From Bacteroidales bacterium (GTDB lineage Bacteria; Bacteroidota; Bacteroidia; Bacteroidales; UBA932): a stretch of 64,000 nucleotides of DNA. The stretch spans positions 18,047 through 82,046 of the forward strand of contig JAFRUH010000011.1 in NCBI GenBank assembly GCA_017438975.1. Reading direction: 5' to 3'. Both the position numbers and the translations under genes were made by a program. The notes under the pieces were generated by a model that searched no databases, was not told the origin of the DNA, and saw only the letters and a list, made by a program, of their open reading frames with translations. Positions 1 to 64,000 of this stretch are shown here, in pieces (position 1 is the first letter of the stretch; the number at the start of each line of letters is the position of its first letter).

Positions 1-366
1 CAGTTCCTCCGCATTGACGAAGTTCCCGTTATGGGCAAGGGCATAGCGGCAGCCATGACGGGAGAAGAGGAACGGCTGGATATTCTCGGTTTCCCTCCCT
101 CCGGACGTTCCATAGCGGACATGTCCGATGGCGCAGCGGCAGGACGGTGCATGGCGTTTTCCTTCCGGGAATACCCGGGAAACGAGACCGGGTCCCTTGC
201 TGACGGAAAGGGTTCCCGAAGCCTCCGTGAAAGCGACTCCGCACCCTTCCTGTCCCCGGTGCTGCAGGGAACTGAGACCGGTCAGGACCGTCTCGAAGGC
301 ATTCTCGACGCCGAATACGCCGAAAACGCCGCATTCTTCGTGCAAGGAATGGAAGCTTGTTTCCAT
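1..366 (-). CDS. purF: Amidophosphoribosyltransferase PurF, N-terminal part (cut by window edge)
   Basis: The minus frame is open from an ATG at 366 to base 1, giving 122 residues of the glutamine amidotransferase half. The enzyme makes 5-phosphoribosylamine from PRPP and glutamine, the first step of purine synthesis. Visible motifs are EECGVFGVFG, with Cys12 as the N-terminal nucleophile after an 11-residue propeptide that should be removed, then LQHRGQEG, IGHVRYGTSG and ALAHNGNFVNAEEL, which match class II PurF. It lies 16 bp downstream of pyrG on the same strand, so the two nucleotide genes are probably cotranscribed. The phosphoribosyltransferase domain is outside the window. Confidence 0.9.
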   Translation of the reverse strand, partial: METSFHSLHEECGVFGVFGVENAFETVLTGLSSLQHRGQEGCGVAFTEASGTLSVSKGPGLVSRVFPEGKRHAPSCRCAIGHVRYGTSGGRETENIQPFLFSRHGCRYALAHNGNFVNAEEL

Positions 367-382
367 CTTTTTCCCGATCTTG

Positions 383-2677
<2,295 letters not shown>

Positions 2678-2681
<4 letters not shown>

Positions 2682-3304
2682 GGCCTGAATTCCTGGCGGT
2701 TGACGATCGAGCGGCCGAGCGTCAGGCTGTCGGCGTACTCGAGGTCGTCCCCGAAACCGAGTCCCCGGGCGAGGGAGGAGATCCGCACCCCCGAGGAAGC
2801 GATCTGCCGGTAGATGTAAAAGGCGGTCGTCTCCCCTTCCACATCTCCGCTGAGCGCAAGGATGACCTCGGCCCCGGAAGGGTCCGGGAGGGAAGAGATC
2901 CGTTCCGTCAGCTCCCGGATCGTCAGGTCGGAGGGGCCGATGCCGTTGATGGGCGAAATGATGCCGCCGAGAACGTGGTACAGTCCGTGATACTGGCCGG
3001 TATTCTCGATGCTCATGACGTCCCGGACGCTCTCCACGACGCAGATCTGCGCCCGGTTCCTCGAACGGTCCGAGCAGATGGAGCATTCCTCCTCGTCGGA
3101 TATCATCCGGCAGACCCGGCAGTAACGGACGTCGTCCCGGAGGGTGTCGATCGCCCGGGTGAAGTGGTGGACATTTTCCGCCGGCTGCTTCAGGAGATGG
3201 AGGGCAAGACGGAGGGCGCTCCTTCTCCCGACGCCCGGGAGGGAGCTGATCGCATCGACCGCATCCTCGAGGATACGGGAGGGATACTGGCCGTAGTCCG
3301 CCAT
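2678..3304 (-). CDS. recR: Recombination protein RecR
   Basis: 208 residues, typical RecR. It works with RecO and RecF to load RecA on SSB-coated DNA. Order: N-terminal helix-hairpin-helix (SSLPGVGRRSALR, residues 20-32), a four-cysteine zinc finger (C62, C65, C74, C77), then a Toprim domain with VVES and the LSGDVEGETTAFY stretch, and the C-terminal SSLARGLGFGDDLEYAD motif. The start codon overlaps the murQ stop (TGATG at 3304-3302) and its own stop overlaps the mntP start, so all are translationally coupled. Confidence 0.97.
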
Positions 3305-4125
3305 CAGGCCTGCTCGGAAAGGTCGTTCCTGTACGCGGTCACGGCCGCACGGACCTGTCCGTATTTCAGGAGGAGATCCCGGGCCATATCGTAATCGGCG
3401 ATGCCCGTTTCGTCCATGATCATCCGGGTTCCCCGGTCGACCAGTTTGCTGTTGGACAGTTGCATGTCGACCATCTTGTTGCCGCGGACGTGGCCGAGAC
3501 GGATCATGCAGGCGGTCGAAATCATGTTCAGGACCAGTTTCTCGGCGGTACCCGCTTTCATCCTGGTACTTCCCGTCACGAATTCAGGGCCCGTGACGAC
3601 TTCGACCGGGATTTCCGTCGCTTCCGCGAGGGGACTGCCGGCGTTGCAGGTGATGCATCCGGTCAGGAGTCCCCGGGAACGGGCTTCCCGGATTGCACCG
3701 ATAACATAGGGTGTCGTACCGGAGGCCGCGATCCCGATGACGGTATCGTCCGGATTCGCCTCGAAAGCCATGATGTCCTTCCATCCCTGGAGCGGATCGT
3801 CTTCCACGTTTTCGGCAGCCGTCCGGATGGCGGAATCACCGCCGGCCATCAGTCCGATGAAGGCATTGTAGACACCGTAGGTCGGAGGGATCTCGGACGC
3901 GTCGACGATGCCCAGGCGTCCGCTGGTCCCGGCGCCGATGTAGAAGACCCGGCCTCCGCGGCCCATCCTTTCAACGATGCCTTCCACCAGCTTTTCGATG
4001 TTGGGAAGTGCTTCGGCGACGGCGACGGGGACGGTACGGTCTTCCTGATTGATGCCCCGGAGGATTTCCAGGGTCGACATTTTGTCGAGGTTGTTGTAAC
4101 GGGAGGATTGTTCAGTCGTTCTCAT
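3304..4125 (-). CDS. murQ: N-acetylmuramic acid 6-phosphate etherase MurQ
   Basis: 273 residues with a SIS fold. MurQ cleaves the lactyl ether of MurNAc-6-phosphate, giving GlcNAc-6-phosphate and D-lactate during cell-wall recycling. Sequence support: YIGAGTSGRLG (residues 62-72), DASEIPPTYG with the conserved Glu at about 78, and AASGTTPYV and STRMKAGTAEK further on, all standard in MurQ. Its start overlaps the stop of the sugar kinase gene as ATGA, so kinase and etherase are coupled, which supports a MurNAc phosphorylation-etherase route. It continues directly into recR. Confidence 0.95.
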   Translation of the reverse strand: MRTTEQSSRYNNLDKMSTLEILRGINQEDRTVPVAVAEALPNIEKLVEGIVERMGRGGRVFYIGAGTSGRLGIVDASEIPPTYGVYNAFIGLMAGGDSAIRTAAENVEDDPLQGWKDIMAFEANPDDTVIGIAASGTTPYVIGAIREARSRGLLTGCITCNAGSPLAEATEIPVEVVTGPEFVTGSTRMKAGTAEKLVLNMISTACMIRLGHVRGNKMVDMQLSNSKLVDRGTRMIMDETGIADYDMARDLLLKYGQVRAAVTAYRNDLSEQA

Positions 4126-4973
4126 GATTGATGATATTCTATGAGTCCTTCAAAAGGCGAAGGCATGATTCTGGAGAATGTCACGCCGTTGACCGCTCCG
4201 ACTTTGCGGAGGATATCCCGGCAGGCGTAGCCGAAGCCGCCGACGATTCCGACCTGGTAACGGTCGATATCGTATTGCTTGAGCGACCGGTCGATGTAAG
4301 CCTTGAAATTGTTTTCCACCAGACGGGTCACATACTCGTCCTTACCGTAGAAACTGAGGATATAGGGTGCGAACTGGCCGAGATACCCGGAAGGAGCGTT
4401 CCCGCGGTATACATTCTTTACGATCGTCGGATAATCGGCCTGATAGCGAGAGGCGAAATCCTTCGCGATATACTCCGGCATCTGGTTTTTGAGGAAATCA
4501 GCGACAAACAGTTTCCCGAGGACGGCGCCGCCGCCTTCGTCACCGAGGATGAAACCCCCGCTGCTGATATTCTTGACGATCTTCTCCCCGTCGTAGAAAC
4601 AGCTGTTCGAACCGGTGCCGAGGATTCCCGCGATGCCGGGTCCATGGCCGCAGACGGCCCTCGCGGCGCCCAGGAGGTCGGATGCGAACTCCCTGGGAAC
4701 GCCGGGGAACATCTCTTCGAACCTCCAGTCCAGACCCTTTGCTTCTTCCGGGACTCCGCTGCCGCGGGAAACGATGCCGGCGGCATAGAAATGGATGGCC
4801 TCGAGGTTCTCCGGTTCCAGGGCAGCTACCGCCTCGTCCACGATAGGACGGATCGCGTCCATCGACATGGTCGCCAGGTTGATTCCGGCGGTCTTGACTC
4901 TTTTCTCAGACCCGTCAGGGCCTTTGGCGCACCAGTCGGTCTTGGTCGCGCCGCTCTCGATGATGATTTTCAT
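4122..4973 (-). CDS. BadF/BadG-family amino-sugar kinase, probable MurNAc/GlcNAc kinase
   Basis: 283 residues of the actin-like ASKHA fold: phosphate-1 loop ESGATKTDWC near the N terminus, ILGTGSNSC and GGFILGDEGGGAVLGK in the middle, and GIVGGFGYACRD near the end. The BadF/BadG/BcrA family includes eukaryotic-type GlcNAc kinase and the bacterial MurNAc/GlcNAc kinase MurK. The family is read from motifs; the substrate is inferred from tight coupling to murQ (ATGA). A comparable kinase-MurQ pairing is known in Tannerella forsythia. Its ATG shares one base with the stop of the SGNH gene (TAATG). GlcNAc alone remains a possible substrate. Confidence 0.85.
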   Translation of the reverse strand: MKIIIESGATKTDWCAKGPDGSEKRVKTAGINLATMSMDAIRPIVDEAVAALEPENLEAIHFYAAGIVSRGSGVPEEAKGLDWRFEEMFPGVPREFASDLLGAARAVCGHGPGIAGILGTGSNSCFYDGEKIVKNISSGGFILGDEGGGAVLGKLFVADFLKNQMPEYIAKDFASRYQADYPTIVKNVYRGNAPSGYLGQFAPYILSFYGKDEYVTRLVENNFKAYIDRSLKQYDIDRYQVGIVGGFGYACRDILRKVGAVNGVTFSRIMPSPFEGLIEYHQS

Positions 4974-6088
4974 TATCTGTTCTTTTTCAGTGCTTTCTTG
5001 ATAACCGGGGTGAGCAGGTCCGCATAATGGACCGCACCGAGATCCGTCAGGTGCGTTCCGTCGACGGTGTCATCCCCTTCCGGGCCGAGCATCCGGTCGG
5101 CCTTGACGTAATAGACGTTCTTCTCGCCGCTCCGAACGATCCGTTCGAATACGGCACGCTGGACGGCGGCCTTCTTCGCGAGGGTTTCCCGCTCTTTCAG
5201 GTCGAAGGCCTGGAAGGGATAGGGTGTCTGCTCCACGAAAATGACGGGGACCTTCGGATGGGCGTCCCGCAGGATGCGGAAGAAGGCTTCGGTCCTCTCC
5301 TCGATCCGCTCGGCCGTACAGTTCGGAGCGTTGTCCAGGACGAAGACCCCCGGATCCTCCGCCGCGGCCATCCACTGCGCGATCTCGGGGTCGAGATGGG
5401 CATTCCCGCTGAACCCGAGATTGATGACCTCCCGGTCCAGCCGGCGGGCGATGATATGGGTGAAGGCCATCCCCGGACGGGTCACGCAGCCTCCCTGGAG
5501 GATGCTGGTCCCGTACATGATGACCGGCTTCCGGATCGAAGGGCTGTCCAGGGCGGGTCCCTCGATGAGGGTGCCCTCCTCAATCCCGATCTCCAGGGCC
5601 TCGACCCCGTCGTAGAGGGAGAGATGGACCATGCATTCCTTCATCCCGGGTTCCATGTTCCGGACGGAGCAGACATCGGTCACCGCCGTCTTTGCGGGGC
5701 GGCCGCTGCCGGCGAAACGCCACTGCTTCCCATCGTGGATATAGAGGTCCAGTCCACGGTCTCCGGTCGGAGACATATGGTTCATATAGTGGCTGTTCAG
5801 GGATTTCCAGCGCAGCCGGATCGACGGGGAATCGGTGCGGAAACGGACATAGACGCCGGCGCTGTTCAGGCCGAGGCTCCAGACCGGACCGCGGGTCACC
5901 CCTTTCAGGGACGCGGGGAGACGGCTGTACCGCATCGCGGTATTGTCCGCGACCTTGCCGAAAACGGGAAGGGTCGCGGCGTCGACATACCGGTATCCAT
6001 CGGCTTTGGCAGGCTCCTGCTGGGCGGAGAGGGTGAACGCCGCCAGCAAAAGACCGAGTGCGAGAAGGAGGGTTCTTTTCATATTCAT
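4973..6088 (-). CDS. Secreted SGNH/GDSL-type hydrolase with GxDLY domain
   Basis: 371 residues starting MNMKRTLLLALGLLLAAF, with a clear signal peptide ending near LSAQQ, so it is exported. The N-terminal half is a beta-rich region with RGLDLYIHDG, the GxDLY signature; the C-terminal half is an SGNH hydrolase with the nucleophile Ser in MYGTSILQGG and the Asp/His pair in DGTHLTDLG. Proteins of this architecture are esterases, usually on carbohydrate or lipid esters; the substrate here is unknown. The start at 6088 overlaps the pnuC stop as ATGA; the second Met at 6082 is an alternative. Confidence 0.85.
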   Translation of the reverse strand: MNMKRTLLLALGLLLAAFTLSAQQEPAKADGYRYVDAATLPVFGKVADNTAMRYSRLPASLKGVTRGPVWSLGLNSAGVYVRFRTDSPSIRLRWKSLNSHYMNHMSPTGDRGLDLYIHDGKQWRFAGSGRPAKTAVTDVCSVRNMEPGMKECMVHLSLYDGVEALEIGIEEGTLIEGPALDSPSIRKPVIMYGTSILQGGCVTRPGMAFTHIIARRLDREVINLGFSGNAHLDPEIAQWMAAAEDPGVFVLDNAPNCTAERIEERTEAFFRILRDAHPKVPVIFVEQTPYPFQAFDLKERETLAKKAAVQRAVFERIVRSGEKNVYYVKADRMLGPEGDDTVDGTHLTDLGAVHYADLLTPVIKKALKKNR

Positions 6089-6660
6089 TCGATATAGGAT
6101 CCTTTTTTCATCCAGTGGAAATAGCCGTACACGGCGGAGAGGGCATAGGCCAGGTACAGGACCGCCATCCAGGGCATCCCCTGGTGCAAGCACAGGGCGG
6201 TGGACAGCATGTCGGCGACAATCCAGATCATCCACTGCTCCGGATAGGAACGGGCCAGCCACCAGGTTCCGACGGCGCTCATCACCGTCACCACGGCGTC
6301 GAGGATCGGGAAACTGTCTCCGGTCGCCCGGAGGACGGCGGCGAGGGCCAGGGACCCGGCGACGAATACGGCCGCGCTCCAAAGGCCGGTCTTTTTTGTC
6401 AGGCGGTTCAGGTGGAGAGATCCTTCCCCGGCTGCCGCGCCGTCTTTCCGCCACTCGCGGAGGCCGATCACCGACACGACGACGTAATAGATGTTCAGGC
6501 CCATCGATGCCCAGAGCCGCTGGGCGGCAAAGGAATATGCGCAGGCAGCACCGGTGAGGATCCCGATGATCCACATCAGGTTCTTCTGTCCGATCTCGAG
6601 TATGACATACAGGACACCGGTGACAAGCGCGAATATCTCTATGGCCTTGATCCAATCCAT
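6085..6660 (-). CDS. pnuC: PnuC-type nucleoside/vitamin permease
   Basis: 191 residues, about seven membrane helices, starting MDWIKAIEIFAL at 6660; the extra frame up to 6717 runs through the promoter. Motifs NIYYVVVSVIGLREWRK and EQWMIWIVADMLSTALCLHQG are characteristic of PnuC. The family takes up non-phosphorylated vitamins (nicotinamide riboside, thiamine or riboflavin) by facilitated diffusion followed by kinase trapping. Neither a kinase gene nor a TPP or FMN riboswitch is seen nearby, so the substrate stays open. It is the first gene of the minus run ending with mntP. Confidence 0.88.
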   Translation of the reverse strand: MDWIKAIEIFALVTGVLYVILEIGQKNLMWIIGILTGAACAYSFAAQRLWASMGLNIYYVVVSVIGLREWRKDGAAAGEGSLHLNRLTKKTGLWSAAVFVAGSLALAAVLRATGDSFPILDAVVTVMSAVGTWWLARSYPEQWMIWIVADMLSTALCLHQGMPWMAVLYLAYALSAVYGYFHWMKKGSYIE

Positions 6661-6723
6661 ACAATCTGCAAATTTATCAATAAAATCGTATCTTTGCAAT
6701 CGGACAGCAACACACATTTTACC
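6661..6723. promoter_or_regulatory. Divergent, overlapping promoters for pnuC (minus) and the FKBP gene (plus)
   Basis: The 63-bp divergent gap carries two exact TAnnTTTG boxes. TATCTTTG at 6689-6696 (plus) points to the FKBP gene at 6724, with TCTG at 6665-6668 as a weak -33. TAAATTTG on the minus strand at 6676-6669 points to pnuC at 6660, with ATTG at 6700-6697 as a weak -33 after 20 bp. The pnuC transcript would start within a few bases of its ATG. Confidence 0.6.
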
Positions 6724-7329
6724 ATGGATAAAAAAAGTTACGCATTTGGAATGAGCCTGGCGGGGAACCTGCTTTCGTCAGGGGTCCACGGGCTCGAATT
6801 CGCAGATTTCATTGCCGGAATGAAGGCGATCCTCAAGGGTGAAAAACCCGCTCTTTCCGTAGAGGAAGCCGGCGAAGCGCTGGAACAGTTCTACGCGGAA
6901 ATGGAGGCCGAGCAGCGCGAACGCTCCGCCGTAGCCGGAGCCGCCGCAAAGGAAGAAGGCGAGAAATTCCTCGCCGCCGTCGCCGGGGAAGAAGGCGTCC
7001 GCAAGACCGCGAGCGGACTGATGTACAAGGTACTAAAGGAAGGAAGCGGCCGGAAGCCGAAAGCCACCTCCCAGGTACGGTGCCATTACGAAGGGACCTT
7101 CCCCAACGGCCAGATCTTCGACAGTTCCTACAAGCGGGGCGAGCCGGCCGTCTTCGGCCTCAACCAGGTCATCAAGGGATGGACGGAAGGCCTGCAGCTT
7201 ATGGCGGAAGGAGCAAAGTATGAACTCTATCTCCCCTACCATCTGGCCTACGGCGAAAACGGGGCCGGCGGGGCGATTCCCCCCTACAGCGCCCTCAAGT
7301 TCGTCGTCGAACTGCTTGAGGTTCTCTGA
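6724..7329 (+). CDS. FKBP-type peptidyl-prolyl isomerase (Mip/FklB-like)
   Basis: 201 residues without a signal peptide. Residues 1-95 form the helical FKBP N-terminal dimerisation domain (KSYAFGMSLAGNLLSS start); residues 105-201 form the FKBP domain, with VRCHYEGTFPNG, FDSSYKRGEP, IKGWTEGLQLM and the closing FVVELLEVL. It catalyses proline cis-trans isomerisation and probably acts as a folding helper in the cytoplasm, like FklB. Its stop overlaps the start of the next gene (TGATG at 7327-7331), coupling it to an outer-membrane receptor. Confidence 0.92.
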   Translation: MDKKSYAFGMSLAGNLLSSGVHGLEFADFIAGMKAILKGEKPALSVEEAGEALEQFYAEMEAEQRERSAVAGAAAKEEGEKFLAAVAGEEGVRKTASGLMYKVLKEGSGRKPKATSQVRCHYEGTFPNGQIFDSSYKRGEPAVFGLNQVIKGWTEGLQLMAEGAKYELYLPYHLAYGENGAGGAIPPYSALKFVVELLEVL

Positions 7330-9311
7330 TGAATCCCGCCGTCCTCCTGCTGGCACTTTCCTTATCCGCTTCCTCCGAACAGGGAGCGGATTCGTTACGT
7401 GCCTCCCGGGTGACGGCGCTCCGGCAGACGGCGGTCGCTCCCCCTTCGGATACGGTACGCATGTTCCGCCTTCGCACGGGAGGAGATCTCGCCGACGCCC
7501 TCCGTGGATCGGGAGCCTTGATGGTCAAGGACTTCGGAGGGATCGGCGGACTGAAGACCGTCAATGTACGGAGTCTCGGCAGCGCCCATACGGGGGTCTT
7601 CCTGGATGGGATCGCCGTCGAGGACGCCCAGAACATGCAGGTCGATTTCGGACGCTTCTCCACGGACGACCTCCGGGCGGTCGAGGTCTATAACGGACAG
7701 AAGAGCGGCCGCCTCATGAGTGCGAAGGAATACGGAAGCGCCTCGGCCGTCTATCTCGAGACTGCCCGGCCTGCGCGGAACCGGACGGTGCTGCGGATCC
7801 GCGGAGGCTCTTTCGGAACCGTCAACCCTTCGTTCACCCGGGAACAGATGCTCGGAGGGAAGACGGCCCTGCGTCTCTCCGCTTCCGCTCTCCGGTCTTC
7901 CGGAAAGTACCGGTTCCACCTCTCCCGCTATCTCGAAGGAGAGGACGGGCTGCTCCGCGGGTACGATACGGTGATGGTCCGGCAGAACGGCGATGTCAGC
8001 CGGGTCCAGGCCGAAGGACAGCTCTTCGGATCCGTCCGGGGCGGAGACTGGCAGGTCCTAGGATCCTTCCAATCCCTGGAACGGGGTTTCCCGGGGCCGG
8101 TGGTCCGGCGTCCTTCCGTCTTTCCGCTCAGCGCCGAGCGGCAGGAAGACCGCTCCGGCTTCGTCCAGGGGCTGTTCCGCAAGTCGGTTTCGGACCGGTA
8201 CGCCATTGCCCTCCGAGGCAAGGCGGAAGACAGCCGGACCCATTATTCAACCCACCCCGAGCTGAATCCGGCAGCCCTCCCCTATGACAACCGGTACCAC
8301 CAGCAGTCGGCCTATCTCTCCGCGGCCCACCTCCTTTCCGTCGGGGAACGGCTGTCCTTCCATCTGGCGACGGACCTGCAGTATAACCGCCTGAAGGCCG
8401 ATATCCTGCAATTCGCCGATCCTTCCCGCCTCACCTTTTTCGGAGCGGGCGGGGCGGACCTGGACCTCGGGGAACTCCGCCTGTCGGGAAGCCTTCTCTA
8501 TACCGCCGCCTACGACCGTTTCCGGAAACAGGCCGGAGGATTCAGCCTGGAAAACAGTTTCCGGGATGCCTGGACCCCGTCGCTGATCCTGTGCCTGGAG
8601 CCCCTTGAAGGGACCGTCCTGACGGCATTCGCGAAACGTTCCTGCCGGCTTCCCTCTTTCAATGACCTGTATTACACGCTGGTCGGGAACAGCCGGCTCC
8701 GGCCGGAAGACGCCCTCCAGTTCGGGGCCGGAATCCGTTCTTCCGTCCCGCTCGGATCCGGATGGACCCTCGGCGGCAGGGCGGAAGCGTTCGCCAACCG
8801 GGTCACGGACAAGATCATCGCCGTCCCGACCGCCAACCAGTTCCGGTGGACGATGTACAATATCGGGAAGGTCGGGATCCTCGGTACCGACCTGGTCTTC
8901 GACCTTCGACGGGAGGGACCCGTCGAAGCAGGCCTATCCGCCCGATATACTTTCCAGAAAGCCCTGGACCGGTCCAATCCCGGATCGCTCACCTACGGGG
9001 ACCAGATTCCCTATATCCCTGTCCACAGCGGTTCGCTCACCCTGGATCTCAAATGGAAGGGTCTGACGGCGGAGTCCGTGACCGTCCTGACTGGAAAACG
9101 CTATTCCTCCAGCGCCAACATCCCGGATTACGCCGTGGATCCCTGGATGACGACCGACCTGAGGCTTGCCTGCACCTTCCCGCTTCGGAAAGAGCGGGTC
9201 CTGACCCTCAGGATGAACCTCAACAACCTCCTCGGGCGGCAGTACGAGATCGTCCAGGGGTATCCCATGCCGGGATTCAATGTCATGGGATCCGCAGAAT
9301 TTGCCTTCTAG
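7329..9311 (+). CDS. TonB-dependent receptor, BtuB-like
   Basis: 660 residues, the size of BtuB-type receptors and much shorter than SusC. After a weak signal sequence (LLLALSLSASS) comes a plug with MVKDFGGIGGLKTVNVRSLGS, VFLDGIAVEDAQN and VEVYNGQKSG, then a beta barrel that ends in aromatic Phe (VMGSAEFAF). It imports a ligand across the outer membrane with energy from TonB. The next gene encodes a beta-propeller lipoprotein; that pair is the arrangement of the Bacteroides BtuB-BtuG vitamin B12 system, so corrinoid uptake is the favoured but unproven role. No cobalamin riboswitch is visible, and the start is coupled to the FKBP gene. Confidence 0.82.
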   Translation: MNPAVLLLALSLSASSEQGADSLRASRVTALRQTAVAPPSDTVRMFRLRTGGDLADALRGSGALMVKDFGGIGGLKTVNVRSLGSAHTGVFLDGIAVEDAQNMQVDFGRFSTDDLRAVEVYNGQKSGRLMSAKEYGSASAVYLETARPARNRTVLRIRGGSFGTVNPSFTREQMLGGKTALRLSASALRSSGKYRFHLSRYLEGEDGLLRGYDTVMVRQNGDVSRVQAEGQLFGSVRGGDWQVLGSFQSLERGFPGPVVRRPSVFPLSAERQEDRSGFVQGLFRKSVSDRYAIALRGKAEDSRTHYSTHPELNPAALPYDNRYHQQSAYLSAAHLLSVGERLSFHLATDLQYNRLKADILQFADPSRLTFFGAGGADLDLGELRLSGSLLYTAAYDRFRKQAGGFSLENSFRDAWTPSLILCLEPLEGTVLTAFAKRSCRLPSFNDLYYTLVGNSRLRPEDALQFGAGIRSSVPLGSGWTLGGRAEAFANRVTDKIIAVPTANQFRWTMYNIGKVGILGTDLVFDLRREGPVEAGLSARYTFQKALDRSNPGSLTYGDQIPYIPVHSGSLTLDLKWKGLTAESVTVLTGKRYSSSANIPDYAVDPWMTTDLRLACTFPLRKERVLTLRMNLNNLLGRQYEIVQGYPMPGFNVMGSAEFAF

Positions 9312-9314
9312 GGG

Positions 9315-9345
9315 TTTCATTTCCCGAGGGATTCTGCTATCTTTG
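9315..9345 (+). promoter_or_regulatory. Promoter for the beta-propeller lipoprotein gene
   Basis: TATCTTTG at 9338-9345 matches the Bacteroidota -7 box exactly; TTTC at 9315-9318 is one mismatch from TTTG with 19 bp spacing. Transcription would start about 9351, just ahead of the ATG at 9360 (or the alternative ATG at 9372). Confidence 0.5.
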
Positions 9346-9359
9346 CATCAATCATTTTG

Positions 9360-10610
9360 ATGATACGTTCTATGAAATGGAAAACACTGCTGGTTTTCAG
9401 CGGCATCCTGGTCTGTGCGGCCACCGGATGCAGAAAGGATCCCATCGTAGATCCTTTGCCTGTCGTCTCCGAGGATGAGGACCTCGCGGGCGAGTCTGTA
9501 ACAGTAGGTGAAACGGGCTTCTTCACGAAACTCTTCGTACTCAACGAAGGGAAGATGGGCACCAACAACGCCACACTGGATTTCTTCCGTTTTGCAAACG
9601 GAAAGTACGTCAGAAACGCATTTGACAGAATGAACCCCTCGCAGGCCCTCGGCCTCGGCGATGTCGGAAACGACATCAAGATCTGCGACGGAAAGATCTG
9701 GGCGGTCATCAACAACTCCGGCCTTGTCGAAGTCATGGACGCTTTCAACGAAAAGCATATCGCGACCATCCCGGTCCGCACTCCCCGGAACATCGCTTTC
9801 GACGGGAACTATGCCTATGTCACCTCCTACGCCGGCGCTTTCGTCAACTACCAGGCCGACTACACCGTCGGAGAGCACCTGATCTGCAAGGGACGGGTCT
9901 ACAAGATCAACCGCAGTTCCTACGCGGTCGTCGATTCCGTGGACGTCGGCTACCAGCCGGAAGGCATCGCCTGGTACGACGGAAGGCTTTATGTCGCGAA
10001 CAGCGGCGGCCTCTCCTATGCGGTCACCTACCAGTATGAATCGACCGTCAGCGTCATCGACGCCGGTTCCTTCAAGCCGATCGGGACCGTCGAGGTCGCC
10101 CCGAACCTAAAAGAGGTATTCGCCGATCCGGACGGGAACATCTACGTCACGAGCCTCGGGGACTATTACATGAACCACTCCGGGATATTCTCTTTCCGGC
10201 CCGGCGACACGAAAGCGACCCGTGTCCGGACGGAAGGGATGAACTGCAATGTAACCTGCGCCGCACTGTCCACGCGTCCCGGCAATCCTGCCGTTCCCGG
10301 AAACGAGGTTTTCGTCATCGGGACGGAAGAGGAATGGAACTGGGATCCCGCGGCCGATAAGAATTACTATCTCTTCTCGGTCAGCGGCGGAAACAAGGTG
10401 ACCCGCTATTCCTCCTTCCGGTATGACGGCAGCGTTCCTTACGGACTCTGCGCCGCGATGGAAGGGAGTGGCCTGAAGTATCTTTTCGTCGGGGACGCCG
10501 TCGATTATGTCAACCCGGGAGCGGTTTCCTGCTATGCGGCCGGAGACGGATTCAAACGGGTCTGGTCAACGACTTCCGGCGTAGACCCCGGCCATTTCTG
10601 CCTGTATTGA
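9360..10610 (+). CDS. Surface beta-propeller lipoprotein (YncE/DUF5074 type, BtuG-like)
   Basis: 416 residues; signal peptide and lipobox near LVCAATGC place it as an outer-membrane lipoprotein. From about residue 50 there are repeated propeller blades (KLFVLNEGKMG, IAFDGNYAYVTSY, GIAWYDGRLYVANSGG, SVIDAGSFKPIGTVEV, DPDGNIYVTSLGDY), typical of YncE/DUF5074 seven-bladed proteins. BtuG proteins of Bacteroides have this fold, sit on BtuB and capture vitamin B12; gene order here (receptor then propeller) fits that. The ATG at 9360 is used; 9372 would also give an intact signal peptide. Another small ligand cannot be excluded. Confidence 0.78.
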   Translation: MIRSMKWKTLLVFSGILVCAATGCRKDPIVDPLPVVSEDEDLAGESVTVGETGFFTKLFVLNEGKMGTNNATLDFFRFANGKYVRNAFDRMNPSQALGLGDVGNDIKICDGKIWAVINNSGLVEVMDAFNEKHIATIPVRTPRNIAFDGNYAYVTSYAGAFVNYQADYTVGEHLICKGRVYKINRSSYAVVDSVDVGYQPEGIAWYDGRLYVANSGGLSYAVTYQYESTVSVIDAGSFKPIGTVEVAPNLKEVFADPDGNIYVTSLGDYYMNHSGIFSFRPGDTKATRVRTEGMNCNVTCAALSTRPGNPAVPGNEVFVIGTEEEWNWDPAADKNYYLFSVSGGNKVTRYSSFRYDGSVPYGLCAAMEGSGLKYLFVGDAVDYVNPGAVSCYAAGDGFKRVWSTTSGVDPGHFCLY

Positions 10611-10620
10611 TTGTATAATT

Positions 10621-11382
10621 ATGATAGGTATTTTCGACTCCGGCTCCGGCGGAATGTCCGTCTTCAGGGAAATCGTCCGTCTGCTTCCCGAGGAAAAGTA
10701 TGTCTATTTCTCGGACAATGCCCACTGTCCCTACGGGGAGAAGACGGCCGGATATATCCAGGACCGCGCCAGGGCCATCACCACGACGCTGCTCGGGAAG
10801 GGATGCGGAATCATCGTCGTCGCCTGCAATACCGCGACGGCGGCGGCCATCCGCACCCTCCGGACGGAGTTCCCCGACACTCCTTTCATCGGGATGGAAC
10901 CGGCTGTCAAGCCGGCCGCTCTCGGAACGAAGACCGGGGTCATCGGCGTCCTGGCGACCGCAGGGACCCTCAAGGGATCGAAATACCTCAAGACGCGCGG
11001 AATCTACGAGGATGAAGTCCGGATCGTCGAGCATGTCGGCGAAGGCTTCGTGGAACTCGTCGAGCGCGGGATCTTCACCGGTCCGGAAGCCGAAGAGACC
11101 GTCCGCAGGAGCCTCCGGCCCCTGTTGGACGAGGGAGCGGACACGATCGTTCTCGGGTGCACCCACTATCCTTTCCTCAGGGATACGATCCAGGCCATCG
11201 CCGGGCCGGATATCCGGATCATCGATCCCGCCCCCGCCGTCGCCCGCCAGACGCTGAGGGTCATGTCCGAAAAGGGCCTTTGCGACCCCTCCGGCTACGG
11301 AATCGAAATCCTCTCTTCCGGCGACCCGGCCTCCGTCCTGCAGATCTATTCGATGGTCCGGCCGGACCAGGAAAAGGAATAA
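10621..11382 (+). CDS. murI: Glutamate racemase
   Basis: 253 residues. MurI interconverts L- and D-glutamate for peptidoglycan. It begins IGIFDSGSGGMSV with the conserved Asp; the two catalytic cysteines are seen in VVACNTAT (Cys69) and LGCTHYPFL (near 180), and SDNAHCPYGEK is a further family motif. It follows the propeller lipoprotein by 10 bp and ends at a terminator shared with the converging operon. The position between a B12-type uptake pair and a cell-wall cluster appears incidental. Confidence 0.96.
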   Translation: MIGIFDSGSGGMSVFREIVRLLPEEKYVYFSDNAHCPYGEKTAGYIQDRARAITTTLLGKGCGIIVVACNTATAAAIRTLRTEFPDTPFIGMEPAVKPAALGTKTGVIGVLATAGTLKGSKYLKTRGIYEDEVRIVEHVGEGFVELVERGIFTGPEAEETVRRSLRPLLDEGADTIVLGCTHYPFLRDTIQAIAGPDIRIIDPAPAVARQTLRVMSEKGLCDPSGYGIEILSSGDPASVLQIYSMVRPDQEKE

Positions 11383-11383
11383 A

Positions 11384-11414
11384 AAAAGGGCGGTCCCGAG
11401 GGCCGCCCGATATT
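11384..11414. terminator. Bidirectional intrinsic terminator between murI and the Ser/Thr-repeat gene
   Basis: A GGGCGGTCC/GGGCCGCCC stem with a short CGA loop spans about 11389-11409. Read on the minus strand it is followed by six T residues (good terminator for the 21.8-11.4 kb operon); on the plus strand it is followed by GATATTTTA, a weaker T tract after murI. Confidence 0.75.
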
Positions 11415-11430
11415 TTAGAGTACTCCGGAA

Positions 11431-13026
11431 TTACCGGTAAGGATTGTATTTGTTGTACAGGTCGCCGTACATCTGTCCGAGAACCTCAAGATAAGGCTGC
11501 GACTCGAAAAGCATCGTACGATAGACCGTGTTGTCTACCAGGTAGTACTCGACTCCGTTCATCACGATCGTCTCGTAATCTTCCGGGAGCGAAGTCACAA
11601 GGGCTCCGGCCGGAGGGATGATTACGGTATACTGACCGTTCTGCTCGATGTAGAACACACCGTCCTGATAGAAGTAATTGGAGTTGGCGTACGCGTAGCT
11701 CTGGACCAGTCCGAGATTGTTGGCAATCTCGTAGGCGGACAGGGCCCGGGTGGAGTTCAGCGCATAGCTGGCATTCTGCCTGGCAATGGCTGCGTTGTTC
11801 TGGGCAATGATCCGGTTCTGAGCCGCTATCGTCTCATAATTGTCGAATACCGTCCGATAGGTCCAGTAATCCGAGCAATAGTAGGAGAAGCGTACGGAGT
11901 TGAAGATTGCCCTGTCGATCGCCCTGTCGATGATCGTCCCGAAAGGAGGACGGCATACGACATAGACATTGCCGAAGAGTCTGTAGTAGATTCCATTGTA
12001 GAGGTAGTAATCGATACCCCAGTGGTGGATCCTGCGGTAGCGCGGAGGAATGTAATTCACCCGGAAACCGTAGTAGTGAGGATGATCTGCGAAGAAGTGG
12101 TAAGGCCTGTCATAGGAGAGGAAGCCTCTCGAACGGGGCGGTACGCGGTGCAGGTCATGGTGGTCGTCGAGCATGAACTCGTGATCGTTGTAGCGGTAGT
12201 TGCCGCCCCGGTCACGATAGTTGTCCATCGGCTGACGCGTATCCGTGTTGTTGGAAACGGCCCCGCCGGTAAGTCCCTGACGGGTCACGTTGGAATTCTC
12301 ACGGAGCGTTCCGCCGGAGGAACGGACGGTCGTGCCGGACTGGGTGGCGCGGGAAACCGTCGAGTTCTGACGGGATCCGGTCGTCGCGGACTGGGTCGCG
12401 GTGCCGGTGGCACGGGAGGTGGTTCCGGAAGAACGGACGGTCGTACCGGACTGGGTAGCACGCGAGGTGCTGCCGGACTGGGTAGCCCTGGAAGTCGATC
12501 CGCTCTGACGGGAAGTCGTCGTGCTCTGACGGGTCGTCGAACCCGACTGAGTCGCCGTTCCGCTCTGGCGCGAAGTCGTTCCGGACTGCGTAGCCCTGGA
12601 AGTCGTACCGCTCTGGCGGGAAGTCGTCGTGCTCTGACGGGTCGTAGAACCGGACTGGGTCACGGTTCCGCTCTGGCGCGAAGTCGAACCCGACTGGGTG
12701 GCGCGGGAGGTGCTGCCGGACTGGGTAGCCCTGGAGGTCGAGCCGCTCTGGCGGGAAGTCGTCGTGCTCTGGCGGGTCGTGGTCCCCTGTCGGGAATACG
12801 ACGGAGCGTTATAGGAAACAGACCGGGAAGATGAACCGGAAGAGACCCGGGAGGTACTTCCGGAAGAACTGCGGACCGAAGTAGAGGTAGAGCCTCTGGA
12901 CGTCGAAGACGTAGTGGCACGGGAAGATGAAGAGCCGCCTCTTCTCGTCTGCTGGGCGAGGGCCGAAGGACTGAAGACCAGGGCCGTCGTCATCAGGATC
13001 GCTGCAAGTGTAGTAAATCTTCTCAT
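11431..13026 (-). CDS. Secreted Ser/Thr/Arg-repeat protein with C-terminal Tyr-rich domain
   Basis: 531 residues. Signal peptide ends near ALAQQ. Residues about 30-250 are low-complexity, built of short repeats such as TTTSRQSG, STSRATQSG and TTVRSSG, rich in Ser, Thr and Arg with almost no hydrophobic residues. The C-terminal half (about 290-531) is rich in Tyr and His, with GIDYYLYNGIYYRLFGN and VEYYLVDNTVYR, resembling the DUF6515-type secreted proteins of Bacteroidota. A flexible, possibly glycosylated or cell-wall-associated stalk followed by a folded domain is likely; function unknown. Repeat DNA of this sort readily changes length. It is last in the operon, 18 bp after namZ. Confidence 0.75.
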   Translation of the reverse strand: MRRFTTLAAILMTTALVFSPSALAQQTRRGGSSSSRATTSSTSRGSTSTSVRSSSGSTSRVSSGSSSRSVSYNAPSYSRQGTTTRQSTTTSRQSGSTSRATQSGSTSRATQSGSTSRQSGTVTQSGSTTRQSTTTSRQSGTTSRATQSGTTSRQSGTATQSGSTTRQSTTTSRQSGSTSRATQSGSTSRATQSGTTVRSSGTTSRATGTATQSATTGSRQNSTVSRATQSGTTVRSSGGTLRENSNVTRQGLTGGAVSNNTDTRQPMDNYRDRGGNYRYNDHEFMLDDHHDLHRVPPRSRGFLSYDRPYHFFADHPHYYGFRVNYIPPRYRRIHHWGIDYYLYNGIYYRLFGNVYVVCRPPFGTIIDRAIDRAIFNSVRFSYYCSDYWTYRTVFDNYETIAAQNRIIAQNNAAIARQNASYALNSTRALSAYEIANNLGLVQSYAYANSNYFYQDGVFYIEQNGQYTVIIPPAGALVTSLPEDYETIVMNGVEYYLVDNTVYRTMLFESQPYLEVLGQMYGDLYNKYNPYR

Positions 13027-13044
13027 GACTCGTTATGTTTTAAG

Positions 13045-14286
13045 TTATTCGTATAGGTAGTATTTTCTGGAAAGTTTCTTGAAAGTCTCGACATCTTTTT
13101 CCCAGTAGGATCGGATGTCTTCGACTTTCAACCGCTTCCCGAAATTCTCTCTTACATAATCCGTACCACAAACGATATCGAACATCCGCAAACGTCCTGC
13201 TTCGGTAAAAGGATTGCGGTCCGGATAGAGTTCTCCGATCGCCTGCATGACGTAGAACTGGGTCAGCGTAAGGGAGGCGGCCTCGTAATCGGTATAAAAA
13301 TACTGTACGCCGTTCAGGTCTTTTCCGGACAGGCCGCCGAAGAACGGCTTGTAATGGATCGTGCGGAAAGCGATCCCCGGAAGATGGTAACTGTCCAGCT
13401 TCGCCTTGAGAAGATCGGCGTCGATCCACTCCGCCCCGAAGACCTGGAACGGGAGGGTGTACCCCACCCCGATGTTCAGGTAATTCTGGAACTCTCCGGC
13501 GATGCCGGCGGTCGGGTATCCGATGGCGGCGTCAGGGGACGGGATCTGCGGGGAAGGCAGGATCCAGGGAAGCCGGGTATCCACATAGGTCATTTCCCGT
13601 TTCCATCCTTTCATGGGCACGACGGTGAGCTTGCAGACGAGGGGCTTCTCATCGCCCTTCTCGCCGCAGTTCAGGCCCTCTTCGTTGATCAGAATCGCAA
13701 GTTCCCCGACGGTGAGCCCGTAGACATAGGGGATCTTGAACTCGCTCACGAACGAATGGAATCCCGGTTCCGTGCAGCAGCCTTCCACCTTCCTGCCGCC
13801 GAGGGGGTTCGGACGGTCGAGGACGACCACCTCGATCCCCTGCTCCGCACAGGCCCTCATCACGAGCCCGAGGGTGCTGATGAACGTATAGGAACGGGCC
13901 CCTACGTCCTGGATGTCATAGACCATGACGTCGACGCCCTTGAGCATCTCCGGAGACGGTTTCCGGAACTTTCCGTAGATCGAATAGACCGGAAGCCCGG
14001 TCGTGGGATCGGTGTAATCGCTCACCTTTCCTCCTGCATAGACATCCCCCCGGACGCCGTGCTCGGGTCCGTACAGCGTCACGAGATTCACTTCAGGCGC
14101 CTCGAAGAGGATATCGATGGTCGAGCGGAGATGGCTGTCCACCCCGCTGGGATTGGTTACAAGACCGACTCTCTTTCCCTTGAGGCAGTCGAATCCGCGT
14201 TCGCGGAGCACTTCGATGCCGGGTTTGACCTGGGCCGAAAGGCTGAGAGACAGGAAAAGGGCCCCCAGCAGGAGTTTGAATTTCAT
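13045..14286 (-). CDS. namZ: Exo-beta-N-acetylmuramidase NamZ-like (GH171, DUF1343)
   Basis: 413 residues with a signal peptide (LLLGALFLSLSLSAQ), so periplasmic or exported. Conserved DUF1343 motifs appear in order: GLVTNPSGVD, YGPEHGVRGD, YDIQDVGARSYTF, DRPNPLGG and EFKIPYVYGLTVGEL. DUF1343 was shown to be family GH171, which removes non-reducing-end MurNAc from glycan chains. It follows ampG, and the window also has murQ and a kinase, so a MurNAc salvage role is consistent. Start 14286 keeps the signal peptide and avoids overlap with ampG; an ATG at 14310 would overlap ampG by 14 bp. Confidence 0.88.
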   Translation of the reverse strand: MKFKLLLGALFLSLSLSAQVKPGIEVLRERGFDCLKGKRVGLVTNPSGVDSHLRSTIDILFEAPEVNLVTLYGPEHGVRGDVYAGGKVSDYTDPTTGLPVYSIYGKFRKPSPEMLKGVDVMVYDIQDVGARSYTFISTLGLVMRACAEQGIEVVVLDRPNPLGGRKVEGCCTEPGFHSFVSEFKIPYVYGLTVGELAILINEEGLNCGEKGDEKPLVCKLTVVPMKGWKREMTYVDTRLPWILPSPQIPSPDAAIGYPTAGIAGEFQNYLNIGVGYTLPFQVFGAEWIDADLLKAKLDSYHLPGIAFRTIHYKPFFGGLSGKDLNGVQYFYTDYEAASLTLTQFYVMQAIGELYPDRNPFTEAGRLRMFDIVCGTDYVRENFGKRLKVEDIRSYWEKDVETFKKLSRKYYLYE

Positions 14287-14296
14287 GGTACCGAGA

Positions 14297-15610
14297 TTAT
14301 TTCTTTCCATATTCCGAGTTGATTTTTCTTCTGACCAGGATGGTCACGGCAAGGGTCGCGAAACAGCAGAGCATCACCATCCAGAAGAAATTGAGATAGC
14401 CGATGGACTCCTGGATGAACCCGGCGACGAATCCGGGGAGCATCATGCTGAGCGCCATGAAAGCCGTGCAGATGGCATAATGCGAGGTCTTGAACTCCCC
14501 GTCCGAGAAATACATCATATAGAGCGTATATGCCGTGAAGCCGAACCCGTAGCCGAACTGCTCGATCGCGATCGCGACGGCAATGACGACGAGGTTCGTC
14601 GGCTGGGCGGCGGCCAGGTAGACGAATGTCAGGCAGGGAAGGGTCATTCCGGCGGCCATCCACCAGAGCGCCTTCTTGAGGCCGACCCTCGAAGCGAAAA
14701 TCCCGCCCAGGATACCGCCTGCGAGGAGGGCGATCACCCCGATCGTCCCGTAGACGATGCCGACGGAATCCGTGCTGAGGCCGAGGCCGCCGTTCGCGAC
14801 CTTGTCCACGAGGAAGGGCTGGCACAGCTTGATCAGGAAGCCTTCCGGAAGGCGGTACAGGAGCATGAACGCGATTGCGAGGAGGATCCCCGGCTTCGTG
14901 AAGAAGGTCTTGAACGAATTCCCCAGTTCGGAGAGGGTCGACGTCCCGTTTTCACCGGTCACCCTGGGATGGTCCTCCGCACTGCGCGGAAGCATGAAGG
15001 TATGGTAGAGGGTGACGAGGAAGAAGATGACCGCGGCCACTGCGAGGGTCACCTGCCAGGACCAGGGAATGTTGCCCGAACTCCGCTCCACGCGGCCGGC
15101 GATGAACACAAGCACGCCCTGGCCGAAAACGGAGGAGATCCGGTAGAAGGTATTCCGGATTCCGATGAAGGCCGCCTGGCTGCTAGTGTCCTGCGCGAGC
15201 ATATAGAACCCGTCCGCCGCAATGTCGTGCGTCGCGGAGGCGAAAGCCGCGATGATGAACAGGACCAGCGTAAACCAGAAGATGCCAATCCCCGTGTTCC
15301 CGGAGGCGATGAGGTCCGGAGAGGGCTTCGGCAGCGTAAGGGTCAGGAGAATCATCAGGGCCGTCAGGAGGGCCTGCATGGTGATGATCCACCACCGTTT
15401 CGTCTTGACGACATCTACGATCGGGCTCCAGAGTCCCTTGAGGAACCAGGGGAAATAGAGGAGGGTCGTGAAGAAGGACATCTGCCCGTTCGGGACGCCC
15501 ATCTTCGCAAACATCAGCACGGAGATGTTGTTGACGATGAAATAGGGAATTCCTTCCGCGAAGTAAAGCGTAGGAATCCAAAACCAGGGTGAGCTTTTTG
15601 TCTTATTCAT
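14297..15610 (-). CDS. ampG: AmpG-type major facilitator permease for muropeptides
   Basis: 437 residues with about twelve membrane helices. Early motifs FWIPTLYFAEGIPYFIVNN and LKGLWSPIVDVV, and the later DIAADGFYMLA and EQFGYGFGFTAYTLYMM, are those of AmpG, which imports anhydromuropeptides or peptidoglycan sugars into the cytoplasm. Start at 15610 overlaps the SpoIID-fusion stop as ATGA. Flanked by a lytic-type fusion protein upstream and NamZ downstream, the context agrees with peptidoglycan recovery. Family confidence is high; the exact cargo is inferred. Confidence 0.88.
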   Translation of the reverse strand: MNKTKSSPWFWIPTLYFAEGIPYFIVNNISVLMFAKMGVPNGQMSFFTTLLYFPWFLKGLWSPIVDVVKTKRWWIITMQALLTALMILLTLTLPKPSPDLIASGNTGIGIFWFTLVLFIIAAFASATHDIAADGFYMLAQDTSSQAAFIGIRNTFYRISSVFGQGVLVFIAGRVERSSGNIPWSWQVTLAVAAVIFFLVTLYHTFMLPRSAEDHPRVTGENGTSTLSELGNSFKTFFTKPGILLAIAFMLLYRLPEGFLIKLCQPFLVDKVANGGLGLSTDSVGIVYGTIGVIALLAGGILGGIFASRVGLKKALWWMAAGMTLPCLTFVYLAAAQPTNLVVIAVAIAIEQFGYGFGFTAYTLYMMYFSDGEFKTSHYAICTAFMALSMMLPGFVAGFIQESIGYLNFFWMVMLCCFATLAVTILVRRKINSEYGKK

Positions 15611-17970
15611 GAGAATGGTCTTTCTAGGATTGAGCCCGGATAATAGTGCTGAAGGATCCGGTCATAGGAATAGCCGCGATAGGCCATCACGGCGGCCCCG
15701 ATCTGGCAGAGGCCGACGCCGTGGCCCCATCCGGCTCCCGTCAGGATGACCCTGTCATCCTTGAATTCTACGATGAAAGCGGAGCTGAAAAGGTGAGATT
15801 CAGAAAGGAATTTTCTGATAATCAGTTCCTTCCCGACATCCATCGTCTGGTTGGTCCCGACGATGCGAAGCCGTTTGATCCGTCCCGACGTTCCCCGTTC
15901 CAGGGGGATGAGGTCCCGGATCGTCCCGAAATCGATTCCGCTCCGGCGGTGGACCAGTTCGGACAGTTCGCCGACACTGTATTCGACCTTCCACCGGAAG
16001 AAATCCTTGGTTTCAAGGTCATAATCGTTCAGGACCTGCGACAGGATCGCATGGTCATGGGTATTGCAGAAGGCGTCGGGGGCGGAAAGGATCCACTCCC
16101 GGGCCTGATCTTCGTCGGTCAGGTCGGGGAACTCGTCGACCGGGCCGTCGCGGCGGGCGGCCAGATAGGGATGAGGGGTATCTTCCCAGCAGGTTCCGAA
16201 CTCCTCCATCACCCCTCCGCAGCATTTGGAGAAGCGGGCGTCCACGATCTCCCCTTCGTACATCATGACCTGCCCCCAGGTCTCGTCAATGGCCGTCCGG
16301 ACGTTCTCTCCGACGGCCCCGGTAAGGCCCTGGTAGCGCTGGCAATGGTCATCCGCACAGACATCGAAATGCTTGTGGTCGTCGTGGTCGAACCACTTGA
16401 CCAGCTGCGGAATCCCGTTTTCATCCCCGTCGATGGAAGCACCGGCATGGAACCGGGCGTCGAGGTCGGTCACGACGGAAGGAAGGTCCGATACCTCCGG
16501 CGGCAGCGTACCCGCGGCCCGCTTCCTCCCGGCGATCTGGGACATTACCCAGGAACGGGAGATCACCGCATGGGCCTTGAGGAACTCGAGCGTCGCCGAA
16601 GCCTTCATCTCCGACGAGATGACGCTGAGCAGATAATCCTCGACCCCGATGATGTTGACAGCCGTCACCTTGCCGTCTTCGACAATGAATTTCAGGGTTC
16701 CGGCAAACTTCTGGTCCTGTTTCCGCTGCCAGTGGAAATCCACACCGATCGTGACGCCGTACAGGATGAAGGAAGGCTCGGCGAAGAGGGTCGAAATCGT
16801 CATCGCATCGAAAACGAGTTCGTCATAGAGGGCTCCGTTGTAATCGATCTTTCCCTCCCGGTAGGACACTTTCTGCGGTCCGGCACCGTCCGAAATGATT
16901 TCAAAGACGATTTCCTGCCCTGACATGATACCGACCTCCAGCTTCGGCTGCGTGCGGACCAGGCGCCATATGGTCCTCTCCTCCAGTTCTTTCGAGACGG
17001 AAACTTCGGAATAGATCTCCGTCAGCGTGACGGCGTCAAGCCGTTCGAAATCGCTCTCCCTCGGGGTGATGACATATCCGGCCATCTCGGCGGCACCGGC
17101 GCTGATGAGATAGCCATTCCCGCCTTCGTAATAATGGTGGGAGCGCACCTCGTTGCGGAGCGTCACGATGCAGCGGTACTCCCCTTCCGAGAAATAGGTG
17201 AAAGCGTTGAACCGCGGCTCCGTCTCTCCTTCCAGAAAGGGGGCGCAGTCCAGCAGGCGGTAGAACAGCTTGGCCATCGACTTCGACGTCCGCGCCCTAA
17301 GGGCGAAGACCCCGCGGGTGAAATGCTTGTAATGGAAGAGCTGGGCGTCCTGGACGGACGTGATGTATTCGATGTCGTCCGCGATGGAATCCGGGACCGA
17401 ACAGACCTCCGATGCATTGGGGACTCCGGCTTCCGGCTGGGCTTCCGACAGGATGCGGAGCAGGCGGTCCACCGCCCTTTCCAGCGGGAGATACCCCTTC
17501 GGACAAGCCTGGAAATGGAGATGATAAGGGGCCGAGGCGCCGGCGGACGGGCCGTTGTACCAGATTACATAGTCATCCAGGTCACGGGCCATGTCCAGCA
17601 TGTCGACGAAGCGGTGCCAGATCGACTGGGGGACATGATCCTCGCTGGCGAGGAGGATATGGTTCGGAAAAATGGGGAAATAATTGACCAGGATATCATA
17701 TTTCCGGCCTTTCCGGCCTTCGAATTTAAGGCCGCGCTGCGCCTCGGGCCGGTTCTCGGCGCAAAGGAAACAGGAAGCCGGGGCCGGGGGGGCGTCCGCG
17801 GTTCCGGCTGTGCAGGACCCATAGCGGAGCGGGTTGTACTGGAGGGTCGTCATCAGCCCTCCGGAAGGGATCTGGCGGGTCTGGACGGACTTGAGCGCCC
17901 GGAAATTCGACGCCGCCTCCGGCCAAACGGAAAGCTGGTCGTGGACGAATTTGTCTATATCTACTGTCAT
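15607..17970 (-). CDS. Fusion of HIT-like (DUF4922) and SpoIID/LytB domains
   Basis: 787 residues, no signal peptide. Residues 1 to about 330 are a DUF4922-like nucleotidyltransferase/phosphorylase domain with a CFLC pair (67-70) and the histidine motif PYHLHFQAC (H150, H152). Residues about 340-787 are SpoIID/LytB: GVEDYLLSVISSEM with the likely catalytic Glu at 454, AHAVISRSW, FSKCCGGVMEEF, and GAGWGHGVGLCQIGA near the C terminus. SpoIID cleaves glycan strands as a lytic transglycosylase; HIT-like domains transfer or phosphorolyse nucleotidyl groups. Lack of an export signal puts both apparently in the cytoplasm, next to AmpG. Combined function unknown. Confidence 0.85.
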   Translation of the reverse strand: MTVDIDKFVHDQLSVWPEAASNFRALKSVQTRQIPSGGLMTTLQYNPLRYGSCTAGTADAPPAPASCFLCAENRPEAQRGLKFEGRKGRKYDILVNYFPIFPNHILLASEDHVPQSIWHRFVDMLDMARDLDDYVIWYNGPSAGASAPYHLHFQACPKGYLPLERAVDRLLRILSEAQPEAGVPNASEVCSVPDSIADDIEYITSVQDAQLFHYKHFTRGVFALRARTSKSMAKLFYRLLDCAPFLEGETEPRFNAFTYFSEGEYRCIVTLRNEVRSHHYYEGGNGYLISAGAAEMAGYVITPRESDFERLDAVTLTEIYSEVSVSKELEERTIWRLVRTQPKLEVGIMSGQEIVFEIISDGAGPQKVSYREGKIDYNGALYDELVFDAMTISTLFAEPSFILYGVTIGVDFHWQRKQDQKFAGTLKFIVEDGKVTAVNIIGVEDYLLSVISSEMKASATLEFLKAHAVISRSWVMSQIAGRKRAAGTLPPEVSDLPSVVTDLDARFHAGASIDGDENGIPQLVKWFDHDDHKHFDVCADDHCQRYQGLTGAVGENVRTAIDETWGQVMMYEGEIVDARFSKCCGGVMEEFGTCWEDTPHPYLAARRDGPVDEFPDLTDEDQAREWILSAPDAFCNTHDHAILSQVLNDYDLETKDFFRWKVEYSVGELSELVHRRSGIDFGTIRDLIPLERGTSGRIKRLRIVGTNQTMDVGKELIIRKFLSESHLFSSAFIVEFKDDRVILTGAGWGHGVGLCQIGAAVMAYRGYSYDRILQHYYPGSILERPFS

Positions 17971-17997
17971 AACGGTTGCGGTTGCACCCGGGAAGTA

Positions 17998-18588
17998 CTA
18001 CAGCAACGCCAGAAGCGTGTCTGAAATCTTCCCGAACTCTTCCTCAAAGTTAGGAGTAAATATGGATTTCTCAAAATTATCTTTGATTTCCGGATAGCTC
18101 CACCAACGGCCTTCGCTAACTTCCTCATTACAAGGGTTGATGCTGAAGTTTCCGACGGCGGCGAAAACATTGGCGAGTTCCTTCTCGGTCTCGCTTTCGT
18201 GGACATAGCTCATCAGGTAGACCGGGTTCATTTCCGTCAGTCCGAGCTCTTCGCGGGTTTCCCGAAGGAGCGCCTCCAGGATCAGTTCGCCATAGGAGAC
18301 ATGCCCTCCGACGGCCGTGTCCCAGCGTCCCGGATAGAGATCCTTGGAAAGGGACCTTTTCTGCACATACAGTTCCCCGTAGCGGTTGATCAAGTGCAGA
18401 TGGACGACGGGATGGAGGACCTTCGATCCGCCATGGCAGTATTTTCTGGAGGCCTGGCCGATCACGAGGCCGTTCTCTTCCACGATGGGAAGCATCTCCT
18501 CCCCGTCCGACACGACGGGACCGGGAGAGTTGAAATTGGGGAACGGCAGGACGGGCGCCGGTCCGGAAGGATAGATCAGCTCGAACAT
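17998..18588 (-). CDS. NUDIX hydrolase
   Basis: 196 residues from the ATG at 18588 (MFELIYPSG), which comes one base after the transporter stop (TGATATG); a TTG at 18597 is less likely. The full Nudix box G-x5-E-x7-REUxEExGU is present at about residues 96-117 (GHVSYGELILEALLRETREELGL in two parts: GHVSYGE and RETREELGL). The preceding HPVVHLHLINRYGELYVQKR and CHGGSK segments are typical of the isopentenyl-isomerase-like Nudix group. It would hydrolyse a nucleoside diphosphate derivative; substrate not known. Confidence 0.88.
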   Translation of the reverse strand: MFELIYPSGPAPVLPFPNFNSPGPVVSDGEEMLPIVEENGLVIGQASRKYCHGGSKVLHPVVHLHLINRYGELYVQKRSLSKDLYPGRWDTAVGGHVSYGELILEALLRETREELGLTEMNPVYLMSYVHESETEKELANVFAAVGNFSINPCNEEVSEGRWWSYPEIKDNFEKSIFTPNFEEEFGKISDTLLALL

Positions 18589-18589
18589 A

Positions 18590-20278
18590 TCAGGCAAGGG
18601 CGATCAGGATCATAACCTGCGCGACCAGGACCCGCATGAACATGGACAGCGGATAGACGGTCGCGTAATTGACAGGAACATAATCGGTTCCATATGCCTC
18701 CTGTGCGAAGGCGAGGACGGGCGGATTCGTGGAAGAACCGATGACAAGGCCCATCAGCTTGTAGAAATTCAACTTGCAGAGGTACCGGCCGACGAGGAAC
18801 GTAATGACAGGAGGGATCAGGGTAATGGCCGCACCGTAGAGGATCCACCAGTAACCGCCTCCGGTCAGGGAGGAGACGAAATCCTGTCCCGCCCCGAGGC
18901 CGACCGCCGCCAGGAAGAGCGAAATGCCGATCTCCCGGATCATCAGGTTGGCGCTCACGGTCGTATAGGTCGTGATCTTGAACTTCGGGCCGAAATGGCC
19001 CAGCAGGATGGCGACGATGAGCGGTCCGCCGGCCAGGCCCAGCTTGACGGGTTGCGGGACGCCGGGAAAACGGATCGGAATGGACCCGAGAAGGACGCCG
19101 AGGACGATCCCGAGAAAGATCGGAACCAGATTCGGACGGTTCAGGGCGTCGTTCGTATTGCCCACATAATCGGCGACCCGGTTGATTCCCTGCTCGGGAC
19201 CGACGCAGATCAGGCCGTCCCCCATCTGGATGTACAGCCCCGGACGCGCCACCAGTTCGACGCCGGAGCGGATGATCCGGGTCACGGTGATTCCATAGTC
19301 GGAACGGAGCCGGAGGTCCCTCAGTTTCTTTCCGGTCAGCGAGGATTTGGTAACCGTCACGCGCTTGACGACCATGTGATGGTCCTTCTCCCGCCATTCG
19401 CCGACATGCATCGGAATTTCTTCACCGAACAGGATCCTGGCCTTGTCCACGGCATCCTGGGTAATGACCAGGAGGAGTTTATCCCCTTCTTCCAGGACGG
19501 TTTCTTTGTCCGGGAAGAGGATCTCGTCGCCTTTCATGATCCGGGAGACGACAAACTGCTTCTCGCCGAACTCGTGGAGAACATCCCGGAGTTTCTTTCC
19601 GAAGATGGCGGGATTTTCGACCCGGACGTGCATCCGGCGGGCCTGCTCTCCCGTATCTTCCTCTTCCAGAAGTTCCTTCTCCTCTTTCTTCAGGTCGACC
19701 TTGAAGAGGACTTTGGCGAGCATGACGGCGAGGATCAGTCCGAGGACGCCGAAAGGATAGGCGACGGCATAACCGCTGGCCATCTGCGCCGTCTGCGCGG
19801 CCGCTTCCGGCAGGGACATGCCCGAAGAGAGGCTGAGGTCACTGACCGTCTGCTGCGCGGCACCCAGTCCGGGCGTATTGGTCACGGCTCCGGACATGAC
19901 CCCGACCAGGGTCGGAACATCCTCGCCCGAGAGAGCTGCGATGGCATAGGCGACCGCCACGGCGAGGAGGATGTTCATCACTGCCAGCAGGTTCATCTTC
20001 ACGCCCCCGCTCCGGAACGAATGGAAAAAGCCGGGACCGACCTGCAGGCCGATGGAAAAGACAAAGAGGATCAGGCCGAATTCCTTGACGAAATGGAGTA
20101 TGCCGGGATCGGGGACAAGGCCGAAATGGCTGACCAGGATTCCGACGAAAAGGATCCAGGTCGAGCCGAGGGTCACCCCTTTGAATTTGAATTTCCCCAG
20201 ATAGAGTCCTGCCCCAATGACAAAGGAAAGGAGCAGGATCGCCTGTGCGGCTACCGGTTTGAATAACAGATCATGCAT
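18590..20278 (-). CDS. YidE/AspT-type putative transporter with two RCK_C domains
   Basis: 562 residues: five or six membrane helices at the N terminus (to about 175), two cytoplasmic TrkA_C/RCK_C domains between about 200 and 375 (VLEEGDKLLLVITQD, YIQMGDGLICVGPEQ), then five or six more helices. This is the architecture of the aspartate:alanine exchanger family, which includes YidE and YbjL; GAVTNTPGLGAAQQ and GSSTNPPVLAFAQ are the paired re-entrant motifs. Substrate unknown. The gene lies 3 bp after the thioesterase gene and one base before the NUDIX gene. Confidence 0.88.
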   Translation of the reverse strand: MHDLLFKPVAAQAILLLSFVIGAGLYLGKFKFKGVTLGSTWILFVGILVSHFGLVPDPGILHFVKEFGLILFVFSIGLQVGPGFFHSFRSGGVKMNLLAVMNILLAVAVAYAIAALSGEDVPTLVGVMSGAVTNTPGLGAAQQTVSDLSLSSGMSLPEAAAQTAQMASGYAVAYPFGVLGLILAVMLAKVLFKVDLKKEEKELLEEEDTGEQARRMHVRVENPAIFGKKLRDVLHEFGEKQFVVSRIMKGDEILFPDKETVLEEGDKLLLVITQDAVDKARILFGEEIPMHVGEWREKDHHMVVKRVTVTKSSLTGKKLRDLRLRSDYGITVTRIIRSGVELVARPGLYIQMGDGLICVGPEQGINRVADYVGNTNDALNRPNLVPIFLGIVLGVLLGSIPIRFPGVPQPVKLGLAGGPLIVAILLGHFGPKFKITTYTTVSANLMIREIGISLFLAAVGLGAGQDFVSSLTGGGYWWILYGAAITLIPPVITFLVGRYLCKLNFYKLMGLVIGSSTNPPVLAFAQEAYGTDYVPVNYATVYPLSMFMRVLVAQVMILIALA

Positions 20279-20281
20279 AAG

Positions 20282-21040
20282 CTACAGAACCAGTTTGACC
20301 GTAAAAGCGGATCTGCCGTCCACTTCCCCTTCCACGTAAAACACATCCTGTCCGGTCTCCCGCGCGGTAAAGAGCGCGACCTCGTCGCCCGGAACTGTTT
20401 CCTTGTTGAAATTGATATAGACATCCCGGACCCGGCGGGAGACCATCTCCCCGTAGTCCAGGGAATCCATCGCCCAGACGAGATACCTGGCGTTGTTGGC
20501 ATGGCCGAGGATGTCAACATCCGAATAGGAGACCTTGCGGACGCCCGCCGGAACCTTTTCCAACTCCTTGGGAATCGAGACTTTCGGAGCCGGTTCGGGG
20601 ATGGCGTCATCGACCCTTTCCCGGTCGACGGACAACAGGCCGAGGGTCTCTTCGTCCCGGACGATCCGGCGGGTCTCGACATTGATGACCAGCCAGGAAC
20701 TGGTCGCCGTCACCAGCGGACCGCCATCCTCGGAACGGAGGACGAAGTCACGGAGATAGAACAGGCCCTCCGCGCCTTTGTGCCAGGTATACAGATCGAC
20801 CGTATCCCTCCATTTCGGAGGGGCGGTGAAACGGATATGCATCCGGGAAAGGACCCAGGCAGTCTTGTGGCGCTGCAAGTCGTCATACCCGAAACCCAGT
20901 TCCTGGGCCGCCCAGTAAGCGATTTCCTGGGCCATATCCATAAAGGAGGCCGGCTTCAGATAAAAACAGGCATCCGTGTCATAGCAGGGAACACAGATGC
21001 GCTGGCGGAACCGGTATCCTTCTCTTTCTACATTACTCAT
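20282..21040 (-). CDS. Acyl-ACP thioesterase (FatA-like, double hotdog)
   Basis: 252 residues beginning MSNVEREGYRFRQRICVPCYDTDA; start overlaps the previous stop as ATGA. The two hotdog halves are seen in the N-terminal WVLSRMHIRFTAPPKWRDTV and C-terminal YSDVDILGHANNARYLVWAMDS, the latter with the Asp/His/Asn pattern of acyl-ACP thioesterases. It should release fatty acids or hydroxy acids from acyl-carrier protein in the cytoplasm. The frame extending to 21160 runs antisense-like through the HU gene and is not used. Confidence 0.9.
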   Translation of the reverse strand: MSNVEREGYRFRQRICVPCYDTDACFYLKPASFMDMAQEIAYWAAQELGFGYDDLQRHKTAWVLSRMHIRFTAPPKWRDTVDLYTWHKGAEGLFYLRDFVLRSEDGGPLVTATSSWLVINVETRRIVRDEETLGLLSVDRERVDDAIPEPAPKVSIPKELEKVPAGVRKVSYSDVDILGHANNARYLVWAMDSLDYGEMVSRRVRDVYINFNKETVPGDEVALFTARETGQDVFYVEGEVDGRSAFTVKLVL

Positions 21041-21846
21041 AACTTCAGCAATTCCAATTCTTCCCGGGTATATAGGAGACGGTCGGCAAGGTCCGGCGCC
21101 ACCCGCCCGAGAATGGCAAGCAGGATCAGGAACAGGGCAAAGGCAGCCAGCAGGATGCATGCGATGACCGCGACCCGCCTCCAGAAAGAAGGCGCCGGCA
21201 CCGCCAGTGCTTCAGGCTCCGCCGGAACGACCGGTTCTTCCCGGGTCTCCCCCGCCGCGGACTCCTCCCCGGCAGGAAGCTCCTCGACCGAGGCGGCAGG
21301 AATCTCTTCGAACGGTTTTTCCTCAACAGGTTCTTCTTCGGCGGGTTTCTCTTCTGCCGGAGGAACGGGGGCGAAAGCGGCGGCGAGTTCCGAGACGGCG
21401 GAACTCACCTCCTCGGCCGTTTCCTGATGGGTCTTGAGCGATATCGGATAGAGACCGAAACCCGTCGGATCGATATCCGGATTCTCGTCCGGGACGAAGA
21501 AAAAGTTATTCTCCCGGGTCGCCCTGAGCCTGCCCAGCCCCGGCAACGCCACGGCTTTCCGGCTCATCAGGGTTTCCCGCAGGCCGGAGAGGAATTCCGA
21601 CAGGAGTTGCAGGGCCTCCTCCCTTGAAACACCGTTCGATGCGGCGTACAGGTCGGCCAGACGGGTATCGCCGCCTTCCCGGTGGGAGAAAGACAGTCTC
21701 CGGTACGGAGGGTTGATCGTATAGCCCTTGTCCGAAAAGGACGCCGGGACCACCTCGGCGACAAAAGAGCCGAGGCCCGGCAGGGTCACGGATTCCGTCT
21801 CGAGAATAATCTCCCGAACCAACTTTGAAAGCTGTTCTGCGTCCAT
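21037..21846 (-). CDS. HU-like domain protein with acidic linker and C-terminal membrane segment
   Basis: 269 residues from the ATG at 21846 (MDAEQLSKLVREI). Residues 1-120 contain two short copies of an HU/CCDC81-like fold (VTLPGLGSFVAEV and KAVALPGLGRLRATREN, the usual HU beta-hairpin motif). A Glu/Pro/Ala-rich stretch covers about 130-205, followed by a membrane helix (VAVIACILLAAFALFLILLAI). HU domains bind DNA; here it would be tethered to the inner membrane or, in reverse topology, project outside. Function unknown. A GTG at 21873 lies inside the predicted -7 box, so it is not a start. Confidence 0.75.
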   Translation of the reverse strand: MDAEQLSKLVREIILETESVTLPGLGSFVAEVVPASFSDKGYTINPPYRRLSFSHREGGDTRLADLYAASNGVSREEALQLLSEFLSGLRETLMSRKAVALPGLGRLRATRENNFFFVPDENPDIDPTGFGLYPISLKTHQETAEEVSSAVSELAAAFAPVPPAEEKPAEEEPVEEKPFEEIPAASVEELPAGEESAAGETREEPVVPAEPEALAVPAPSFWRRVAVIACILLAAFALFLILLAILGRVAPDLADRLLYTREELELLKL

Positions 21847-21872
21847 TCCTTCTTCAAATCTTTCAGCAGGCA

Positions 21873-21900
21873 CAAAGGTACGAAAAAAAGTTTATTCCAG
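21873..21900 (-). promoter_or_regulatory. Promoter of the HU-like/thioesterase/YidE/SpoIID/AmpG/NamZ operon
   Basis: TACCTTTG on the minus strand (forward CAAAGGTA at 21873-21880) fits the -7 box exactly; no good TTTG lies at the correct distance. Initiation near 21866 would leave a 20-base leader to the ATG at 21846. Confidence 0.5.
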
Positions 21901-22065
21901 CGTCAGCTCTCTCTCCTCGAAAGGGATGGGATATGCCGTTATCCAGACCTCGGGAGAAAGCCCCTTCTGCCTGGGAGCGTCGTCTCAGCCCTTGAGTCCG
22001 AGCAGCCAGATCTCGACGTCGCGGCCGATCATCCCGTCGGTCATCACCGGTATCCTATGATTCAT
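21892..22065 (-). pseudogene. Small ORF interrupted by one in-frame TGA
   Basis: From ATG 22065 to TAA 21892 the frame is 58 codons with one internal TGA at 21987-21985 (codon 27). The first part reads MNHRIPVMTDGMIGRDVEIW then LLGLKG; the second reads DDAPRQKGLSPEVWITAYP then IPFEERELTLE. The start follows the previous stop in the TGATATG pattern used for real couplings in this window. One change from TGG to TGA would explain it, so a recently broken small gene or tail fragment is likely. No family is recognised. Confidence 0.5.
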
Positions 22066-22066
22066 A

Positions 22067-22639
22067 TCACTTCAATTCTTCCAACTCGGAATCGGATTTC
22101 TTGTAGATTTCTTCAGGTTTGAAGAAACGGGTGAGCATGGTGGCGATAACCTTGTCCTTGTAAACGAAAACAAAGTCGTAGTAGCCTGGAGCGACTTCAT
22201 CGGGATGGAGGTAGAACGAACCCCACATGGCGGATTCATCACCGTCGGGGTCCTTGTTCAGTTCGCACTGCTGGATATAGCCGGGAGTCTCGTCGTTCAA
22301 GGAGTTTTTCAGGTAAAAACCCGGGTCCGCCCTGTGCGTGAAGACCATTACCTTGATGCCTGATCCCGCACCGGTCTGCGGATAGAACTCTATCCATTCG
22401 TCCAGTTCGAAAACAGCGCGGATTCCTTCGGCTGCATACGGTTTGTGGTTGAAAGCTTCAGTACCGCAACGGTTGCCGAGAAGACTCAGGGCGGTCATGA
22501 CTGGCTGTTCCCCCTCTTTGAGGTTTACGAAATAGAGTTTGCCGAGAACCGTTGTATCCTGGGCCTGCGGGGAATTGGCGGCGCCGGCTGTCGCAAACAC
22601 GGCGAATACCGCGGCTAAGAGTATGGATATTCTTTTCAT
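22067..22639 (-). CDS. Hypothetical secreted protein
   Basis: 190 residues with a signal peptide (MKRISILLAAVFAVFATAGAAN). The mature part is soluble-looking, with aromatic-rich segments WIEFYPQTGAGS, GYYDFVFVYKDKVIATML and FFKPEEIYKK, possibly a small beta-sandwich. I recognise no family. Base composition is lower in GC than the flanking operon (about 45-50% by eye), as for the hydrolase gene upstream of it (21 bp gap), so the two form a small transcription unit. A degraded 57-residue frame follows directly. Confidence 0.65.
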   Translation of the reverse strand: MKRISILLAAVFAVFATAGAANSPQAQDTTVLGKLYFVNLKEGEQPVMTALSLLGNRCGTEAFNHKPYAAEGIRAVFELDEWIEFYPQTGAGSGIKVMVFTHRADPGFYLKNSLNDETPGYIQQCELNKDPDGDESAMWGSFYLHPDEVAPGYYDFVFVYKDKVIATMLTRFFKPEEIYKKSDSELEELK

Positions 22640-22660
22640 AAAACTGATGTTGTTAAATTC

Positions 22661-23668
22661 TTACAGGGTCTTTGCAAAGAGACGCAGGCTCTTCGTATAC
22701 ATGTCTGCGCCCGCATAGGATTTTCCGATGGAGTGGGTGACATTCTTGTACGTCACCACCTTCACATTTTTGATTCCCGCCCCGGCGAGGGCCTCGCGGT
22801 AGCGGCGTGCATTGTCCGGGCCGGCGGTAATGTCGGCGGTGCCGGTGAACAGGATCACCTTGTAAGACAGGCCGGTCTTGGATTCCGCTATCTTGACGGG
22901 CGAGAAGCGGTCGATGTACTCCGGGTTCCATCCGTTCAGGAACACGTCGTAGCGCTGATGCTTCGCCACGTTGGACTCGGGAGCGTAAACGCTCATCGTA
23001 TACGGCAGGTCATAGGCCCCATACCAGCCCGCATAGGCCTTGGTCTGCGGGAAATGCATGGCGCAGCAGGCCGAAAGATGCCCGCCGGCGGAACTGCCCA
23101 CGAAACCGATCCGTTCGGGATCGATGCCGAACTCCTCGGCCCGTGAAAGCACATATTCTACGGCGTCATAACAGTCGCCGACCGTGTCTTCCATCCGCAC
23201 CCCGGGGGCGCTGGCCATGGAGTACTCGATACTGACGACGGTAATCCCGTACTTGCCTGCAAGGGTTTTGCAAAAGGCGGCAGCTGCTTTATAAGTTCCT
23301 GAATACCAGGCGCCTCCATGGATATGAAACACAACGGGCGAGTTGCTCCGCCCCGACCTGTATACCATCAGGGGAAGATCGTCGCCGGTCACGCTTTTCT
23401 TATACACGAAGGTTTCGGGAACGACCTTTTCCATCGCAGCGTTGTTGTATGCCGGCACCTTGGATTCATAGGGGACGAGTGCCTTGGGGAGCCGGTACGG
23501 ATCGCCGATCAGAGCCTCATATTCCTTGGCGTTCTTTATCGAATAACCGCCGTCGCTATTCTCGACCAGGGCCATTCCGTAGCGGTTGTAAATGCCTGCC
23601 GCCTGAATCGGCGTCAGCGAAAAGGTCGAAGCGACCAACGCAAAAAGGAGTACTTTCAGGAACTTCAT
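22661..23668 (-). CDS. Secreted alpha/beta hydrolase (carboxylesterase/BD-FAE type)
   Basis: 335 residues from ATG 23668, with a signal peptide (FLKVLLFALVASTFSLTPIQA). Oxyanion motif HIHGGAWYSG and nucleophile motif GFVGSSAGGH show an esterase/lipase of the HGGG class; the Asp and His are probably in TGTADITAG and VTHSIGKSYAG. Such enzymes remove acyl or aryl esters from carbohydrates or small molecules; substrate unknown. It is the first gene of a short unit located between tRNA-Asn and the 10-kb operon, with GC lower than its neighbours, suggesting later acquisition. Confidence 0.82.
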   Translation of the reverse strand: MKFLKVLLFALVASTFSLTPIQAAGIYNRYGMALVENSDGGYSIKNAKEYEALIGDPYRLPKALVPYESKVPAYNNAAMEKVVPETFVYKKSVTGDDLPLMVYRSGRSNSPVVFHIHGGAWYSGTYKAAAAFCKTLAGKYGITVVSIEYSMASAPGVRMEDTVGDCYDAVEYVLSRAEEFGIDPERIGFVGSSAGGHLSACCAMHFPQTKAYAGWYGAYDLPYTMSVYAPESNVAKHQRYDVFLNGWNPEYIDRFSPVKIAESKTGLSYKVILFTGTADITAGPDNARRYREALAGAGIKNVKVVTYKNVTHSIGKSYAGADMYTKSLRLFAKTL

Positions 23669-23763
23669 ATCATCAGGCTTTAATATGAGTTCAAGTATAC
23701 GCAATTTACGGCACAAAAACAAATCAAGCACCTACGTTTCCGTAAGTGCTTGATTTTAAGATG

Positions 23764-23837
23764 CTCCCCAGCTAGGACTTGAACCTAGGACCCCCTGATT
23801 AACAGTCAGGTGCTCTAACCAACTGAGCTACTGAGGA
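23764..23837 (-). tRNA. tRNA-Asn (anticodon GTT)
   Basis: The 74-nt cloverleaf is complete on the minus strand: acceptor TCCTCAG pairs with CTGGGGA, D arm AGCTCAGTTGGTTAGAGC, anticodon arm with loop TGTTAAT (GTT), T arm with GGTTCAAGTC, discriminator G. The CCA end is not encoded. A matching promoter lies upstream. Confidence 0.96.
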
Positions 23838-23880
23838 ATATTGTACAGCCTTGGCTGCTTCCCTTTTCCTTTCGGGATTG

Positions 23881-23911
23881 CAAAGGTACTACAAAAACTT
23901 GATTATGCAAA
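23881..23911 (-). promoter_or_regulatory. tRNA-Asn promoter
   Basis: Minus-strand TTTG (23911-23908), 19 bp, TACCTTTG (23888-23881): a full match to the Bacteroidota -33/-7 consensus, 43 bp upstream of the tRNA 5' end. Confidence 0.8.
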
Positions 23912-23941
23912 TTTTTTTGCAATTTTTTTGGACCCGTCCCG

Positions 23942-24778
23942 TCATTGAACGGAACTGCCGCCGATCTCCTTGAACGAGCTGAACGAGTAACCTCTCGCCT
24001 TCAAGCCGTCGATGATTTCCCCGAGGCGGGTATAGGTCCGGTCCGCATCCTTCCGGTCGGGATACCGCATCGCATGGACAAGGAGGATCACCCCGTTCAG
24101 GCTTTCTTTCCTGTCAAGGTCCCAGATGCTGTCGATGATCGTGTCCCCGTCGATGAAATTCGGAGCGCCTTCCGGAGCCCAGTCCTCCCCGGTCAGGATC
24201 CCGGGCGTCGGATTGACCAGCTTGTAACCCAGTTCCCTGAGGATTCCCGCCGAGAACTCGTTGTAATACTCATAGGGTGGAATCATCCAGGAGAACTCTT
24301 CCTTCTTCAGGCCGAGTCCCGTCAGTTCCGCCTCCATCCCCGCGATGTCGTTCTTCAGGGAGTCCGCCGTGACAAGGTTGACGCTGCGGTCCTCCTCCGA
24401 GCAGAGCAGGAGGTGCTTGTTGGAATGGGCGGAAAGATAATGGCCTTCCCGGATAATCCTTTTCAGGGGTTCCTTATACCTGTCGACCCGGAAGCATTCC
24501 CCGGTCGGGAAGAAAGAACCTTTGACGCCTTTCTCTTTCAGCACGTCCAGGACGGGAACGATTCCGTCAAAATTCTCGAAGGCGCCTTCGTCGTTCCGGC
24601 TGTAATGCGCCGTGAATACCAGATAGACGGTTTTTTCATCCGGATTCATCCGGGTGATGACCCCGTATTCGTCGGTCTGCGCCCCCTGCAGGGGATCCGA
24701 AGGGCGCCGGTTGCAACCTGCCGCGACGAGCAAAACCGCAGACAGGAGGAATAATTGGAAAATGGCTCTGACTTTCAT
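23942..24778 (-). CDS. Polysaccharide deacetylase-like lipoprotein
   Basis: 278 residues; lipobox LLVAAGC puts it in the envelope. The NodB-type fold is suggested by VLDVLKEKGVKGSFFPTGECF, EGHYLSAHSNKHLLL (the H-x3-H metal motif HSNKH) and SWMIPPYEYYN, and by ILLVHAMRYPD near the end. The usual first motif TFDD is replaced by LVFTAHYSRND, so one metal-site Asp seems missing or displaced. It may act on N- or O-acetyl sugars or may be inactive. It runs toward tRNA-Asn, with T-rich DNA at 23911-23930. Confidence 0.78.
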   Translation of the reverse strand: MKVRAIFQLFLLSAVLLVAAGCNRRPSDPLQGAQTDEYGVITRMNPDEKTVYLVFTAHYSRNDEGAFENFDGIVPVLDVLKEKGVKGSFFPTGECFRVDRYKEPLKRIIREGHYLSAHSNKHLLLCSEEDRSVNLVTADSLKNDIAGMEAELTGLGLKKEEFSWMIPPYEYYNEFSAGILRELGYKLVNPTPGILTGEDWAPEGAPNFIDGDTIIDSIWDLDRKESLNGVILLVHAMRYPDRKDADRTYTRLGEIIDGLKARGYSFSSFKEIGGSSVQ

Positions 24779-24812
24779 CGGTATGGAATTATATGGGTGG
24801 AATAGGCGCTCC

Positions 24813-25319
24813 TTAGAACTTGATGGAAAGGGCGATGCCGTTGAGTCTCCGGTTATTGGATATGATCATGGGGATACCGGCCCCCAGGGCGACGATGCCC
24901 GCCCCGGCGGTGATCAGTCCCGCCGTTGTATAAGGTTTTCCCGCAGACGCTCCGCTTTCCGCCGCATCATGGGCCGTATCCGGCCCGCCGATGCTGCCTA
25001 CGACGGCCCCGGTCGCCGCCCCGATGACACTGGTGGCAATCCCGATCAAAGTCAGCGCGCCCCCACCCAGGGCGGCCACACTGCCGCCGACCGTGAGCCC
25101 GATGCCGAGATTCCTTCCCGACACGGCCTTGTTCCAGGCCGGATTGAAGTCGGTTCCATCGATGTTGGATAGAAGAAGGATCTGCTGTTCAGGAGAAATC
25201 CGCTCCCCGTCGACCTTCAGATGGGTTCCCGAGCGGGTAACCGTTCCCGGAACGGCGTACTGGGCCCATGCCCCCAAACTGAAGAGGAGAAGGAAAAGCG
25301 TACAGAACAATCTTTTCAT
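24813..25319 (-). CDS. Hypothetical secreted/membrane protein with Gly-rich helices
   Basis: 168 residues: signal peptide (MKRLFCTLFLLLFSLGAWAQ), a soluble part to about residue 65 (VDGERISPEQQILLLSNIDG), then two Gly/Ala-rich hydrophobic stretches (LGIGLTVGGSVAALGGGALT and TTAGLITAGAGIVALGAG) flanking a 30-residue linker. Small Bacteroidales envelope proteins often have such Gly-zipper helices. No specific function is recognised. It is divergent from the phosphoesterase gene and 34 bp upstream of the deacetylase gene on the same strand. Confidence 0.65.
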   Translation of the reverse strand: MKRLFCTLFLLLFSLGAWAQYAVPGTVTRSGTHLKVDGERISPEQQILLLSNIDGTDFNPAWNKAVSGRNLGIGLTVGGSVAALGGGALTLIGIATSVIGAATGAVVGSIGGPDTAHDAAESGASAGKPYTTAGLITAGAGIVALGAGIPMIISNNRRLNGIALSIKF

Positions 25320-25365
25320 GCGGTTAACCGTAAAGAATTAATGACCCAAGATAAGCATTTTTTAT

Positions 25366-25373
25366 TAAATTTG
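25366..25373 (+). promoter_or_regulatory. -7 box for the metallophosphoesterase unit
   Basis: TAAATTTG at 25366-25373 matches the -7 consensus and lies 27 bp before the ATG at 25400. No clear -33 TTTG is seen, so support is moderate. Confidence 0.45.
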
Positions 25374-25399
25374 TACGCAGTAACCATTTTATACGATCC

Positions 25400-26362
25400 A
25401 TGAGTACCAGAAGAGACTTCATGAAACAGCTGGCGGGAGCCGGTGCGCTCATCGCCACCTCCCAACTGCCGGCTTTCGCAGAGGACAACCCGGAAATCTT
25501 CCCCGAAAGAGGAAGGTATGAGCGGTTGTCCCTGAGCTACGGCGTGGTCCATATCGGACTGGAAAAGCCCTTTTCGATCCTGCACATATCCGACTCGCAC
25601 CTGACCGCCGCCTATGAGCATGAGAACGAGAAAAAGCAGAAACTGCACACCAGACGGACCAAGACCTTCGGCGGGAGACAGGAAGAAGCCCTTGCCGACG
25701 CCCTCGCCTGGGCAAAGCAGCACGTCGACTTCGTCGTCCATACCGGCGACCTGATCGACTGGCAGAGCGAGGCGAACTTCCACCTGGTCAGGAAGTTCTT
25801 CGGGGACTCCTATATCGGTTCCCTGGGCAACCACGAGTTCAGCCCCGACATGGGATACAGCGAGCCGAAGGAAGAGCACACCGAGGCCTTCAAGGACAGG
25901 ACGCGGGACCTTCTCCAGAGCGTCTATCCCTTCGACGTCCGGTTCCAGTCCCAGGTCGTGAACGGGGTGAATTTCATCACCCTGGACGACGTATACGGCT
26001 ATGTCACGAAAGAGCAGGTCAAACGGTTCAAGAAAGAAGTGAAAAAGGGATTCCCGATCGTGCTCTGCATGCACGTTCCGTTCTTCTCAGACGACATGTG
26101 GCGCGCCAACGTCCGCTTCTGGGACGACAAGGGGCCTATGAACTACAGCGCCCTACCGGAAATCAAGAGCGCCTACAAGGTCCAGCAGGAGGATAAGGTG
26201 ACCCGGGACTTCATCTCCTACCTGAAGAAGGAGAAGCTTCTCAAATGCATCCTAGCAGGCCATCTGCATTACGATGTCCAGGACCAGTTCTCCCCTACCT
26301 GCCGGCAATATGTCGTCGCCGGAAGTTTCCTCTTCCACGGCGAAGAAATCCTTTTCATCTGA
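25400..26362 (+). CDS. Exported calcineurin-like metallophosphoesterase
   Basis: 320 residues. The N terminus STRRDFMKQLAGAGAL is a twin-arginine-like signal, so it may be exported folded. All metal-ligand motifs of the calcineurin-like fold are present in order: HISDSH (near 60), HTGDLID (near 115), GNHE (near 150), CMHVP (near 225) and AGHLH (near 285). It should hydrolyse phosphomono- or diesters in the envelope; substrate unknown. The following gene starts one base after its stop (TGATATG), so both are coupled. Confidence 0.87.
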   Translation: MSTRRDFMKQLAGAGALIATSQLPAFAEDNPEIFPERGRYERLSLSYGVVHIGLEKPFSILHISDSHLTAAYEHENEKKQKLHTRRTKTFGGRQEEALADALAWAKQHVDFVVHTGDLIDWQSEANFHLVRKFFGDSYIGSLGNHEFSPDMGYSEPKEEHTEAFKDRTRDLLQSVYPFDVRFQSQVVNGVNFITLDDVYGYVTKEQVKRFKKEVKKGFPIVLCMHVPFFSDDMWRANVRFWDDKGPMNYSALPEIKSAYKVQQEDKVTRDFISYLKKEKLLKCILAGHLHYDVQDQFSPTCRQYVVAGSFLFHGEEILFI

Positions 26363-26363
26363 T

Positions 26364-27224
26364 ATGGACATCCTGAAAACACTGGCCGTCGCGGGGGCGC
26401 TCGCCCTCGGAACGGCCCTCCTGCCCTCCTGCAACACCGGGGCACCCGTCAAGACCGAAACCCTGGAATACGCGGATTCCACCGCCCACGCCTACGTGAC
26501 CGTCCACCTGGAACTGCCCGAAGCGGTCACGGGGAAAGCCGGAAAGATCCGCGAAACGCTGATTGACGTCATGGACCGCCAGATGAGTGCGGTCGCCCCT
26601 GGTGAAGACGGGAGACTGTTCCCCGCCTATGAGGGAGACAGGACGAAGACGGACGAACTCTTCACTTATTACCGTCAGCAGCTCATGCAAGTCATCGGCC
26701 GGCTCTCCCAGGAAGACGCCGACAGCCGGATCGCGTATATGGAAAACCCGGCTGAATCCGAAATGCCATCGTGGGGATACGAATTCAATCTCGAAAAGAT
26801 TGCCGACACGGACCGTTACGCCGTCTTCTCCTCCCACAATTATCTCTATATGGGCGGAGCCCACGGAGGAGTCACGGGAGAGGGTTCGCTGACATTCGAC
26901 AAAAAAGACGGACACCTGGTCCAATCCTTCCTCCGGCCGGACTGTCTCGACGAGATCCAGCCCCTGCTCCGGCAGGGCCTGATGCGCTATTATGGAGAAA
27001 ACGGTGAGGATTTCCCGGAAGAAAAGCTGATGGAACGCCTGCAGATCGAAGGGGACAGAATTCCCCTTCCAGCCTGGAGCCCTTTCCCCACCGAAGAAGG
27101 CCTGACCTTTACCTACCAGCAGTACGAAATCGCCTGCTACGCCGATGGAATGCCCTCGTTCACAATTCCTTACAAGGATATCCTGCCCTTTATCGACAAA
27201 GAGGCGAAGAAACTGGTCAAATAA
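26364..27224 (+). CDS. DUF3298-type (RsiV-like fold) lipoprotein
   Basis: 286 residues from ATG 26364; lipobox in TALLPSC, so probably a lipoprotein. The stretch YLYMGGAHGGVTGEGSLTFD followed by LPFIDKEAKKLVK at the end is the pattern of DUF3298/DUF4163 proteins, a fold also present in the anti-sigma factor RsiV and deacetylase PdaC. The N-terminal ETLEYADSTAHAYVTVHLELP fits the DUF4163 part. Enzymatic residues are not evident; a binding or sensory role in the envelope is possible. Coupled to the phosphoesterase gene. Confidence 0.72.
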   Translation: MDILKTLAVAGALALGTALLPSCNTGAPVKTETLEYADSTAHAYVTVHLELPEAVTGKAGKIRETLIDVMDRQMSAVAPGEDGRLFPAYEGDRTKTDELFTYYRQQLMQVIGRLSQEDADSRIAYMENPAESEMPSWGYEFNLEKIADTDRYAVFSSHNYLYMGGAHGGVTGEGSLTFDKKDGHLVQSFLRPDCLDEIQPLLRQGLMRYYGENGEDFPEEKLMERLQIEGDRIPLPAWSPFPTEEGLTFTYQQYEIACYADGMPSFTIPYKDILPFIDKEAKKLVK

Positions 27225-27236
27225 TAATCAATTGTT

Positions 27237-27992
27237 ATGAACATCAATCAAGTTGGAATCAAAAAAATCATCCGTCTTGTGCTGACGGTAGCGGTCCTTC
27301 TCCTGGTCGTGAGGCTGTGTACCAGCAACTTGGGGAGCGTCATCAACCTCCCCGGCGGTCTGGGCCAGGAGAGCAGTAACGATTCGGAAGGATCCGGGGG
27401 CTGGTTCAGTCCGAAAGGACAGACCGGCGGAACGACGTCAAACGTGGACGAACTGGACATCAAGGAACTGGAAAGGGAAATGGGCATCGGGACAAACAAA
27501 GGTCCCGCCACCACGACCACCACGACTACCACGACTACGACTTCTTCGGCATCATCTCCCCTCGCCTTCAAGGGTATTCCCATGACCGGCACGCTTTCGG
27601 TTTTCGGGACGGAACTGGTCAAGGCAGGATTCAAGAATGCCGGGAACGGCACCTATACCGGTGATTTCGCCGGATACAGCGGATGCAAGATAACGCCGTC
27701 CGGCAACAATCCGGTCCAGGAAGTCCGCGTCGATTTCCCGGTCATCTCCGATTGGGACGCCCTTGAGAAGGCCTATGATTCCCTTCAGGCCTCCCTTACC
27801 CAGAAATATGGGATCGAGCCGCAGACCTCGAGCGGCAGCAATGTCGCCGTCTATAACCTTCCTAACGGAACCATCACCCTGGACGCCGATGTAAAGGACC
27901 GCTCCACCTGGCACGTGATCCTGAAATACGCGAATTCCCTTTCGCTTGCCACGCCCGGCACCCTTGGAAGGAATCCCATCGACGACCTGTAA
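27237..27992 (+). CDS. Hypothetical membrane-anchored protein with poly-Thr linker
   Basis: 251 residues: one N-terminal membrane helix (IIRLVLTVAVLLLVVRL), a Gly/Ser-rich spacer, a run of 11 Thr at about residues 92-102 encoded by mixed ACC/ACG/ACT codons, then a globular domain from about 108 (FKGIPMTGTLSVFGTELVKA, GDFAGYSGCKITPSG). Short domains with this FxGIPxxG pattern occur in Bacteroidales hypothetical proteins; no function known. Third gene of the phosphoesterase unit, followed by a terminator. Confidence 0.68.
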   Translation: MNINQVGIKKIIRLVLTVAVLLLVVRLCTSNLGSVINLPGGLGQESSNDSEGSGGWFSPKGQTGGTTSNVDELDIKELEREMGIGTNKGPATTTTTTTTTTTSSASSPLAFKGIPMTGTLSVFGTELVKAGFKNAGNGTYTGDFAGYSGCKITPSGNNPVQEVRVDFPVISDWDALEKAYDSLQASLTQKYGIEPQTSSGSNVAVYNLPNGTITLDADVKDRSTWHVILKYANSLSLATPGTLGRNPIDDL

Positions 27993-28017
27993 AGAACCAA
28001 CTGATCCGATATATAAA

Positions 28018-28053
28018 AGAAGGCGGCCGGAAACGGTCGCCTTCTTGCCTTTG
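28018..28053 (+). terminator. Intrinsic terminator after the phosphoesterase unit
   Basis: A 12-bp stem AGAAGGCGGCCG / CGGTCGCCTTCT (one G-T pair) with GAAA loop at 28018-28045 is followed by TGCCTTTG. It ends one base before the oppositely oriented tRNA-Leu. Confidence 0.75.
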
Positions 28054-28137
28054 TGCGCGAAATCAGAGTCGAACTGACACGCCCTTGCGGGCACTACCTC
28101 CTGAGAGTAGCGCGTCTACCAATTTCGCCATTCGCGC
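28054..28137 (-). tRNA. tRNA-Leu (anticodon CAG)
   Basis: 84-nt class II tRNA on the minus strand: acceptor GCGCGAA pairs with TTCGCGC, D arm GGCGAAATTGGTAGAC, anticodon stem CTACT/GGTAG with loop CTCAGGA (CAG), a long variable arm GTGCCCGCAAGGGCG, T arm with CAGTTCGACTCTG, discriminator A. CCA is not encoded. Confidence 0.96.
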
Positions 28138-28149
28138 TTCAAGGGAATG

Positions 28150-28180
28150 CAAAATTACAACTTTTTTTTGAATCTCCAAA
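28150..28180 (-). promoter_or_regulatory. tRNA-Leu promoter
   Basis: Minus-strand TTTG (28180-28177), 19 bp, TAATTTTG (28157-28150): full consensus match, starting 12 bp upstream of the tRNA 5' end. Confidence 0.8.
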
Positions 28181-28200
28181 AAATGAGAGGGGAAATGCAC

Positions 28201-29010
28201 TCAGAAAACGACTTCGTGACGGATCCCGTCCTTCCATCCGCCCCCGGTAACGAGGATGTCGGTCAGCGCGCAGTCGACCTCGACTGTCAGGTCGCCGAGA
28301 TCCCGGGCGGTCCAGTCGTACCCGGTCGCCGCGATATACTCTCCGAGGGCGAAGGTCCGGATCCCGCCGCCTTCTGACCGGACTTCCAACCGCAGCGAAT
28401 CATCCGTCTGACGGGGCAGGAAGACCCTGTATTCCCTCACCAGCGGTCTCGTCCCGCCCTGCAGGGGAACCCCGATCGGCGGGATGCAGGAAAAATCCCC
28501 CTCCAGCGGCTCTCCCGGCCCTGAATAGCCCCCGATATGCCCCCGGATGGTCATCGTATAGGGAGCCAGGGCTCCGAATGGTCCGTCGATCCGGAGCGTC
28601 AGGCAGCAGTAATCCTTCTGGGGAAGCACCTTGCAGAAAGCCGTTTCCCCGTCCGTATCGACGTCCCCGCGCCACCAGGTCAAGGGCGGGGAGCCGTGGC
28701 CGGCGGGAATCTCCACCCCGCTGTCAAACATCCCTTCGTCGCCGGCCACGACCCATACCCTGACCCGTTTGTCGGGAACCACAATCTGAAAGAAACCGGA
28801 GCAATCCTCTTCATCCAACCATCCGGTATAATCCGTACGCTCCCCTTCCACCCGCAGCAGCACGGGGTAGTCCTCGTCACGGACTTTCTCCCGCACCGCC
28901 GTCAGGTCCAGGCCCAGCGCACAGGGACATCCGCTCCGGTCCTCCTTGACGCTGCAGGACAGCGGAAGGACCGAAACTACGAGCAGGCACATGATCCGTT
29001 CAAAACACAT
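28201..29010 (-). CDS. FimB/Mfa2-family fimbrial anchor-like lipoprotein
   Basis: 269 residues from ATG 29010 (MCFERIMCLLVVSVLPLSC). The lipobox VLPLSC is followed by SVKEDRSGCPCALGLDLT, the typical opening of FimB/Mfa2 proteins, then a beta-sandwich-like body with LTLRIDGPFG. FimB/Mfa2 proteins cap and anchor type V fimbriae in the outer membrane. No major fimbrillin gene is visible. The start overlaps the DUF3575 gene by 11 bp; an ATG at 28992 is the alternative. It is the last gene of a three-gene unit. Confidence 0.78.
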   Translation of the reverse strand: MCFERIMCLLVVSVLPLSCSVKEDRSGCPCALGLDLTAVREKVRDEDYPVLLRVEGERTDYTGWLDEEDCSGFFQIVVPDKRVRVWVVAGDEGMFDSGVEIPAGHGSPPLTWWRGDVDTDGETAFCKVLPQKDYCCLTLRIDGPFGALAPYTMTIRGHIGGYSGPGEPLEGDFSCIPPIGVPLQGGTRPLVREYRVFLPRQTDDSLRLEVRSEGGGIRTFALGEYIAATGYDWTARDLGDLTVEVDCALTDILVTGGGWKDGIRHEVVF

Positions 29011-29554
29011 ACACAAGCGCAAGGATCATGTCATTGGGGAGGAAGAATACCTTCTCCCCCGCATCGGTGGTCAGGCCGCAGACCGGACAGGCATAGACCG
29101 TATACCGGTCATAGCCGCCCCAGAAGCCGATCCCGAAATCCAGGTTCAGGTGCGGATGGAGCATATAGGAATACCCGGCCGAAAGGCCCGCCCCGTAGCG
29201 GTCCCCCTCCCTCGTTTCGGGAGAGACGATCCCGCCGCGGTTGTATTCCTGGTACTGGAGGCTGCCGGCCATCCACCATCCCGAATACACGTTCCAGGGC
29301 CAGTACCGGACCCCTGCCCGGTAGAGCTGCTGCCGAGCGGAAACCGGCTCCGGCGTCCCCGCCCGGAAGAGGAAGGGGTTGTACTTCATCCCCGCATCGA
29401 CGCTCCAGCGGCGCGACAGGGCCGCCGAGGCCGTGATGTTCATCGTCCCGAACCCGGCATAGTCCGCGACATTGGTCCCGACGCTGTAGTTCTGGGCCGC
29501 CAGGGGTAGCAGGAAAAAGAGCGAACCCGTCAGGCAAATCAATATCCTTTTCAT
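29000..29554 (-). CDS. DUF3575-type outer-membrane beta-barrel protein
   Basis: 184 residues from ATG 29554, with a signal peptide (MKRILICLTGSLFFLLPLAAQ). Alternating hydrophobic strands, VGTNVADYAGFGTMNITAS at the start and PNDMILALVYVF at the end with terminal Phe, indicate a small beta barrel of the DUF3575 kind, commonly found in fimbria loci of Bacteroidales next to FimB/Mfa2 genes, as here. Probably an outer-membrane assembly or anchoring component. The start lies two bases after the stop of the zincin gene. Confidence 0.8.
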   Translation of the reverse strand: MKRILICLTGSLFFLLPLAAQNYSVGTNVADYAGFGTMNITASAALSRRWSVDAGMKYNPFLFRAGTPEPVSARQQLYRAGVRYWPWNVYSGWWMAGSLQYQEYNRGGIVSPETREGDRYGAGLSAGYSYMLHPHLNLDFGIGFWGGYDRYTVYACPVCGLTTDAGEKVFFLPNDMILALVYVF

Positions 29555-29556
29555 GG

Positions 29557-31128
29557 TCAATTGTCTGAATATCTGTCAAATACTTGGTCGATGACGCTTT
29601 GGTATCCCGGATACAGGGAATTCAGTTTATCCCGGAGCTTATCCCGGCTGTCCACCTCGGAGGTCAGTGCCCGGAAGATCTGCTCCCGGCCCAGTCCCCG
29701 CTCGTCCAAATACCGAAGGATCTGGGGGCGGAACCAGAAGGAACTCCCGAAGGTCGGTGTCACGCCGCCGTAACGCTCCCGGAACATCTTCGCCTGGTTG
29801 AAATAGGCCCACATCTCGCCCACCTCGCAGCATCCGGCATCCTTGTCAGACCCCGTCCCGTAGCTCTCCCCGCCCGAAAGCACGAAAGAAGCGATAATAT
29901 AGGCGATGTAGCGGTCCCAGTAGGCGTTTCCGACCTGGGCGTAGTGGCTGGCATGGGACATCTCATGGGTCACGGCCTGGTAGAGATCGGCGTACTCGAC
30001 GGCGTCTTTCGTGCCGATCGTAATGTCCGGGACAAAATGCCGGAGGATCCCGGTGTAGTTCCCGAGATACTCGGTCAGGAGCTTGTTCTCCAGGAAGGCG
30101 CCGTGATGGAGCATGCAGGTGCTGCTGGAAGACAGGTGCGGGAAAATCCAGAACCTCAGGTCCTTGGGCGGAGCCTTGATGTCCATGTCCTCCTCCTTGC
30201 ACCGTTCGTAATACTCGTAGGCGGCGTTGTTGACGACGCAGCGGCGGAACAGGGCGCCGTCCGATGCGGAGGTGACGTTCAGGTCGACTCCCTCCGGTCC
30301 GTTCTTTCCGAGGGTCGAGACGGAAGCGGGGACCAGGATCAGGTTGATTCCGATCCCGAAGCCCTTCTCATTCTTGAAAACCAGCCGGTAACGCGGTTCG
30401 GTCGAGAAGGATGCCGGAATCTCGTAATAGCCGTCCCGGTCCGTCCAGGCCGACGAAAACTTGACGAAGGTATTGCAGGAAACCCGCACGCCCGCGACCC
30501 CGAACGGCTTCCCCCCGTTGGCGTCCGGATCCTCGATCGTAATCCGTCCGGAAGGATGGAAACTCTCCCCGCGCACCGCCGGGACAAGCAGGTCCGCATT
30601 GCCCGTCAGCCGGTACGACTCGCGTTCGACCGCCTCCCAGTCTATTCCGTCTCCACCCCGCGTCGGCCCCGCATGCTCGGCGATGTAGCACTGGTCGATC
30701 AGCTCGCAGCGGATTCCCTCGGGGAGGCTGAAACCGGCCGGAACGACCGTGTACTGCCAGGTAATCAGGTCCTTCCCCACTTCCGGGTCATGGTAATAAT
30801 CCCCTTCCCGGACGATCTGGTAATCCAGCGGATGGTCGAAGAGCTGGAGTCCCAGGGCGACCAGTTCCTCGTACTGGTCCTTCGTAGGAAGGATCCGGAC
30901 ATAAAGGTCCGTCGGAGTAATGTCCACGCGCTCGGCACGGGTCGGATAGAGGGATTGCAGGGCGCGGGTGATGTTCCTGACGGCGTAGGGATCCTCCATG
31001 CGCCCGCCCAGTTCGATCATCCCGTGGTAGACCGCCCCTGCCGTGCCCGGGGTCTCCGGGGAGAGGACCTCCTTCCGGCAGGCGACAAGCAGCGGCAGGA
31101 TCAGCAGCCAAAGGTGAAGTTGTTTCAT
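29557..31128 (-). CDS. Lipoprotein with HExxH metalloprotease motif and Ig-like domain
   Basis: 523 residues from ATG 31128; lipobox LLVAC with Cys17. Residues about 190-270 contain a carboxypeptidase-regulatory-like beta sandwich (PFGVAGVRVSCNTF, AWTDRDGYYEIPASF). At 388-395 lies HEMSHASH, an HExxH zinc site, with a candidate third ligand Glu in CCEVGEMWAY (435-438). This suggests a surface zincin peptidase. It leads a unit with DUF3575 and FimB/Mfa2-like genes, so it may process or organise surface fibres, which is inference. An alternative is a non-catalytic scaffold. Confidence 0.75.
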   Translation of the reverse strand: MKQLHLWLLILPLLVACRKEVLSPETPGTAGAVYHGMIELGGRMEDPYAVRNITRALQSLYPTRAERVDITPTDLYVRILPTKDQYEELVALGLQLFDHPLDYQIVREGDYYHDPEVGKDLITWQYTVVPAGFSLPEGIRCELIDQCYIAEHAGPTRGGDGIDWEAVERESYRLTGNADLLVPAVRGESFHPSGRITIEDPDANGGKPFGVAGVRVSCNTFVKFSSAWTDRDGYYEIPASFSTEPRYRLVFKNEKGFGIGINLILVPASVSTLGKNGPEGVDLNVTSASDGALFRRCVVNNAAYEYYERCKEEDMDIKAPPKDLRFWIFPHLSSSSTCMLHHGAFLENKLLTEYLGNYTGILRHFVPDITIGTKDAVEYADLYQAVTHEMSHASHYAQVGNAYWDRYIAYIIASFVLSGGESYGTGSDKDAGCCEVGEMWAYFNQAKMFRERYGGVTPTFGSSFWFRPQILRYLDERGLGREQIFRALTSEVDSRDKLRDKLNSLYPGYQSVIDQVFDRYSDN

Positions 31129-31146
31129 AGTCCGATCATTTTTCCG

Positions 31147-31242
31147 CAAAGCTACGGGAGAAGAGCCGTTTGCAGAAAAATCAAACGTTTAAGTTCCAAA
31201 ATCGGCCGCTCTTGCGGATGAGAGGCCGATTTATTATCTTTG
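31147..31242. promoter_or_regulatory. Divergent promoters: zincin unit (minus) and histidine phosphatase (plus)
   Basis: TAGCTTTG on the minus strand (31154-31147) precedes the zincin ATG at 31128; no clear -33 partner. TATCTTTG at 31235-31242 on the plus strand with CTTG at 31211-31214 (20 bp spacing) precedes the phosphatase ATG at 31265. Confidence 0.55.
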
Positions 31243-31264
31243 CAGACGGTAATATCTGTAAATA

Positions 31265-32563
31265 ATGAAACATCCTTTCCGTCCCCTGCTCCTTGCCGCC
31301 GCATTCCTGGTCCTTACCCAAACGGTTCACGCACAGATGGATCCGTCCCGATATGACACCGATCCGGACTGGGGCACAAGCGTTTATCATCCCTATGTCT
31401 TTCCGGAGATCCGGGATACGAAGGCACCCCGGGGATTCAAGCCGTTCTACATCAGTCATTACGGTCGCCACGGCTCCCGCCACCAGACGGAAAGCAACGG
31501 GAAATACGCCTATGAAATCCTCTCGAAAGCGGACAGCGAAGGAATCCTGACCGACAAGGGAAAGGCGTTATACAAAGATGTCAAGACCCTTTATGATGAG
31601 CACGTCGGGCTCTGGGGAGAACTGACCGGGAGGGGCGCCCGGGAGCACCGCCTGCTCGCCCGCCGCATGCGCTCCCGCTTCCCCGCCGTCTTCCGAGGCC
31701 GGAAGCGCAGGGAGGTCTTCTGCCAGGCCAGCACGGTCCCGAGATGTATCGTCAGCATGGCGAACTTCACGTCCAGCCTCCAGCGCGAATCCCCCCGCCT
31801 CAACTTCGACTATGTGACCGGTGAGAAATACCTGGACATCCTCGCCCACAGTTTCTACAAGTCCAGTGAGATCTTCGCAGCCGACAACCGTCTCTTCGAT
31901 TCCCTCGTCCGGGCGAACTTCAATTCCGACCGCTTCTTCCGGACCTTCTTTACCGGGAACAAGGAAAAAGTCGGGGCGGTCGTCTCCGATACCACCCGCT
32001 TCTTCAAGGCCCTCTACACCGCCGGCGCCGTCTGCGGATGCCTTGAAATACCGGGCCTCAACCTCTACAAGAACCACCTGACCAAAGACGAGGTCATCCC
32101 CCTCGCGAATGCCTACAACAACCGGATCTTCGGCAACTACGGCCACTCGATCGAATTCGGAAACCGCTGCTCCTGGGCAGCGAAATGGCTCCTGGAGGAT
32201 ATCGTGACCCGGGCCGACCGAGCCCTCGAGCCGGAAAGCGGCATCGCCGCCGACCTCCGGTTCGGCCACGACACCGGAATCATGCCCCTCGCCGCCCTGA
32301 TCCGCCTGGAAGGCTTCGACAAACCGGTTTCCAGGTTCGAAGCCCACAAGTACTTCGACACCTCCGTCATGATGACGATGGCGACCAACATCCAGTTCAT
32401 CTTCTACCGGAACCGCACCGGAGAAGTCCTTGTGAAGATCCTCTATAACGAAAAAGAGACCCTCCTGGCAGGTATTCCCGCCTATGAAGGTCCCTTTTAC
32501 CGTTGGAGCGAGCTGAGAGCGTATTTCGAATCGCTCTTCGCCGACAAATCGGATCCGGTCTAG
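31265..32563 (+). CDS. Secreted histidine acid phosphatase
   Basis: 432 residues with a signal peptide ending near VHAQ. The phosphohistidine motif is SHYGRHGSRHQT (R68, H69) and the proton-donor motif is FGHDTG (near 340), making a two-domain branch 2 histidine phosphatase. Bacteroides homologues include phytase-like MINPP enzymes, but those carry HAE rather than HD, so a general or sugar/phytate phosphatase cannot be decided. Its stop codon is shared on opposite strands with deoC (CTAG at 32560-32563). Confidence 0.85.
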   Translation: MKHPFRPLLLAAAFLVLTQTVHAQMDPSRYDTDPDWGTSVYHPYVFPEIRDTKAPRGFKPFYISHYGRHGSRHQTESNGKYAYEILSKADSEGILTDKGKALYKDVKTLYDEHVGLWGELTGRGAREHRLLARRMRSRFPAVFRGRKRREVFCQASTVPRCIVSMANFTSSLQRESPRLNFDYVTGEKYLDILAHSFYKSSEIFAADNRLFDSLVRANFNSDRFFRTFFTGNKEKVGAVVSDTTRFFKALYTAGAVCGCLEIPGLNLYKNHLTKDEVIPLANAYNNRIFGNYGHSIEFGNRCSWAAKWLLEDIVTRADRALEPESGIAADLRFGHDTGIMPLAALIRLEGFDKPVSRFEAHKYFDTSVMMTMATNIQFIFYRNRTGEVLVKILYNEKETLLAGIPAYEGPFYRWSELRAYFESLFADKSDPV

Positions 32564-33447
32564 AAGAAGGATACGGTCTTCTGCTCGACCGCGGAAAGCA
32601 GCTGGTTGGCGAGCCGGCTGACACCGAGCCGGAACAGGTCCTTGTTCAGCCACTCCTTTCCGAGGATCGAAGACACGATGGAATAGTAGCAGACGGCGTC
32701 CATCGCGGAGGAAATGCCTCCCGCGGCCTTGAATCCGACCTTCCTTCCCGTCTTCTCGTAGAAAAGCTTGATGCAGTCGCACATGATCACCGCCGCCGTC
32801 GGGGTGGCGTTGACCTCGACCTTTCCCGTAGAAGTCTTGATGAAATCCGCACCGTTCTCCATCGCGAGGAAAGAAGCCTCGGCGATGAGTTCGGGAGTCA
32901 CCAGCAGACCGGTCTCGAGGATGACCTTGAGAATGATCTTTCGCTCCGGGAAGACATGGTCGATGCAGGAGCGGGCGGCGGCGATTTCCTGGCCGGCCGT
33001 CTCCAGGTCCCCTGCAAGGAAAGAGTTGAGAGCCAATACGATATCCACCTCATCAGCACCGGCGCGGACCGCCTTTTCAATCTCGAGAAGTTTCACGTCG
33101 AGGAAACTCTGCGAGGTCGGGAAGCAACCCGCCGTCACCGTAACATGGACCTCCGGGCAATGGCAGCACTCCCTGAGGACAGCGGCGAAATTCGGATAGA
33201 CACAGACCGAAGCGGGATAAGGGAAATCCGGGTATTCCACCTTGAAGGCGTTGACCTTTTCCATCAGCTTCGTGACCGACTCGTTCGTATCGGTCGTCTT
33301 GAGGGTCGTAAGGTCCATGAGGCCGAAGCACTCCTTGTAAATGGTTTCGGAGGCGACGCTCTCCAGATTGGCGGCGATGACCTCGAGCCGCCTTTCGATC
33401 GATTCTTTGTCCGGAACGTATCCGTACTTGTTCAATAATGTAGACAT
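32560..33447 (-). CDS. deoC: Deoxyribose-phosphate aldolase
   Basis: 295 residues from ATG 33447 (MSTLLNKYGYVPDKES). DeoC splits 2-deoxyribose-5-phosphate into acetaldehyde and glyceraldehyde-3-phosphate in nucleoside catabolism. Catalytic signatures: DFIKTSTGK with the Schiff-base Lys, VGFKAAGGIS with the second Lys, and GADEVDIVLALNSF. The N-terminal extension of about 40 residues is usual in the longer Bacteroidota form. It is 11 bp downstream of the radical SAM gene, last of the pheT-side run, and converges on the phosphatase gene. Confidence 0.95.
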   Translation of the reverse strand: MSTLLNKYGYVPDKESIERRLEVIAANLESVASETIYKECFGLMDLTTLKTTDTNESVTKLMEKVNAFKVEYPDFPYPASVCVYPNFAAVLRECCHCPEVHVTVTAGCFPTSQSFLDVKLLEIEKAVRAGADEVDIVLALNSFLAGDLETAGQEIAAARSCIDHVFPERKIILKVILETGLLVTPELIAEASFLAMENGADFIKTSTGKVEVNATPTAAVIMCDCIKLFYEKTGRKVGFKAAGGISSAMDAVCYYSIVSSILGKEWLNKDLFRLGVSRLANQLLSAVEQKTVSFF

Positions 33448-33458
33448 ATCCTGAAAAA

Positions 33459-34208
33459 TTATCCTTTGATCTGAATGTTGAATCCTTCTTCGAGAAGCGG
33501 AAGGACGAGCGTCCTCATCTCCTCCGCCGTATATTTCCGCAGCCCTTCGGCCGGTGTCTCCCGGTCGATTGTATAGACCATCACCTCCCTCGGCCGGAGA
33601 TGCCGGACGATGTCCATCCACCTTTCCGCCATCGCGGCCGAATCGACCCCGGGTCCCCGCAGGAACATCGTCTGGAGCACGAAATCCCCCTTGAACTTCT
33701 CCATGTTGCGGACTACGGCCTCGACGCTGTAGCGCCCCTGGGGCCGGTTGATCTTCTTCGCGTCCTCCGTCGTGACCGCGTCCAGCTTGAGGATCGGATT
33801 ATCAACCTTCCGGAGCGCCTCGAAGACTTCTTTCCGTCCGAGACGGGTCGCATTGGTCAGCACCGAAACCTTCGCCAGCGGATAGTACAGATCCCGCAGC
33901 TTGAGAACGTCTTCCACCATCCGGGGGAACTCGGGATTGAGCGTCGGCTCCCCGTCCCCGCTGAAGGTGATCGAATCGATCGGGGTCCCCTCCTCCAGGC
34001 ACTCGGTCAGTTTGGCGGCAAGCGCCGTCTTGAGCTCCCGGGCCGAAGGGAGCCTCGTGTCGGCTCGGCCGTCCCTGTTCCATCCGCATTCGCAGTAGAT
34101 GCAGTCGAAATTGCACAGTTTCCCTTTCTCGGGAAGGACGTTGATCCCGAGCGAGGATCCGAGCCGCCTCGAGAATATCGGACCGAAAACCAATTCTTCC
34201 CGCATCAT
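33459..34208 (-). CDS. Radical SAM protein
   Basis: 249 residues. The iron-sulfur motif C-x3-C-x2-C is in GKLCNFDCIYCECGW (from residue 31), followed by SFSGDGEPTLNPEF, the GGE-like motif, and SVLTNATRLG. The overall size and the opening ELVFGPIFSRRLGSSLGINVLP match a widespread family of small stand-alone radical SAM proteins related to the MoaA/wybutosine-type group. The reaction is unknown. Two adjacent ATGs (34208, 34205) could serve as the start. It follows the amidohydrolase gene by 3 bp. Confidence 0.85.
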   Translation of the reverse strand: MMREELVFGPIFSRRLGSSLGINVLPEKGKLCNFDCIYCECGWNRDGRADTRLPSARELKTALAAKLTECLEEGTPIDSITFSGDGEPTLNPEFPRMVEDVLKLRDLYYPLAKVSVLTNATRLGRKEVFEALRKVDNPILKLDAVTTEDAKKINRPQGRYSVEAVVRNMEKFKGDFVLQTMFLRGPGVDSAAMAERWMDIVRHLRPREVMVYTIDRETPAEGLRKYTAEEMRTLVLPLLEEGFNIQIKG

Positions 34209-34211
34209 AGG

Positions 34212-35387
34212 CTATATGAGTCTTTGGGAACGGCTGGAGCAGGTCAGCTGCCCCTCCGTTCCGAGATGATCGATCAAAACCAGCCCCGGACGCTTTCCGG
34301 GAACCAGGGCGCCCAGTTCCGGCCGGGCCAGGAAATCCGCCCCGTTCCGGCAGGCCCACGTGAGGAGTTCCCCGAGGGAAAGCCCCTCGAAATTCTCCTG
34401 CAGACAGAAGAGTTCCTTCACCATGTCGAGATCGTCGTTGCTTGAAAGCGAGTCGGTTCCGACGCAGAGTGTCAGTCCGTTCCGCCGCATCAGCGGGACG
34501 GGCGGCAGGGCGTTGTGGATATAGATGTTCGAGAGTGGACAGAGGGCGATGTAAGGATGGTCCATGACCGCTTTCACGGCATCGATGCCCTCCTGGTCCA
34601 TGCAGACTTCGTGGACGAGAAGGATATGTTCCCGGAGCGGGGCGGGACGGGCTGCCAGGAGCCGGTCGATGAAATACAGGAGGGAGGACTTCCCCGTAAC
34701 GGGAGGGACGCTCATCCCGGCCGCCCGGCGGTTCTCCCACATCGGCCCGGAGCCTTTCCGGACCATTTCCTCTTCCTCCTCTGTTTCCTCACTGTGGAAC
34801 GACAGGAAGCCGCTTTTCAGCCCTTCCGCGGACGAGGCCGTCACAAGTTCCGGGCTCATCGTATAGCAGGCGTGCGGGGTCGGAGCCGCGTCGAGCCCGT
34901 ATGCGCGGGCCTTCTCCTGCAGGGCGAGGACTCCTTCCATGACCCCGGCGCAGTCCTCCGATTCGGTCCCGAAGACCTCGAGGAAGGTGCGCGTGTACAT
35001 CGGATGATCCGCCTTGACGGCGAAGGAATCGTCGCAATTGCTGATATCGGCCATCGCCGATACGCCCCGCTCCCACATCAGGTCCATCGCATCCCGCAGG
35101 TTCCGGACCTTCTCTTCCCTGGGTTTCGTATCCCGGAGCGCATTGATCTGGTCGATGAACCCCGCCATGCCGGTTCCCTTCCGGAAGAGGCCCTTCATAT
35201 AAGAGAGTTCGACGTGGCAATGGGCATTGACGAAACCGGGCGCAAGGGCTCCCGCGAGGACGGGTTCATCCGCTCCGCACACCCCAGTGCGAAGGACGGT
35301 CCCGTCTTCGTCCATCTCTACAAATCCCCTTCTCAGAGGCGTTTCCGAGTCAAGGGTATAAAGATATTCCGCAGCGAAACGTTTCAT
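34212..35387 (-). CDS. Amidohydrolase (SsnA/cytosine-deaminase-like)
   Basis: 391 residues of the metal-dependent amidohydrolase superfamily: NAHCHVELSYMKG (HxH pair near 57), SFHSEETEEE (third His), LLVHEV (fourth His) and VGTDSLSSNDDLDM (Asp). This layout fits the aminohydrolase group of SsnA, guanine deaminase and aminofutalosine or S-adenosylhomocysteine deaminases. Substrate not determinable. Start overlaps the DUF4296 stop as ATGA. Coupling to a radical SAM gene is suggestive but no menaquinone-futalosine genes are present here. Confidence 0.83.
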   Translation of the reverse strand: MKRFAAEYLYTLDSETPLRRGFVEMDEDGTVLRTGVCGADEPVLAGALAPGFVNAHCHVELSYMKGLFRKGTGMAGFIDQINALRDTKPREEKVRNLRDAMDLMWERGVSAMADISNCDDSFAVKADHPMYTRTFLEVFGTESEDCAGVMEGVLALQEKARAYGLDAAPTPHACYTMSPELVTASSAEGLKSGFLSFHSEETEEEEEMVRKGSGPMWENRRAAGMSVPPVTGKSSLLYFIDRLLAARPAPLREHILLVHEVCMDQEGIDAVKAVMDHPYIALCPLSNIYIHNALPPVPLMRRNGLTLCVGTDSLSSNDDLDMVKELFCLQENFEGLSLGELLTWACRNGADFLARPELGALVPGKRPGLVLIDHLGTEGQLTCSSRSQRLI

Positions 35388-36145
35388 CTGTGTCTTCTTA
35401 CTGGAGTTTCCGTCGTCCTCCGGCGGTGGGATCTCCTTCTCGCCGTATCTCTTTGGGTCGGGGTCGGAACGAGTTCGATGACTTCCTGGTCGACCGGTTC
35501 GGCTTCCGCCTCAACCTCTTCCCTGGCCTCCTGGGGGCGTTCCTTCAACTGGGGCGTGGCCAGAGTATCCAGCTTGAGCGTATCCCGGCGCAGGGTGTCC
35601 ACGCGGAGCGAATCCGGCAGCCGGACAATCATCTCAGGGCCCCGGAAGACCGTATCTTTCGAATAATCGGTCAGATAGATTTCCAGATCCTCGTTGACCA
35701 TGACCCGGGGCCATCCGTGGAAAATCGAATCCCGGGAGAAACGCGCCAGGACCTTCTTCACGGGCGGAGCCGCGTGCAGGTGCAGGCTCTCGAGATAATG
35801 CTCCCGTTCCAGCACCTTGTCGAGGAGCTTGATCTCCTTGTCGAGCTTCACGCCGGCCCTCCGCATGATCTTGGAATAGATATTCGGCTCCCGCATATAC
35901 CGGGTCTCGCTCTTGAGATAATCGTCGGTCGTATAGCCGTAGCGGCGAAAAATCGGTTCATAGACGAGGGCCGTATCGGTCGTCTTGTTGACCTCCTGGT
36001 GGATCCGCAGCCACTGGTCCGTCAGGATCATCTCGACGGAAATGTCCGCGAACTTCTTCTTCGGGATGATCCGGGCCCGGTGGCAGGATGTCACCGAAAG
36101 GGCCAGGAGCGCCGCACAAATGGCTATGGACCGGAAAGGATGCAT
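35384..36145 (-). CDS. DUF4296 lipoprotein with basic/acidic tail
   Basis: 253 residues. Lipobox LALSVTSC; residues about 25-115 form the helical DUF4296 domain (IIPKKKFADISVEMILTDQW, YEPIFRRYGYTTDDYLKSE). The C-terminal third is low-complexity, with repeated RxDTLKLDTL-like steps and an Arg-rich end. DUF4296 genes are common beside housekeeping genes in Bacteroidales; function unknown. The start shares one base with the pheT stop (TAATG), so it is cotranscribed with pheT. Confidence 0.82.
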   Translation of the reverse strand: MHPFRSIAICAALLALSVTSCHRARIIPKKKFADISVEMILTDQWLRIHQEVNKTTDTALVYEPIFRRYGYTTDDYLKSETRYMREPNIYSKIMRRAGVKLDKEIKLLDKVLEREHYLESLHLHAAPPVKKVLARFSRDSIFHGWPRVMVNEDLEIYLTDYSKDTVFRGPEMIVRLPDSLRVDTLRRDTLKLDTLATPQLKERPQEAREEVEAEAEPVDQEVIELVPTPTQRDTARRRSHRRRTTETPVRRHR

Positions 36146-38589
36146 TATCTCAGAGTCGCACCGAATTTGTTCTGGAAGACGGAGAGGATCCGGTTCATGG
36201 CATTTTCCACGTCCGCATCCGTCAGGGTCTTCTCGATATCCTGCAATACAAAATTCATGGCATACTGCTTCTTCCCCGCAGGAATCTTGTCCCCGCGGTA
36301 GACATCGAAGAGCGAAACGCTCTTGAGCAGCTTCTTGCCGGCCTTGAACGCGGCCTTGCGGAGGTCCGCATACGGGACGGATTCGTCGAGCAGCAGCGCC
36401 AGGTCGCGGCGCACTTCCGGGAACTTCGGGAGTTCCTTGAAGCTGAACTTGTCCCGCTTGACGAGGGAGAAGAGAACCTGCCAGTTGATCTCTGCGGCGA
36501 AGACCGGCTGCTTGATGCCGAAACGCTTCGCGAGGGCCGGGAGGACCGTACCGAAAGTCACAAGCACCTTCGGCTCCTTCCCGGGCAGGGAGTAGACGAG
36601 GCCTTCCGAGAAGATGTCCGAAGGGGCGGCCGAGCAGAACAGGGTCTGCGGATCGATCCGGTAACGCTTGAGGATCATCTCGACATAGGCCTTGAGTTGG
36701 AAGAAATCGCTCTTTTCGGCCGGGTTGCGCCAGGCTTTCTCCGGGGTTCCGGTCAGGAGCAGGGAGAAGTTCTGATGCTCTTCATACCCTTCCAGCTTAG
36801 TGCCGTCCTTTTCCGGAAGCCGCTGATAGACAGAGCCGTATTCGAAAATCTTCATCGAAGAGATCTGGCGGTTGATATTGTAGGCGATGACCTCGAGACC
36901 GTTCAGGATCAGCGTCTGTCGCATCACGTTCAAGTCGGAGCTGAGCGGGTTGACGATATGGACGCAGCGCTCGGCCGGGAAAGTCTGCAGGTTCGTATAA
37001 TACTCCTCCTTCGTGAGGGAATTGTTCATCGTCTCGACGAAGCCGTTGGCGGCGAGAAGGTTCGAGATGTTGTTCCGGATCGCTTCCGGCTCCGGGGACG
37101 GGGTCGGGTTCACCGACATCCTGAGACTCTCCGGAAGTTCGATGTTGTTGTACCCGTAGATGCGGAGGATTTCCTCGACGACATCGCACTCGCGGTAGAC
37201 GTCGACCATGTAGGTCGGGGCCGCGACGAGGGCTCCGCCTTCATGTTTTTCAACGAATTCGTAATTCAGGGCGGATAGGATCTTCTCAATCGTTTCGTGA
37301 CCGATCTTCTTGCCGATGAACCGCTCGATCCGGTCATAGTCGAGGTCGATCCGCTTCCGGTCCATCCGGACGGGATAGCTTTCCTGGATCTTTCCGACGA
37401 CCTCTCCCCCGGCGAGTTCGAGGATCAGCAGCGCGGCCCGCTTAGCGGCGTACATCGCAGCCTCGGGATCGGCGCCCCGCTCGAAGCGGAAGGACGCATC
37501 CGTGGAGAGCTGCTGGCGCTTGGCGGTCTTCCGGACGGAAGCCGGATCGAAATAGGCCCCCTCGATGAAGACATTGACCGTGCTGCCGGTCACGCCGGAA
37601 TCATCCCCGCCGAACACGCCGGCGATGCACATCGGGCCTTCGGCGTCTGCGATGACCATATCCGTCGCGTCCAGCGTACGCTCGATCCCGTCGAGGGTGC
37701 GGATCTTCTCGCCCTGGGAGGCCCTGCGGACAATTACCTTCCCGCCCTTGATCTTGTCGGCGTCAAAGGTATGCAGGGGCTGGCCGGTCTCAAAGAGGAC
37801 GAAGTTGGAGATATCGACGATATTGTTGATCGGACGGAGACCGACCGCGAGGAGTTTCTTCTGCAGCCATTCCGGGGAAGGAGCCGCCTTTGCACCGCGG
37901 ACCGTAATTCCGACATAACGTGGAGCGCCTTCTGTATCAAGTACTTCCACGGGCATCGCTTCGCCTTCTCCTTCGCGGAAAGCGTCCACGGAAGGAAGGG
38001 TCAGGCGGCAAGGAAGATCACGGGATTTGAGATAGGCGTAGAGGTCGCGGGCCACACCGATATGGGAGGCTCCGTCGATCCGGTTCGCCGTCAGTTCGAT
38101 CTCGATGACGGCCTCCTCGGCGAGGTGCAGGTACTCCTTGGCGGGAGTCCCGACTACCGCTTCCGGCTCGAGGACCATGATCCCGGCATGGTCCGTGCCG
38201 ATGCCGAGTTCATCCTCCGCGCAGATCATGCCGAAGGACTCGACCCCGCGGATCTTGGATTTCTTGATCTTGAAATCCCCGGGAAGGACCGTTCCGAGAC
38301 GGGCGAAAAGCACTTTCTGTCCGGCCGCCACGTTCGGAGCGCCGCAGACGACGGTCAGCAGTTCCCCGCTGCCGTCATCGACCTTGGTGATGTGCAGGTG
38401 GTCTGAATCCGGATGGGCCTCGCACTCCACCACTTTCGCAACGACGACTCCGGCGAGTCCGCCGGGAATCTCTTCCTGGACCGTCACGGAATCCACTTCC
38501 AATCCAATCGATGTAATCGCCTCGGCCATCTGGTCCGGGGTCAGGTCGCACTCAAGATAATCCTTGAGCCAATGGTACGAAATCTTCAT
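36145..38589 (-). CDS. pheT: Phenylalanyl-tRNA synthetase beta subunit
   Basis: 814 residues, the full bacterial length. Domain order: N-terminal MKISYHWLKDYLE, tRNA-binding OB fold (about 40-150, KVVECEAHPDSDHLHI), B3/B4 editing domain (200-390), B5 domains (405-475), catalytic-like core (480-700) and C-terminal anticodon-binding ferredoxin-like domain (ending LTDADVENAMNRILSVFQNK). It pairs with PheS, encoded elsewhere, to charge tRNA-Phe. It lies 6 bp downstream of ftsY. Confidence 0.97.
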   Translation of the reverse strand: MKISYHWLKDYLECDLTPDQMAEAITSIGLEVDSVTVQEEIPGGLAGVVVAKVVECEAHPDSDHLHITKVDDGSGELLTVVCGAPNVAAGQKVLFARLGTVLPGDFKIKKSKIRGVESFGMICAEDELGIGTDHAGIMVLEPEAVVGTPAKEYLHLAEEAVIEIELTANRIDGASHIGVARDLYAYLKSRDLPCRLTLPSVDAFREGEGEAMPVEVLDTEGAPRYVGITVRGAKAAPSPEWLQKKLLAVGLRPINNIVDISNFVLFETGQPLHTFDADKIKGGKVIVRRASQGEKIRTLDGIERTLDATDMVIADAEGPMCIAGVFGGDDSGVTGSTVNVFIEGAYFDPASVRKTAKRQQLSTDASFRFERGADPEAAMYAAKRAALLILELAGGEVVGKIQESYPVRMDRKRIDLDYDRIERFIGKKIGHETIEKILSALNYEFVEKHEGGALVAAPTYMVDVYRECDVVEEILRIYGYNNIELPESLRMSVNPTPSPEPEAIRNNISNLLAANGFVETMNNSLTKEEYYTNLQTFPAERCVHIVNPLSSDLNVMRQTLILNGLEVIAYNINRQISSMKIFEYGSVYQRLPEKDGTKLEGYEEHQNFSLLLTGTPEKAWRNPAEKSDFFQLKAYVEMILKRYRIDPQTLFCSAAPSDIFSEGLVYSLPGKEPKVLVTFGTVLPALAKRFGIKQPVFAAEINWQVLFSLVKRDKFSFKELPKFPEVRRDLALLLDESVPYADLRKAAFKAGKKLLKSVSLFDVYRGDKIPAGKKQYAMNFVLQDIEKTLTDADVENAMNRILSVFQNKFGATLR

Positions 38590-38595
38590 GTCTAT

Positions 38596-39528
38596 TTATT
38601 TTTCAATATCTTCTTTTGAGAAAAGGGAACTCACGAACTCCTTCTTGTCGAATACTTTCAGGTCATCCACTCCTTCCCCGATGCCGAGGAACTTGATCGG
38701 GAAACGGAACTGGTCGACGATGCCGACGACCACCCCGCCCTTCGCGCTGCCGTCGAGCTTGGTGACGGCAAGGGCGGTTACGTCGGTAGCCTTCGAGAAT
38801 TCCTTGGCCTGGACGAAGGCGTTCTGTCCGGTCGAGCCGTCGAGGACGAGCAGGACTTCGTGCGGGCCGTCGGGGACGACCTTCCGGATGACGTTCCGGA
38901 TCTTCGTCAGTTCGTTCATCAGGTCGATCCGGTTATGGAGCCGGCCGGCCGTATCGATCAGGACGACATCCGCACCTTTCGCGACCGCTGAGCGCACGGA
39001 ATCATAGGCCACCGAGGCGGGATCCGAGCCCATCCCCTGCTTGACGATGTCCGCTCCGGCGCGTTCGGCCCAGATGACAAGCTGTTCGACGGCGGCGGCG
39101 CGGAAGGTATCGGCTGCCCCGATGACGACCTTCTTTCCCTGGGCGGCGAGCATGGAAGCGATCTTGCCGATCGTCGTCGTCTTCCCGACCCCGTTCACGC
39201 CGACAACCAGGACGACATAGGGTTTCTTCGTGAAGTCGAAGACCTGCACCGGAGCCTCTTCCCCATTGACGTTCAGGAGCTTCCCGATTTCGTCCCGAAG
39301 GATGTCGACCAGTTCGTCCATATTCATGAACTTGTCGCGCTCGACCCGGTCCTCCAGGTTGTCGATCAGCTTGAGAGTCGTATCGACGCCCATGTCCGAC
39401 GAAAGCAACGCCTCCTCGATCGCATCGAGCACATCCTCGTCGACCTTTGACTTGCCGACGATCGCCCTCGAAAGCTTCTGGAAGAAGTTCTGGTTGGTCT
39501 TCTTGACCCCTTTATCGAAAATTCCCAT
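38596..39528 (-). CDS. ftsY: Signal recognition particle receptor FtsY
   Basis: 310 residues, the short form lacking the long acidic A domain. The helical N domain (about 1-95) is followed by the SRP GTPase: GVNGVGKTTTIGK (P loop), DTFRAAAVEQL, VLIDTAGR, TKLDGSAKGG and GIGEGVDDLKVFD. It docks the SRP-ribosome complex at the inner membrane. A -7 box TATATTTG precedes it, so the ftsY-pheT-DUF4296-amidohydrolase-radical SAM-deoC run likely begins here. Confidence 0.97.
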   Translation of the reverse strand: MGIFDKGVKKTNQNFFQKLSRAIVGKSKVDEDVLDAIEEALLSSDMGVDTTLKLIDNLEDRVERDKFMNMDELVDILRDEIGKLLNVNGEEAPVQVFDFTKKPYVVLVVGVNGVGKTTTIGKIASMLAAQGKKVVIGAADTFRAAAVEQLVIWAERAGADIVKQGMGSDPASVAYDSVRSAVAKGADVVLIDTAGRLHNRIDLMNELTKIRNVIRKVVPDGPHEVLLVLDGSTGQNAFVQAKEFSKATDVTALAVTKLDGSAKGGVVVGIVDQFRFPIKFLGIGEGVDDLKVFDKKEFVSSLFSKEDIEK

Positions 39529-39547
39529 AAGAAATCCCTTTAACTTG

Positions 39548-39579
39548 CAAATATACGGAATTTCTCACGGGAATACAAC
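39548..39579 (-). promoter_or_regulatory. ftsY operon promoter
   Basis: TATATTTG on the minus strand at 39555-39548 with GTTG at 39579-39576 (20 bp apart). It abuts the 51-bp repeat array that starts at 39584. Confidence 0.5.
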
Positions 39580-39583
39580 ACAA

Positions 39584-39728
39584 GCCGCGCCCCTCACAAA
39601 AACCGCCAATATCGTGGGTCGAACCGGCGACTAGGTCCCGGCCGCCCACAGCGAGGGCCAAAATCGTGGGCGGGACCGCAGTCAAAACCCGGCCGCCCAC
39701 AATAACCGTCAAAATCGTGGGCGGGATG
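39584..39728 (+). repeat. 51-bp palindromic repeat array A (two intact units, one degenerate)
   Basis: Intact units start at 39641 and 39692, exactly 51 bp apart. Each has CCGCCCAC and GTGGGCGG arms around a 16-nt loop ending CCAAAATC or TCAAAATC. A degenerate copy covers 39584-39640 (57 bp, altered left arm). The array sits in the 289-bp gap between ftsY and the TonB receptor gene, all units in plus orientation. Confidence 0.9.
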
Positions 39729-39817
39729 TTGTCTCGAAGAATAACTGCCGGAGTGATCAGAAAACGTAACCGGCATGGAACCCCGCAAAACTGTTCGCCC
39801 TGTCACTGACCGTGTAA

Positions 39818-41860
39818 TCAGAACGAGAGACGATAGCTGATACTTGGCATGATCGGGAGAAGAGAGATTCGCTTCCACCCTCTCTCCTCCGCGTCATACG
39901 TGATCATGAAAGGATTGTGCTGGTTTGTTAAATTATAGATTCCAAGATTCAGTTCCTGCAAGAACCGGAGACCTTGCCATTTGGTATACCATCCCGCATC
40001 CCAGCGGAAAAACATAGGCATCTGATAATTATTCGTGGTTCCATAAATATCAATCCAGACCCGGTCTTTATCCAGAAGCGGAATCCCATACTTTCCGGCT
40101 GGGACCGTCTCCCAACAACCAGACTGCAGCGTCAAGAAGGTGGTGACGCCCGTTTCATGGTTCAAATTCTTTCGTAAGACATACTTCCCGTATAGATTCA
40201 GGATATGCCGCCTGTCAAATTTAGCTGGGAACCGTTTCCCCTCGTTGAGCCGTGCGAAATAGCGGTCTGTCTTTGAAAGCGTATAGGCTCCGTGAGCGGA
40301 AAAACGGCTCCCCGAATAGCGATATGTGGCCTCCAGGCCATAGGAGAGCCCATCTCCGACACATACTGAAGAACGCCAGTCTGCCAGCGCCGCCCGGAAC
40401 AGACTTCCGGCATCCATGAAATGGACAAGATTGTCCATCTTCTTCCAGTAACCGCCCATTCTGAATGCATGATTGCTCCTTTCGCCGAAAAGACCGGCAT
40501 AGTACTGACGCATCGTCTCAGGGGGATGTCGTTCATCGGAAGGGACAACCATATCTAGAGCCCATCCCACCGGAATCCCTTCCAAAGTGTGATAATACTG
40601 AACCCGATCGTCGTACGTAAGCTCAAACCCCAACCAGAAGATGGGGGACCATCTCAGATAGGCACCGTATTCATGGTTTTTGAAGAATCCATGCATATTA
40701 TATCTCCATGCGGCACGTACCGAGAGCTGGTTCATACGTTCATACGCTGCCTGGGCGTGCCAGGTTTCCGTTTCCGCATCCATCCGGTTGTCCACAATCG
40801 GAATCTCCCTCCCCGCTGAAAGTTCATTGCCGGCATACGAAGTGGATGATCCGGGGTTGAATCCCGCCCACCGCCGGGAATAGCCTCCAGATAAGGTCCA
40901 TCCCCCATGAAGTATGGCCATAACTCCATCCAATCCTTTTTCCCGAAGACTGTCCCTGATCATGAAGGTATTCTCGACCCCCATCGCCGTCTTCACCTGA
41001 CGCTGGTCCGATGTCTTCAGATCGGCATACGCAGATGCAGAGAACCGTATCTTCCAAAAATTCCATTCCCAACGTGACAATGCGATCTGGTTCTGCCAGC
41101 CCATCCTTTCATTCAAATTATCATGAAAGGAGAAAAGATACTCGTCCCCGCTTTGGAAATAGCTTCCTTCCAGACTGCTTCCTTTCCAAAGACGAACTTT
41201 GATCTTCCCATACAGATCATGGATTGAAGCGTCGACATCCCGGATACCCTTCAGGCGCCCTTCAAGCAGTTTCGCTTCCCAACCCGCCGGCGACCAACGT
41301 CCAGCCGCGACAAGACCCACCCTCTCTTTTATGACCGGAACTTTGATGGACGCCCCAGCCATAAAGTTACTGATACTTGCAGAGGCCCTGAAAAACGACA
41401 TATCTGCCGGCGTCGAACGTAAGAGGACATGGGACGAGGTGAGATTCCCTTCATCAGAGGCAAAGCCGCCAACCCTGAATACCGTTTCGGAAACAACATC
41501 ATTTGAAAAAACGGACATCAGACCCAGGAGATGACTCCCCGCATATACCGGCACTCCGTCAATAGTAACAATGTTACTGCCGAGATTTCCACCCCTGACA
41601 TACAGTGCCGACGATCCGTCCGCACCGGTCGCCACCCCCGGGAGCATCTGAATATATTTGTAATAATCTCCCTCACCTGTCGGGGAAACCATCGCACGGA
41701 TTTCCGGAGCCCGAACCAAGATCGCGCCAGTCGTCCGGACGGGCCTGACATCTTCCTTCATGGCGGCATGGAGCGTGTCCCGCAACTCGGAGGTTTGCTG
41801 CGCAAAAGACAGAATCGATAGAAACGCCATTAAGAACCCCGCAAGAATCGTCTTATTCAT
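39818..41860 (-). CDS. TonB-dependent receptor paired with DUF4249
   Basis: 680 residues from ATG 41860 (MNKTILAGFLMAFLSILSFAQ), which overlaps the DUF4249 stop as ATGA. Plug motifs: MLPGVATGADGSSALYVRGGN, IVTIDGVPVYAGSHLLG. The barrel ends in SISYRLSF with terminal Phe. Members that pair with DUF4249 often carry an N-terminal carboxypeptidase-like domain; here it is absent or reduced, so the protein is short. Ligand unknown. Base composition is clearly more AT-rich than ftsY and pheT, and 51-bp repeats flank the module, both suggesting transfer. Confidence 0.85.
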   Translation of the reverse strand: MNKTILAGFLMAFLSILSFAQQTSELRDTLHAAMKEDVRPVRTTGAILVRAPEIRAMVSPTGEGDYYKYIQMLPGVATGADGSSALYVRGGNLGSNIVTIDGVPVYAGSHLLGLMSVFSNDVVSETVFRVGGFASDEGNLTSSHVLLRSTPADMSFFRASASISNFMAGASIKVPVIKERVGLVAAGRWSPAGWEAKLLEGRLKGIRDVDASIHDLYGKIKVRLWKGSSLEGSYFQSGDEYLFSFHDNLNERMGWQNQIALSRWEWNFWKIRFSASAYADLKTSDQRQVKTAMGVENTFMIRDSLREKGLDGVMAILHGGWTLSGGYSRRWAGFNPGSSTSYAGNELSAGREIPIVDNRMDAETETWHAQAAYERMNQLSVRAAWRYNMHGFFKNHEYGAYLRWSPIFWLGFELTYDDRVQYYHTLEGIPVGWALDMVVPSDERHPPETMRQYYAGLFGERSNHAFRMGGYWKKMDNLVHFMDAGSLFRAALADWRSSVCVGDGLSYGLEATYRYSGSRFSAHGAYTLSKTDRYFARLNEGKRFPAKFDRRHILNLYGKYVLRKNLNHETGVTTFLTLQSGCWETVPAGKYGIPLLDKDRVWIDIYGTTNNYQMPMFFRWDAGWYTKWQGLRFLQELNLGIYNLTNQHNPFMITYDAEERGWKRISLLPIMPSISYRLSF

Positions 41861-42987
41861 TTTGTTATCCATTGCAACCCTATGGACCCGTCTTCTTCGA
41901 TGCAATACTCATAGTCGTGGTGATAGGGAAAGATATGTATGGACTCTGCCCCGAAAAACCCCTTCGCCCCGCCAAGGATATTGCACGCTACTTCTTGGCG
42001 ATTATACATTGTCTCAAAAAGATCCCCTGATTCGATACTGAGACCCTTCTTATATATATCTTTTAGAAACTGATCATAGTCGTCAGAAACGACACGGATT
42101 TCAGTAAACAGTTCTGGCCGGTATCCAGTTTCATCCCGGTGACGGATCGCATATTCTGAATCATATTCACCCAGGACGAAAAACAACACCCGCTTTTCAG
42201 CATCCGGGACAATCGTCCAATCTTTCAATTCTTTTGCGTTCTCCGAACGGTCCTGCTCTGTTTCGGTTTCTCTTGGAAAATGGATTCGAACCGCTCTCCA
42301 ATACAATCTGGAGTCGGGATTTAGATAAGGATAAAAAGTATGGCTGTAACGAGAATTCATCCCAGCCTTATCCCATACATCCGAGCGAAAACAGGCCAAG
42401 TCTGAAAGACAAAGCGGCGTAGCGTTAAATGCATCAACGAATGGATGGGTTGTTGTTAGAAACTCACTATAATGCCGTTCACCTTCGGAGAGCAAGTGAT
42501 ACTGGGTAATCCAATATGAGATCGGTCCGGTGAGAATGGTGTCTCCTTTTTCTTTTTCAATCATTCTGGATACCCGATACAGGTTCCAGCCGTCCTGTCG
42601 AAAAACCTCCCACTTCTCCGGATAATCAGCCTGGGCTGTAAATCTCTGACCAGTAGACAATTCGACCTCAAGGTGACATCGTTGTCCATACAAAACTGAA
42701 AACTCTGATGTCTCCCAGACACCTTCTCCTTTGTAGTGAAAGTCCATTGATCTTGCCTCTGTCGTATAAAGACGAGCACGGACGACTTCTTCCTCCGGTA
42801 TCGGAATCAGCGTCTCGCCCTCAGAAGGAAGGGCGGCGCGCAAAAGCTGCATCCTCTGAACGCTGGACGTATCGTTCAGTACACAATACACCACAACCGG
42901 CTTCTCCTCCTTCGGATCCATGACAATCGTCTCCACACAAGACATGGCCAGGAGGCAACAGAGAGAGAAATAAAAGAAGTGTTTCAT
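41857..42987 (-). CDS. DUF4249 surface lipoprotein
   Basis: 376 residues; lipobox LLAMSC and the opening VETIVMDPKEEKPVVVYCVLND typical of DUF4249. The body is beta-rich (RCHLEVELSTGQRFTAQADYP, and DRLYW-like strands). DUF4249 proteins accompany TonB receptors in Bacteroidota and are thought to act as surface partners, as SusD-type proteins do, although no substrate is known. Translationally coupled to the receptor gene downstream and 6 bp after a small barrel gene upstream. Confidence 0.85.
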   Translation of the reverse strand: MKHFFYFSLCCLLAMSCVETIVMDPKEEKPVVVYCVLNDTSSVQRMQLLRAALPSEGETLIPIPEEEVVRARLYTTEARSMDFHYKGEGVWETSEFSVLYGQRCHLEVELSTGQRFTAQADYPEKWEVFRQDGWNLYRVSRMIEKEKGDTILTGPISYWITQYHLLSEGERHYSEFLTTTHPFVDAFNATPLCLSDLACFRSDVWDKAGMNSRYSHTFYPYLNPDSRLYWRAVRIHFPRETETEQDRSENAKELKDWTIVPDAEKRVLFFVLGEYDSEYAIRHRDETGYRPELFTEIRVVSDDYDQFLKDIYKKGLSIESGDLFETMYNRQEVACNILGGAKGFFGAESIHIFPYHHDYEYCIEEDGSIGLQWITK

Positions 42988-42993
42988 GCTTAA

Positions 42994-43545
42994 TCAAAAC
43001 ACCCAGCCGGCGGAAACGTAGTAGGCCGGCTGCGCGGCCCGGAAAATATGGGAACAATAATGATGGTGGCCGAATGTCAGGCGAAGATGACGGAACAATT
43101 CCAAACCCGCCCGACAATGGAGATCAAAGCCCCATTTTTTCCAGCTGTGACCATCGCTTAACTTTGCAAAGTCATACTGAGGCCCGGCCCCGACGCCGAA
43201 AAACGGCGAGACGACCGATCCTGAAAACGGGTTATACTCGGCAAGGATGTTCAACGCCTGCGTGACCCCTTTTGACGCGAGCATATTGTAGCCGTCTTCG
43301 TCTACTCCTATCAAGGTATCGCTCCAATTCGGCATCAGCTGATACTGCGCGGCAAGGGAAAGGCCCTTCCGAACATTGTAGCGATACTCGCCGTATAGAA
43401 TCATGGCGTTATGGCCCCCTCCGTCGCCGTCCTTCGTCATCTTGTCCATGAACGAAACGCCGCCTCCGAATTCGAACGAACTCTTGTTCTGGGCCCCGAG
43501 CATCACCGGGACCACGATCAGAATCATTGCAAGAAATCTTTTCAT
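42994..43545 (-). CDS. Small outer-membrane beta-barrel protein
   Basis: 183 residues: signal peptide (MKRFLAMILIVVPVMLGAQ), then alternating strands (FEFGGGVSFMDK, LYGEYRYNVRKGLSLAAQYQL, FFGVGAGPQYDF) and a C-terminal YYVSAGWVF with aromatic end, as in OmpA-like or OmpW-like barrels. No Cys-rich or enzymatic motif. Probably part of the DUF4249/TonB module, as the spacing on both sides is 6 and 16 bp. Function unknown. Confidence 0.75.
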   Translation of the reverse strand: MKRFLAMILIVVPVMLGAQNKSSFEFGGGVSFMDKMTKDGDGGGHNAMILYGEYRYNVRKGLSLAAQYQLMPNWSDTLIGVDEDGYNMLASKGVTQALNILAEYNPFSGSVVSPFFGVGAGPQYDFAKLSDGHSWKKWGFDLHCRAGLELFRHLRLTFGHHHYCSHIFRAAQPAYYVSAGWVF

Positions 43546-43561
43546 TTTTCCCCCTTGTTCA

Positions 43562-44104
43562 TTACTGGTCTAAACCTAAATTCTCTCCCGTCAGATCGAA
43601 AAAGAAAACGATTTGATTTACATAGTGGCTAAAGTCGGGAAAAACTACGTCGGGAATAGAACTTTGGTTTATGTCAAACAACTGTATTCCTCCTTGTTTA
43701 TAATCTGCCGCGTACCAGGTTTTCAACAGTTTCTTCTCTCCGTCTTTTAGTGAGAAAACAGATAATGCCGCGCCGTCAACATTCTGAACCAAATCCTCTA
43801 TTGTGATGGAGTATGGTCCTCTCTCTTGTTTTATAAAATCTTTGTTCGACATAGCCGGCATCGTATTAGCGGCTATGATCGCACTGTTTTTCACTTTGAT
43901 CTCCCCTATGCTCACAACGGACGAGCCGGAAATATAGGGGTTATACTTTTGCAGGAAAGAAACGCAATTGGTCTCAATGGCCAAGGGTTCATCCGTCTGG
44001 TTTCGAATGGCGAAAAGGACTGTCATCTGTCCTCTATTCTCAAAAATGCAGGATGTCGCAGATAACAAAATGACTGCTAAACAAATAAGTTGCTTCGGCT
44101 TCAT
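43562..44104 (-). CDS. Hypothetical lipoprotein
   Basis: 180 residues; lipobox LLSATSC then IFENRGQMTVLFAIRNQTDE. The sequence is mainly beta (LAIETNCVSFLQKYNPYISG, VNQIVFFFDLTGEN) and no family is recognised. It precedes the small barrel gene by 16 bp in the same AT-rich unit (about 40-43% GC by eye), and follows the small Cys-rich peptide gene. A surface or periplasmic role is likely. Confidence 0.65.
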   Translation of the reverse strand: MKPKQLICLAVILLSATSCIFENRGQMTVLFAIRNQTDEPLAIETNCVSFLQKYNPYISGSSVVSIGEIKVKNSAIIAANTMPAMSNKDFIKQERGPYSITIEDLVQNVDGAALSVFSLKDGEKKLLKTWYAADYKQGGIQLFDINQSSIPDVVFPDFSHYVNQIVFFFDLTGENLGLDQ

Positions 44105-44134
44105 AACTAAAACGAATGAATTATTGACACACTG

Positions 44135-44344
44135 TCAGTTTAACCCACATTCTTCGGCGTTTTCTTTATTATAGATGCAATTCCAGGCCGATTCGTTGCA
44201 ACGCCCCTCCGGGTCTTGAACATGCGCTTGTGGTGGAACCACTTGCCGATGTGAAGAGGATGGTTCCGCAAACGACCTTGCCGTTGCCGCACATGTCACG
44301 ACCAAAAGTAGGACGGACATCAGGAAAAGTATTTTCTTTGCCAT
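44135..44344 (-). CDS. Small secreted Cys-containing peptide
   Basis: 69 residues from ATG 44344 (MAKKILFLMSVLLLVVTCAA). After an N-terminal signal-like helix (to about residue 26) the mature part has PPQAHVQDPEGR and a Cys-rich tail (C49, C56, C66 in CNESAWNCIYNK and EECGLN). Size and shape recall the NVEALA-type small secreted peptides of Bacteroidales, though the NVEALA motif itself is missing. It lies between the TPR/HTH membrane regulator and a lipoprotein gene, so it may be a signal or surface peptide of this module. Longer frame to 44428 has no support. Confidence 0.6.
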   Translation of the reverse strand: MAKKILFLMSVLLLVVTCAATARSFAEPSSSHRQVVPPQAHVQDPEGRCNESAWNCIYNKENAEECGLN

Positions 44345-44449
44345 AAATGATATAATAATGTTCGGCAAAGGTAAAGGCACGACAAAAGAATCACAATCAA
44401 GAATTGTGACAAACAATAATGTAAACAACTGATAATCAGATAGCGATCT

Positions 44450-46153
44450 CTATTTCTTTGTGACAAGAGCCAACAAAGATGTCGCAGCGGGGGTTCCTTG
44501 ACTCTTTAATTTAGCGGACAACCTGCTCTTTCTTTTGCGAACTAAATCATAATCAAGCCCGGACAAGAAAGCGACATGATGATTATCAAAACCGGACAAG
44601 AACAAAACCAGCAGACGAAAATCTGTTTCATCGAGTCGTTTCCCTTTCTCCGCCAGGTTCGAAGACTCATCGCGTAACTGCGAAATCAGATGATCGTTGC
44701 ATGCATCCGTTTCTTCTTCTAACTTGACAAGCATTTCCCGATCTTTTCGCAATTCGTGAAGCTGAGCCCTGAATTTCTCTAGTATCTCACCCTCCGTAGC
44801 GAACTCTCCTTTACGCCGTTCTTTCTTGAAATTATCCGTCTCCCAAAATAAATAACTGTTTGAAAGGGTCTTTAAAATTCTAAGCTTATCCCTATACTGA
44901 TTGATAACAAGTGTTTGTAACCGATTTTTTGATTTCTCGGTGAAAGATAGATTATCACTCAATTCAGCCGCTCTTGTAAGAGCTTCTGTTAAAGCAAGCC
45001 GGCTTTTCCGGTACCATGACAATAGCATACCGATCATAAAGAAAGCTAAAAGAGAGATCAATACGAACAATAACTTCTGTTTGTCAGAGCGTAATTTCTC
45101 CGTTATCAGCCTTTCGTTTTGATGCAAGGTCAAGGAATACGCTACCGAATTATTCAACTTGACATGAATCAGAGAATCTTCATAAAACATAGTTGAGGCA
45201 AAACAATCCACGGCTTCTTCATAAAGGCTATGACGAATTCTTGCAACTCTGTATTTGTTATAATTCACCTCCGCCGAATCCTTCCGAGAAGAGCATCGTT
45301 TATCGGCGCACTGCAAATAGTAATTCACTGAATCTTGTATCCCCAATAATGAATAACCATATCCCAAGTTACTATAATCCAATGGAGAGAACTCTCTTCG
45401 ATGGTCCGACGACGCTGTTTGATAAGCAGAAATGATTCTCATTCCGTCTCTATCCTCCCATGCGCTGATTATTTGGGCTTGGATAAGAGTTACCGATCTT
45501 CTCAAGTTTTGATCGATTGTGACATCGGATAGCAATAAATCACATAATTGATTTGCCTCATTTGCCATTCTATTTCCATACAAATACGCTATCTTGTCAA
45601 AGAGGCAATAATCTTTATACTGTTTTTTACCACATATGTCAAAATAATCAATGGCTTTATCAATTTCCAACAATGCATGGCGGTTATCATAAACTCCTCT
45701 ATAAACAGACGCTTGATTTCGAGAAATAAGCCCCTGATAAAAAACATTCCCTATCCTCTCTGCCGACTCTTCCGCTTCTGTCAGGGATATGATCGCCGAG
45801 GTCCATTGCTCCGCATTGATCTGCACACGTCCCAACGAATACCAGGCGAGCATCCTGTGTCGATCCGATCCCTTTGTATCGTAATATTCGACAGCGACCC
45901 GAGCAATCGAGTCATTCGTAAAGTCATGGTAAGTCTTATCAGCGGCCAGGCTGTACAGGAGGGCATGATATGCCCGTAAGTGTTTCGTTGACAGAGAGGC
46001 TCCATCCATTTTGTTGATCTCGGTCCATGCGCTGTCAGGGTATTCATGCAAATATCCATTGATCTCGTCCAGGGCTCGTCCAACCTCAAATGAACGGCAT
46101 GATGATAAAACCAGCGATATCAGTAAGATAAGAAACGAAGAAGTCTTTTTCAT
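44450..46153 (-). CDS. Membrane TPR regulator with C-terminal HTH-like domain
   Basis: 567 residues. Lipobox-like LVLSSC near residue 19; about 25-340 are TPR-like helices (WTEINKMDGASLS, LAWYSLGRVQINAEQ, YSNLGYGYSLLGIQDS); a membrane helix follows (LLFVLISLLAFFMIGMLLSW, near 365), then a coiled coil to about 480, and a C-terminal segment FRLLVLFLSGFDNHHVAFLSG with DLVRKRKSRLSAKL, like the LuxR-type DNA-binding helices of Bacteroidales one-piece regulators. It probably senses an envelope cue and regulates the adjacent module. AT-rich (about 40% GC). Confidence 0.75.
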   Translation of the reverse strand: MKKTSSFLILLISLVLSSCRSFEVGRALDEINGYLHEYPDSAWTEINKMDGASLSTKHLRAYHALLYSLAADKTYHDFTNDSIARVAVEYYDTKGSDRHRMLAWYSLGRVQINAEQWTSAIISLTEAEESAERIGNVFYQGLISRNQASVYRGVYDNRHALLEIDKAIDYFDICGKKQYKDYCLFDKIAYLYGNRMANEANQLCDLLLSDVTIDQNLRRSVTLIQAQIISAWEDRDGMRIISAYQTASSDHRREFSPLDYSNLGYGYSLLGIQDSVNYYLQCADKRCSSRKDSAEVNYNKYRVARIRHSLYEEAVDCFASTMFYEDSLIHVKLNNSVAYSLTLHQNERLITEKLRSDKQKLLFVLISLLAFFMIGMLLSWYRKSRLALTEALTRAAELSDNLSFTEKSKNRLQTLVINQYRDKLRILKTLSNSYLFWETDNFKKERRKGEFATEGEILEKFRAQLHELRKDREMLVKLEEETDACNDHLISQLRDESSNLAEKGKRLDETDFRLLVLFLSGFDNHHVAFLSGLDYDLVRKRKSRLSAKLKSQGTPAATSLLALVTKK

Positions 46154-46195
46154 AGAAAAATGCTCGAATTATGAGTAAATATACAAAAAATGGAT

Positions 46196-46255
46196 GAGAA
46201 AAAGAAGGCCGTCATCCATTATTAATCTTTATGTCAAAAGAAAAACGACAGCCTT
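46196..46255 (-). terminator. Leader hairpin with U tract upstream of the TPR/HTH gene
   Basis: On the minus strand AAGGCTGTC (46255-46247) pairs with GACGGCCTT (46213-46205), nine pairs with one G-U, loop about 33 nt, followed by CTTTTTCTC. It could end read-through from the transposase gene or act as an attenuator in the 190-nt leader of the regulator. Confidence 0.4.
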
Positions 46256-46342
46256 CCCAAAAACTCCGAAATTGGTAGACAATAAAAAGGGTGGACATCT
46301 ACCTGAGCGACGGGACTTCTGACGGTCCACTGCTTTCGATTG

Positions 46343-46374
46343 CAAAGATAAACACCTCAGCCGATTATTCCAAC
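46343..46374 (-). promoter_or_regulatory. Promoter of the TPR/HTH regulator
   Basis: TATCTTTG on the minus strand (46350-46343) with GTTG (46374-46371) at 20 bp. It gives a leader of about 185 nt to ATG 46153. The promoter lies 20 bp from repeat array B. Confidence 0.5.
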
Positions 46375-46393
46375 TTTTCTTGCCCAGTCCCCG

Positions 46394-46479
46394 GCCGCCC
46401 ACGAAAACAACCAAAATCGTGGGCGGACACCCAATCAAGCCACAGCCACCCACGAAAACCGCCAATATCGTGGGCGGGA
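46394..46479 (+). repeat. 51-bp palindromic repeat array B (two units)
   Basis: Units start at 46394 and 46445, exactly 51 bp apart, with arms CCGCCCAC/GTGGGCGG (second left arm CCACCCAC, one change). The loops are GAAAACAACCAAAATC- and GAAAACCGCCAATATC-like. The right arm ends about 8 bp before the transposase stop at 46486. Confidence 0.9.
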
Positions 46480-46485
46480 GGGAGT

Positions 46486-47430
46486 TTAGCGTTGAAGGTT
46501 GGCGGACAGCGGAAACAAGGCATCCACCATTTTCGGGGGAAGCCGCAGTATTCGGGTCAACTGGGCATTCGAGGCGCCATACTTGTTCTTCAGCCGGACC
46601 GCAAGTTGGACTCGCTGCTCATCCTTCAAGTCCGCCGGCCGGTCCGTAAAGTATTCCGACCGGCAGATGCCGCAAACGGCTGTCCATAGTTCTTCATCGC
46701 TCAAGACCGGTTTTTCACCCAAATGTAGGGCGGCCTCAACTTGGGATTCAACGTTCTTGAACAGCCAGAACATGAATTTCCTCGCACTCGGGAAAGGCGA
46801 TTCCACCAGTCGGTAGTTCACGAAACTCCCCGGGAAGATACAATCGCCCGACACGGTCAATCCATCCCGGATGGAACCGTCCATCGAGGCTGTCAAAGCC
46901 CTTCTCTCCCGAACCGTCAGTCCAGAGACGGGACGCACCGGCATGAACCGGAGCAAGGGATTATAATAGAGAAAACCGGAACTCCACGGATCTGACAATG
47001 GATTCACATCCGTCCTTACGACAAAGGCGTTCCGGAGTACATAGGCGACCTCGTCGCGGAACTGTTTCAAGGATGTAATGGGCGTCAGGGCGAAATCGGG
47101 TTTCGCCAATACCCCCGGCCTGCCATGGCGCGACAAGTACTGTTTAAGCCGATCGAAAAACGAACGATAATACGCTATGCAGCGATCCTCCTCCCCTCGA
47201 AGAATTTCATGGAGATGGTTGCTCATGATCTGGTAGGCAAGGATTTCTATGTCAGAAGACAGGATGCCCATCAAGTTGACGGCCTGTTTTCTCTCGCGAT
47301 CCGTTTCAAAGAGGATTCTGTCAAGCGGGGCCGTATGCAGATGGTAGAAGGGACCGGACTCCGCAAACAGTTGCTGCTGCCACAATTCGATCTGCTTTTC
47401 GCTCAAGGGTTGTTTTTCATAGCTGTCCAT
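46486..47430 (-). CDS. RAYT-type Y1 (HUH) REP-associated transposase
   Basis: 314 residues. The Y1 transposase core carries the HUH pair in IMSNHLHEIL (H72, H74) and the likely catalytic Tyr130 in VAYVLRNAFVV, equivalent to the YIHLNP motif of REP-associated tyrosine transposases. The C-terminal 45 residues (VQLAVRLKNKYGASNAQLTRIL then LPPKMVDALFP) look like a helix-turn-helix. RAYTs cut and join single-stranded REP hairpins and are single-copy, non-mobile relatives of IS200/IS605. Repeat arrays flank it on both sides (8 bp and 100 bp away), a REPtron layout. Key residues are intact, so it looks functional. Confidence 0.88.
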   Translation of the reverse strand: MDSYEKQPLSEKQIELWQQQLFAESGPFYHLHTAPLDRILFETDRERKQAVNLMGILSSDIEILAYQIMSNHLHEILRGEEDRCIAYYRSFFDRLKQYLSRHGRPGVLAKPDFALTPITSLKQFRDEVAYVLRNAFVVRTDVNPLSDPWSSGFLYYNPLLRFMPVRPVSGLTVRERRALTASMDGSIRDGLTVSGDCIFPGSFVNYRLVESPFPSARKFMFWLFKNVESQVEAALHLGEKPVLSDEELWTAVCGICRSEYFTDRPADLKDEQRVQLAVRLKNKYGASNAQLTRILRLPPKMVDALFPLSANLQR

Positions 47431-47530
47431 GATGTAAACCTACGAATGAATCCGGTGTGTTCCAATACCGGATGCTGGTTTTTTCTATTGTCCATCGTCT
47501 TTTCCGATTTTTACTGTTCCCTCCTCCCCA

Positions 47531-47822
47531 GCCGCCCACAACAAGGGCCAAAATCATGGGCGGAACCGCGATCAAGCGCCGGCCGCCCACAACAGGGGCC
47601 AAAATCGTGGGCGGGACCGCGATCAAGCGCCGGCCGCCCACAACAGGGGCCAAAATCGTGGGCGGGACCGTAATCAAGCCCCGGTCGCCCACAACAGGGG
47701 CCAAAATCGTGGGCGGGACCGCAAACAAGCCCTAGCCGCCCACGTATACCGCCGAAATCGTGGGCGGAACCGCAATCAAGCCCCGGCCGCCCATAACAAG
47801 GGCCAAAATCGTGGGCGGGACC
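47531..47822 (+). repeat. 51-bp palindromic repeat array C (six units)
   Basis: Units start at 47531, 47582, 47633, 47684, 47735 and 47786, exactly 51 bp apart. Consensus left arm GCCGCCCAC, 16-nt loop AACAGGGGCCAAAATC, right arm GTGGGCGGG, then a conserved linker ACCGCGATCAAGCGCCG. Units 2 and 3 are identical across the arms and loop; unit 5 has a divergent loop. All are in plus orientation, 100 bp upstream of the transposase start. Confidence 0.93.
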
Positions 47823-47870
47823 GGGCGGCGCGCCCTCGACTGAAGCCACATGCACCGCGGGCGGCGCGAC

Positions 47871-47906
47871 AAAAGGCCGGGCCTGGATTATCCTCCAGGC
47901 CCGGCC
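47871..47906 (-). terminator. Intrinsic terminator of the ribosomal protein run
   Basis: A perfect 12-bp stem GGCCGGGCCTGG/CCAGGCCCGGCC (47875-47886 and 47895-47906) with 8-nt loop is followed on the minus strand by TTTT (47874-47871). It stands 22 bp after the DUF4295 stop and separates this operon from repeat array C. Confidence 0.88.
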
Positions 47907-47928
47907 TTTCAGTGACGGTAGAGAGAAA

Positions 47929-48087
47929 TTACTTCTTGTCGAAGAACTCTTTCTCCTTGCCTTCCTCGACGAGCTGCTCAACGAAAACGTAAGCGCCGGT
48001 CTTCGGAGACTTGTCCATGCGGATGACTTTGACCATGTGCTTGGCACCGGCCTTCGCATCGAACGTTGCAACTGCTTTTTTTGCCAT
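47929..48087 (-). CDS. DUF4295 small basic protein
   Basis: 52 residues (MAKKAVATFDAKAGAKHMVK and VIRMDKSPKTGAYVFVEQLV, ending FFDKK), the size and sequence pattern of DUF4295, a Bacteroidota family encoded directly after rpmG. Lys-rich N terminus suggests an RNA- or ribosome-linked role, and the position after rpmB-rpmG supports this; function is unproven. It is the last gene before the terminator. Confidence 0.9.
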   Translation of the reverse strand: MAKKAVATFDAKAGAKHMVKVIRMDKSPKTGAYVFVEQLVEEGKEKEFFDKK

Positions 48088-48106
48088 ATCTTAAATCTCC
48101 TATACT

Positions 48107-48295
48107 TTACTTGATCTCACGGTGGAGAGTGACTTTCTTGAGGTAGGGATTGTATTTCATACGCTCAAGACGCTCCGGCGTGTTCTTCTTGTTCTTGGTG
48201 GTAATGTACCGGGACATGCCGGGAACACCGCTAGCTTTCTGCTCGGTGCACTCAAGGATGACCTGCACCCTGTTGCCTTTCGCTTTCTTTGCCAT
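48107..48295 (-). CDS. rpmG: 50S ribosomal protein L33
   Basis: 62 residues: [20 protein letters not shown], then [21 protein letters not shown] and [14 protein letters not shown]. This is L33, a small 50S protein near the E site. Only one Cys is present, so the four-Cys zinc ribbon is missing and it is the zinc-independent form. It lies 11 bp after rpmB and 19 bp before DUF4295. Confidence 0.96.
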
Positions 48296-48306
48296 AATTC
48301 GTTCAA

Positions 48307-48549
48307 TTAAACAAGGTTAACATATCCTTTCTTCTGTGCATCCTTCAGGACGGCGTCGAGGCCATTCTTCTCGATGATCCTCATGCCCTTGCAGGACACT
48401 TTGAGGGTGATGTACCGCTGCTCGGTCTCGGACCAGAAACGCTTGGTCTTGAGGTTGAGATCGAAGGTACGCTTGGTGCGGAGCTTGGAGTGGGCGACGT
48501 TGTTGCCGACCATCCGCTTTCTTCCGGTTACTTGACAAACCTTTGACAT
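48307..48549 (-). CDS. rpmB: 50S ribosomal protein L28
   Basis: 80 residues from ATG 48549: [20 protein letters not shown], then [19 protein letters not shown] and GYVNLV at the end, the standard L28 sequence. The frame continues further upstream (to 48693) only by running through lepB in another frame, so it is not used. Part of the set lepB-rpmB-rpmG-DUF4295. Confidence 0.97.
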
Positions 48550-48572
48550 AATCTTATCTTTTTTTAATTTTA

Positions 48573-49913
48573 TTAAACAAACTTGAAGAAACGGTTCCAC
48601 CGAATGTTGTTCGGGAATTTCCGGTTCTTGTCCGTGGAGAGCCAGATCACGACCGGCCGTCCGACGATATGGTCTTCGGGAACGAAGCCCCAATACCGGG
48701 AATCGAGCGAGTTGTGCCTGTTGTCTCCCATCATAAAATAATAATCCTGCTTGAAAGTATAGCTTTCCACCTTCTCTCCGTTGACATAGATTCCGTCCGC
48801 GGCGACCTTGAGGTCATTGTGCTCGTAATCCCGGATGATCCGCTCATAGAAAGGCAGCGACTCTTTGTCCAGCTTGACCGTAGCTCCCTTCTCGGGAATC
48901 CAGAGCGGTCCGAAATAGTCCCTCGTCCAGCATGTCTTCTCCGTGAAGGGGAAGATCAGCAGATACGAATCCATCTGGGACGGATAGGTATCGAGGACGG
49001 GTTCCACGCTGACGACGTTCGAAAGTCCCTTGATCTGCTCCAAAGCCTTGGCGGTCAGCGGCATGGCCGCATAGCCGGGGAGGCGGGAATCGTAGGAGAA
49101 GTCGCCGGGATTGAGGCGCATTTTCTCCAGGATCTTGGAGTTGATCTTGTGGCCGTCCGTGATGACCCGGTAGGTCAGCTGGACGCCCGGATAAACTTCC
49201 TGCTGCTCCCCGTTGACCCAGACAAGTCCGTCGCGGACGGTCAGGGTATCGCCGGGCAGGGCGACGCAGCGCTTGACATAATGGTCCTTCTTGTCGGTAG
49301 GACGGACGATGACCGGGCCGAGCCAGGAAATCGTATAGTCCCTTCCGGAGGTCCTTTCCCAGGCGTAATAGTCGTCGGCCGGAGCTTTCCGGAGGACGGT
49401 ATCGCCGTTGGGGAACCCGAAGACCACATAGTCGCCCCTCTTGACGTTCCTGAGACCTTTCAGGCGGCGGTAGTCATTGTGGATCAGGGTCGAATAAGAC
49501 TCCTTGCCCATGAATACGTTGTGCGTGAAGGGAATCGTGAGCGGCGTTTCGGGGACGCGCGGGCCGTAGGTCAGCTTGCTGACGAAGAGATGGTCTCCCG
49601 TATAGAGGGAACTCTCCATCGAAGAGGAAGGTATCTTGAAAGCCTGGAAGAAGAAAATATTGATGAACGTGACGACGACCACCGCGAAGATGATTGCATC
49701 GAGCCAGTCGAGCCAGACATTGTGCTTCTCCCCCTCCTTGTACTCTTTTTTCCAGAAGAGCCACTTTACCTTCTTGGTAATCAGGAGGTCGAAGATGATG
49801 CCGAGGCCGAGGAGCCACCAATAGTTTCCGAGCCAGATCACCCACGCCACATAGAGCAGGGACCAGAATCCCAGCTTGACCCAGCGGTTGCGGATGATTT
49901 CTTTCAAGCTCAT
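48573..49913 (-). CDS. lepB: Signal peptidase I
   Basis: 446 residues, longer than the usual 220-320, as in Bacteroidota forms with a large insertion. Two membrane helices lie near 10-45 and 68-90. Catalytic Ser is in KIPSSSMESSLYTGD (near 95) and Lys in KRCVALPGD; the later MGDNRHNSLDSRYWG is box E. It removes signal peptides at the outer face of the inner membrane. It is 10 bp downstream of rplT and 23 bp upstream of rpmB, so secretion and translation genes share a transcript. Confidence 0.95.
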   Translation of the reverse strand: MSLKEIIRNRWVKLGFWSLLYVAWVIWLGNYWWLLGLGIIFDLLITKKVKWLFWKKEYKEGEKHNVWLDWLDAIIFAVVVVTFINIFFFQAFKIPSSSMESSLYTGDHLFVSKLTYGPRVPETPLTIPFTHNVFMGKESYSTLIHNDYRRLKGLRNVKRGDYVVFGFPNGDTVLRKAPADDYYAWERTSGRDYTISWLGPVIVRPTDKKDHYVKRCVALPGDTLTVRDGLVWVNGEQQEVYPGVQLTYRVITDGHKINSKILEKMRLNPGDFSYDSRLPGYAAMPLTAKALEQIKGLSNVVSVEPVLDTYPSQMDSYLLIFPFTEKTCWTRDYFGPLWIPEKGATVKLDKESLPFYERIIRDYEHNDLKVAADGIYVNGEKVESYTFKQDYYFMMGDNRHNSLDSRYWGFVPEDHIVGRPVVIWLSTDKNRKFPNNIRWNRFFKFV

Positions 49914-49923
49914 GGCTGCAGGA

Positions 49924-50268
49924 CTACTTTACAGAGTTGATGATAGCCTCGAATGCCTGAGGATTATTCATGGCGAGGTCTGCCAGCACCTTGCGGTTCA
50001 GGCCGATGTTCTCTTTGGCGATGCGGCCCATGAACTGGGAGTAGGTAAGGCCGTACTGACGTGCGGCGGCGTTGATACGCTGGATCCAGAGGGAACGGAA
50101 TTCTCTCTTTTTCGCTCTTCTGTCACGGTAAGCATAGGTAAGACCTTTTTCGTAGGTGTTCTTTGCAACCGTCCAGACATTTCTCCTGGAGAGGAAGTTG
50201 CCGCGGGTTCTCTTGAGAATCTTCTTGCGGCGTGCCCTAGAGGCAACTGAATTGACTGATCTTGGCAT
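49924..50268 (-). CDS. rplT: 50S ribosomal protein L20
   Basis: 114 residues: [19 protein letters not shown], then [20 protein letters not shown]-like segment ([16 protein letters not shown]), [16 protein letters not shown] and AIINSVK. It starts 50S assembly and in other bacteria represses its own operon. It follows rpmI by 72 bp in the conserved infC-rpmI-rplT order. Confidence 0.98.
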
Positions 50269-50340
50269 AATTTTTACTTTTTTTGGAGGCAGTGGCTTCC
50301 CGTAGAAGCTCTTTCGACTGCGTTCCAGTTAAACATGATT

Positions 50341-50535
50341 TTACAGGACCAACATCTCCTTTACTCTCTTGACGTCGACATCCTCGATGAGGGCGAAATG
50401 GTCAAGATTTCTTTTCTGCTTCTTGGTCTTCTTGGTGAGGATGTGGCTGTGGTAAGCGTGCTTCCTCTTGATCTTTCCCGTTCCGGTAAGCGTGAAGCGC
50501 TTTTTGGCACCGGAGTTGGTTTTAAGCTTTGCCAT
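50341..50535 (-). CDS. rpmI: 50S ribosomal protein L35
   Basis: 64 residues: [40 protein letters not shown] and a C-terminal VKEMLVL. The sequence is standard L35. It stands 43 bp after the infC stop and before rplT; L20 or L35 feedback elements have not been identified here. Confidence 0.97.
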
Positions 50536-50578
50536 TTGTTAAACAATTAATAATTATACATTTCCGTCCATTGACGGA

Positions 50579-51175
50579 TTATTTCTTCTTGGCGGGGGCG
50601 AGCATCATGTGCATCCTCTTCCCCTCGAGGACGGGCATGCTCTCGGCCCTTCCGTACTCTTCCAGTTCGACGGCGAAGCGCAGGAGCTGTTTCTTGCCCT
50701 GCTCCGCAAACTGGATCGACCGTCCGCGGAAGAAGATCGAGGCTTTCACCTTGGAACCCTCCTGGAGGAATTCCTGGGCATGCTTGAGCTTGAACTGGAA
50801 GTCATGCTCGTCGGTGTTGGGGCCGAACCGGATCTCCTTGATGACCACCTTGGCGGCGTTGGCCTTCATTTCCTTGGCCTTCTTGCGCTGCTGGTAGAGA
50901 TACTTCTGGTAGTCGAGTATCTTACATACGGGAGGATCGGCCTTCGCACTTATCTCAACAAGATCCAGTTCGAGTTCGTCGGCCATGGCCATGGCCTTCG
51001 AAATCGGGTAGACGCCCGGTTCGGGGACATTGTCTCCGACAAGGCGTACCTGAGGAGCAGTGATTTCTTCATTGATCCTCAATTCATTTTCGTCCTTCTT
51101 GGGGCCGTTCTGGCGCTGGGAAGGCTTCGGTCTTGCGCCCGCGGGTCTCGGGGCTGGTTTGTAAGGTGCTGCGAT
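50579..51175 (-). CDS. infC: Translation initiation factor IF-3, probable AUC start
   Basis: IF-3 core is clear from [21 protein letters not shown] onward, with [20 protein letters not shown] and [12 protein letters not shown]. In frame upstream there is no ATG, GTG or TTG until a stop at 51193-51191, apart from TTG at 51082, which would leave no N-terminal extension. AUC at 51175-51173 is preceded by AGGAGG at 51189-51184 with 8-nt spacing and gives 198 residues, with a basic Pro-rich lead ([16 protein letters not shown]) like other Bacteroidota IF-3. Non-canonical start codons are the basis of infC self-control. Located 36 bp after thrS. Confidence 0.9.
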
Positions 51176-51183
51176 AGGTCTTT

Positions 51184-51189
51184 CCTCCT
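51184..51189 (-). promoter_or_regulatory. Shine-Dalgarno AGGAGG for infC
   Basis: Minus-strand AGGAGG at 51189-51184, 8 nt before AUC 51175. Strong Shine-Dalgarno sequences are uncommon in Bacteroidota; I saw no comparable one at the other gene starts examined. It sets the infC start here. Confidence 0.65.
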
Positions 51190-51211
51190 ATAAATAATTA
51201 AACATAATATG

Positions 51212-53176
51212 TTACTGGGCCAGTTCTTCGGCGACTGCGTTCCGGATGTACTGTACCAATCCTTCGACAGTCATCGTTCCCTGATCCACGGCTTCCCTTC
51301 TTACGGACACGGTCCCGTCGGCCGTTTCCTTTTCGCCGACAATGACCTGAATCGGAACCCTCTTGAGCGAAGTCTCGCGGATTCGCTTTCCGAGCGTTTC
51401 GTTTCGATCGTCCATTGAGGCGCGAATATCGGAATTATTCAGCAGATTAACAACTTTTTTTGCATAATCTGTGTATTTTTCACTGACAGGCAGCACTTTA
51501 ACCTGGTCGGGATGCAGCCAGAGGGGCAGATGACCGGCCGTATGCTCGAGCAGGACGGCGACGAAACGCTCGAGGGAACCGAACGGAGCGCGGTGGATCA
51601 TGACCGGGCGGTGCTTCTCGCCGTCAGCCCCCGTATACTCCAGTTCGAACCGCTCCGGCAGGTTGTAGTCGACCTGGATCGTTCCGAGCTGCCAGCTGCG
51701 GCCGATGGCGTCCTTGACCATGAAATCGAGCTTCGGGCCGTAGAAGGCGGCCTCGCCGGTCTCGATCACATAGGGCAGGCCCTTGTGCTTGGCGGCCTCG
51801 ATGATGCCGGCCTCGGCCCTTTCCCAGTTCTCGTCGGAACCGATGTACTTGGAAGGGTTCTTGGGATCGCGCAGGGAGACCTGAGCGGTGTATTTCTCGA
51901 AATGGAGGGTCTTGAAGACATACAGGATCAGGTCGATGACCTTCTCGAACTCTTCCTGGATCTGGTCCGGACGGCAGAAGAGGTGGGCGTCGTCCTGGGT
52001 GAATCCGCGGACGCGGGTCAGGCCGTGCAGCTCGCCGCTCTGTTCATAGCGGTAGACCGTTCCGAACTCGGCGTAACGGAGCGGAAGGTCCTTGTAGGAG
52101 TGCGGGCTGCTGCGGTAGATCTCGCAGTGGTGCGGGCAGTTCATCGGCTTGAGCATGAACTCCTCCCCTTCCTGCGGGGTATGGATCGGCTGGAAGGAAT
52201 CCTTCCCGTACTTGGCGTAGTGGCCGGAGGTGACATAGAGGTCCTTGGCACCGATATGCGGGGAGACGACCTGAAGGTACCCGTATTCCGCCTGTTTCTT
52301 GCGGAGGAAATTCTCCAGGGTGTTGCGGAGGGCGGCGCCGCGGGGCAGCCAGAGCGGAAGGCCCGGGCCGACGCGCTGGGAGAAGGTGAAGAGTTCCATC
52401 TCCTTTCCGAGCTTGCGGTGGTCGCGCTTCTTGGCCTCTTCGAGGACCGTGAGATACTCGTCGAGCATCGACTTCTTCGGGAAGGTAATGCCGTAGATGC
52501 GGGTCAGCTGGCCGCGGGTCTCGTCCCCTCTCCAGTAGGCTCCGGCGAGGGACATGATCTTGACGGCCTTGATGACATCGGTATTGCGAAGGTGCGGTCC
52601 GCGGCAGAGATCCGTAAAAGCACCGTTGGTATAGTATGTGATCGTGCCGTCCTCGAGCTCGGAAATCAGCTCCTGCTTGTACTGGTCGCCCTTGGCGGTG
52701 AAGTAGGCCATGGCGTCGGCCTTGGAGACTTCCTTGCGGACGAAATCCTGCTTCTCGCGGGCCAGTTCGAGCATTTTCTTCTCGATCGTGGCGAAATCAG
52801 CGTCGGAAAGGGACGCTCCGCCGAGGTCCACGTCATAGTAGAACCCGTTCTCGACGGACGGACCGATTCCGAACTTGATTCCCGGATACAGGGCTTCGAG
52901 AGCCTCGGCCATCAGGTGCGACGACGAATGCCAGAAAACTTTCTTTCCCTCTTCATCCTCCCATTTGAGGAGTTTCAGTTCCACGTCTTCGTTGATCGGA
53001 CGCAGCAGATCGATGGTGGTTCCCTTCGAGCCTTCCGGTTCACCCGGTTTCTTCACGGATACGGCCAGCACATCGGCGGCGAGCCGCGGGCTGATCGACA
53101 TGGCGATATCATATCCGGTCACGCCCTTTTCATAGGATCTGACGCTGCCGTCAGGGAACTTGATATTGATCATCAT
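51212..53176 (-). CDS. thrS: Threonyl-tRNA synthetase
   Basis: 654 residues from ATG 53176 ([20 protein letters not shown]); ATG 53173 is adjacent. Domain order: TGS (1-65), editing domain with [11 protein letters not shown] (near 80) and its second Cys-containing motif (TDLCRGPHL), catalytic core with [12 protein letters not shown], and anticodon-binding domain ([18 protein letters not shown]). It charges tRNA-Thr. First gene of the translation run thrS-infC-rpmI-rplT-lepB. It has its own -7 box upstream. Confidence 0.97.
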
Positions 53177-53210
53177 AATGGTTGATTTTAAATGAACAGT
53201 TACAATCATG

Positions 53211-53239
53211 CAAAGATAAGGAATTTTTCCTTATATTTG
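53211..53239. promoter_or_regulatory. Divergent -7 boxes for thrS (minus) and DUF4199 (plus)
   Basis: TATCTTTG on the minus strand (53218-53211) leads to thrS at 53176; TATATTTG on the plus strand (53232-53239) leads to 53259. Both match TAnnTTTG; -33 partners are weak. Confidence 0.5.
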
Positions 53240-53258
53240 TCCTCACGACAGTCAAGGA

Positions 53259-53876
53259 ATGGACGAAAGAGAAAAAAACAGCCTGATCTGGAACCTGGCC
53301 TCGAAGAACGGCATCCTCCTGGGGATGTTTTCGACCCTGTGCCTTGCCTTGAAGCAGGTTTCGGCCCTGATCGGATCGGAGACCCTCGCCTCGGGAGCCG
53401 GGATCATCCTCTGGACCCTCGAATTCGTGGGCTGCATCTGGCTCCTCCGCCGGTTCATGAAACGGTACGTCGCAGACTACCCGGACGCGACGAACGCGGA
53501 GACCTACGCCCTCGGCAAACGAACCTGTCTCTTTTCTTCGCTGATCCTTGCCGCCGCCCTGGTTTTCATGGTCCTGTATGTTCCGGACAACCTTTTCTCG
53601 CGCTCCTTCCAGGACCTTTCCGAGACCTATTCCGCAATGCTCGACCCGTCTGTCCTCGAAGGGATGAACCTCGCTGACAGACCGGGAATCGTCTTCTTCT
53701 CCCAGTTCCTCTACTGCTGGGTCTACGGCATCCTCGTCTCCTCCTTCCTGTCGAGGAGCATCCCGCAGGATCCCCGGATCCAGGAGATGCTGGACGAACT
53801 GAACAGGCGCGGCTTCCCGGACGAAACCGACGGGGCCGACGAAACCGACGACCAAGAAAGCACTGACAACCAATAA
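53259..53876 (+). CDS. DUF4199 membrane protein
   Basis: 205 residues with four hydrophobic helices (NGILLGMFSTLCLALKQV, GAGIILWTLEFVGCIWLL, CLFSSLILAAALVFMVLYV, IVFFSQFLYCWVYGILVSSF) and an acidic C-terminal tail (DGADETDDQES). The layout and its position directly before a GT2 gene are those of DUF4199 proteins in Bacteroidota. Function unknown; a partner in lipid-linked glycan synthesis is plausible from the neighbour (3-bp gap). Confidence 0.82.
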   Translation: MDEREKNSLIWNLASKNGILLGMFSTLCLALKQVSALIGSETLASGAGIILWTLEFVGCIWLLRRFMKRYVADYPDATNAETYALGKRTCLFSSLILAAALVFMVLYVPDNLFSRSFQDLSETYSAMLDPSVLEGMNLADRPGIVFFSQFLYCWVYGILVSSFLSRSIPQDPRIQEMLDELNRRGFPDETDGADETDDQESTDNQ

Positions 53877-53879
53877 GAT

Positions 53880-54842
53880 ATGGAGTATTCAAAAGACATC
53901 AGCATCATCGTTCCCCTCTATAACGAGGTCGAATCCCTCCCCGAACTGGCCGCCTGGATCCGGCGCGTCCTCGAGCAGGAAGGCCTTTCCTACGAATTGC
54001 TGATGGTCGATGACGGAAGCACCGACGGTTCCTGGGAGAAGATCCGGGAACTCTCCGAAACCGACCCGTGCATCCACGGCATCTCCTTCCGGCGGAATTA
54101 CGGCAAGTCCGCCGCCCTGTACGAGGGATTCGCCGCAGCGGCCGGGCGGGTCGTCATCACGATGGACGCGGATCTGCAGGACTCCCCGGACGAGATTCCG
54201 GAGCTCTACCGGATGATCACCGGGGAAGGCTGGGACGTCGTGTCGGGATGGAAACAGCACCGCCAGGACAACCGGTTGACCAAGAATCTCCCCTCCAAGC
54301 TCTACAATGCGACGGCCCGGAAAGTCACCGGAATCAAGCTGCACGACATGAACTGCGGCCTGAAAGCCTATCGCAACGAGGTTGTCAAAAGCATCGAAGT
54401 CTACGGGGAGATGCACCGTTACATCCCCTATCTCGCCAAGAACGCCGGCTACGGCCGGATCACGGAAAAGCCGGTCCGCCACCAGAAACGCAAGTACGGG
54501 ACCAGCAAATTCGGAATCGAGCGTTTCTTCAACGGAGTGCTGGACCTGATGAGCCTCTGGTTCCTGTCGACCTTCGGAAAGAAACCGATGCACTTTTTCG
54601 GGACGAGCGGCATTTTCATGTTCCTCCTCGGCGGGATCCTGACGGTCTGGATCATCGTTGCGAAACTCGTCCACCAGGCGAAGGGTCTCCCCTACCGGGC
54701 CGTGACCGACCAGCCGCTCTTCTACCTCGCCCTCCTCGCCGTGATCCTGGGAACGCTCCTTTTCCTCGCCGGATTCCTCGGCGAAATGATCGCCCGCACC
54801 TCCCAGAACCGGAACGACTATAACGTCAAGGACCGGTTCTAA
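53880..54842 (+). CDS. GT2 family glycosyltransferase (DPMS/DolP-like)
   Basis: 320 residues. GT-A domain: SIIVPLYNEVESLPEL, LLMVDDGSTDGS, FRRNYGKSAALYEGF, ITMDADLQDSPDEIPEL (DxD-like acidic site), and HDMNCGLKAYR; two C-terminal membrane helices follow (FFGTSGIFMFLLGGILTVWI, LALLAVILGTLLFLAGFLGE). This matches polyprenyl-phosphate hexosyltransferases such as dolichol-phosphate mannosyltransferase-type enzymes, which charge a lipid carrier with a sugar. Sugar unknown. Its stop overlaps the carB stop on the other strand (54839-54842). Confidence 0.88.
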   Translation: MEYSKDISIIVPLYNEVESLPELAAWIRRVLEQEGLSYELLMVDDGSTDGSWEKIRELSETDPCIHGISFRRNYGKSAALYEGFAAAAGRVVITMDADLQDSPDEIPELYRMITGEGWDVVSGWKQHRQDNRLTKNLPSKLYNATARKVTGIKLHDMNCGLKAYRNEVVKSIEVYGEMHRYIPYLAKNAGYGRITEKPVRHQKRKYGTSKFGIERFFNGVLDLMSLWFLSTFGKKPMHFFGTSGIFMFLLGGILTVWIIVAKLVHQAKGLPYRAVTDQPLFYLALLAVILGTLLFLAGFLGEMIARTSQNRNDYNVKDRF

Positions 54843-57800
54843 CCGATTTCGTCCCAGGCTTTTACCTTCAAATCATCCGGAGAGAGCTTGCAGAACGCCT
54901 CGACAAAGGCGGACGCGAGCCGTGCGTTCGTCACCAGCGGAACGTTGTGGTCCACCGCGGCTCGGCGGATCTTGTACCCGTTCGTCAGTTCGTGACGCGT
55001 GAAATTTTTCGGAACATTGATGACCAGCGCGACCTTTCTTTCCGCGATCAGGTCCATCGCCGCCTCGCCCCCTTCCGTTCCGTCCGGTTTCTCGTCCGGC
55101 CAGTAGGCCCGGAGGGCCGGGACGCCCTGTTCATTTAGGTAGCGCCAGGTGCCGGAGGTGGCATAGAGGACATACCCCCGGGCAGAGAGGACCCGGCAGG
55201 CTGGCAATAGATCCGCTTTCTGGAGGGCGTCTCCGGATGAGATGAGGACGGGACCGTCCGGAATCCCCAGCCCCACCGAAAGGAGGGATTTGAGGAGCGC
55301 CTCGTCGAAGGAATCCCCGATGCAGCCCACCTCTCCCGTCGAGACCATGTCGACCCCGGTCACGGGATCCGCCTGGTTGAGCCGCGAGAAGGAGAACTGG
55401 GAAGCCTTGACCCCGACATACTCCAGCTCGAAGGCTTCTTTGACGCAAGGGGCCGGCCGGAGGCCGAGCATCGCCTTCGTAGCCAGATCTATCAAATTGA
55501 TCTTCAGGATCTTCGACACGAATGGGAAACTTCGCGACGCGCGAAGGTTGCATTCGATGACCTTGATATAATCGTCCGTCGCGAGGAACTGGATGTTGAA
55601 CGGGCCCGTGATCCGGAGCTCCTTCGCGATCCGGGCGGAAATCTTCCGGATCTTCGCAGCGGTCACCCCGTACAGTTTCTGGGCGGGGAACTGGATCGTG
55701 GCGTCGCCGGAATGGACCCCGGCGAACTCGATGTGTTCCGAGATGGCGAAACTGAGGATCTCTCCCCCGTCCGCGACGGCGTCGAATTCGATTTCATTGC
55801 AACGGCGCATGAACGAACTGATCACGACCGGATGCTCCTCCGATACCTCGACCGCCTTGGCCAGGAACTCGCCGAGGTCCTCGTGGCTGTAGCACACGTT
55901 CATCGCGGCTCCCGACAGGACGTAGGAAGGCCGGACCAGCACGGGGAAGCCGACTTCGGAGATGAAGGCGTCGACGGCCTCCATCGTGGTCAGTTCCTTC
56001 CATTTGGGCTGGTCGATGCCGAGCCGGTCGACGACGGACGAGAACTTGTTCCGGTCCTCGGCCCGGTCGATATCCTCAGCGGAAGTGCCCAGGATGCGGA
56101 TTCCGTTCTCGTGCAGGGGCATCGCCAGGTTGTTCGGGATCTGGCCGCCGACGCTGACGATGACCCCCATCGGATCCTCGAACCGGCAGATCTCCAGGAC
56201 CGTCTCGAGCGAGAGTTCGTCGAAGTAGAGCTTGTCGCAGATGTCGTAGTCCGTGGAGACGGTTTCGGGATTGTAATTGACCATGATCGTCCCGTACCCG
56301 TTTTCGGAGAGGGTCCTGACGGCGCTGACCGAGCACCAGTCGAACTCGACGCTGCTCCCGATCCGGTATGCCCCGGAGCCGAGGACGATGACGCTTCCGC
56401 GGCCCTCCCCGGAAGGGATGTCGCTCGCCACGCCGTTGTAGGTAAGGTACAGATAATTGGTCATCGCCGGGAATTCCGCGGCGAGGGTATCGATCTGCTT
56501 GATGCAGGGATGGAGCCCCTTCGCGTAGCGGAAGGACCGCACCTCTTTCTCGGGAACGCCGAAGACACGACCGATCTGGATATCGGAAAAGCCCTCCGAC
56601 TTCGCCTTGAGGAGCAGGTCGTCCCCGACATCGGAGAGACCCGGGCAGGCCTCCAGTTCCCGGTAGGTCTTCTCGATGTTGTCGAGGCGGTCTAGGAACC
56701 AGCGGTCGATGCGGGTCAGTTCATGGATCCGGTCGACGGAATAGCCGGACTCGAAGGCCGCGGCGATCGCGAAGATGCGGGTATCGGTCGGGTTGCGCAG
56801 GGCGTCGTCGAGGTCATCCACGACATAGGGCTTGTTGCAGACGAATCCGTTCGCACCCTGCCCGATCATCCGGAGGCCCTTCTGGATGGCCTCCTCGAAA
56901 TTGCGGCCGATGGCCATCACTTCCCCGACGCTTTTCATGCTGGACCCGAGGGTCCGGGAAACGCCCTTGAATTTCGCCAGGTCCCACCTCGGAATCTTGC
57001 ACACGACGTAGTCGAGGGCCGGTTCAAAGAAGGCCGGGGTCGTTCCCGTCACACTGTTTTTCAGTTCGAAAAGGCCGTAACCAAGACCCAGTTTAGCCGC
57101 AACCGAGGCGAGGGGATAACCGGTCGCCTTGGAAGCAAGGGCGGAAGAACGGCTGAGCCGGGCGTTCACCTCGATGACCCGGTAGTTTTCCGAGACCGGG
57201 TCGAAGGCGTACTGGACATTGCATTCCCCTACGATGCCGAGATGACGGACGATCGCGATCGAGAGTTTCCGGAGGAAATGGTATTCATCGTTGGTGAGGG
57301 TCTGGGACGGAGCGACGACGATGCTCTCGCCGGTATGGATTCCGAGCGGGTCGAAATTCTCCATGTTGCAGACCGTGACACAGTTGTCATACCGGTCCCG
57401 AACGACCTCATATTCAATTTCTTTCCATCCCTTGAGGGACTTCTCGACGAGGACCTGCGAGGAGAAGGAGAGCGCCTTGGTGACGATCGTCTCGAGCTGC
57501 TCCCGCGTATCGCAGAATCCGGAGCCCAGCCCCCCCAGGGCATAGGCGGCGCGGACGATGACCGGATACCCGACATCCTCAGCCGCGGCGACCGCCTCGG
57601 AAAGGGACGTGACGGCATGGGACCGGATGCAGCGGACGCCGATCTCCTCCATCCGGGCGATGAACCGCTCTCGGTCTTCGGTGTCCATGATGGCTTCGAC
57701 CGGGGTTCCGAGCACTTCCACGCCATATTCTTCGAGGACGCCGCTTTGGAAGAGTTCGACGCCGCAGTTGAGCGCCGTCTGGCCTCCGAAGGAGAGGAAG

Positions 57801-58051
57801 ATCCCCTGCGGGCGCTCCTTTTCGATGACTTTCCGGACGAAGAAGGGCGTCACGGGGAGGAAATAGACCTTGTCGGCGATACCCTCCGAGGTCTGGACCG
57901 TTGCGATGTTCGGATTGACGAGGACGGTCTCGATGCCCTCTTCCCGGAGCGCCTTGAGCGCCTGGGAGCCGCTGTAGTCAAACTCGCCGGCCTGCCCGAT
58001 TTTGAGGGCGCCGGATCCGAGCAGGAGCACTTTCTTGAGCGAAGGGGTCAT
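54839..58051 (-). CDS. carB: Carbamoyl-phosphate synthase large subunit
   Basis: 1070 residues from ATG 58051 (MTPSLKKVLLLGSGALKIGQ), overlapping the carA stop as ATGA; frame to 58261 is carA out of frame. It makes carbamoyl phosphate from bicarbonate, ammonia and two ATP. Two ATP-grasp halves (about 1-400, 550-930), each starting with a GSGA(L/Y)KIG or IVLGSGAYRIG motif, flank an oligomerisation region, and a C-terminal allosteric MGS domain (after 935) follows. Placement behind argB ties it to arginine supply; it would also serve pyrimidines. Confidence 0.98.
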   Translation of the reverse strand: MTPSLKKVLLLGSGALKIGQAGEFDYSGSQALKALREEGIETVLVNPNIATVQTSEGIADKVYFLPVTPFFVRKVIEKERPQGIFLSFGGQTALNCGVELFQSGVLEEYGVEVLGTPVEAIMDTEDRERFIARMEEIGVRCIRSHAVTSLSEAVAAAEDVGYPVIVRAAYALGGLGSGFCDTREQLETIVTKALSFSSQVLVEKSLKGWKEIEYEVVRDRYDNCVTVCNMENFDPLGIHTGESIVVAPSQTLTNDEYHFLRKLSIAIVRHLGIVGECNVQYAFDPVSENYRVIEVNARLSRSSALASKATGYPLASVAAKLGLGYGLFELKNSVTGTTPAFFEPALDYVVCKIPRWDLAKFKGVSRTLGSSMKSVGEVMAIGRNFEEAIQKGLRMIGQGANGFVCNKPYVVDDLDDALRNPTDTRIFAIAAAFESGYSVDRIHELTRIDRWFLDRLDNIEKTYRELEACPGLSDVGDDLLLKAKSEGFSDIQIGRVFGVPEKEVRSFRYAKGLHPCIKQIDTLAAEFPAMTNYLYLTYNGVASDIPSGEGRGSVIVLGSGAYRIGSSVEFDWCSVSAVRTLSENGYGTIMVNYNPETVSTDYDICDKLYFDELSLETVLEICRFEDPMGVIVSVGGQIPNNLAMPLHENGIRILGTSAEDIDRAEDRNKFSSVVDRLGIDQPKWKELTTMEAVDAFISEVGFPVLVRPSYVLSGAAMNVCYSHEDLGEFLAKAVEVSEEHPVVISSFMRRCNEIEFDAVADGGEILSFAISEHIEFAGVHSGDATIQFPAQKLYGVTAAKIRKISARIAKELRITGPFNIQFLATDDYIKVIECNLRASRSFPFVSKILKINLIDLATKAMLGLRPAPCVKEAFELEYVGVKASQFSFSRLNQADPVTGVDMVSTGEVGCIGDSFDEALLKSLLSVGLGIPDGPVLISSGDALQKADLLPACRVLSARGYVLYATSGTWRYLNEQGVPALRAYWPDEKPDGTEGGEAAMDLIAERKVALVINVPKNFTRHELTNGYKIRRAAVDHNVPLVTNARLASAFVEAFCKLSPDDLKVKAWDEIG

Positions 58052-59112
58052 AGCATCGAAATGAATTGGTCGAAAAGGAATTCCGTGTCCACGGGACCGC
58101 TGGAGGCCTCCGGATGGAACTGGGTCGAGAAGAAGGGTTTGGAGCGGTGCCGGATCCCTTCGTTGGTTCCGTCGTTCATATTGACGAAATACGGTTCCCA
58201 GTTGGGGCCGAGGGTCGTTTCGTCGACCGCGAACCCGTGGTTCTGGGAGGTGATGAAGCATTTGTCGGTACCCGAGAGGCGGACCGGCTGGTTGTGGCTC
58301 CGGTGCCCGTACTTGAGCTTATAAGTCTTCGCTCCCGCGGCGAGCCCGAGGAGCTGATTGCCCATGCAGATGCCGAAAACGGGCTTGTCCCCCTGCAGGG
58401 CCTTCCTGAGATGATCCACCGTCTCCCGGCAGAAAACGGGATTGCCGGGGCCGTTGGAGATGAAGAGTCCATCCCATTCCAGGGTATTGAAATCATAGTT
58501 CCAGGGCACCCGGACCACTTTTGCGCCGCGGGAGACGAGGCAGCGGAGGATCTGGTGCTTGACTCCGCAGTCGACGAGGACGACGGTCTTGGGACCGTCC
58601 CCGTACGTAAGGACTTCCGGGCAGCTGACCTTCGCGACCTGGTTCTCGGTATCGGGGTCATAAGGCTCCGGAACGGGACTGCCTTCCGGGACAATGAACC
58701 CGGTCATGGACCCTTCCGTCCGGAGGATTTTCGTGAGTTCGCGGGTGTCGACCCCGCAGATGGCCGGGATCTTTTCTTCCTTCAGCCAGTCGCCGAGGCT
58801 CTTGACGGCGTCGTAATGGCTGTATTTGTCACTGTAGCCGGATATGACGAGGCCCCGGGCGTGGATTTTCTCCGACTCGAAAAGGGTCGAGATGCCCCAG
58901 CCGTCCTTCACATCCGAGGGAACGCCGTAATTGCCGACAAGCGGATAGCTCACGCAGAGGATCTGACCTTCATAGGAAGGGTCGGTCAGACTCTCGGGAT
59001 ATCCGACCATGGCGGTCGAGAATACGGTCTCCCCGCTTACGGGGGCGTCGTACCCGAAGCTCCAGCCGTCGAAGACATGGCCGTCGGAAAGAAGTAAACG
59101 GGCCTTTTTCAT
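58048..59112 (-). CDS. carA: Carbamoyl-phosphate synthase small subunit
   Basis: 354 residues. The N-terminal domain begins MKKARLLLSDGHVFDGWSFG, and the class I glutamine amidotransferase domain has the nucleophile in PVFGICMGNQLL, with YGHRSHNQPV and FHPEASSGP supplying His and Glu. It delivers ammonia from glutamine to CarB. ATG 59112 overlaps the argB stop as ATGA, and its own stop overlaps carB the same way. Confidence 0.97.
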   Translation of the reverse strand: MKKARLLLSDGHVFDGWSFGYDAPVSGETVFSTAMVGYPESLTDPSYEGQILCVSYPLVGNYGVPSDVKDGWGISTLFESEKIHARGLVISGYSDKYSHYDAVKSLGDWLKEEKIPAICGVDTRELTKILRTEGSMTGFIVPEGSPVPEPYDPDTENQVAKVSCPEVLTYGDGPKTVVLVDCGVKHQILRCLVSRGAKVVRVPWNYDFNTLEWDGLFISNGPGNPVFCRETVDHLRKALQGDKPVFGICMGNQLLGLAAGAKTYKLKYGHRSHNQPVRLSGTDKCFITSQNHGFAVDETTLGPNWEPYFVNMNDGTNEGIRHRSKPFFSTQFHPEASSGPVDTEFLFDQFISML

Positions 59113-59885
59113 AATGAAATCACGGTTCCGGCGCCGGGGTCCAGCAGGTCCGACGCCTGTTTGATCGTTACCCGGACCGTCCCCTCCCGGAGGGACCGGA
59201 AGGCATTGTCCAGTTTTGGGACCATCCCGTCCGCGATCCGGCCTTCTTCCTTCAGGGCGCGGTATGAGACCGGGTCCAGGGCGGGGATCACGCTCCCGGA
59301 GTCCGAGACGTCCCGAAGGACACCCGGCTTCTCGAAGCAGACGGTCAGTTCAGCCCCGAGTGCGGAGGCGACCGCGGAAGCGACCGTGTCCGCATTGGTA
59401 TTCAGGAGGTTCCCGCATCCGTCATGGTTGATCGGACTCAGCACCGGGACGAGGCCCATGCTGATCAGCCCCAGGAGGACCCGGGTGTTGACGGAGTCCT
59501 TCCCCACGTCGCCGACATAGCCGAAATCCACGGCTTTCCCACCGATCTCGAGAGGAGCTCTCCGGGCGGCGCAGATGATGTTCCCGTCACAGCCGGAAAA
59601 GCCCGCAGCCGGACACCCTTCCGCCTGCAACAAACTGGCTATCTTCTTGTTGCACCACCCCGCATAGACCATCGTCACGACCTGGAGGGTTTCCGCGTCC
59701 GTAACCCTGCGCCCTTCGATCCGGACCGGTTCGATGCCAAGACGCTCCTGCATCCGGCTTCCGAGGGCTCCGCCGCCATGGACCAGAACCCGGGGGCCAT
59801 CGAGCGAGGCGAAATCCTTGCAGAACCGCTCGAGTGCGAGGGAATCGTCAATCACGTTCCCCCCTATTTTGACGACCCGGATCAT
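59109..59885 (-). CDS. argB: Acetyl- (probably succinyl-) glutamate kinase
   Basis: 258 residues of the amino-acid kinase fold: IRVVKIGGNVI, VLVHGGGALGSRMQ, GYVGDVGKD, and LNTNADTVASAVASAL, matching ArgB. It phosphorylates the N-acylated glutamate. Because the downstream-acting transcarbamylase has the succinyl-type residue, the substrate is likely N-succinylglutamate; that is inference. ATGA overlaps at both ends couple it to argF' and carA. Confidence 0.94.
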   Translation of the reverse strand: MIRVVKIGGNVIDDSLALERFCKDFASLDGPRVLVHGGGALGSRMQERLGIEPVRIEGRRVTDAETLQVVTMVYAGWCNKKIASLLQAEGCPAAGFSGCDGNIICAARRAPLEIGGKAVDFGYVGDVGKDSVNTRVLLGLISMGLVPVLSPINHDGCGNLLNTNADTVASAVASALGAELTVCFEKPGVLRDVSDSGSVIPALDPVSYRALKEEGRIADGMVPKLDNAFRSLREGTVRVTIKQASDLLDPGAGTVISL

Positions 59886-60835
59886 AGGCTCTGCAGCAGC
59901 ATTTTCAGGACGGTCTGGGCCGAAACGACCCGGTTGGCCGCCTCGGGAATGACCAGGGACCGGGGGCTCTCGATTACCTCATCGCTGACAATCATATTCC
60001 TCCGCACCGGCAGGCAGTGCATGAAGAAAGCGTTATTTGTCAAGGCCATCTTTTCCTTCGTGACTGTCCAGCCCATGTCCTTGGAGATGACTTTCCCGTA
60101 GTTCTCCCCCTCGTAAGCGGCCCAGTTCTTCGCATAGACGAAATCGGCTCCCTCGAGGGCTTCGTCCTGGTTGTGGGTCACCTTGGCGTTCCCCACGAAT
60201 TCCGGGGCGAGGTCATAACCTTCCGGGTTCGCGATCACGAACTCGTAATCCGTCAGGTTCAGCCCTTCAGCGAAGGAATTGGGGACGGCCTGCGGGAGTG
60301 ACCTCGGATGCGGGGCCCAGGTCATCACGACCTTCGGGCGGGCCTTCTCTTTGTGCTCTTCGATCGTGATCATGTCCGCGAAGGTCTGGAGCGGATGGCG
60401 CGTCGCCGCCTCCATGCTGAAGACGGGTCTTCCGGAGTACTTGATGAACTGATTGAGGATCACTTCGTTATAATCGTCTTCCTTGCTTTCGAAACGGGCG
60501 AAGGAACGGACGCCGATCAGGTCGCAGTAGCATCCCATGACCGGAATCGCTTCGAGCAGGTGCTCGCTCTTGTCCCCGTCCATGATGACGCCCCGCTCGG
60601 TTTCGAGCTTCCAGGCACCCTGGTTGACATCGAGGACGATGACATTCATCCCGAGGTTCAGGCCCGCCCGCTGTGTGCTGAGCCGGGTCCGGAGGCTGTT
60701 GTTGAAAAAGACGAGGAGAAGGGTCTTGTTCCGGCCGAGTTCCTGGTCGGCGAAAGGATTCTCTTTCACATATTTAGCGGCTTCGAAGGCCTTCTGAAGG
60801 TCGCCGAGCTGTTTGACGGAAGTAAAGGATTTCAT
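59882..60835 (-). CDS. argF': N-succinylornithine-type carbamoyltransferase
   Basis: 317 residues from ATG 60835 (MKSFTSVKQLGDLQKAFE), closely similar throughout to Bacteroides fragilis N-succinyl-L-ornithine transcarbamylase as I recall it: LGRNKTLLLVFFNNSLRTR, MNVIVLDVNQGAWKLETERG and HCLPVRRNMIVSDEVIE. It transfers the carbamoyl group to succinylornithine. The specificity position (Pro90 in B. fragilis, Glu92 in Xanthomonas acetyl-type) is Ser90, in GDKSEHLLE. Ser in that place gave the succinyl specificity in published mutants. The ATG overlaps argD stop. Confidence 0.93.
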   Translation of the reverse strand: MKSFTSVKQLGDLQKAFEAAKYVKENPFADQELGRNKTLLLVFFNNSLRTRLSTQRAGLNLGMNVIVLDVNQGAWKLETERGVIMDGDKSEHLLEAIPVMGCYCDLIGVRSFARFESKEDDYNEVILNQFIKYSGRPVFSMEAATRHPLQTFADMITIEEHKEKARPKVVMTWAPHPRSLPQAVPNSFAEGLNLTDYEFVIANPEGYDLAPEFVGNAKVTHNQDEALEGADFVYAKNWAAYEGENYGKVISKDMGWTVTKEKMALTNNAFFMHCLPVRRNMIVSDEVIESPRSLVIPEAANRVVSAQTVLKMLLQSL

Positions 60836-61956
60836 GCTGTCAGTTCTTTCCAAGCTTTGACGAATTTTTCCGCCGTCTCCAGCGAAAGGGTCAGGGACGG
60901 GAGGAGCCGGATCACGCCGGCCCCGGCGGCACCGGTAAAGAAATGTTTCTCGAAGAGGAGCCGGTCCCGGAGGCCGATGTAGGGTTCATTCAGTTCCAGG
61001 CCGATCATCAGGCCGCGGCCGCGGTACTCCTTGACCGCCTTGTCGCCGGCGAAGGCTTCCTCGAAATAAGCTCCGACCCTGGCCGCATTTTCGACCAGTT
61101 TCTCGGCCTCCATGATTTCGAGGACGGCGATGGCCGCCGCGCAAGCGAGGTGGTTGCCGCCGAAAGTGGTTCCGAGCATCCCGTACTGCGGTTTGATGGA
61201 CGGAGAGATCAGGACGCCCCCGATCGGGAATCCGTTCGCCATTCCCTTGGCGGAGGTGACGATATCGGCCCGGATGCCCGCGTGCTGATGGGCATAGAAA
61301 AGCCCCGTCCGGCCGTATCCGGACTGGATTTCATCGGCGATCAGCAGGGTTCCGGTCTTGTCGCAGAGGTCGCGGAGTCCCCGCAGGAACGCGTCTCCGG
61401 GTTCATAAATGCCTGCCACGCCCTGGATACCCTCGACGATCACCGCGGCGTAGGATCCGTCGGAGAGGTCCTTGTCGACGGCCTCCAGGTCATTCAGGGG
61501 GACGAAGGTGACATGGCCGCTCTCGTTGAAGGGAGCGCGGATCTTCGGATTGTCCGTCGCTTCGACAGCGCCGGAAGTACGGCCATGGAAAGCCTTGGAG
61601 AAGGCCAGGATCTTGGCCCGGCCGGTAGCGAAGGATGCCAGTTTCAGGGCATTTTCATTGGCCTCCGCGCCGCTGTTGCAGAGGAAAAGGGCATAATCGT
61701 CATAGCCGCTGGCCTTGCCGAGTTTCGACGCCAGTTCGACCTGCAGGCTGTTCTTGACGGCATTGGAGTAGAATCCGAGGGTAGCGGCCTGGGCGGTCAG
61801 CGCCTGGACATAATGGGGATGGCAATGGCCGACGCTGATGACGGCATGGCCGCCGTAGAGGTCGGTATACTCATTCCCGTCCTTGTCCCAGAGGGTTGTG
61901 CCGAGCCCTTTCACCGGCTCGATATCCCATAATTTATAGACTTCGAAAAGGTTCAT
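60832..61956 (-). CDS. argD: N-acyl-ornithine aminotransferase
   Basis: 374 residues from ATG 61956 (MNLFEVYKLWDIEPVKGLGT); the frame to 62115 is argC read out of frame. Class III PLP aminotransferase: LYGGHAVISVGHCHPHY, LFCNSGAEANENALK-like (LFLCNSGAEANENAL), LIADEIQSGYGRTG and TSAKGMANGFPIGG with the PLP Lys. It converts N-acylglutamate semialdehyde to N-acylornithine. The start shares one base with the argC stop (TGATG). Confidence 0.95.
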   Translation of the reverse strand: MNLFEVYKLWDIEPVKGLGTTLWDKDGNEYTDLYGGHAVISVGHCHPHYVQALTAQAATLGFYSNAVKNSLQVELASKLGKASGYDDYALFLCNSGAEANENALKLASFATGRAKILAFSKAFHGRTSGAVEATDNPKIRAPFNESGHVTFVPLNDLEAVDKDLSDGSYAAVIVEGIQGVAGIYEPGDAFLRGLRDLCDKTGTLLIADEIQSGYGRTGLFYAHQHAGIRADIVTSAKGMANGFPIGGVLISPSIKPQYGMLGTTFGGNHLACAAAIAVLEIMEAEKLVENAARVGAYFEEAFAGDKAVKEYRGRGLMIGLELNEPYIGLRDRLLFEKHFFTGAAGAGVIRLLPSLTLSLETAEKFVKAWKELTA

Positions 61957-62918
61957 CAGAATGCGGATGCTTTGAGTTGTAGGCCGGTCCTTTCGTCCAG
62001 GCCGAATATCAGGTTCATGTTCTGGACCGCCTGCCCGGCGGCGCCCTTGAGGAGATTGTCGATGACGGAGGTGATCACGAGACGTTCTCCGTGCTTTTCG
62101 ACCCCGACGAGGCATTTGTTGGTATTGACGACCTGCTTGAGATCGATGCTTCCCGGATAGAAAAAGGTGAATGGAGCATCTTTATAGAACGTCCGGTAGA
62201 GGTCCTTCGCCTCCTCCTCGGAGAGAGGGCAGGCGGTATGGAGCGTCGCGAAAATCCCCCTTGCAAAATCACCCCGGAGGGGGACGAAATGGAGCTCCGG
62301 AAGGAAACCGCCCTGCAGCAGGCCGAGGTTCCGTTTGATCTCTATAAGATGCTGATGTTCAAATACTTTATAGGCAGATACATTGTCCGTTCGCCAGCTG
62401 AAATGGGTCGTTGCGGAAGGCTTGACGCCGGCTCCCGTGGAACCGGTCAGGGCCGTGATGCTGACTTCCTCTTTCAGGATTCCTGCAGCGGCAAGGGGCA
62501 GGAGCGCGAGCTGGATAGCGGTCGCGAAACAACCGGGATTGGCGATGGAATCCGCCCCCATGATCCGGGCCTTCTGCCATTCGGGAAGTCCATAGACATA
62601 GCCGTCGGACTCGTCCCGGAAATCCTGGGCCAGGTCGACGACTTTCAATCCCTCAGGGCGCGGGTTCGCCTCCCAGAACGACCGGCTCCGACCATGGGCC
62701 GAACAGAGGAAGAGGACGTCGACGGCCCCGAGGTCGAATTCCGATGCGAAATGCAGGTCCGTATCCCCGAAGAGTCCTTCATGGACCGCATACAGGGGGT
62801 TGCCGGCATTGCTTTCCGAATGGACGAACACCAGCTCCGCGGCGGGATGATGGACCAGGAGGCGGATCAGTTCCCCTGCGGTATACCCGGCCCCTCCGAT
62901 GATTCCAACCTTGACCAT
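61956..62918 (-). CDS. argC: N-acyl-gamma-glutamyl-phosphate reductase
   Basis: 320 residues: MVKVGIIGGAGYTAGELIRL (NADP loop), LFLCSAHGRS, catalytic Cys in SIANPGCFATAIQL, and HFVPLRGDFARGIFATLH. It reduces the acyl-glutamyl phosphate to the semialdehyde. It lies 3 bp after the GNAT gene and overlaps argD. Length and motifs are normal for ArgC type 1. Confidence 0.96.
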   Translation of the reverse strand: MVKVGIIGGAGYTAGELIRLLVHHPAAELVFVHSESNAGNPLYAVHEGLFGDTDLHFASEFDLGAVDVLFLCSAHGRSRSFWEANPRPEGLKVVDLAQDFRDESDGYVYGLPEWQKARIMGADSIANPGCFATAIQLALLPLAAAGILKEEVSITALTGSTGAGVKPSATTHFSWRTDNVSAYKVFEHQHLIEIKRNLGLLQGGFLPELHFVPLRGDFARGIFATLHTACPLSEEEAKDLYRTFYKDAPFTFFYPGSIDLKQVVNTNKCLVGVEKHGERLVITSVIDNLLKGAAGQAVQNMNLIFGLDERTGLQLKASAF

Positions 62919-62921
62919 GGC

Positions 62922-63482
62922 CTATTCTCCCGGATGATGGATCTCGAGGTGCTCGTTCGGGTCATAGAGGAGACCGGTGCAGATGCACATCTTGTAATCA
63001 TGGCTGCAGAGGATGTCGAAATGGCGGCATCCCTCGCATCCTTTCCAGAATTCGGGGTCGTCCGTCAGTTCGTTGTACGGAACCGGACGGAAGCCGAATT
63101 CATAGTTCATCTTCATCACGGCGGCACCGGTCGTGATGGAGAAGATCTTGGCGTCGGGGAAAAGGGTCCGGGAGAGAATGAAAGTCTGCTCCTTGATGCG
63201 CTTGGCGATTCCCTGCCCGCGGTATTTGTGGGCTACGATGAGGCCCGAGTTGGCGACGAACTTCTTCCCGCCCCAGGATTCGATATAGGAGAAGCCGGCG
63301 AACTCACCGTCTTCGGCGAGGGCGATGACCGCTTTCCCGGAGGACATCTTGTCGATGATGTACTCCGGGGTACGCTTGGCGATACCGGTTTTCCGCTCGA
63401 GGGAGGAAAGGTATATCTCCTGGCAGATCTCTTCTGCATAGATTGCGTGGCTCGCATCCGCCACCTTTACAACAATATTCAT
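62922..63482 (-). CDS. GNAT N-acyltransferase at the head of the arginine operon
   Basis: 186 residues with a GNAT core: SGLIVAHKYRGQGIAKRIKE is motif A with the acyl-CoA loop (R/QxxGxG/A as RGQGIA), and MKMNYEFGFRPV is motif B. The last 35 residues hold a Cys cluster, CEGCRHFDILCSHDYKMCIC (five Cys), unusual for GNATs, possibly a metal site. Being first in the argC-carB operon, and no argA or argJ being seen, makes it a candidate for the acyl-glutamate synthase (N-acetyl or, given argF', N-succinyl). Inference only. Confidence 0.8.
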   Translation of the reverse strand: MNIVVKVADASHAIYAEEICQEIYLSSLERKTGIAKRTPEYIIDKMSSGKAVIALAEDGEFAGFSYIESWGGKKFVANSGLIVAHKYRGQGIAKRIKEQTFILSRTLFPDAKIFSITTGAAVMKMNYEFGFRPVPYNELTDDPEFWKGCEGCRHFDILCSHDYKMCICTGLLYDPNEHLEIHHPGE

Positions 63483-63513
63483 ATAATATGCATTAATTCG
63501 CTGTTTGTTTCGA

Positions 63514-63545
63514 CAAAATTATATAATTTACAAATAATATCCAAA
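63514..63545 (-). promoter_or_regulatory. Arginine operon promoter
   Basis: TTTG (63545-63542), 20 bp, TAATTTTG (63521-63514) on the minus strand, a full consensus match in an AT-rich gap. The start site near 63508 leaves a 25-base leader before ATG 63482. No ARG-box-like palindrome was recognised. Confidence 0.78.
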
Positions 63546-63659
63546 TTATTTACAGATAAATTCAAGGCCGTCGACATAATCACGGTCCCAATGAGAAAAA
63601 AGCAAAAACGATTGTGTATATTTGTTCTGTTGTATTCTTTTACAAAAGTATCAATCTCT

Positions 63660-63852
63660 ATGTCAAGATTAGCCAAAGTCGCGTTTGCGCTTTCCTTTTT
63701 CCTCCTGGCGGATGCATTTTCCTGCCATGCCTGCACGAGCGTCATCATCTCCGGCAAGATTACGGAGGACGGCCGTACGGCAGCTCGTCGAACTGAACGC
63801 AGTGACCGACAGCGACCTTGAAGCCTTCTATAAGGAAGAGTTTGACCTATAA
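63660..63852 (+). pseudogene. Decayed Ntn-hydrolase (C45/C69-like) gene remnant
   Basis: From ATG 63660 an exported N terminus is read: signal MSRLAKVAFALSFFLLADAF, then CHACTSVIISGKITEDGR, the typical start of Ntn hydrolases of the acyl-CoA:6-APA acyltransferase or dipeptidase type with the Cys nucleophile in ACTS. It stops at 63821. In the +1 frame a C-terminal tail RQLVELNAVTDSDLEAFYKE, then EFDL, reaches TAA at 63852. About 900 bp expected between these ends is missing, so a large internal deletion with a frameshift has broken the gene. Confidence 0.65.
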
Positions 63853-63861
63853 ATAAACGAC

Positions 63862-63895
63862 AAAAAGCCCTGACCAGAAGATTCTGATCAGGGCT
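63862..63895 (-). terminator. rRNA operon terminator downstream of 5S
   Basis: AGCCCTGATCAG/CTGGTCAGGGCT stem with one mismatch (63866-63877 and 63884-63895), 6-nt loop, then TTTTTG on the minus strand (63865-63861). It ends the rRNA transcript after 5S. Confidence 0.85.
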
Positions 63896-63903
63896 TCGAA
63901 GAA

Positions 63904-64000
<97 letters not shown>

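Follow-up and report, generated by a model that had tools for sequence, protein, structure and literature searches.

In the available text of the published accounts, inverted REPs lie on either side of classic RAYT genes, and REPs are usually present in more than 100 copies per genome (PMC2817692). REPINs are described as inverted doublets (PMC3116915), for which spacings of 71 and 110 bp are preferred in P. fluorescens SBW25 (PMC3116915; PMC8266576), and IS608 is reported to use the top strand (PMC2806898). The locus described here belongs to a RAYT family that bears on how RAYTs choose and spread REPs. It is located in a stretch of 64,000 nucleotides from a Bacteroidales bacterium (the window), which comes from contig C5; the genome measures 2.80 Mb and is split into 33 contigs.

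The minus-strand gene at 46486..47430 encodes a RAYT-like HUH/Y1 protein of 314 aa that contains N71-H72-x-H74, Y130, N134 and a C-terminal helical extension. The residues H72, H74 and Y130 named in an earlier note on this DNA are present, and across the aligned family proteins H72, Y130 and N134 are conserved in 182/182 and H74 in 181/182. The tyrosine motif, which that note gave as YIHLNP-like, is actually AYVLRNA (Y-x-x-x-N), with 56 residues from H74 to Y130. An HUH motif is thus combined with a single catalytic tyrosine in Y-x-x-x-N, as in RAYTs; the best fold match of the window protein, 4er8 (TnpAREP), is likewise that of a RAYT, and the catalytic domain is nearer to RAYT than to IS608 in the fold comparison. 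As is also typical of RAYTs, palindromic repeats adjoin the gene and occur elsewhere in the genome. NCBIfam REP_Tyr_transpos matches 22 of 50 family members at E<=0.01 (best 8.7e-11), and NF047646 scores are 17.3 to 41.8 bits in 4/6 relatives giving a match, but the window protein itself scores 15.7 bits and does not reach the curated NF047646 cut-off of 80 bits. The RAYT identity proposed earlier is therefore supported by the fold and, in part, by the sequence.

Within the genus, 52 of 61 genomes contain a match to the window protein, compared with 0 of 40 others, and the family profile matches 82 of the 198 genomes of the order, many of the genomes surveyed being incomplete. Among the profile matches listed, only those in the two genomes of the genus in that set are full-length, and the rest cover parts of the first ~190 of 308 positions. 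One genome (G044) contains 21 profile matches, some of them only pieces. Most of the named relatives are animal-gut records under the names Bacteroidales, Bacteroidia and Candidatus Cryptobacteroides, and the window itself probably belongs to Cryptobacteroides; additionally, a family RAYT with 48% identity is present in a contig titled Fibrobacter sp. (L164), a title that may reflect a wrong label, a wrong bin or transfer. With RAYTs this widespread in the genus, their genome-level co-occurrence with hairpins is uninformative. The window RAYT locus is accessory: in 16 relatives for which 1.5 kb next to the conserved ribosomal-protein cluster is available (19 loci were fetched, and three were left out for too little flank), neither a RAYT nor the window hairpin is present there. 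A perfect inverted repeat at 47872..47909 (no strand assigned), which marks the border of the accessory locus, is probably the terminator of this cluster and lies outside the RAYT/hairpin system.

Hairpin repeats flank the gene at the distances that the earlier note had claimed, and all units are on the minus strand. Downstream, unit 1 (46446..46477) is located 8 bp beyond the RAYT stop codon and unit 2 (46395..46426) 51 bp from unit 1, and upstream a head-to-tail array of six units with a 51-bp pitch (47532..47818, with starts at 47532, 47583, 47634, 47685, 47736 and 47787) begins ~100 bp before the start codon. A scattered doublet of the same hairpin, with two units 51 bp apart and no RAYT, is found at 39642..39724, beyond the positions covered by the earlier note, and a degenerate third unit is located near 39591, ~51 bp before it. 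The element CCGCCCAC-N16-GTGGGCGG occurs 10 times in the window at <=3 mismatches (0.73 expected; 0/100 shuffles reach 10), and Tandem Repeats Finder reports a period of 51 with 5.8 copies at 47526-47823. As single-stranded DNA, five of the units fold into stems of 9-10 bp (z-scores -3.35 to -6.39).

Genome-wide, the element is found at 29 places at <=3 mismatches, a level of which the backwards control yields 15, so only clustered or near-exact copies were counted. These comprise the RAYT locus and five further sites, namely C5:57688 (window 39642), C14:86509-86693, C19:154-236, C22:233403-233537 and a doublet at C2:166753-166835; copies are thus present outside the locus. The similarity of the C2 doublet extends over 98 bp with C19 (89%), 93 bp with C22 (78%) and 84 bp with both C14 (73%) and the RAYT-side array (70%), and this extent indicates relatedness of whole doublets and not of the arms alone. 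Among 101 genomes of the genus, arrays of the window arm type occur only in its own genome, with one match each in five others, and the repeats were therefore not found to be equally common without this RAYT. Another RAYT of the same genome, on C23, has no matching hairpin on both sides. The RAYT on C20 (G000) has one long palindrome per side (167278-167314 and 168604-168644; L026 1388-1424 and 2714-2754), with related arms and no 51-bp array, which is perhaps a second layout in the family.

Across the family, 192 RAYT loci were gathered, and 182 remained after duplicates and one short protein were dropped. The same hairpin is present on both sides in 86 of the 175 loci with >=200 nt per flank, compared with 1/1750 shuffles, and 89 are without a matching hairpin on both sides; of the RAYTs in the window's genome, the one on C20 falls in the first group and the one on C23 in the second. 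A scan with narrower limits gives 47/112 loci versus 8/2240 controls. In the real-DNA control, matching flanks occur in 73/139 loci near the gene and in 1/139 at 900-1400 nt, and the flanks of different loci match in 6/139 and 2/139. At least three units, or matching units on both sides, are present in 97 of 182 loci. Of these 97, 76 have a measurable period, and with spacings of 31-110 considered, 71 of the 76 have 50-53 bp as their most frequent spacing (exceptions 41, 47, 72, 74 and 102); 248 of 308 neighbour distances between 16 and 300 bp are 50-53 bp, with a further 12 at 101-104. About half of the checked family RAYTs thus have their own short hairpin repeated beside the gene with a pitch of ~51. 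The clearest exception to this pitch is L097 (G016:C4), in which the RAYT frame has an internal stop and 8 + 8 flanking units are spaced at 74 bp. Units inside arrays run head to tail, the within-array identity being far higher when they are compared direct than reversed, and the phase (loop versus linker) is ambiguous in some arrays; paired outer feet are seen by eye in L126, and single loci may differ from the head-to-tail rule.

Exact copies of two other arm types, CGGGCAC and GAACAAAA, were found in 13 and 8 of 101 genomes. Of these, 11/13 and 5/8, respectively, were searched for RAYTs, and for each arm type at least four genomes have a copy beside a RAYT. Among the copies listed, 67 of 124 have an exact neighbour at 50-53 bp, and 35 of 36 neighbour distances below 1 kb are 50-53 bp. 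In G132, all eight pairs among those listed are spaced at 51 bp, and four more copies are without an exact neighbour among the copies listed. Six G132 doublets away from the RAYT have linkers that are 33% alike and flanks that are 25 and 36% alike; the equality of their arms is no evidence, because the search required exact arms and the doublets were taken from the pairs listed (6/8). Three doublets in G137 are likewise spaced at 51 bp, with linkers 51% alike, and the CGGGCAC doublets of G044 are spaced at 53 bp, not 51. In L267 (G121:C6:34800-37300), two GAACAAAA doublets (584-657 and 1802-1874) flank a non-RAYT gene for a 321-aa sodium/bile acid symporter family protein (Pfam SBF, E 2.3e-51), the stop of which overlaps the second doublet, a possible cargo-like layout. 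In-order resemblance across the gene is observed in 11 of 12 loci with exactly two units per side and in 34 of 41 loci with doublets on both sides, the best pair having been chosen for that order in the latter. The pitch retained despite divergent linkers, together with this in-order resemblance, indicates that the doublet is the copied unit. A clean pair of empty and filled doublet sites was not found, the only pair tried having lost synteny. A strand preference was not found (G.T 72, A.C 63, p=0.49).

The arms are shared in 27/28 ordered pairs of loci with RAYT identity >=80%, 14/20 at 65-80%, 13/198 at 50-65% and 158/5160 at <28%, and phase ambiguity depresses the arm-similarity scores of some RAYT pairs. 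Most close RAYT pairs are syntenic, and the co-divergence therefore rests largely on loci that perhaps merely share descent. With syntenic pairs removed, a small arm/protein correlation is retained (r=0.134, outside 500 permutations); non-syntenic pairs with arms >=0.75 alike number 1/3 at >=75% identity, 2/3 at 65-75% and 0/35 at 55-65%. When arms sharing a 6-mer are merged, the 97 loci form 78 arm groups with one geometry, so the recognition code could be worked out by comparing alleles and by swapping arms or proteins. The family looks like a ready-made series of protein-hairpin pairs to work on, and with its near-constant pitch, the need for two hairpins could be tested sharply.

We consider it probable that the locus is REPtron-like and that its RAYT belongs to a divergent long-form family. 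In this reading, the HUH protein would bind and nick its own hairpin as single-stranded DNA, the substrate would be two same-strand hairpins ~51 nt apart, probably held by the two active sites of a dimer, and doublets would be copied beside the gene to form tandem arrays and then to other genome sites; the copying is shown by sequence, and its mechanism is proposed. The correlation suggests that arms and protein diverge together, each allele recognising its own arms. The earlier suggestion that the window RAYT makes or moves these repeats would fit this reading, as judged from the sequence. More tentatively, and with less than even confidence, the minimal mobile unit may be the same-strand doublet with a fixed pitch of ~51 nt, which a transposase dimer would treat as a left end and a right end in miniature and which would stand between IS200/IS605 and REPINs. 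The pitch would be set by the enzyme, and arm specificity would be quickly replaced, giving one genus dozens of independent enzyme-hairpin pairs.

It is somewhat unlikely that the locus is an IS200/IS605-like mobile element, with doublets for its left and right ends and the RAYT gene carried along in the single-stranded cassette. In 71 of 87 loci the units upstream of the gene run in the same direction as those downstream (14 inverted, 2 tied), as in ends used on one strand, and with the one-strand use by IS608 this layout leans to IS200/IS605, whereas the fold, closest to RAYT and not to IS608, leans to RAYT. On both sides of the gene, L038, L051, L060, L126, L137 and L138 carry near-identical A-B doublets (in-order identity 0.92-1.00), and the RAYTs of L031/L188 and L151/L161 are 75-87% identical and share arms with at least one flank unmatched. 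However, the other RAYTs of the window's genome are 25-29% identical to the window RAYT, and copies of an active IS would be near-identical.

It is improbable that recombination and slippage have simply spread ordinary 3'-end or terminator-like elements, with the RAYT incidental. Slippage alone would suffice for tandem growth, and a scattered doublet begins at or <=13 nt from a stop codon in 4/14 loci (L278, L279, L280 and L282, from a simple frame list), but the steep fall in matching flanks away from the RAYT argues against this explanation, as do the separate hairpin that forms the conserved terminator of the neighbouring cluster and the Rfam search of window 39000-49000, in which no family reached threshold. 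Least likely of all is a role of the arrays in regulating the RAYT gene or in chromosome binding, with the enzyme domesticated. Such a role fits arrays on both sides of the gene and the low copy number (15 units with <=1 mismatch in the window's genome) but leaves unexplained the scattered doublets that keep pitch but not linker.

In comparison with gammaproteobacterial REPtrons, as far as the available text describes them, an HUH/Y1 fold nearest 4er8, palindromic repeats beside the gene and elsewhere, and joint divergence of repeat and protein are shared (PMC2817692; PMC6006769). The earlier claim of the REPtron layout holds in that repeats flank the gene, but the flanks are mostly direct, not inverted, the pitch is nearly fixed, and the GTAG/GTGG foot of classic REPs is not enriched (3 and 6/497 units on the two sides versus 50/2485 random 6-mers). 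The proteins are also ~300 aa with a C-terminal extension, and <=20 exact copies per genome were found for the three arm types searched, versus >100 (PMC2817692). REPINs and BIMEs share the doublet as the repeated unit and preferred spacings; REPIN doublets are inverted, and BIME linkers are called variable (PMC3116915; PMC8266576), whereas the units here are mostly head to tail with one pitch of ~51 bp across many alleles with unrelated arms, and the direct repeats within arrays speak against a REPIN assignment. TnpAREP subclass 2.6 (RAYT group 5) also occurs in Bacteroidota, with atypical secondary structures flanking the genes and copies elsewhere, but was rejected on its median of 179 aa, HuH-Y distance of 82 and YIH[QN]NP motif, versus 314 aa, 56 and YVLRNA in the window (PMC6006769). 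Subclass 2.1 (TIRYT), compared by description, shares a long protein, a C-terminal extension and an HuH-Y distance near the usual 58-67, but the available part of PMC6006769 reports no REP-like sequences beside its genes, unlike the hairpins here. IS200/IS605 elements (IS608, ISDra2) share the Y1 HUH fold and hairpin ends used on one strand (PMC2806898). The gut Bacteroidales RAYTs with paired hairpins appear to form a new branch within the established RAYT/REP system.
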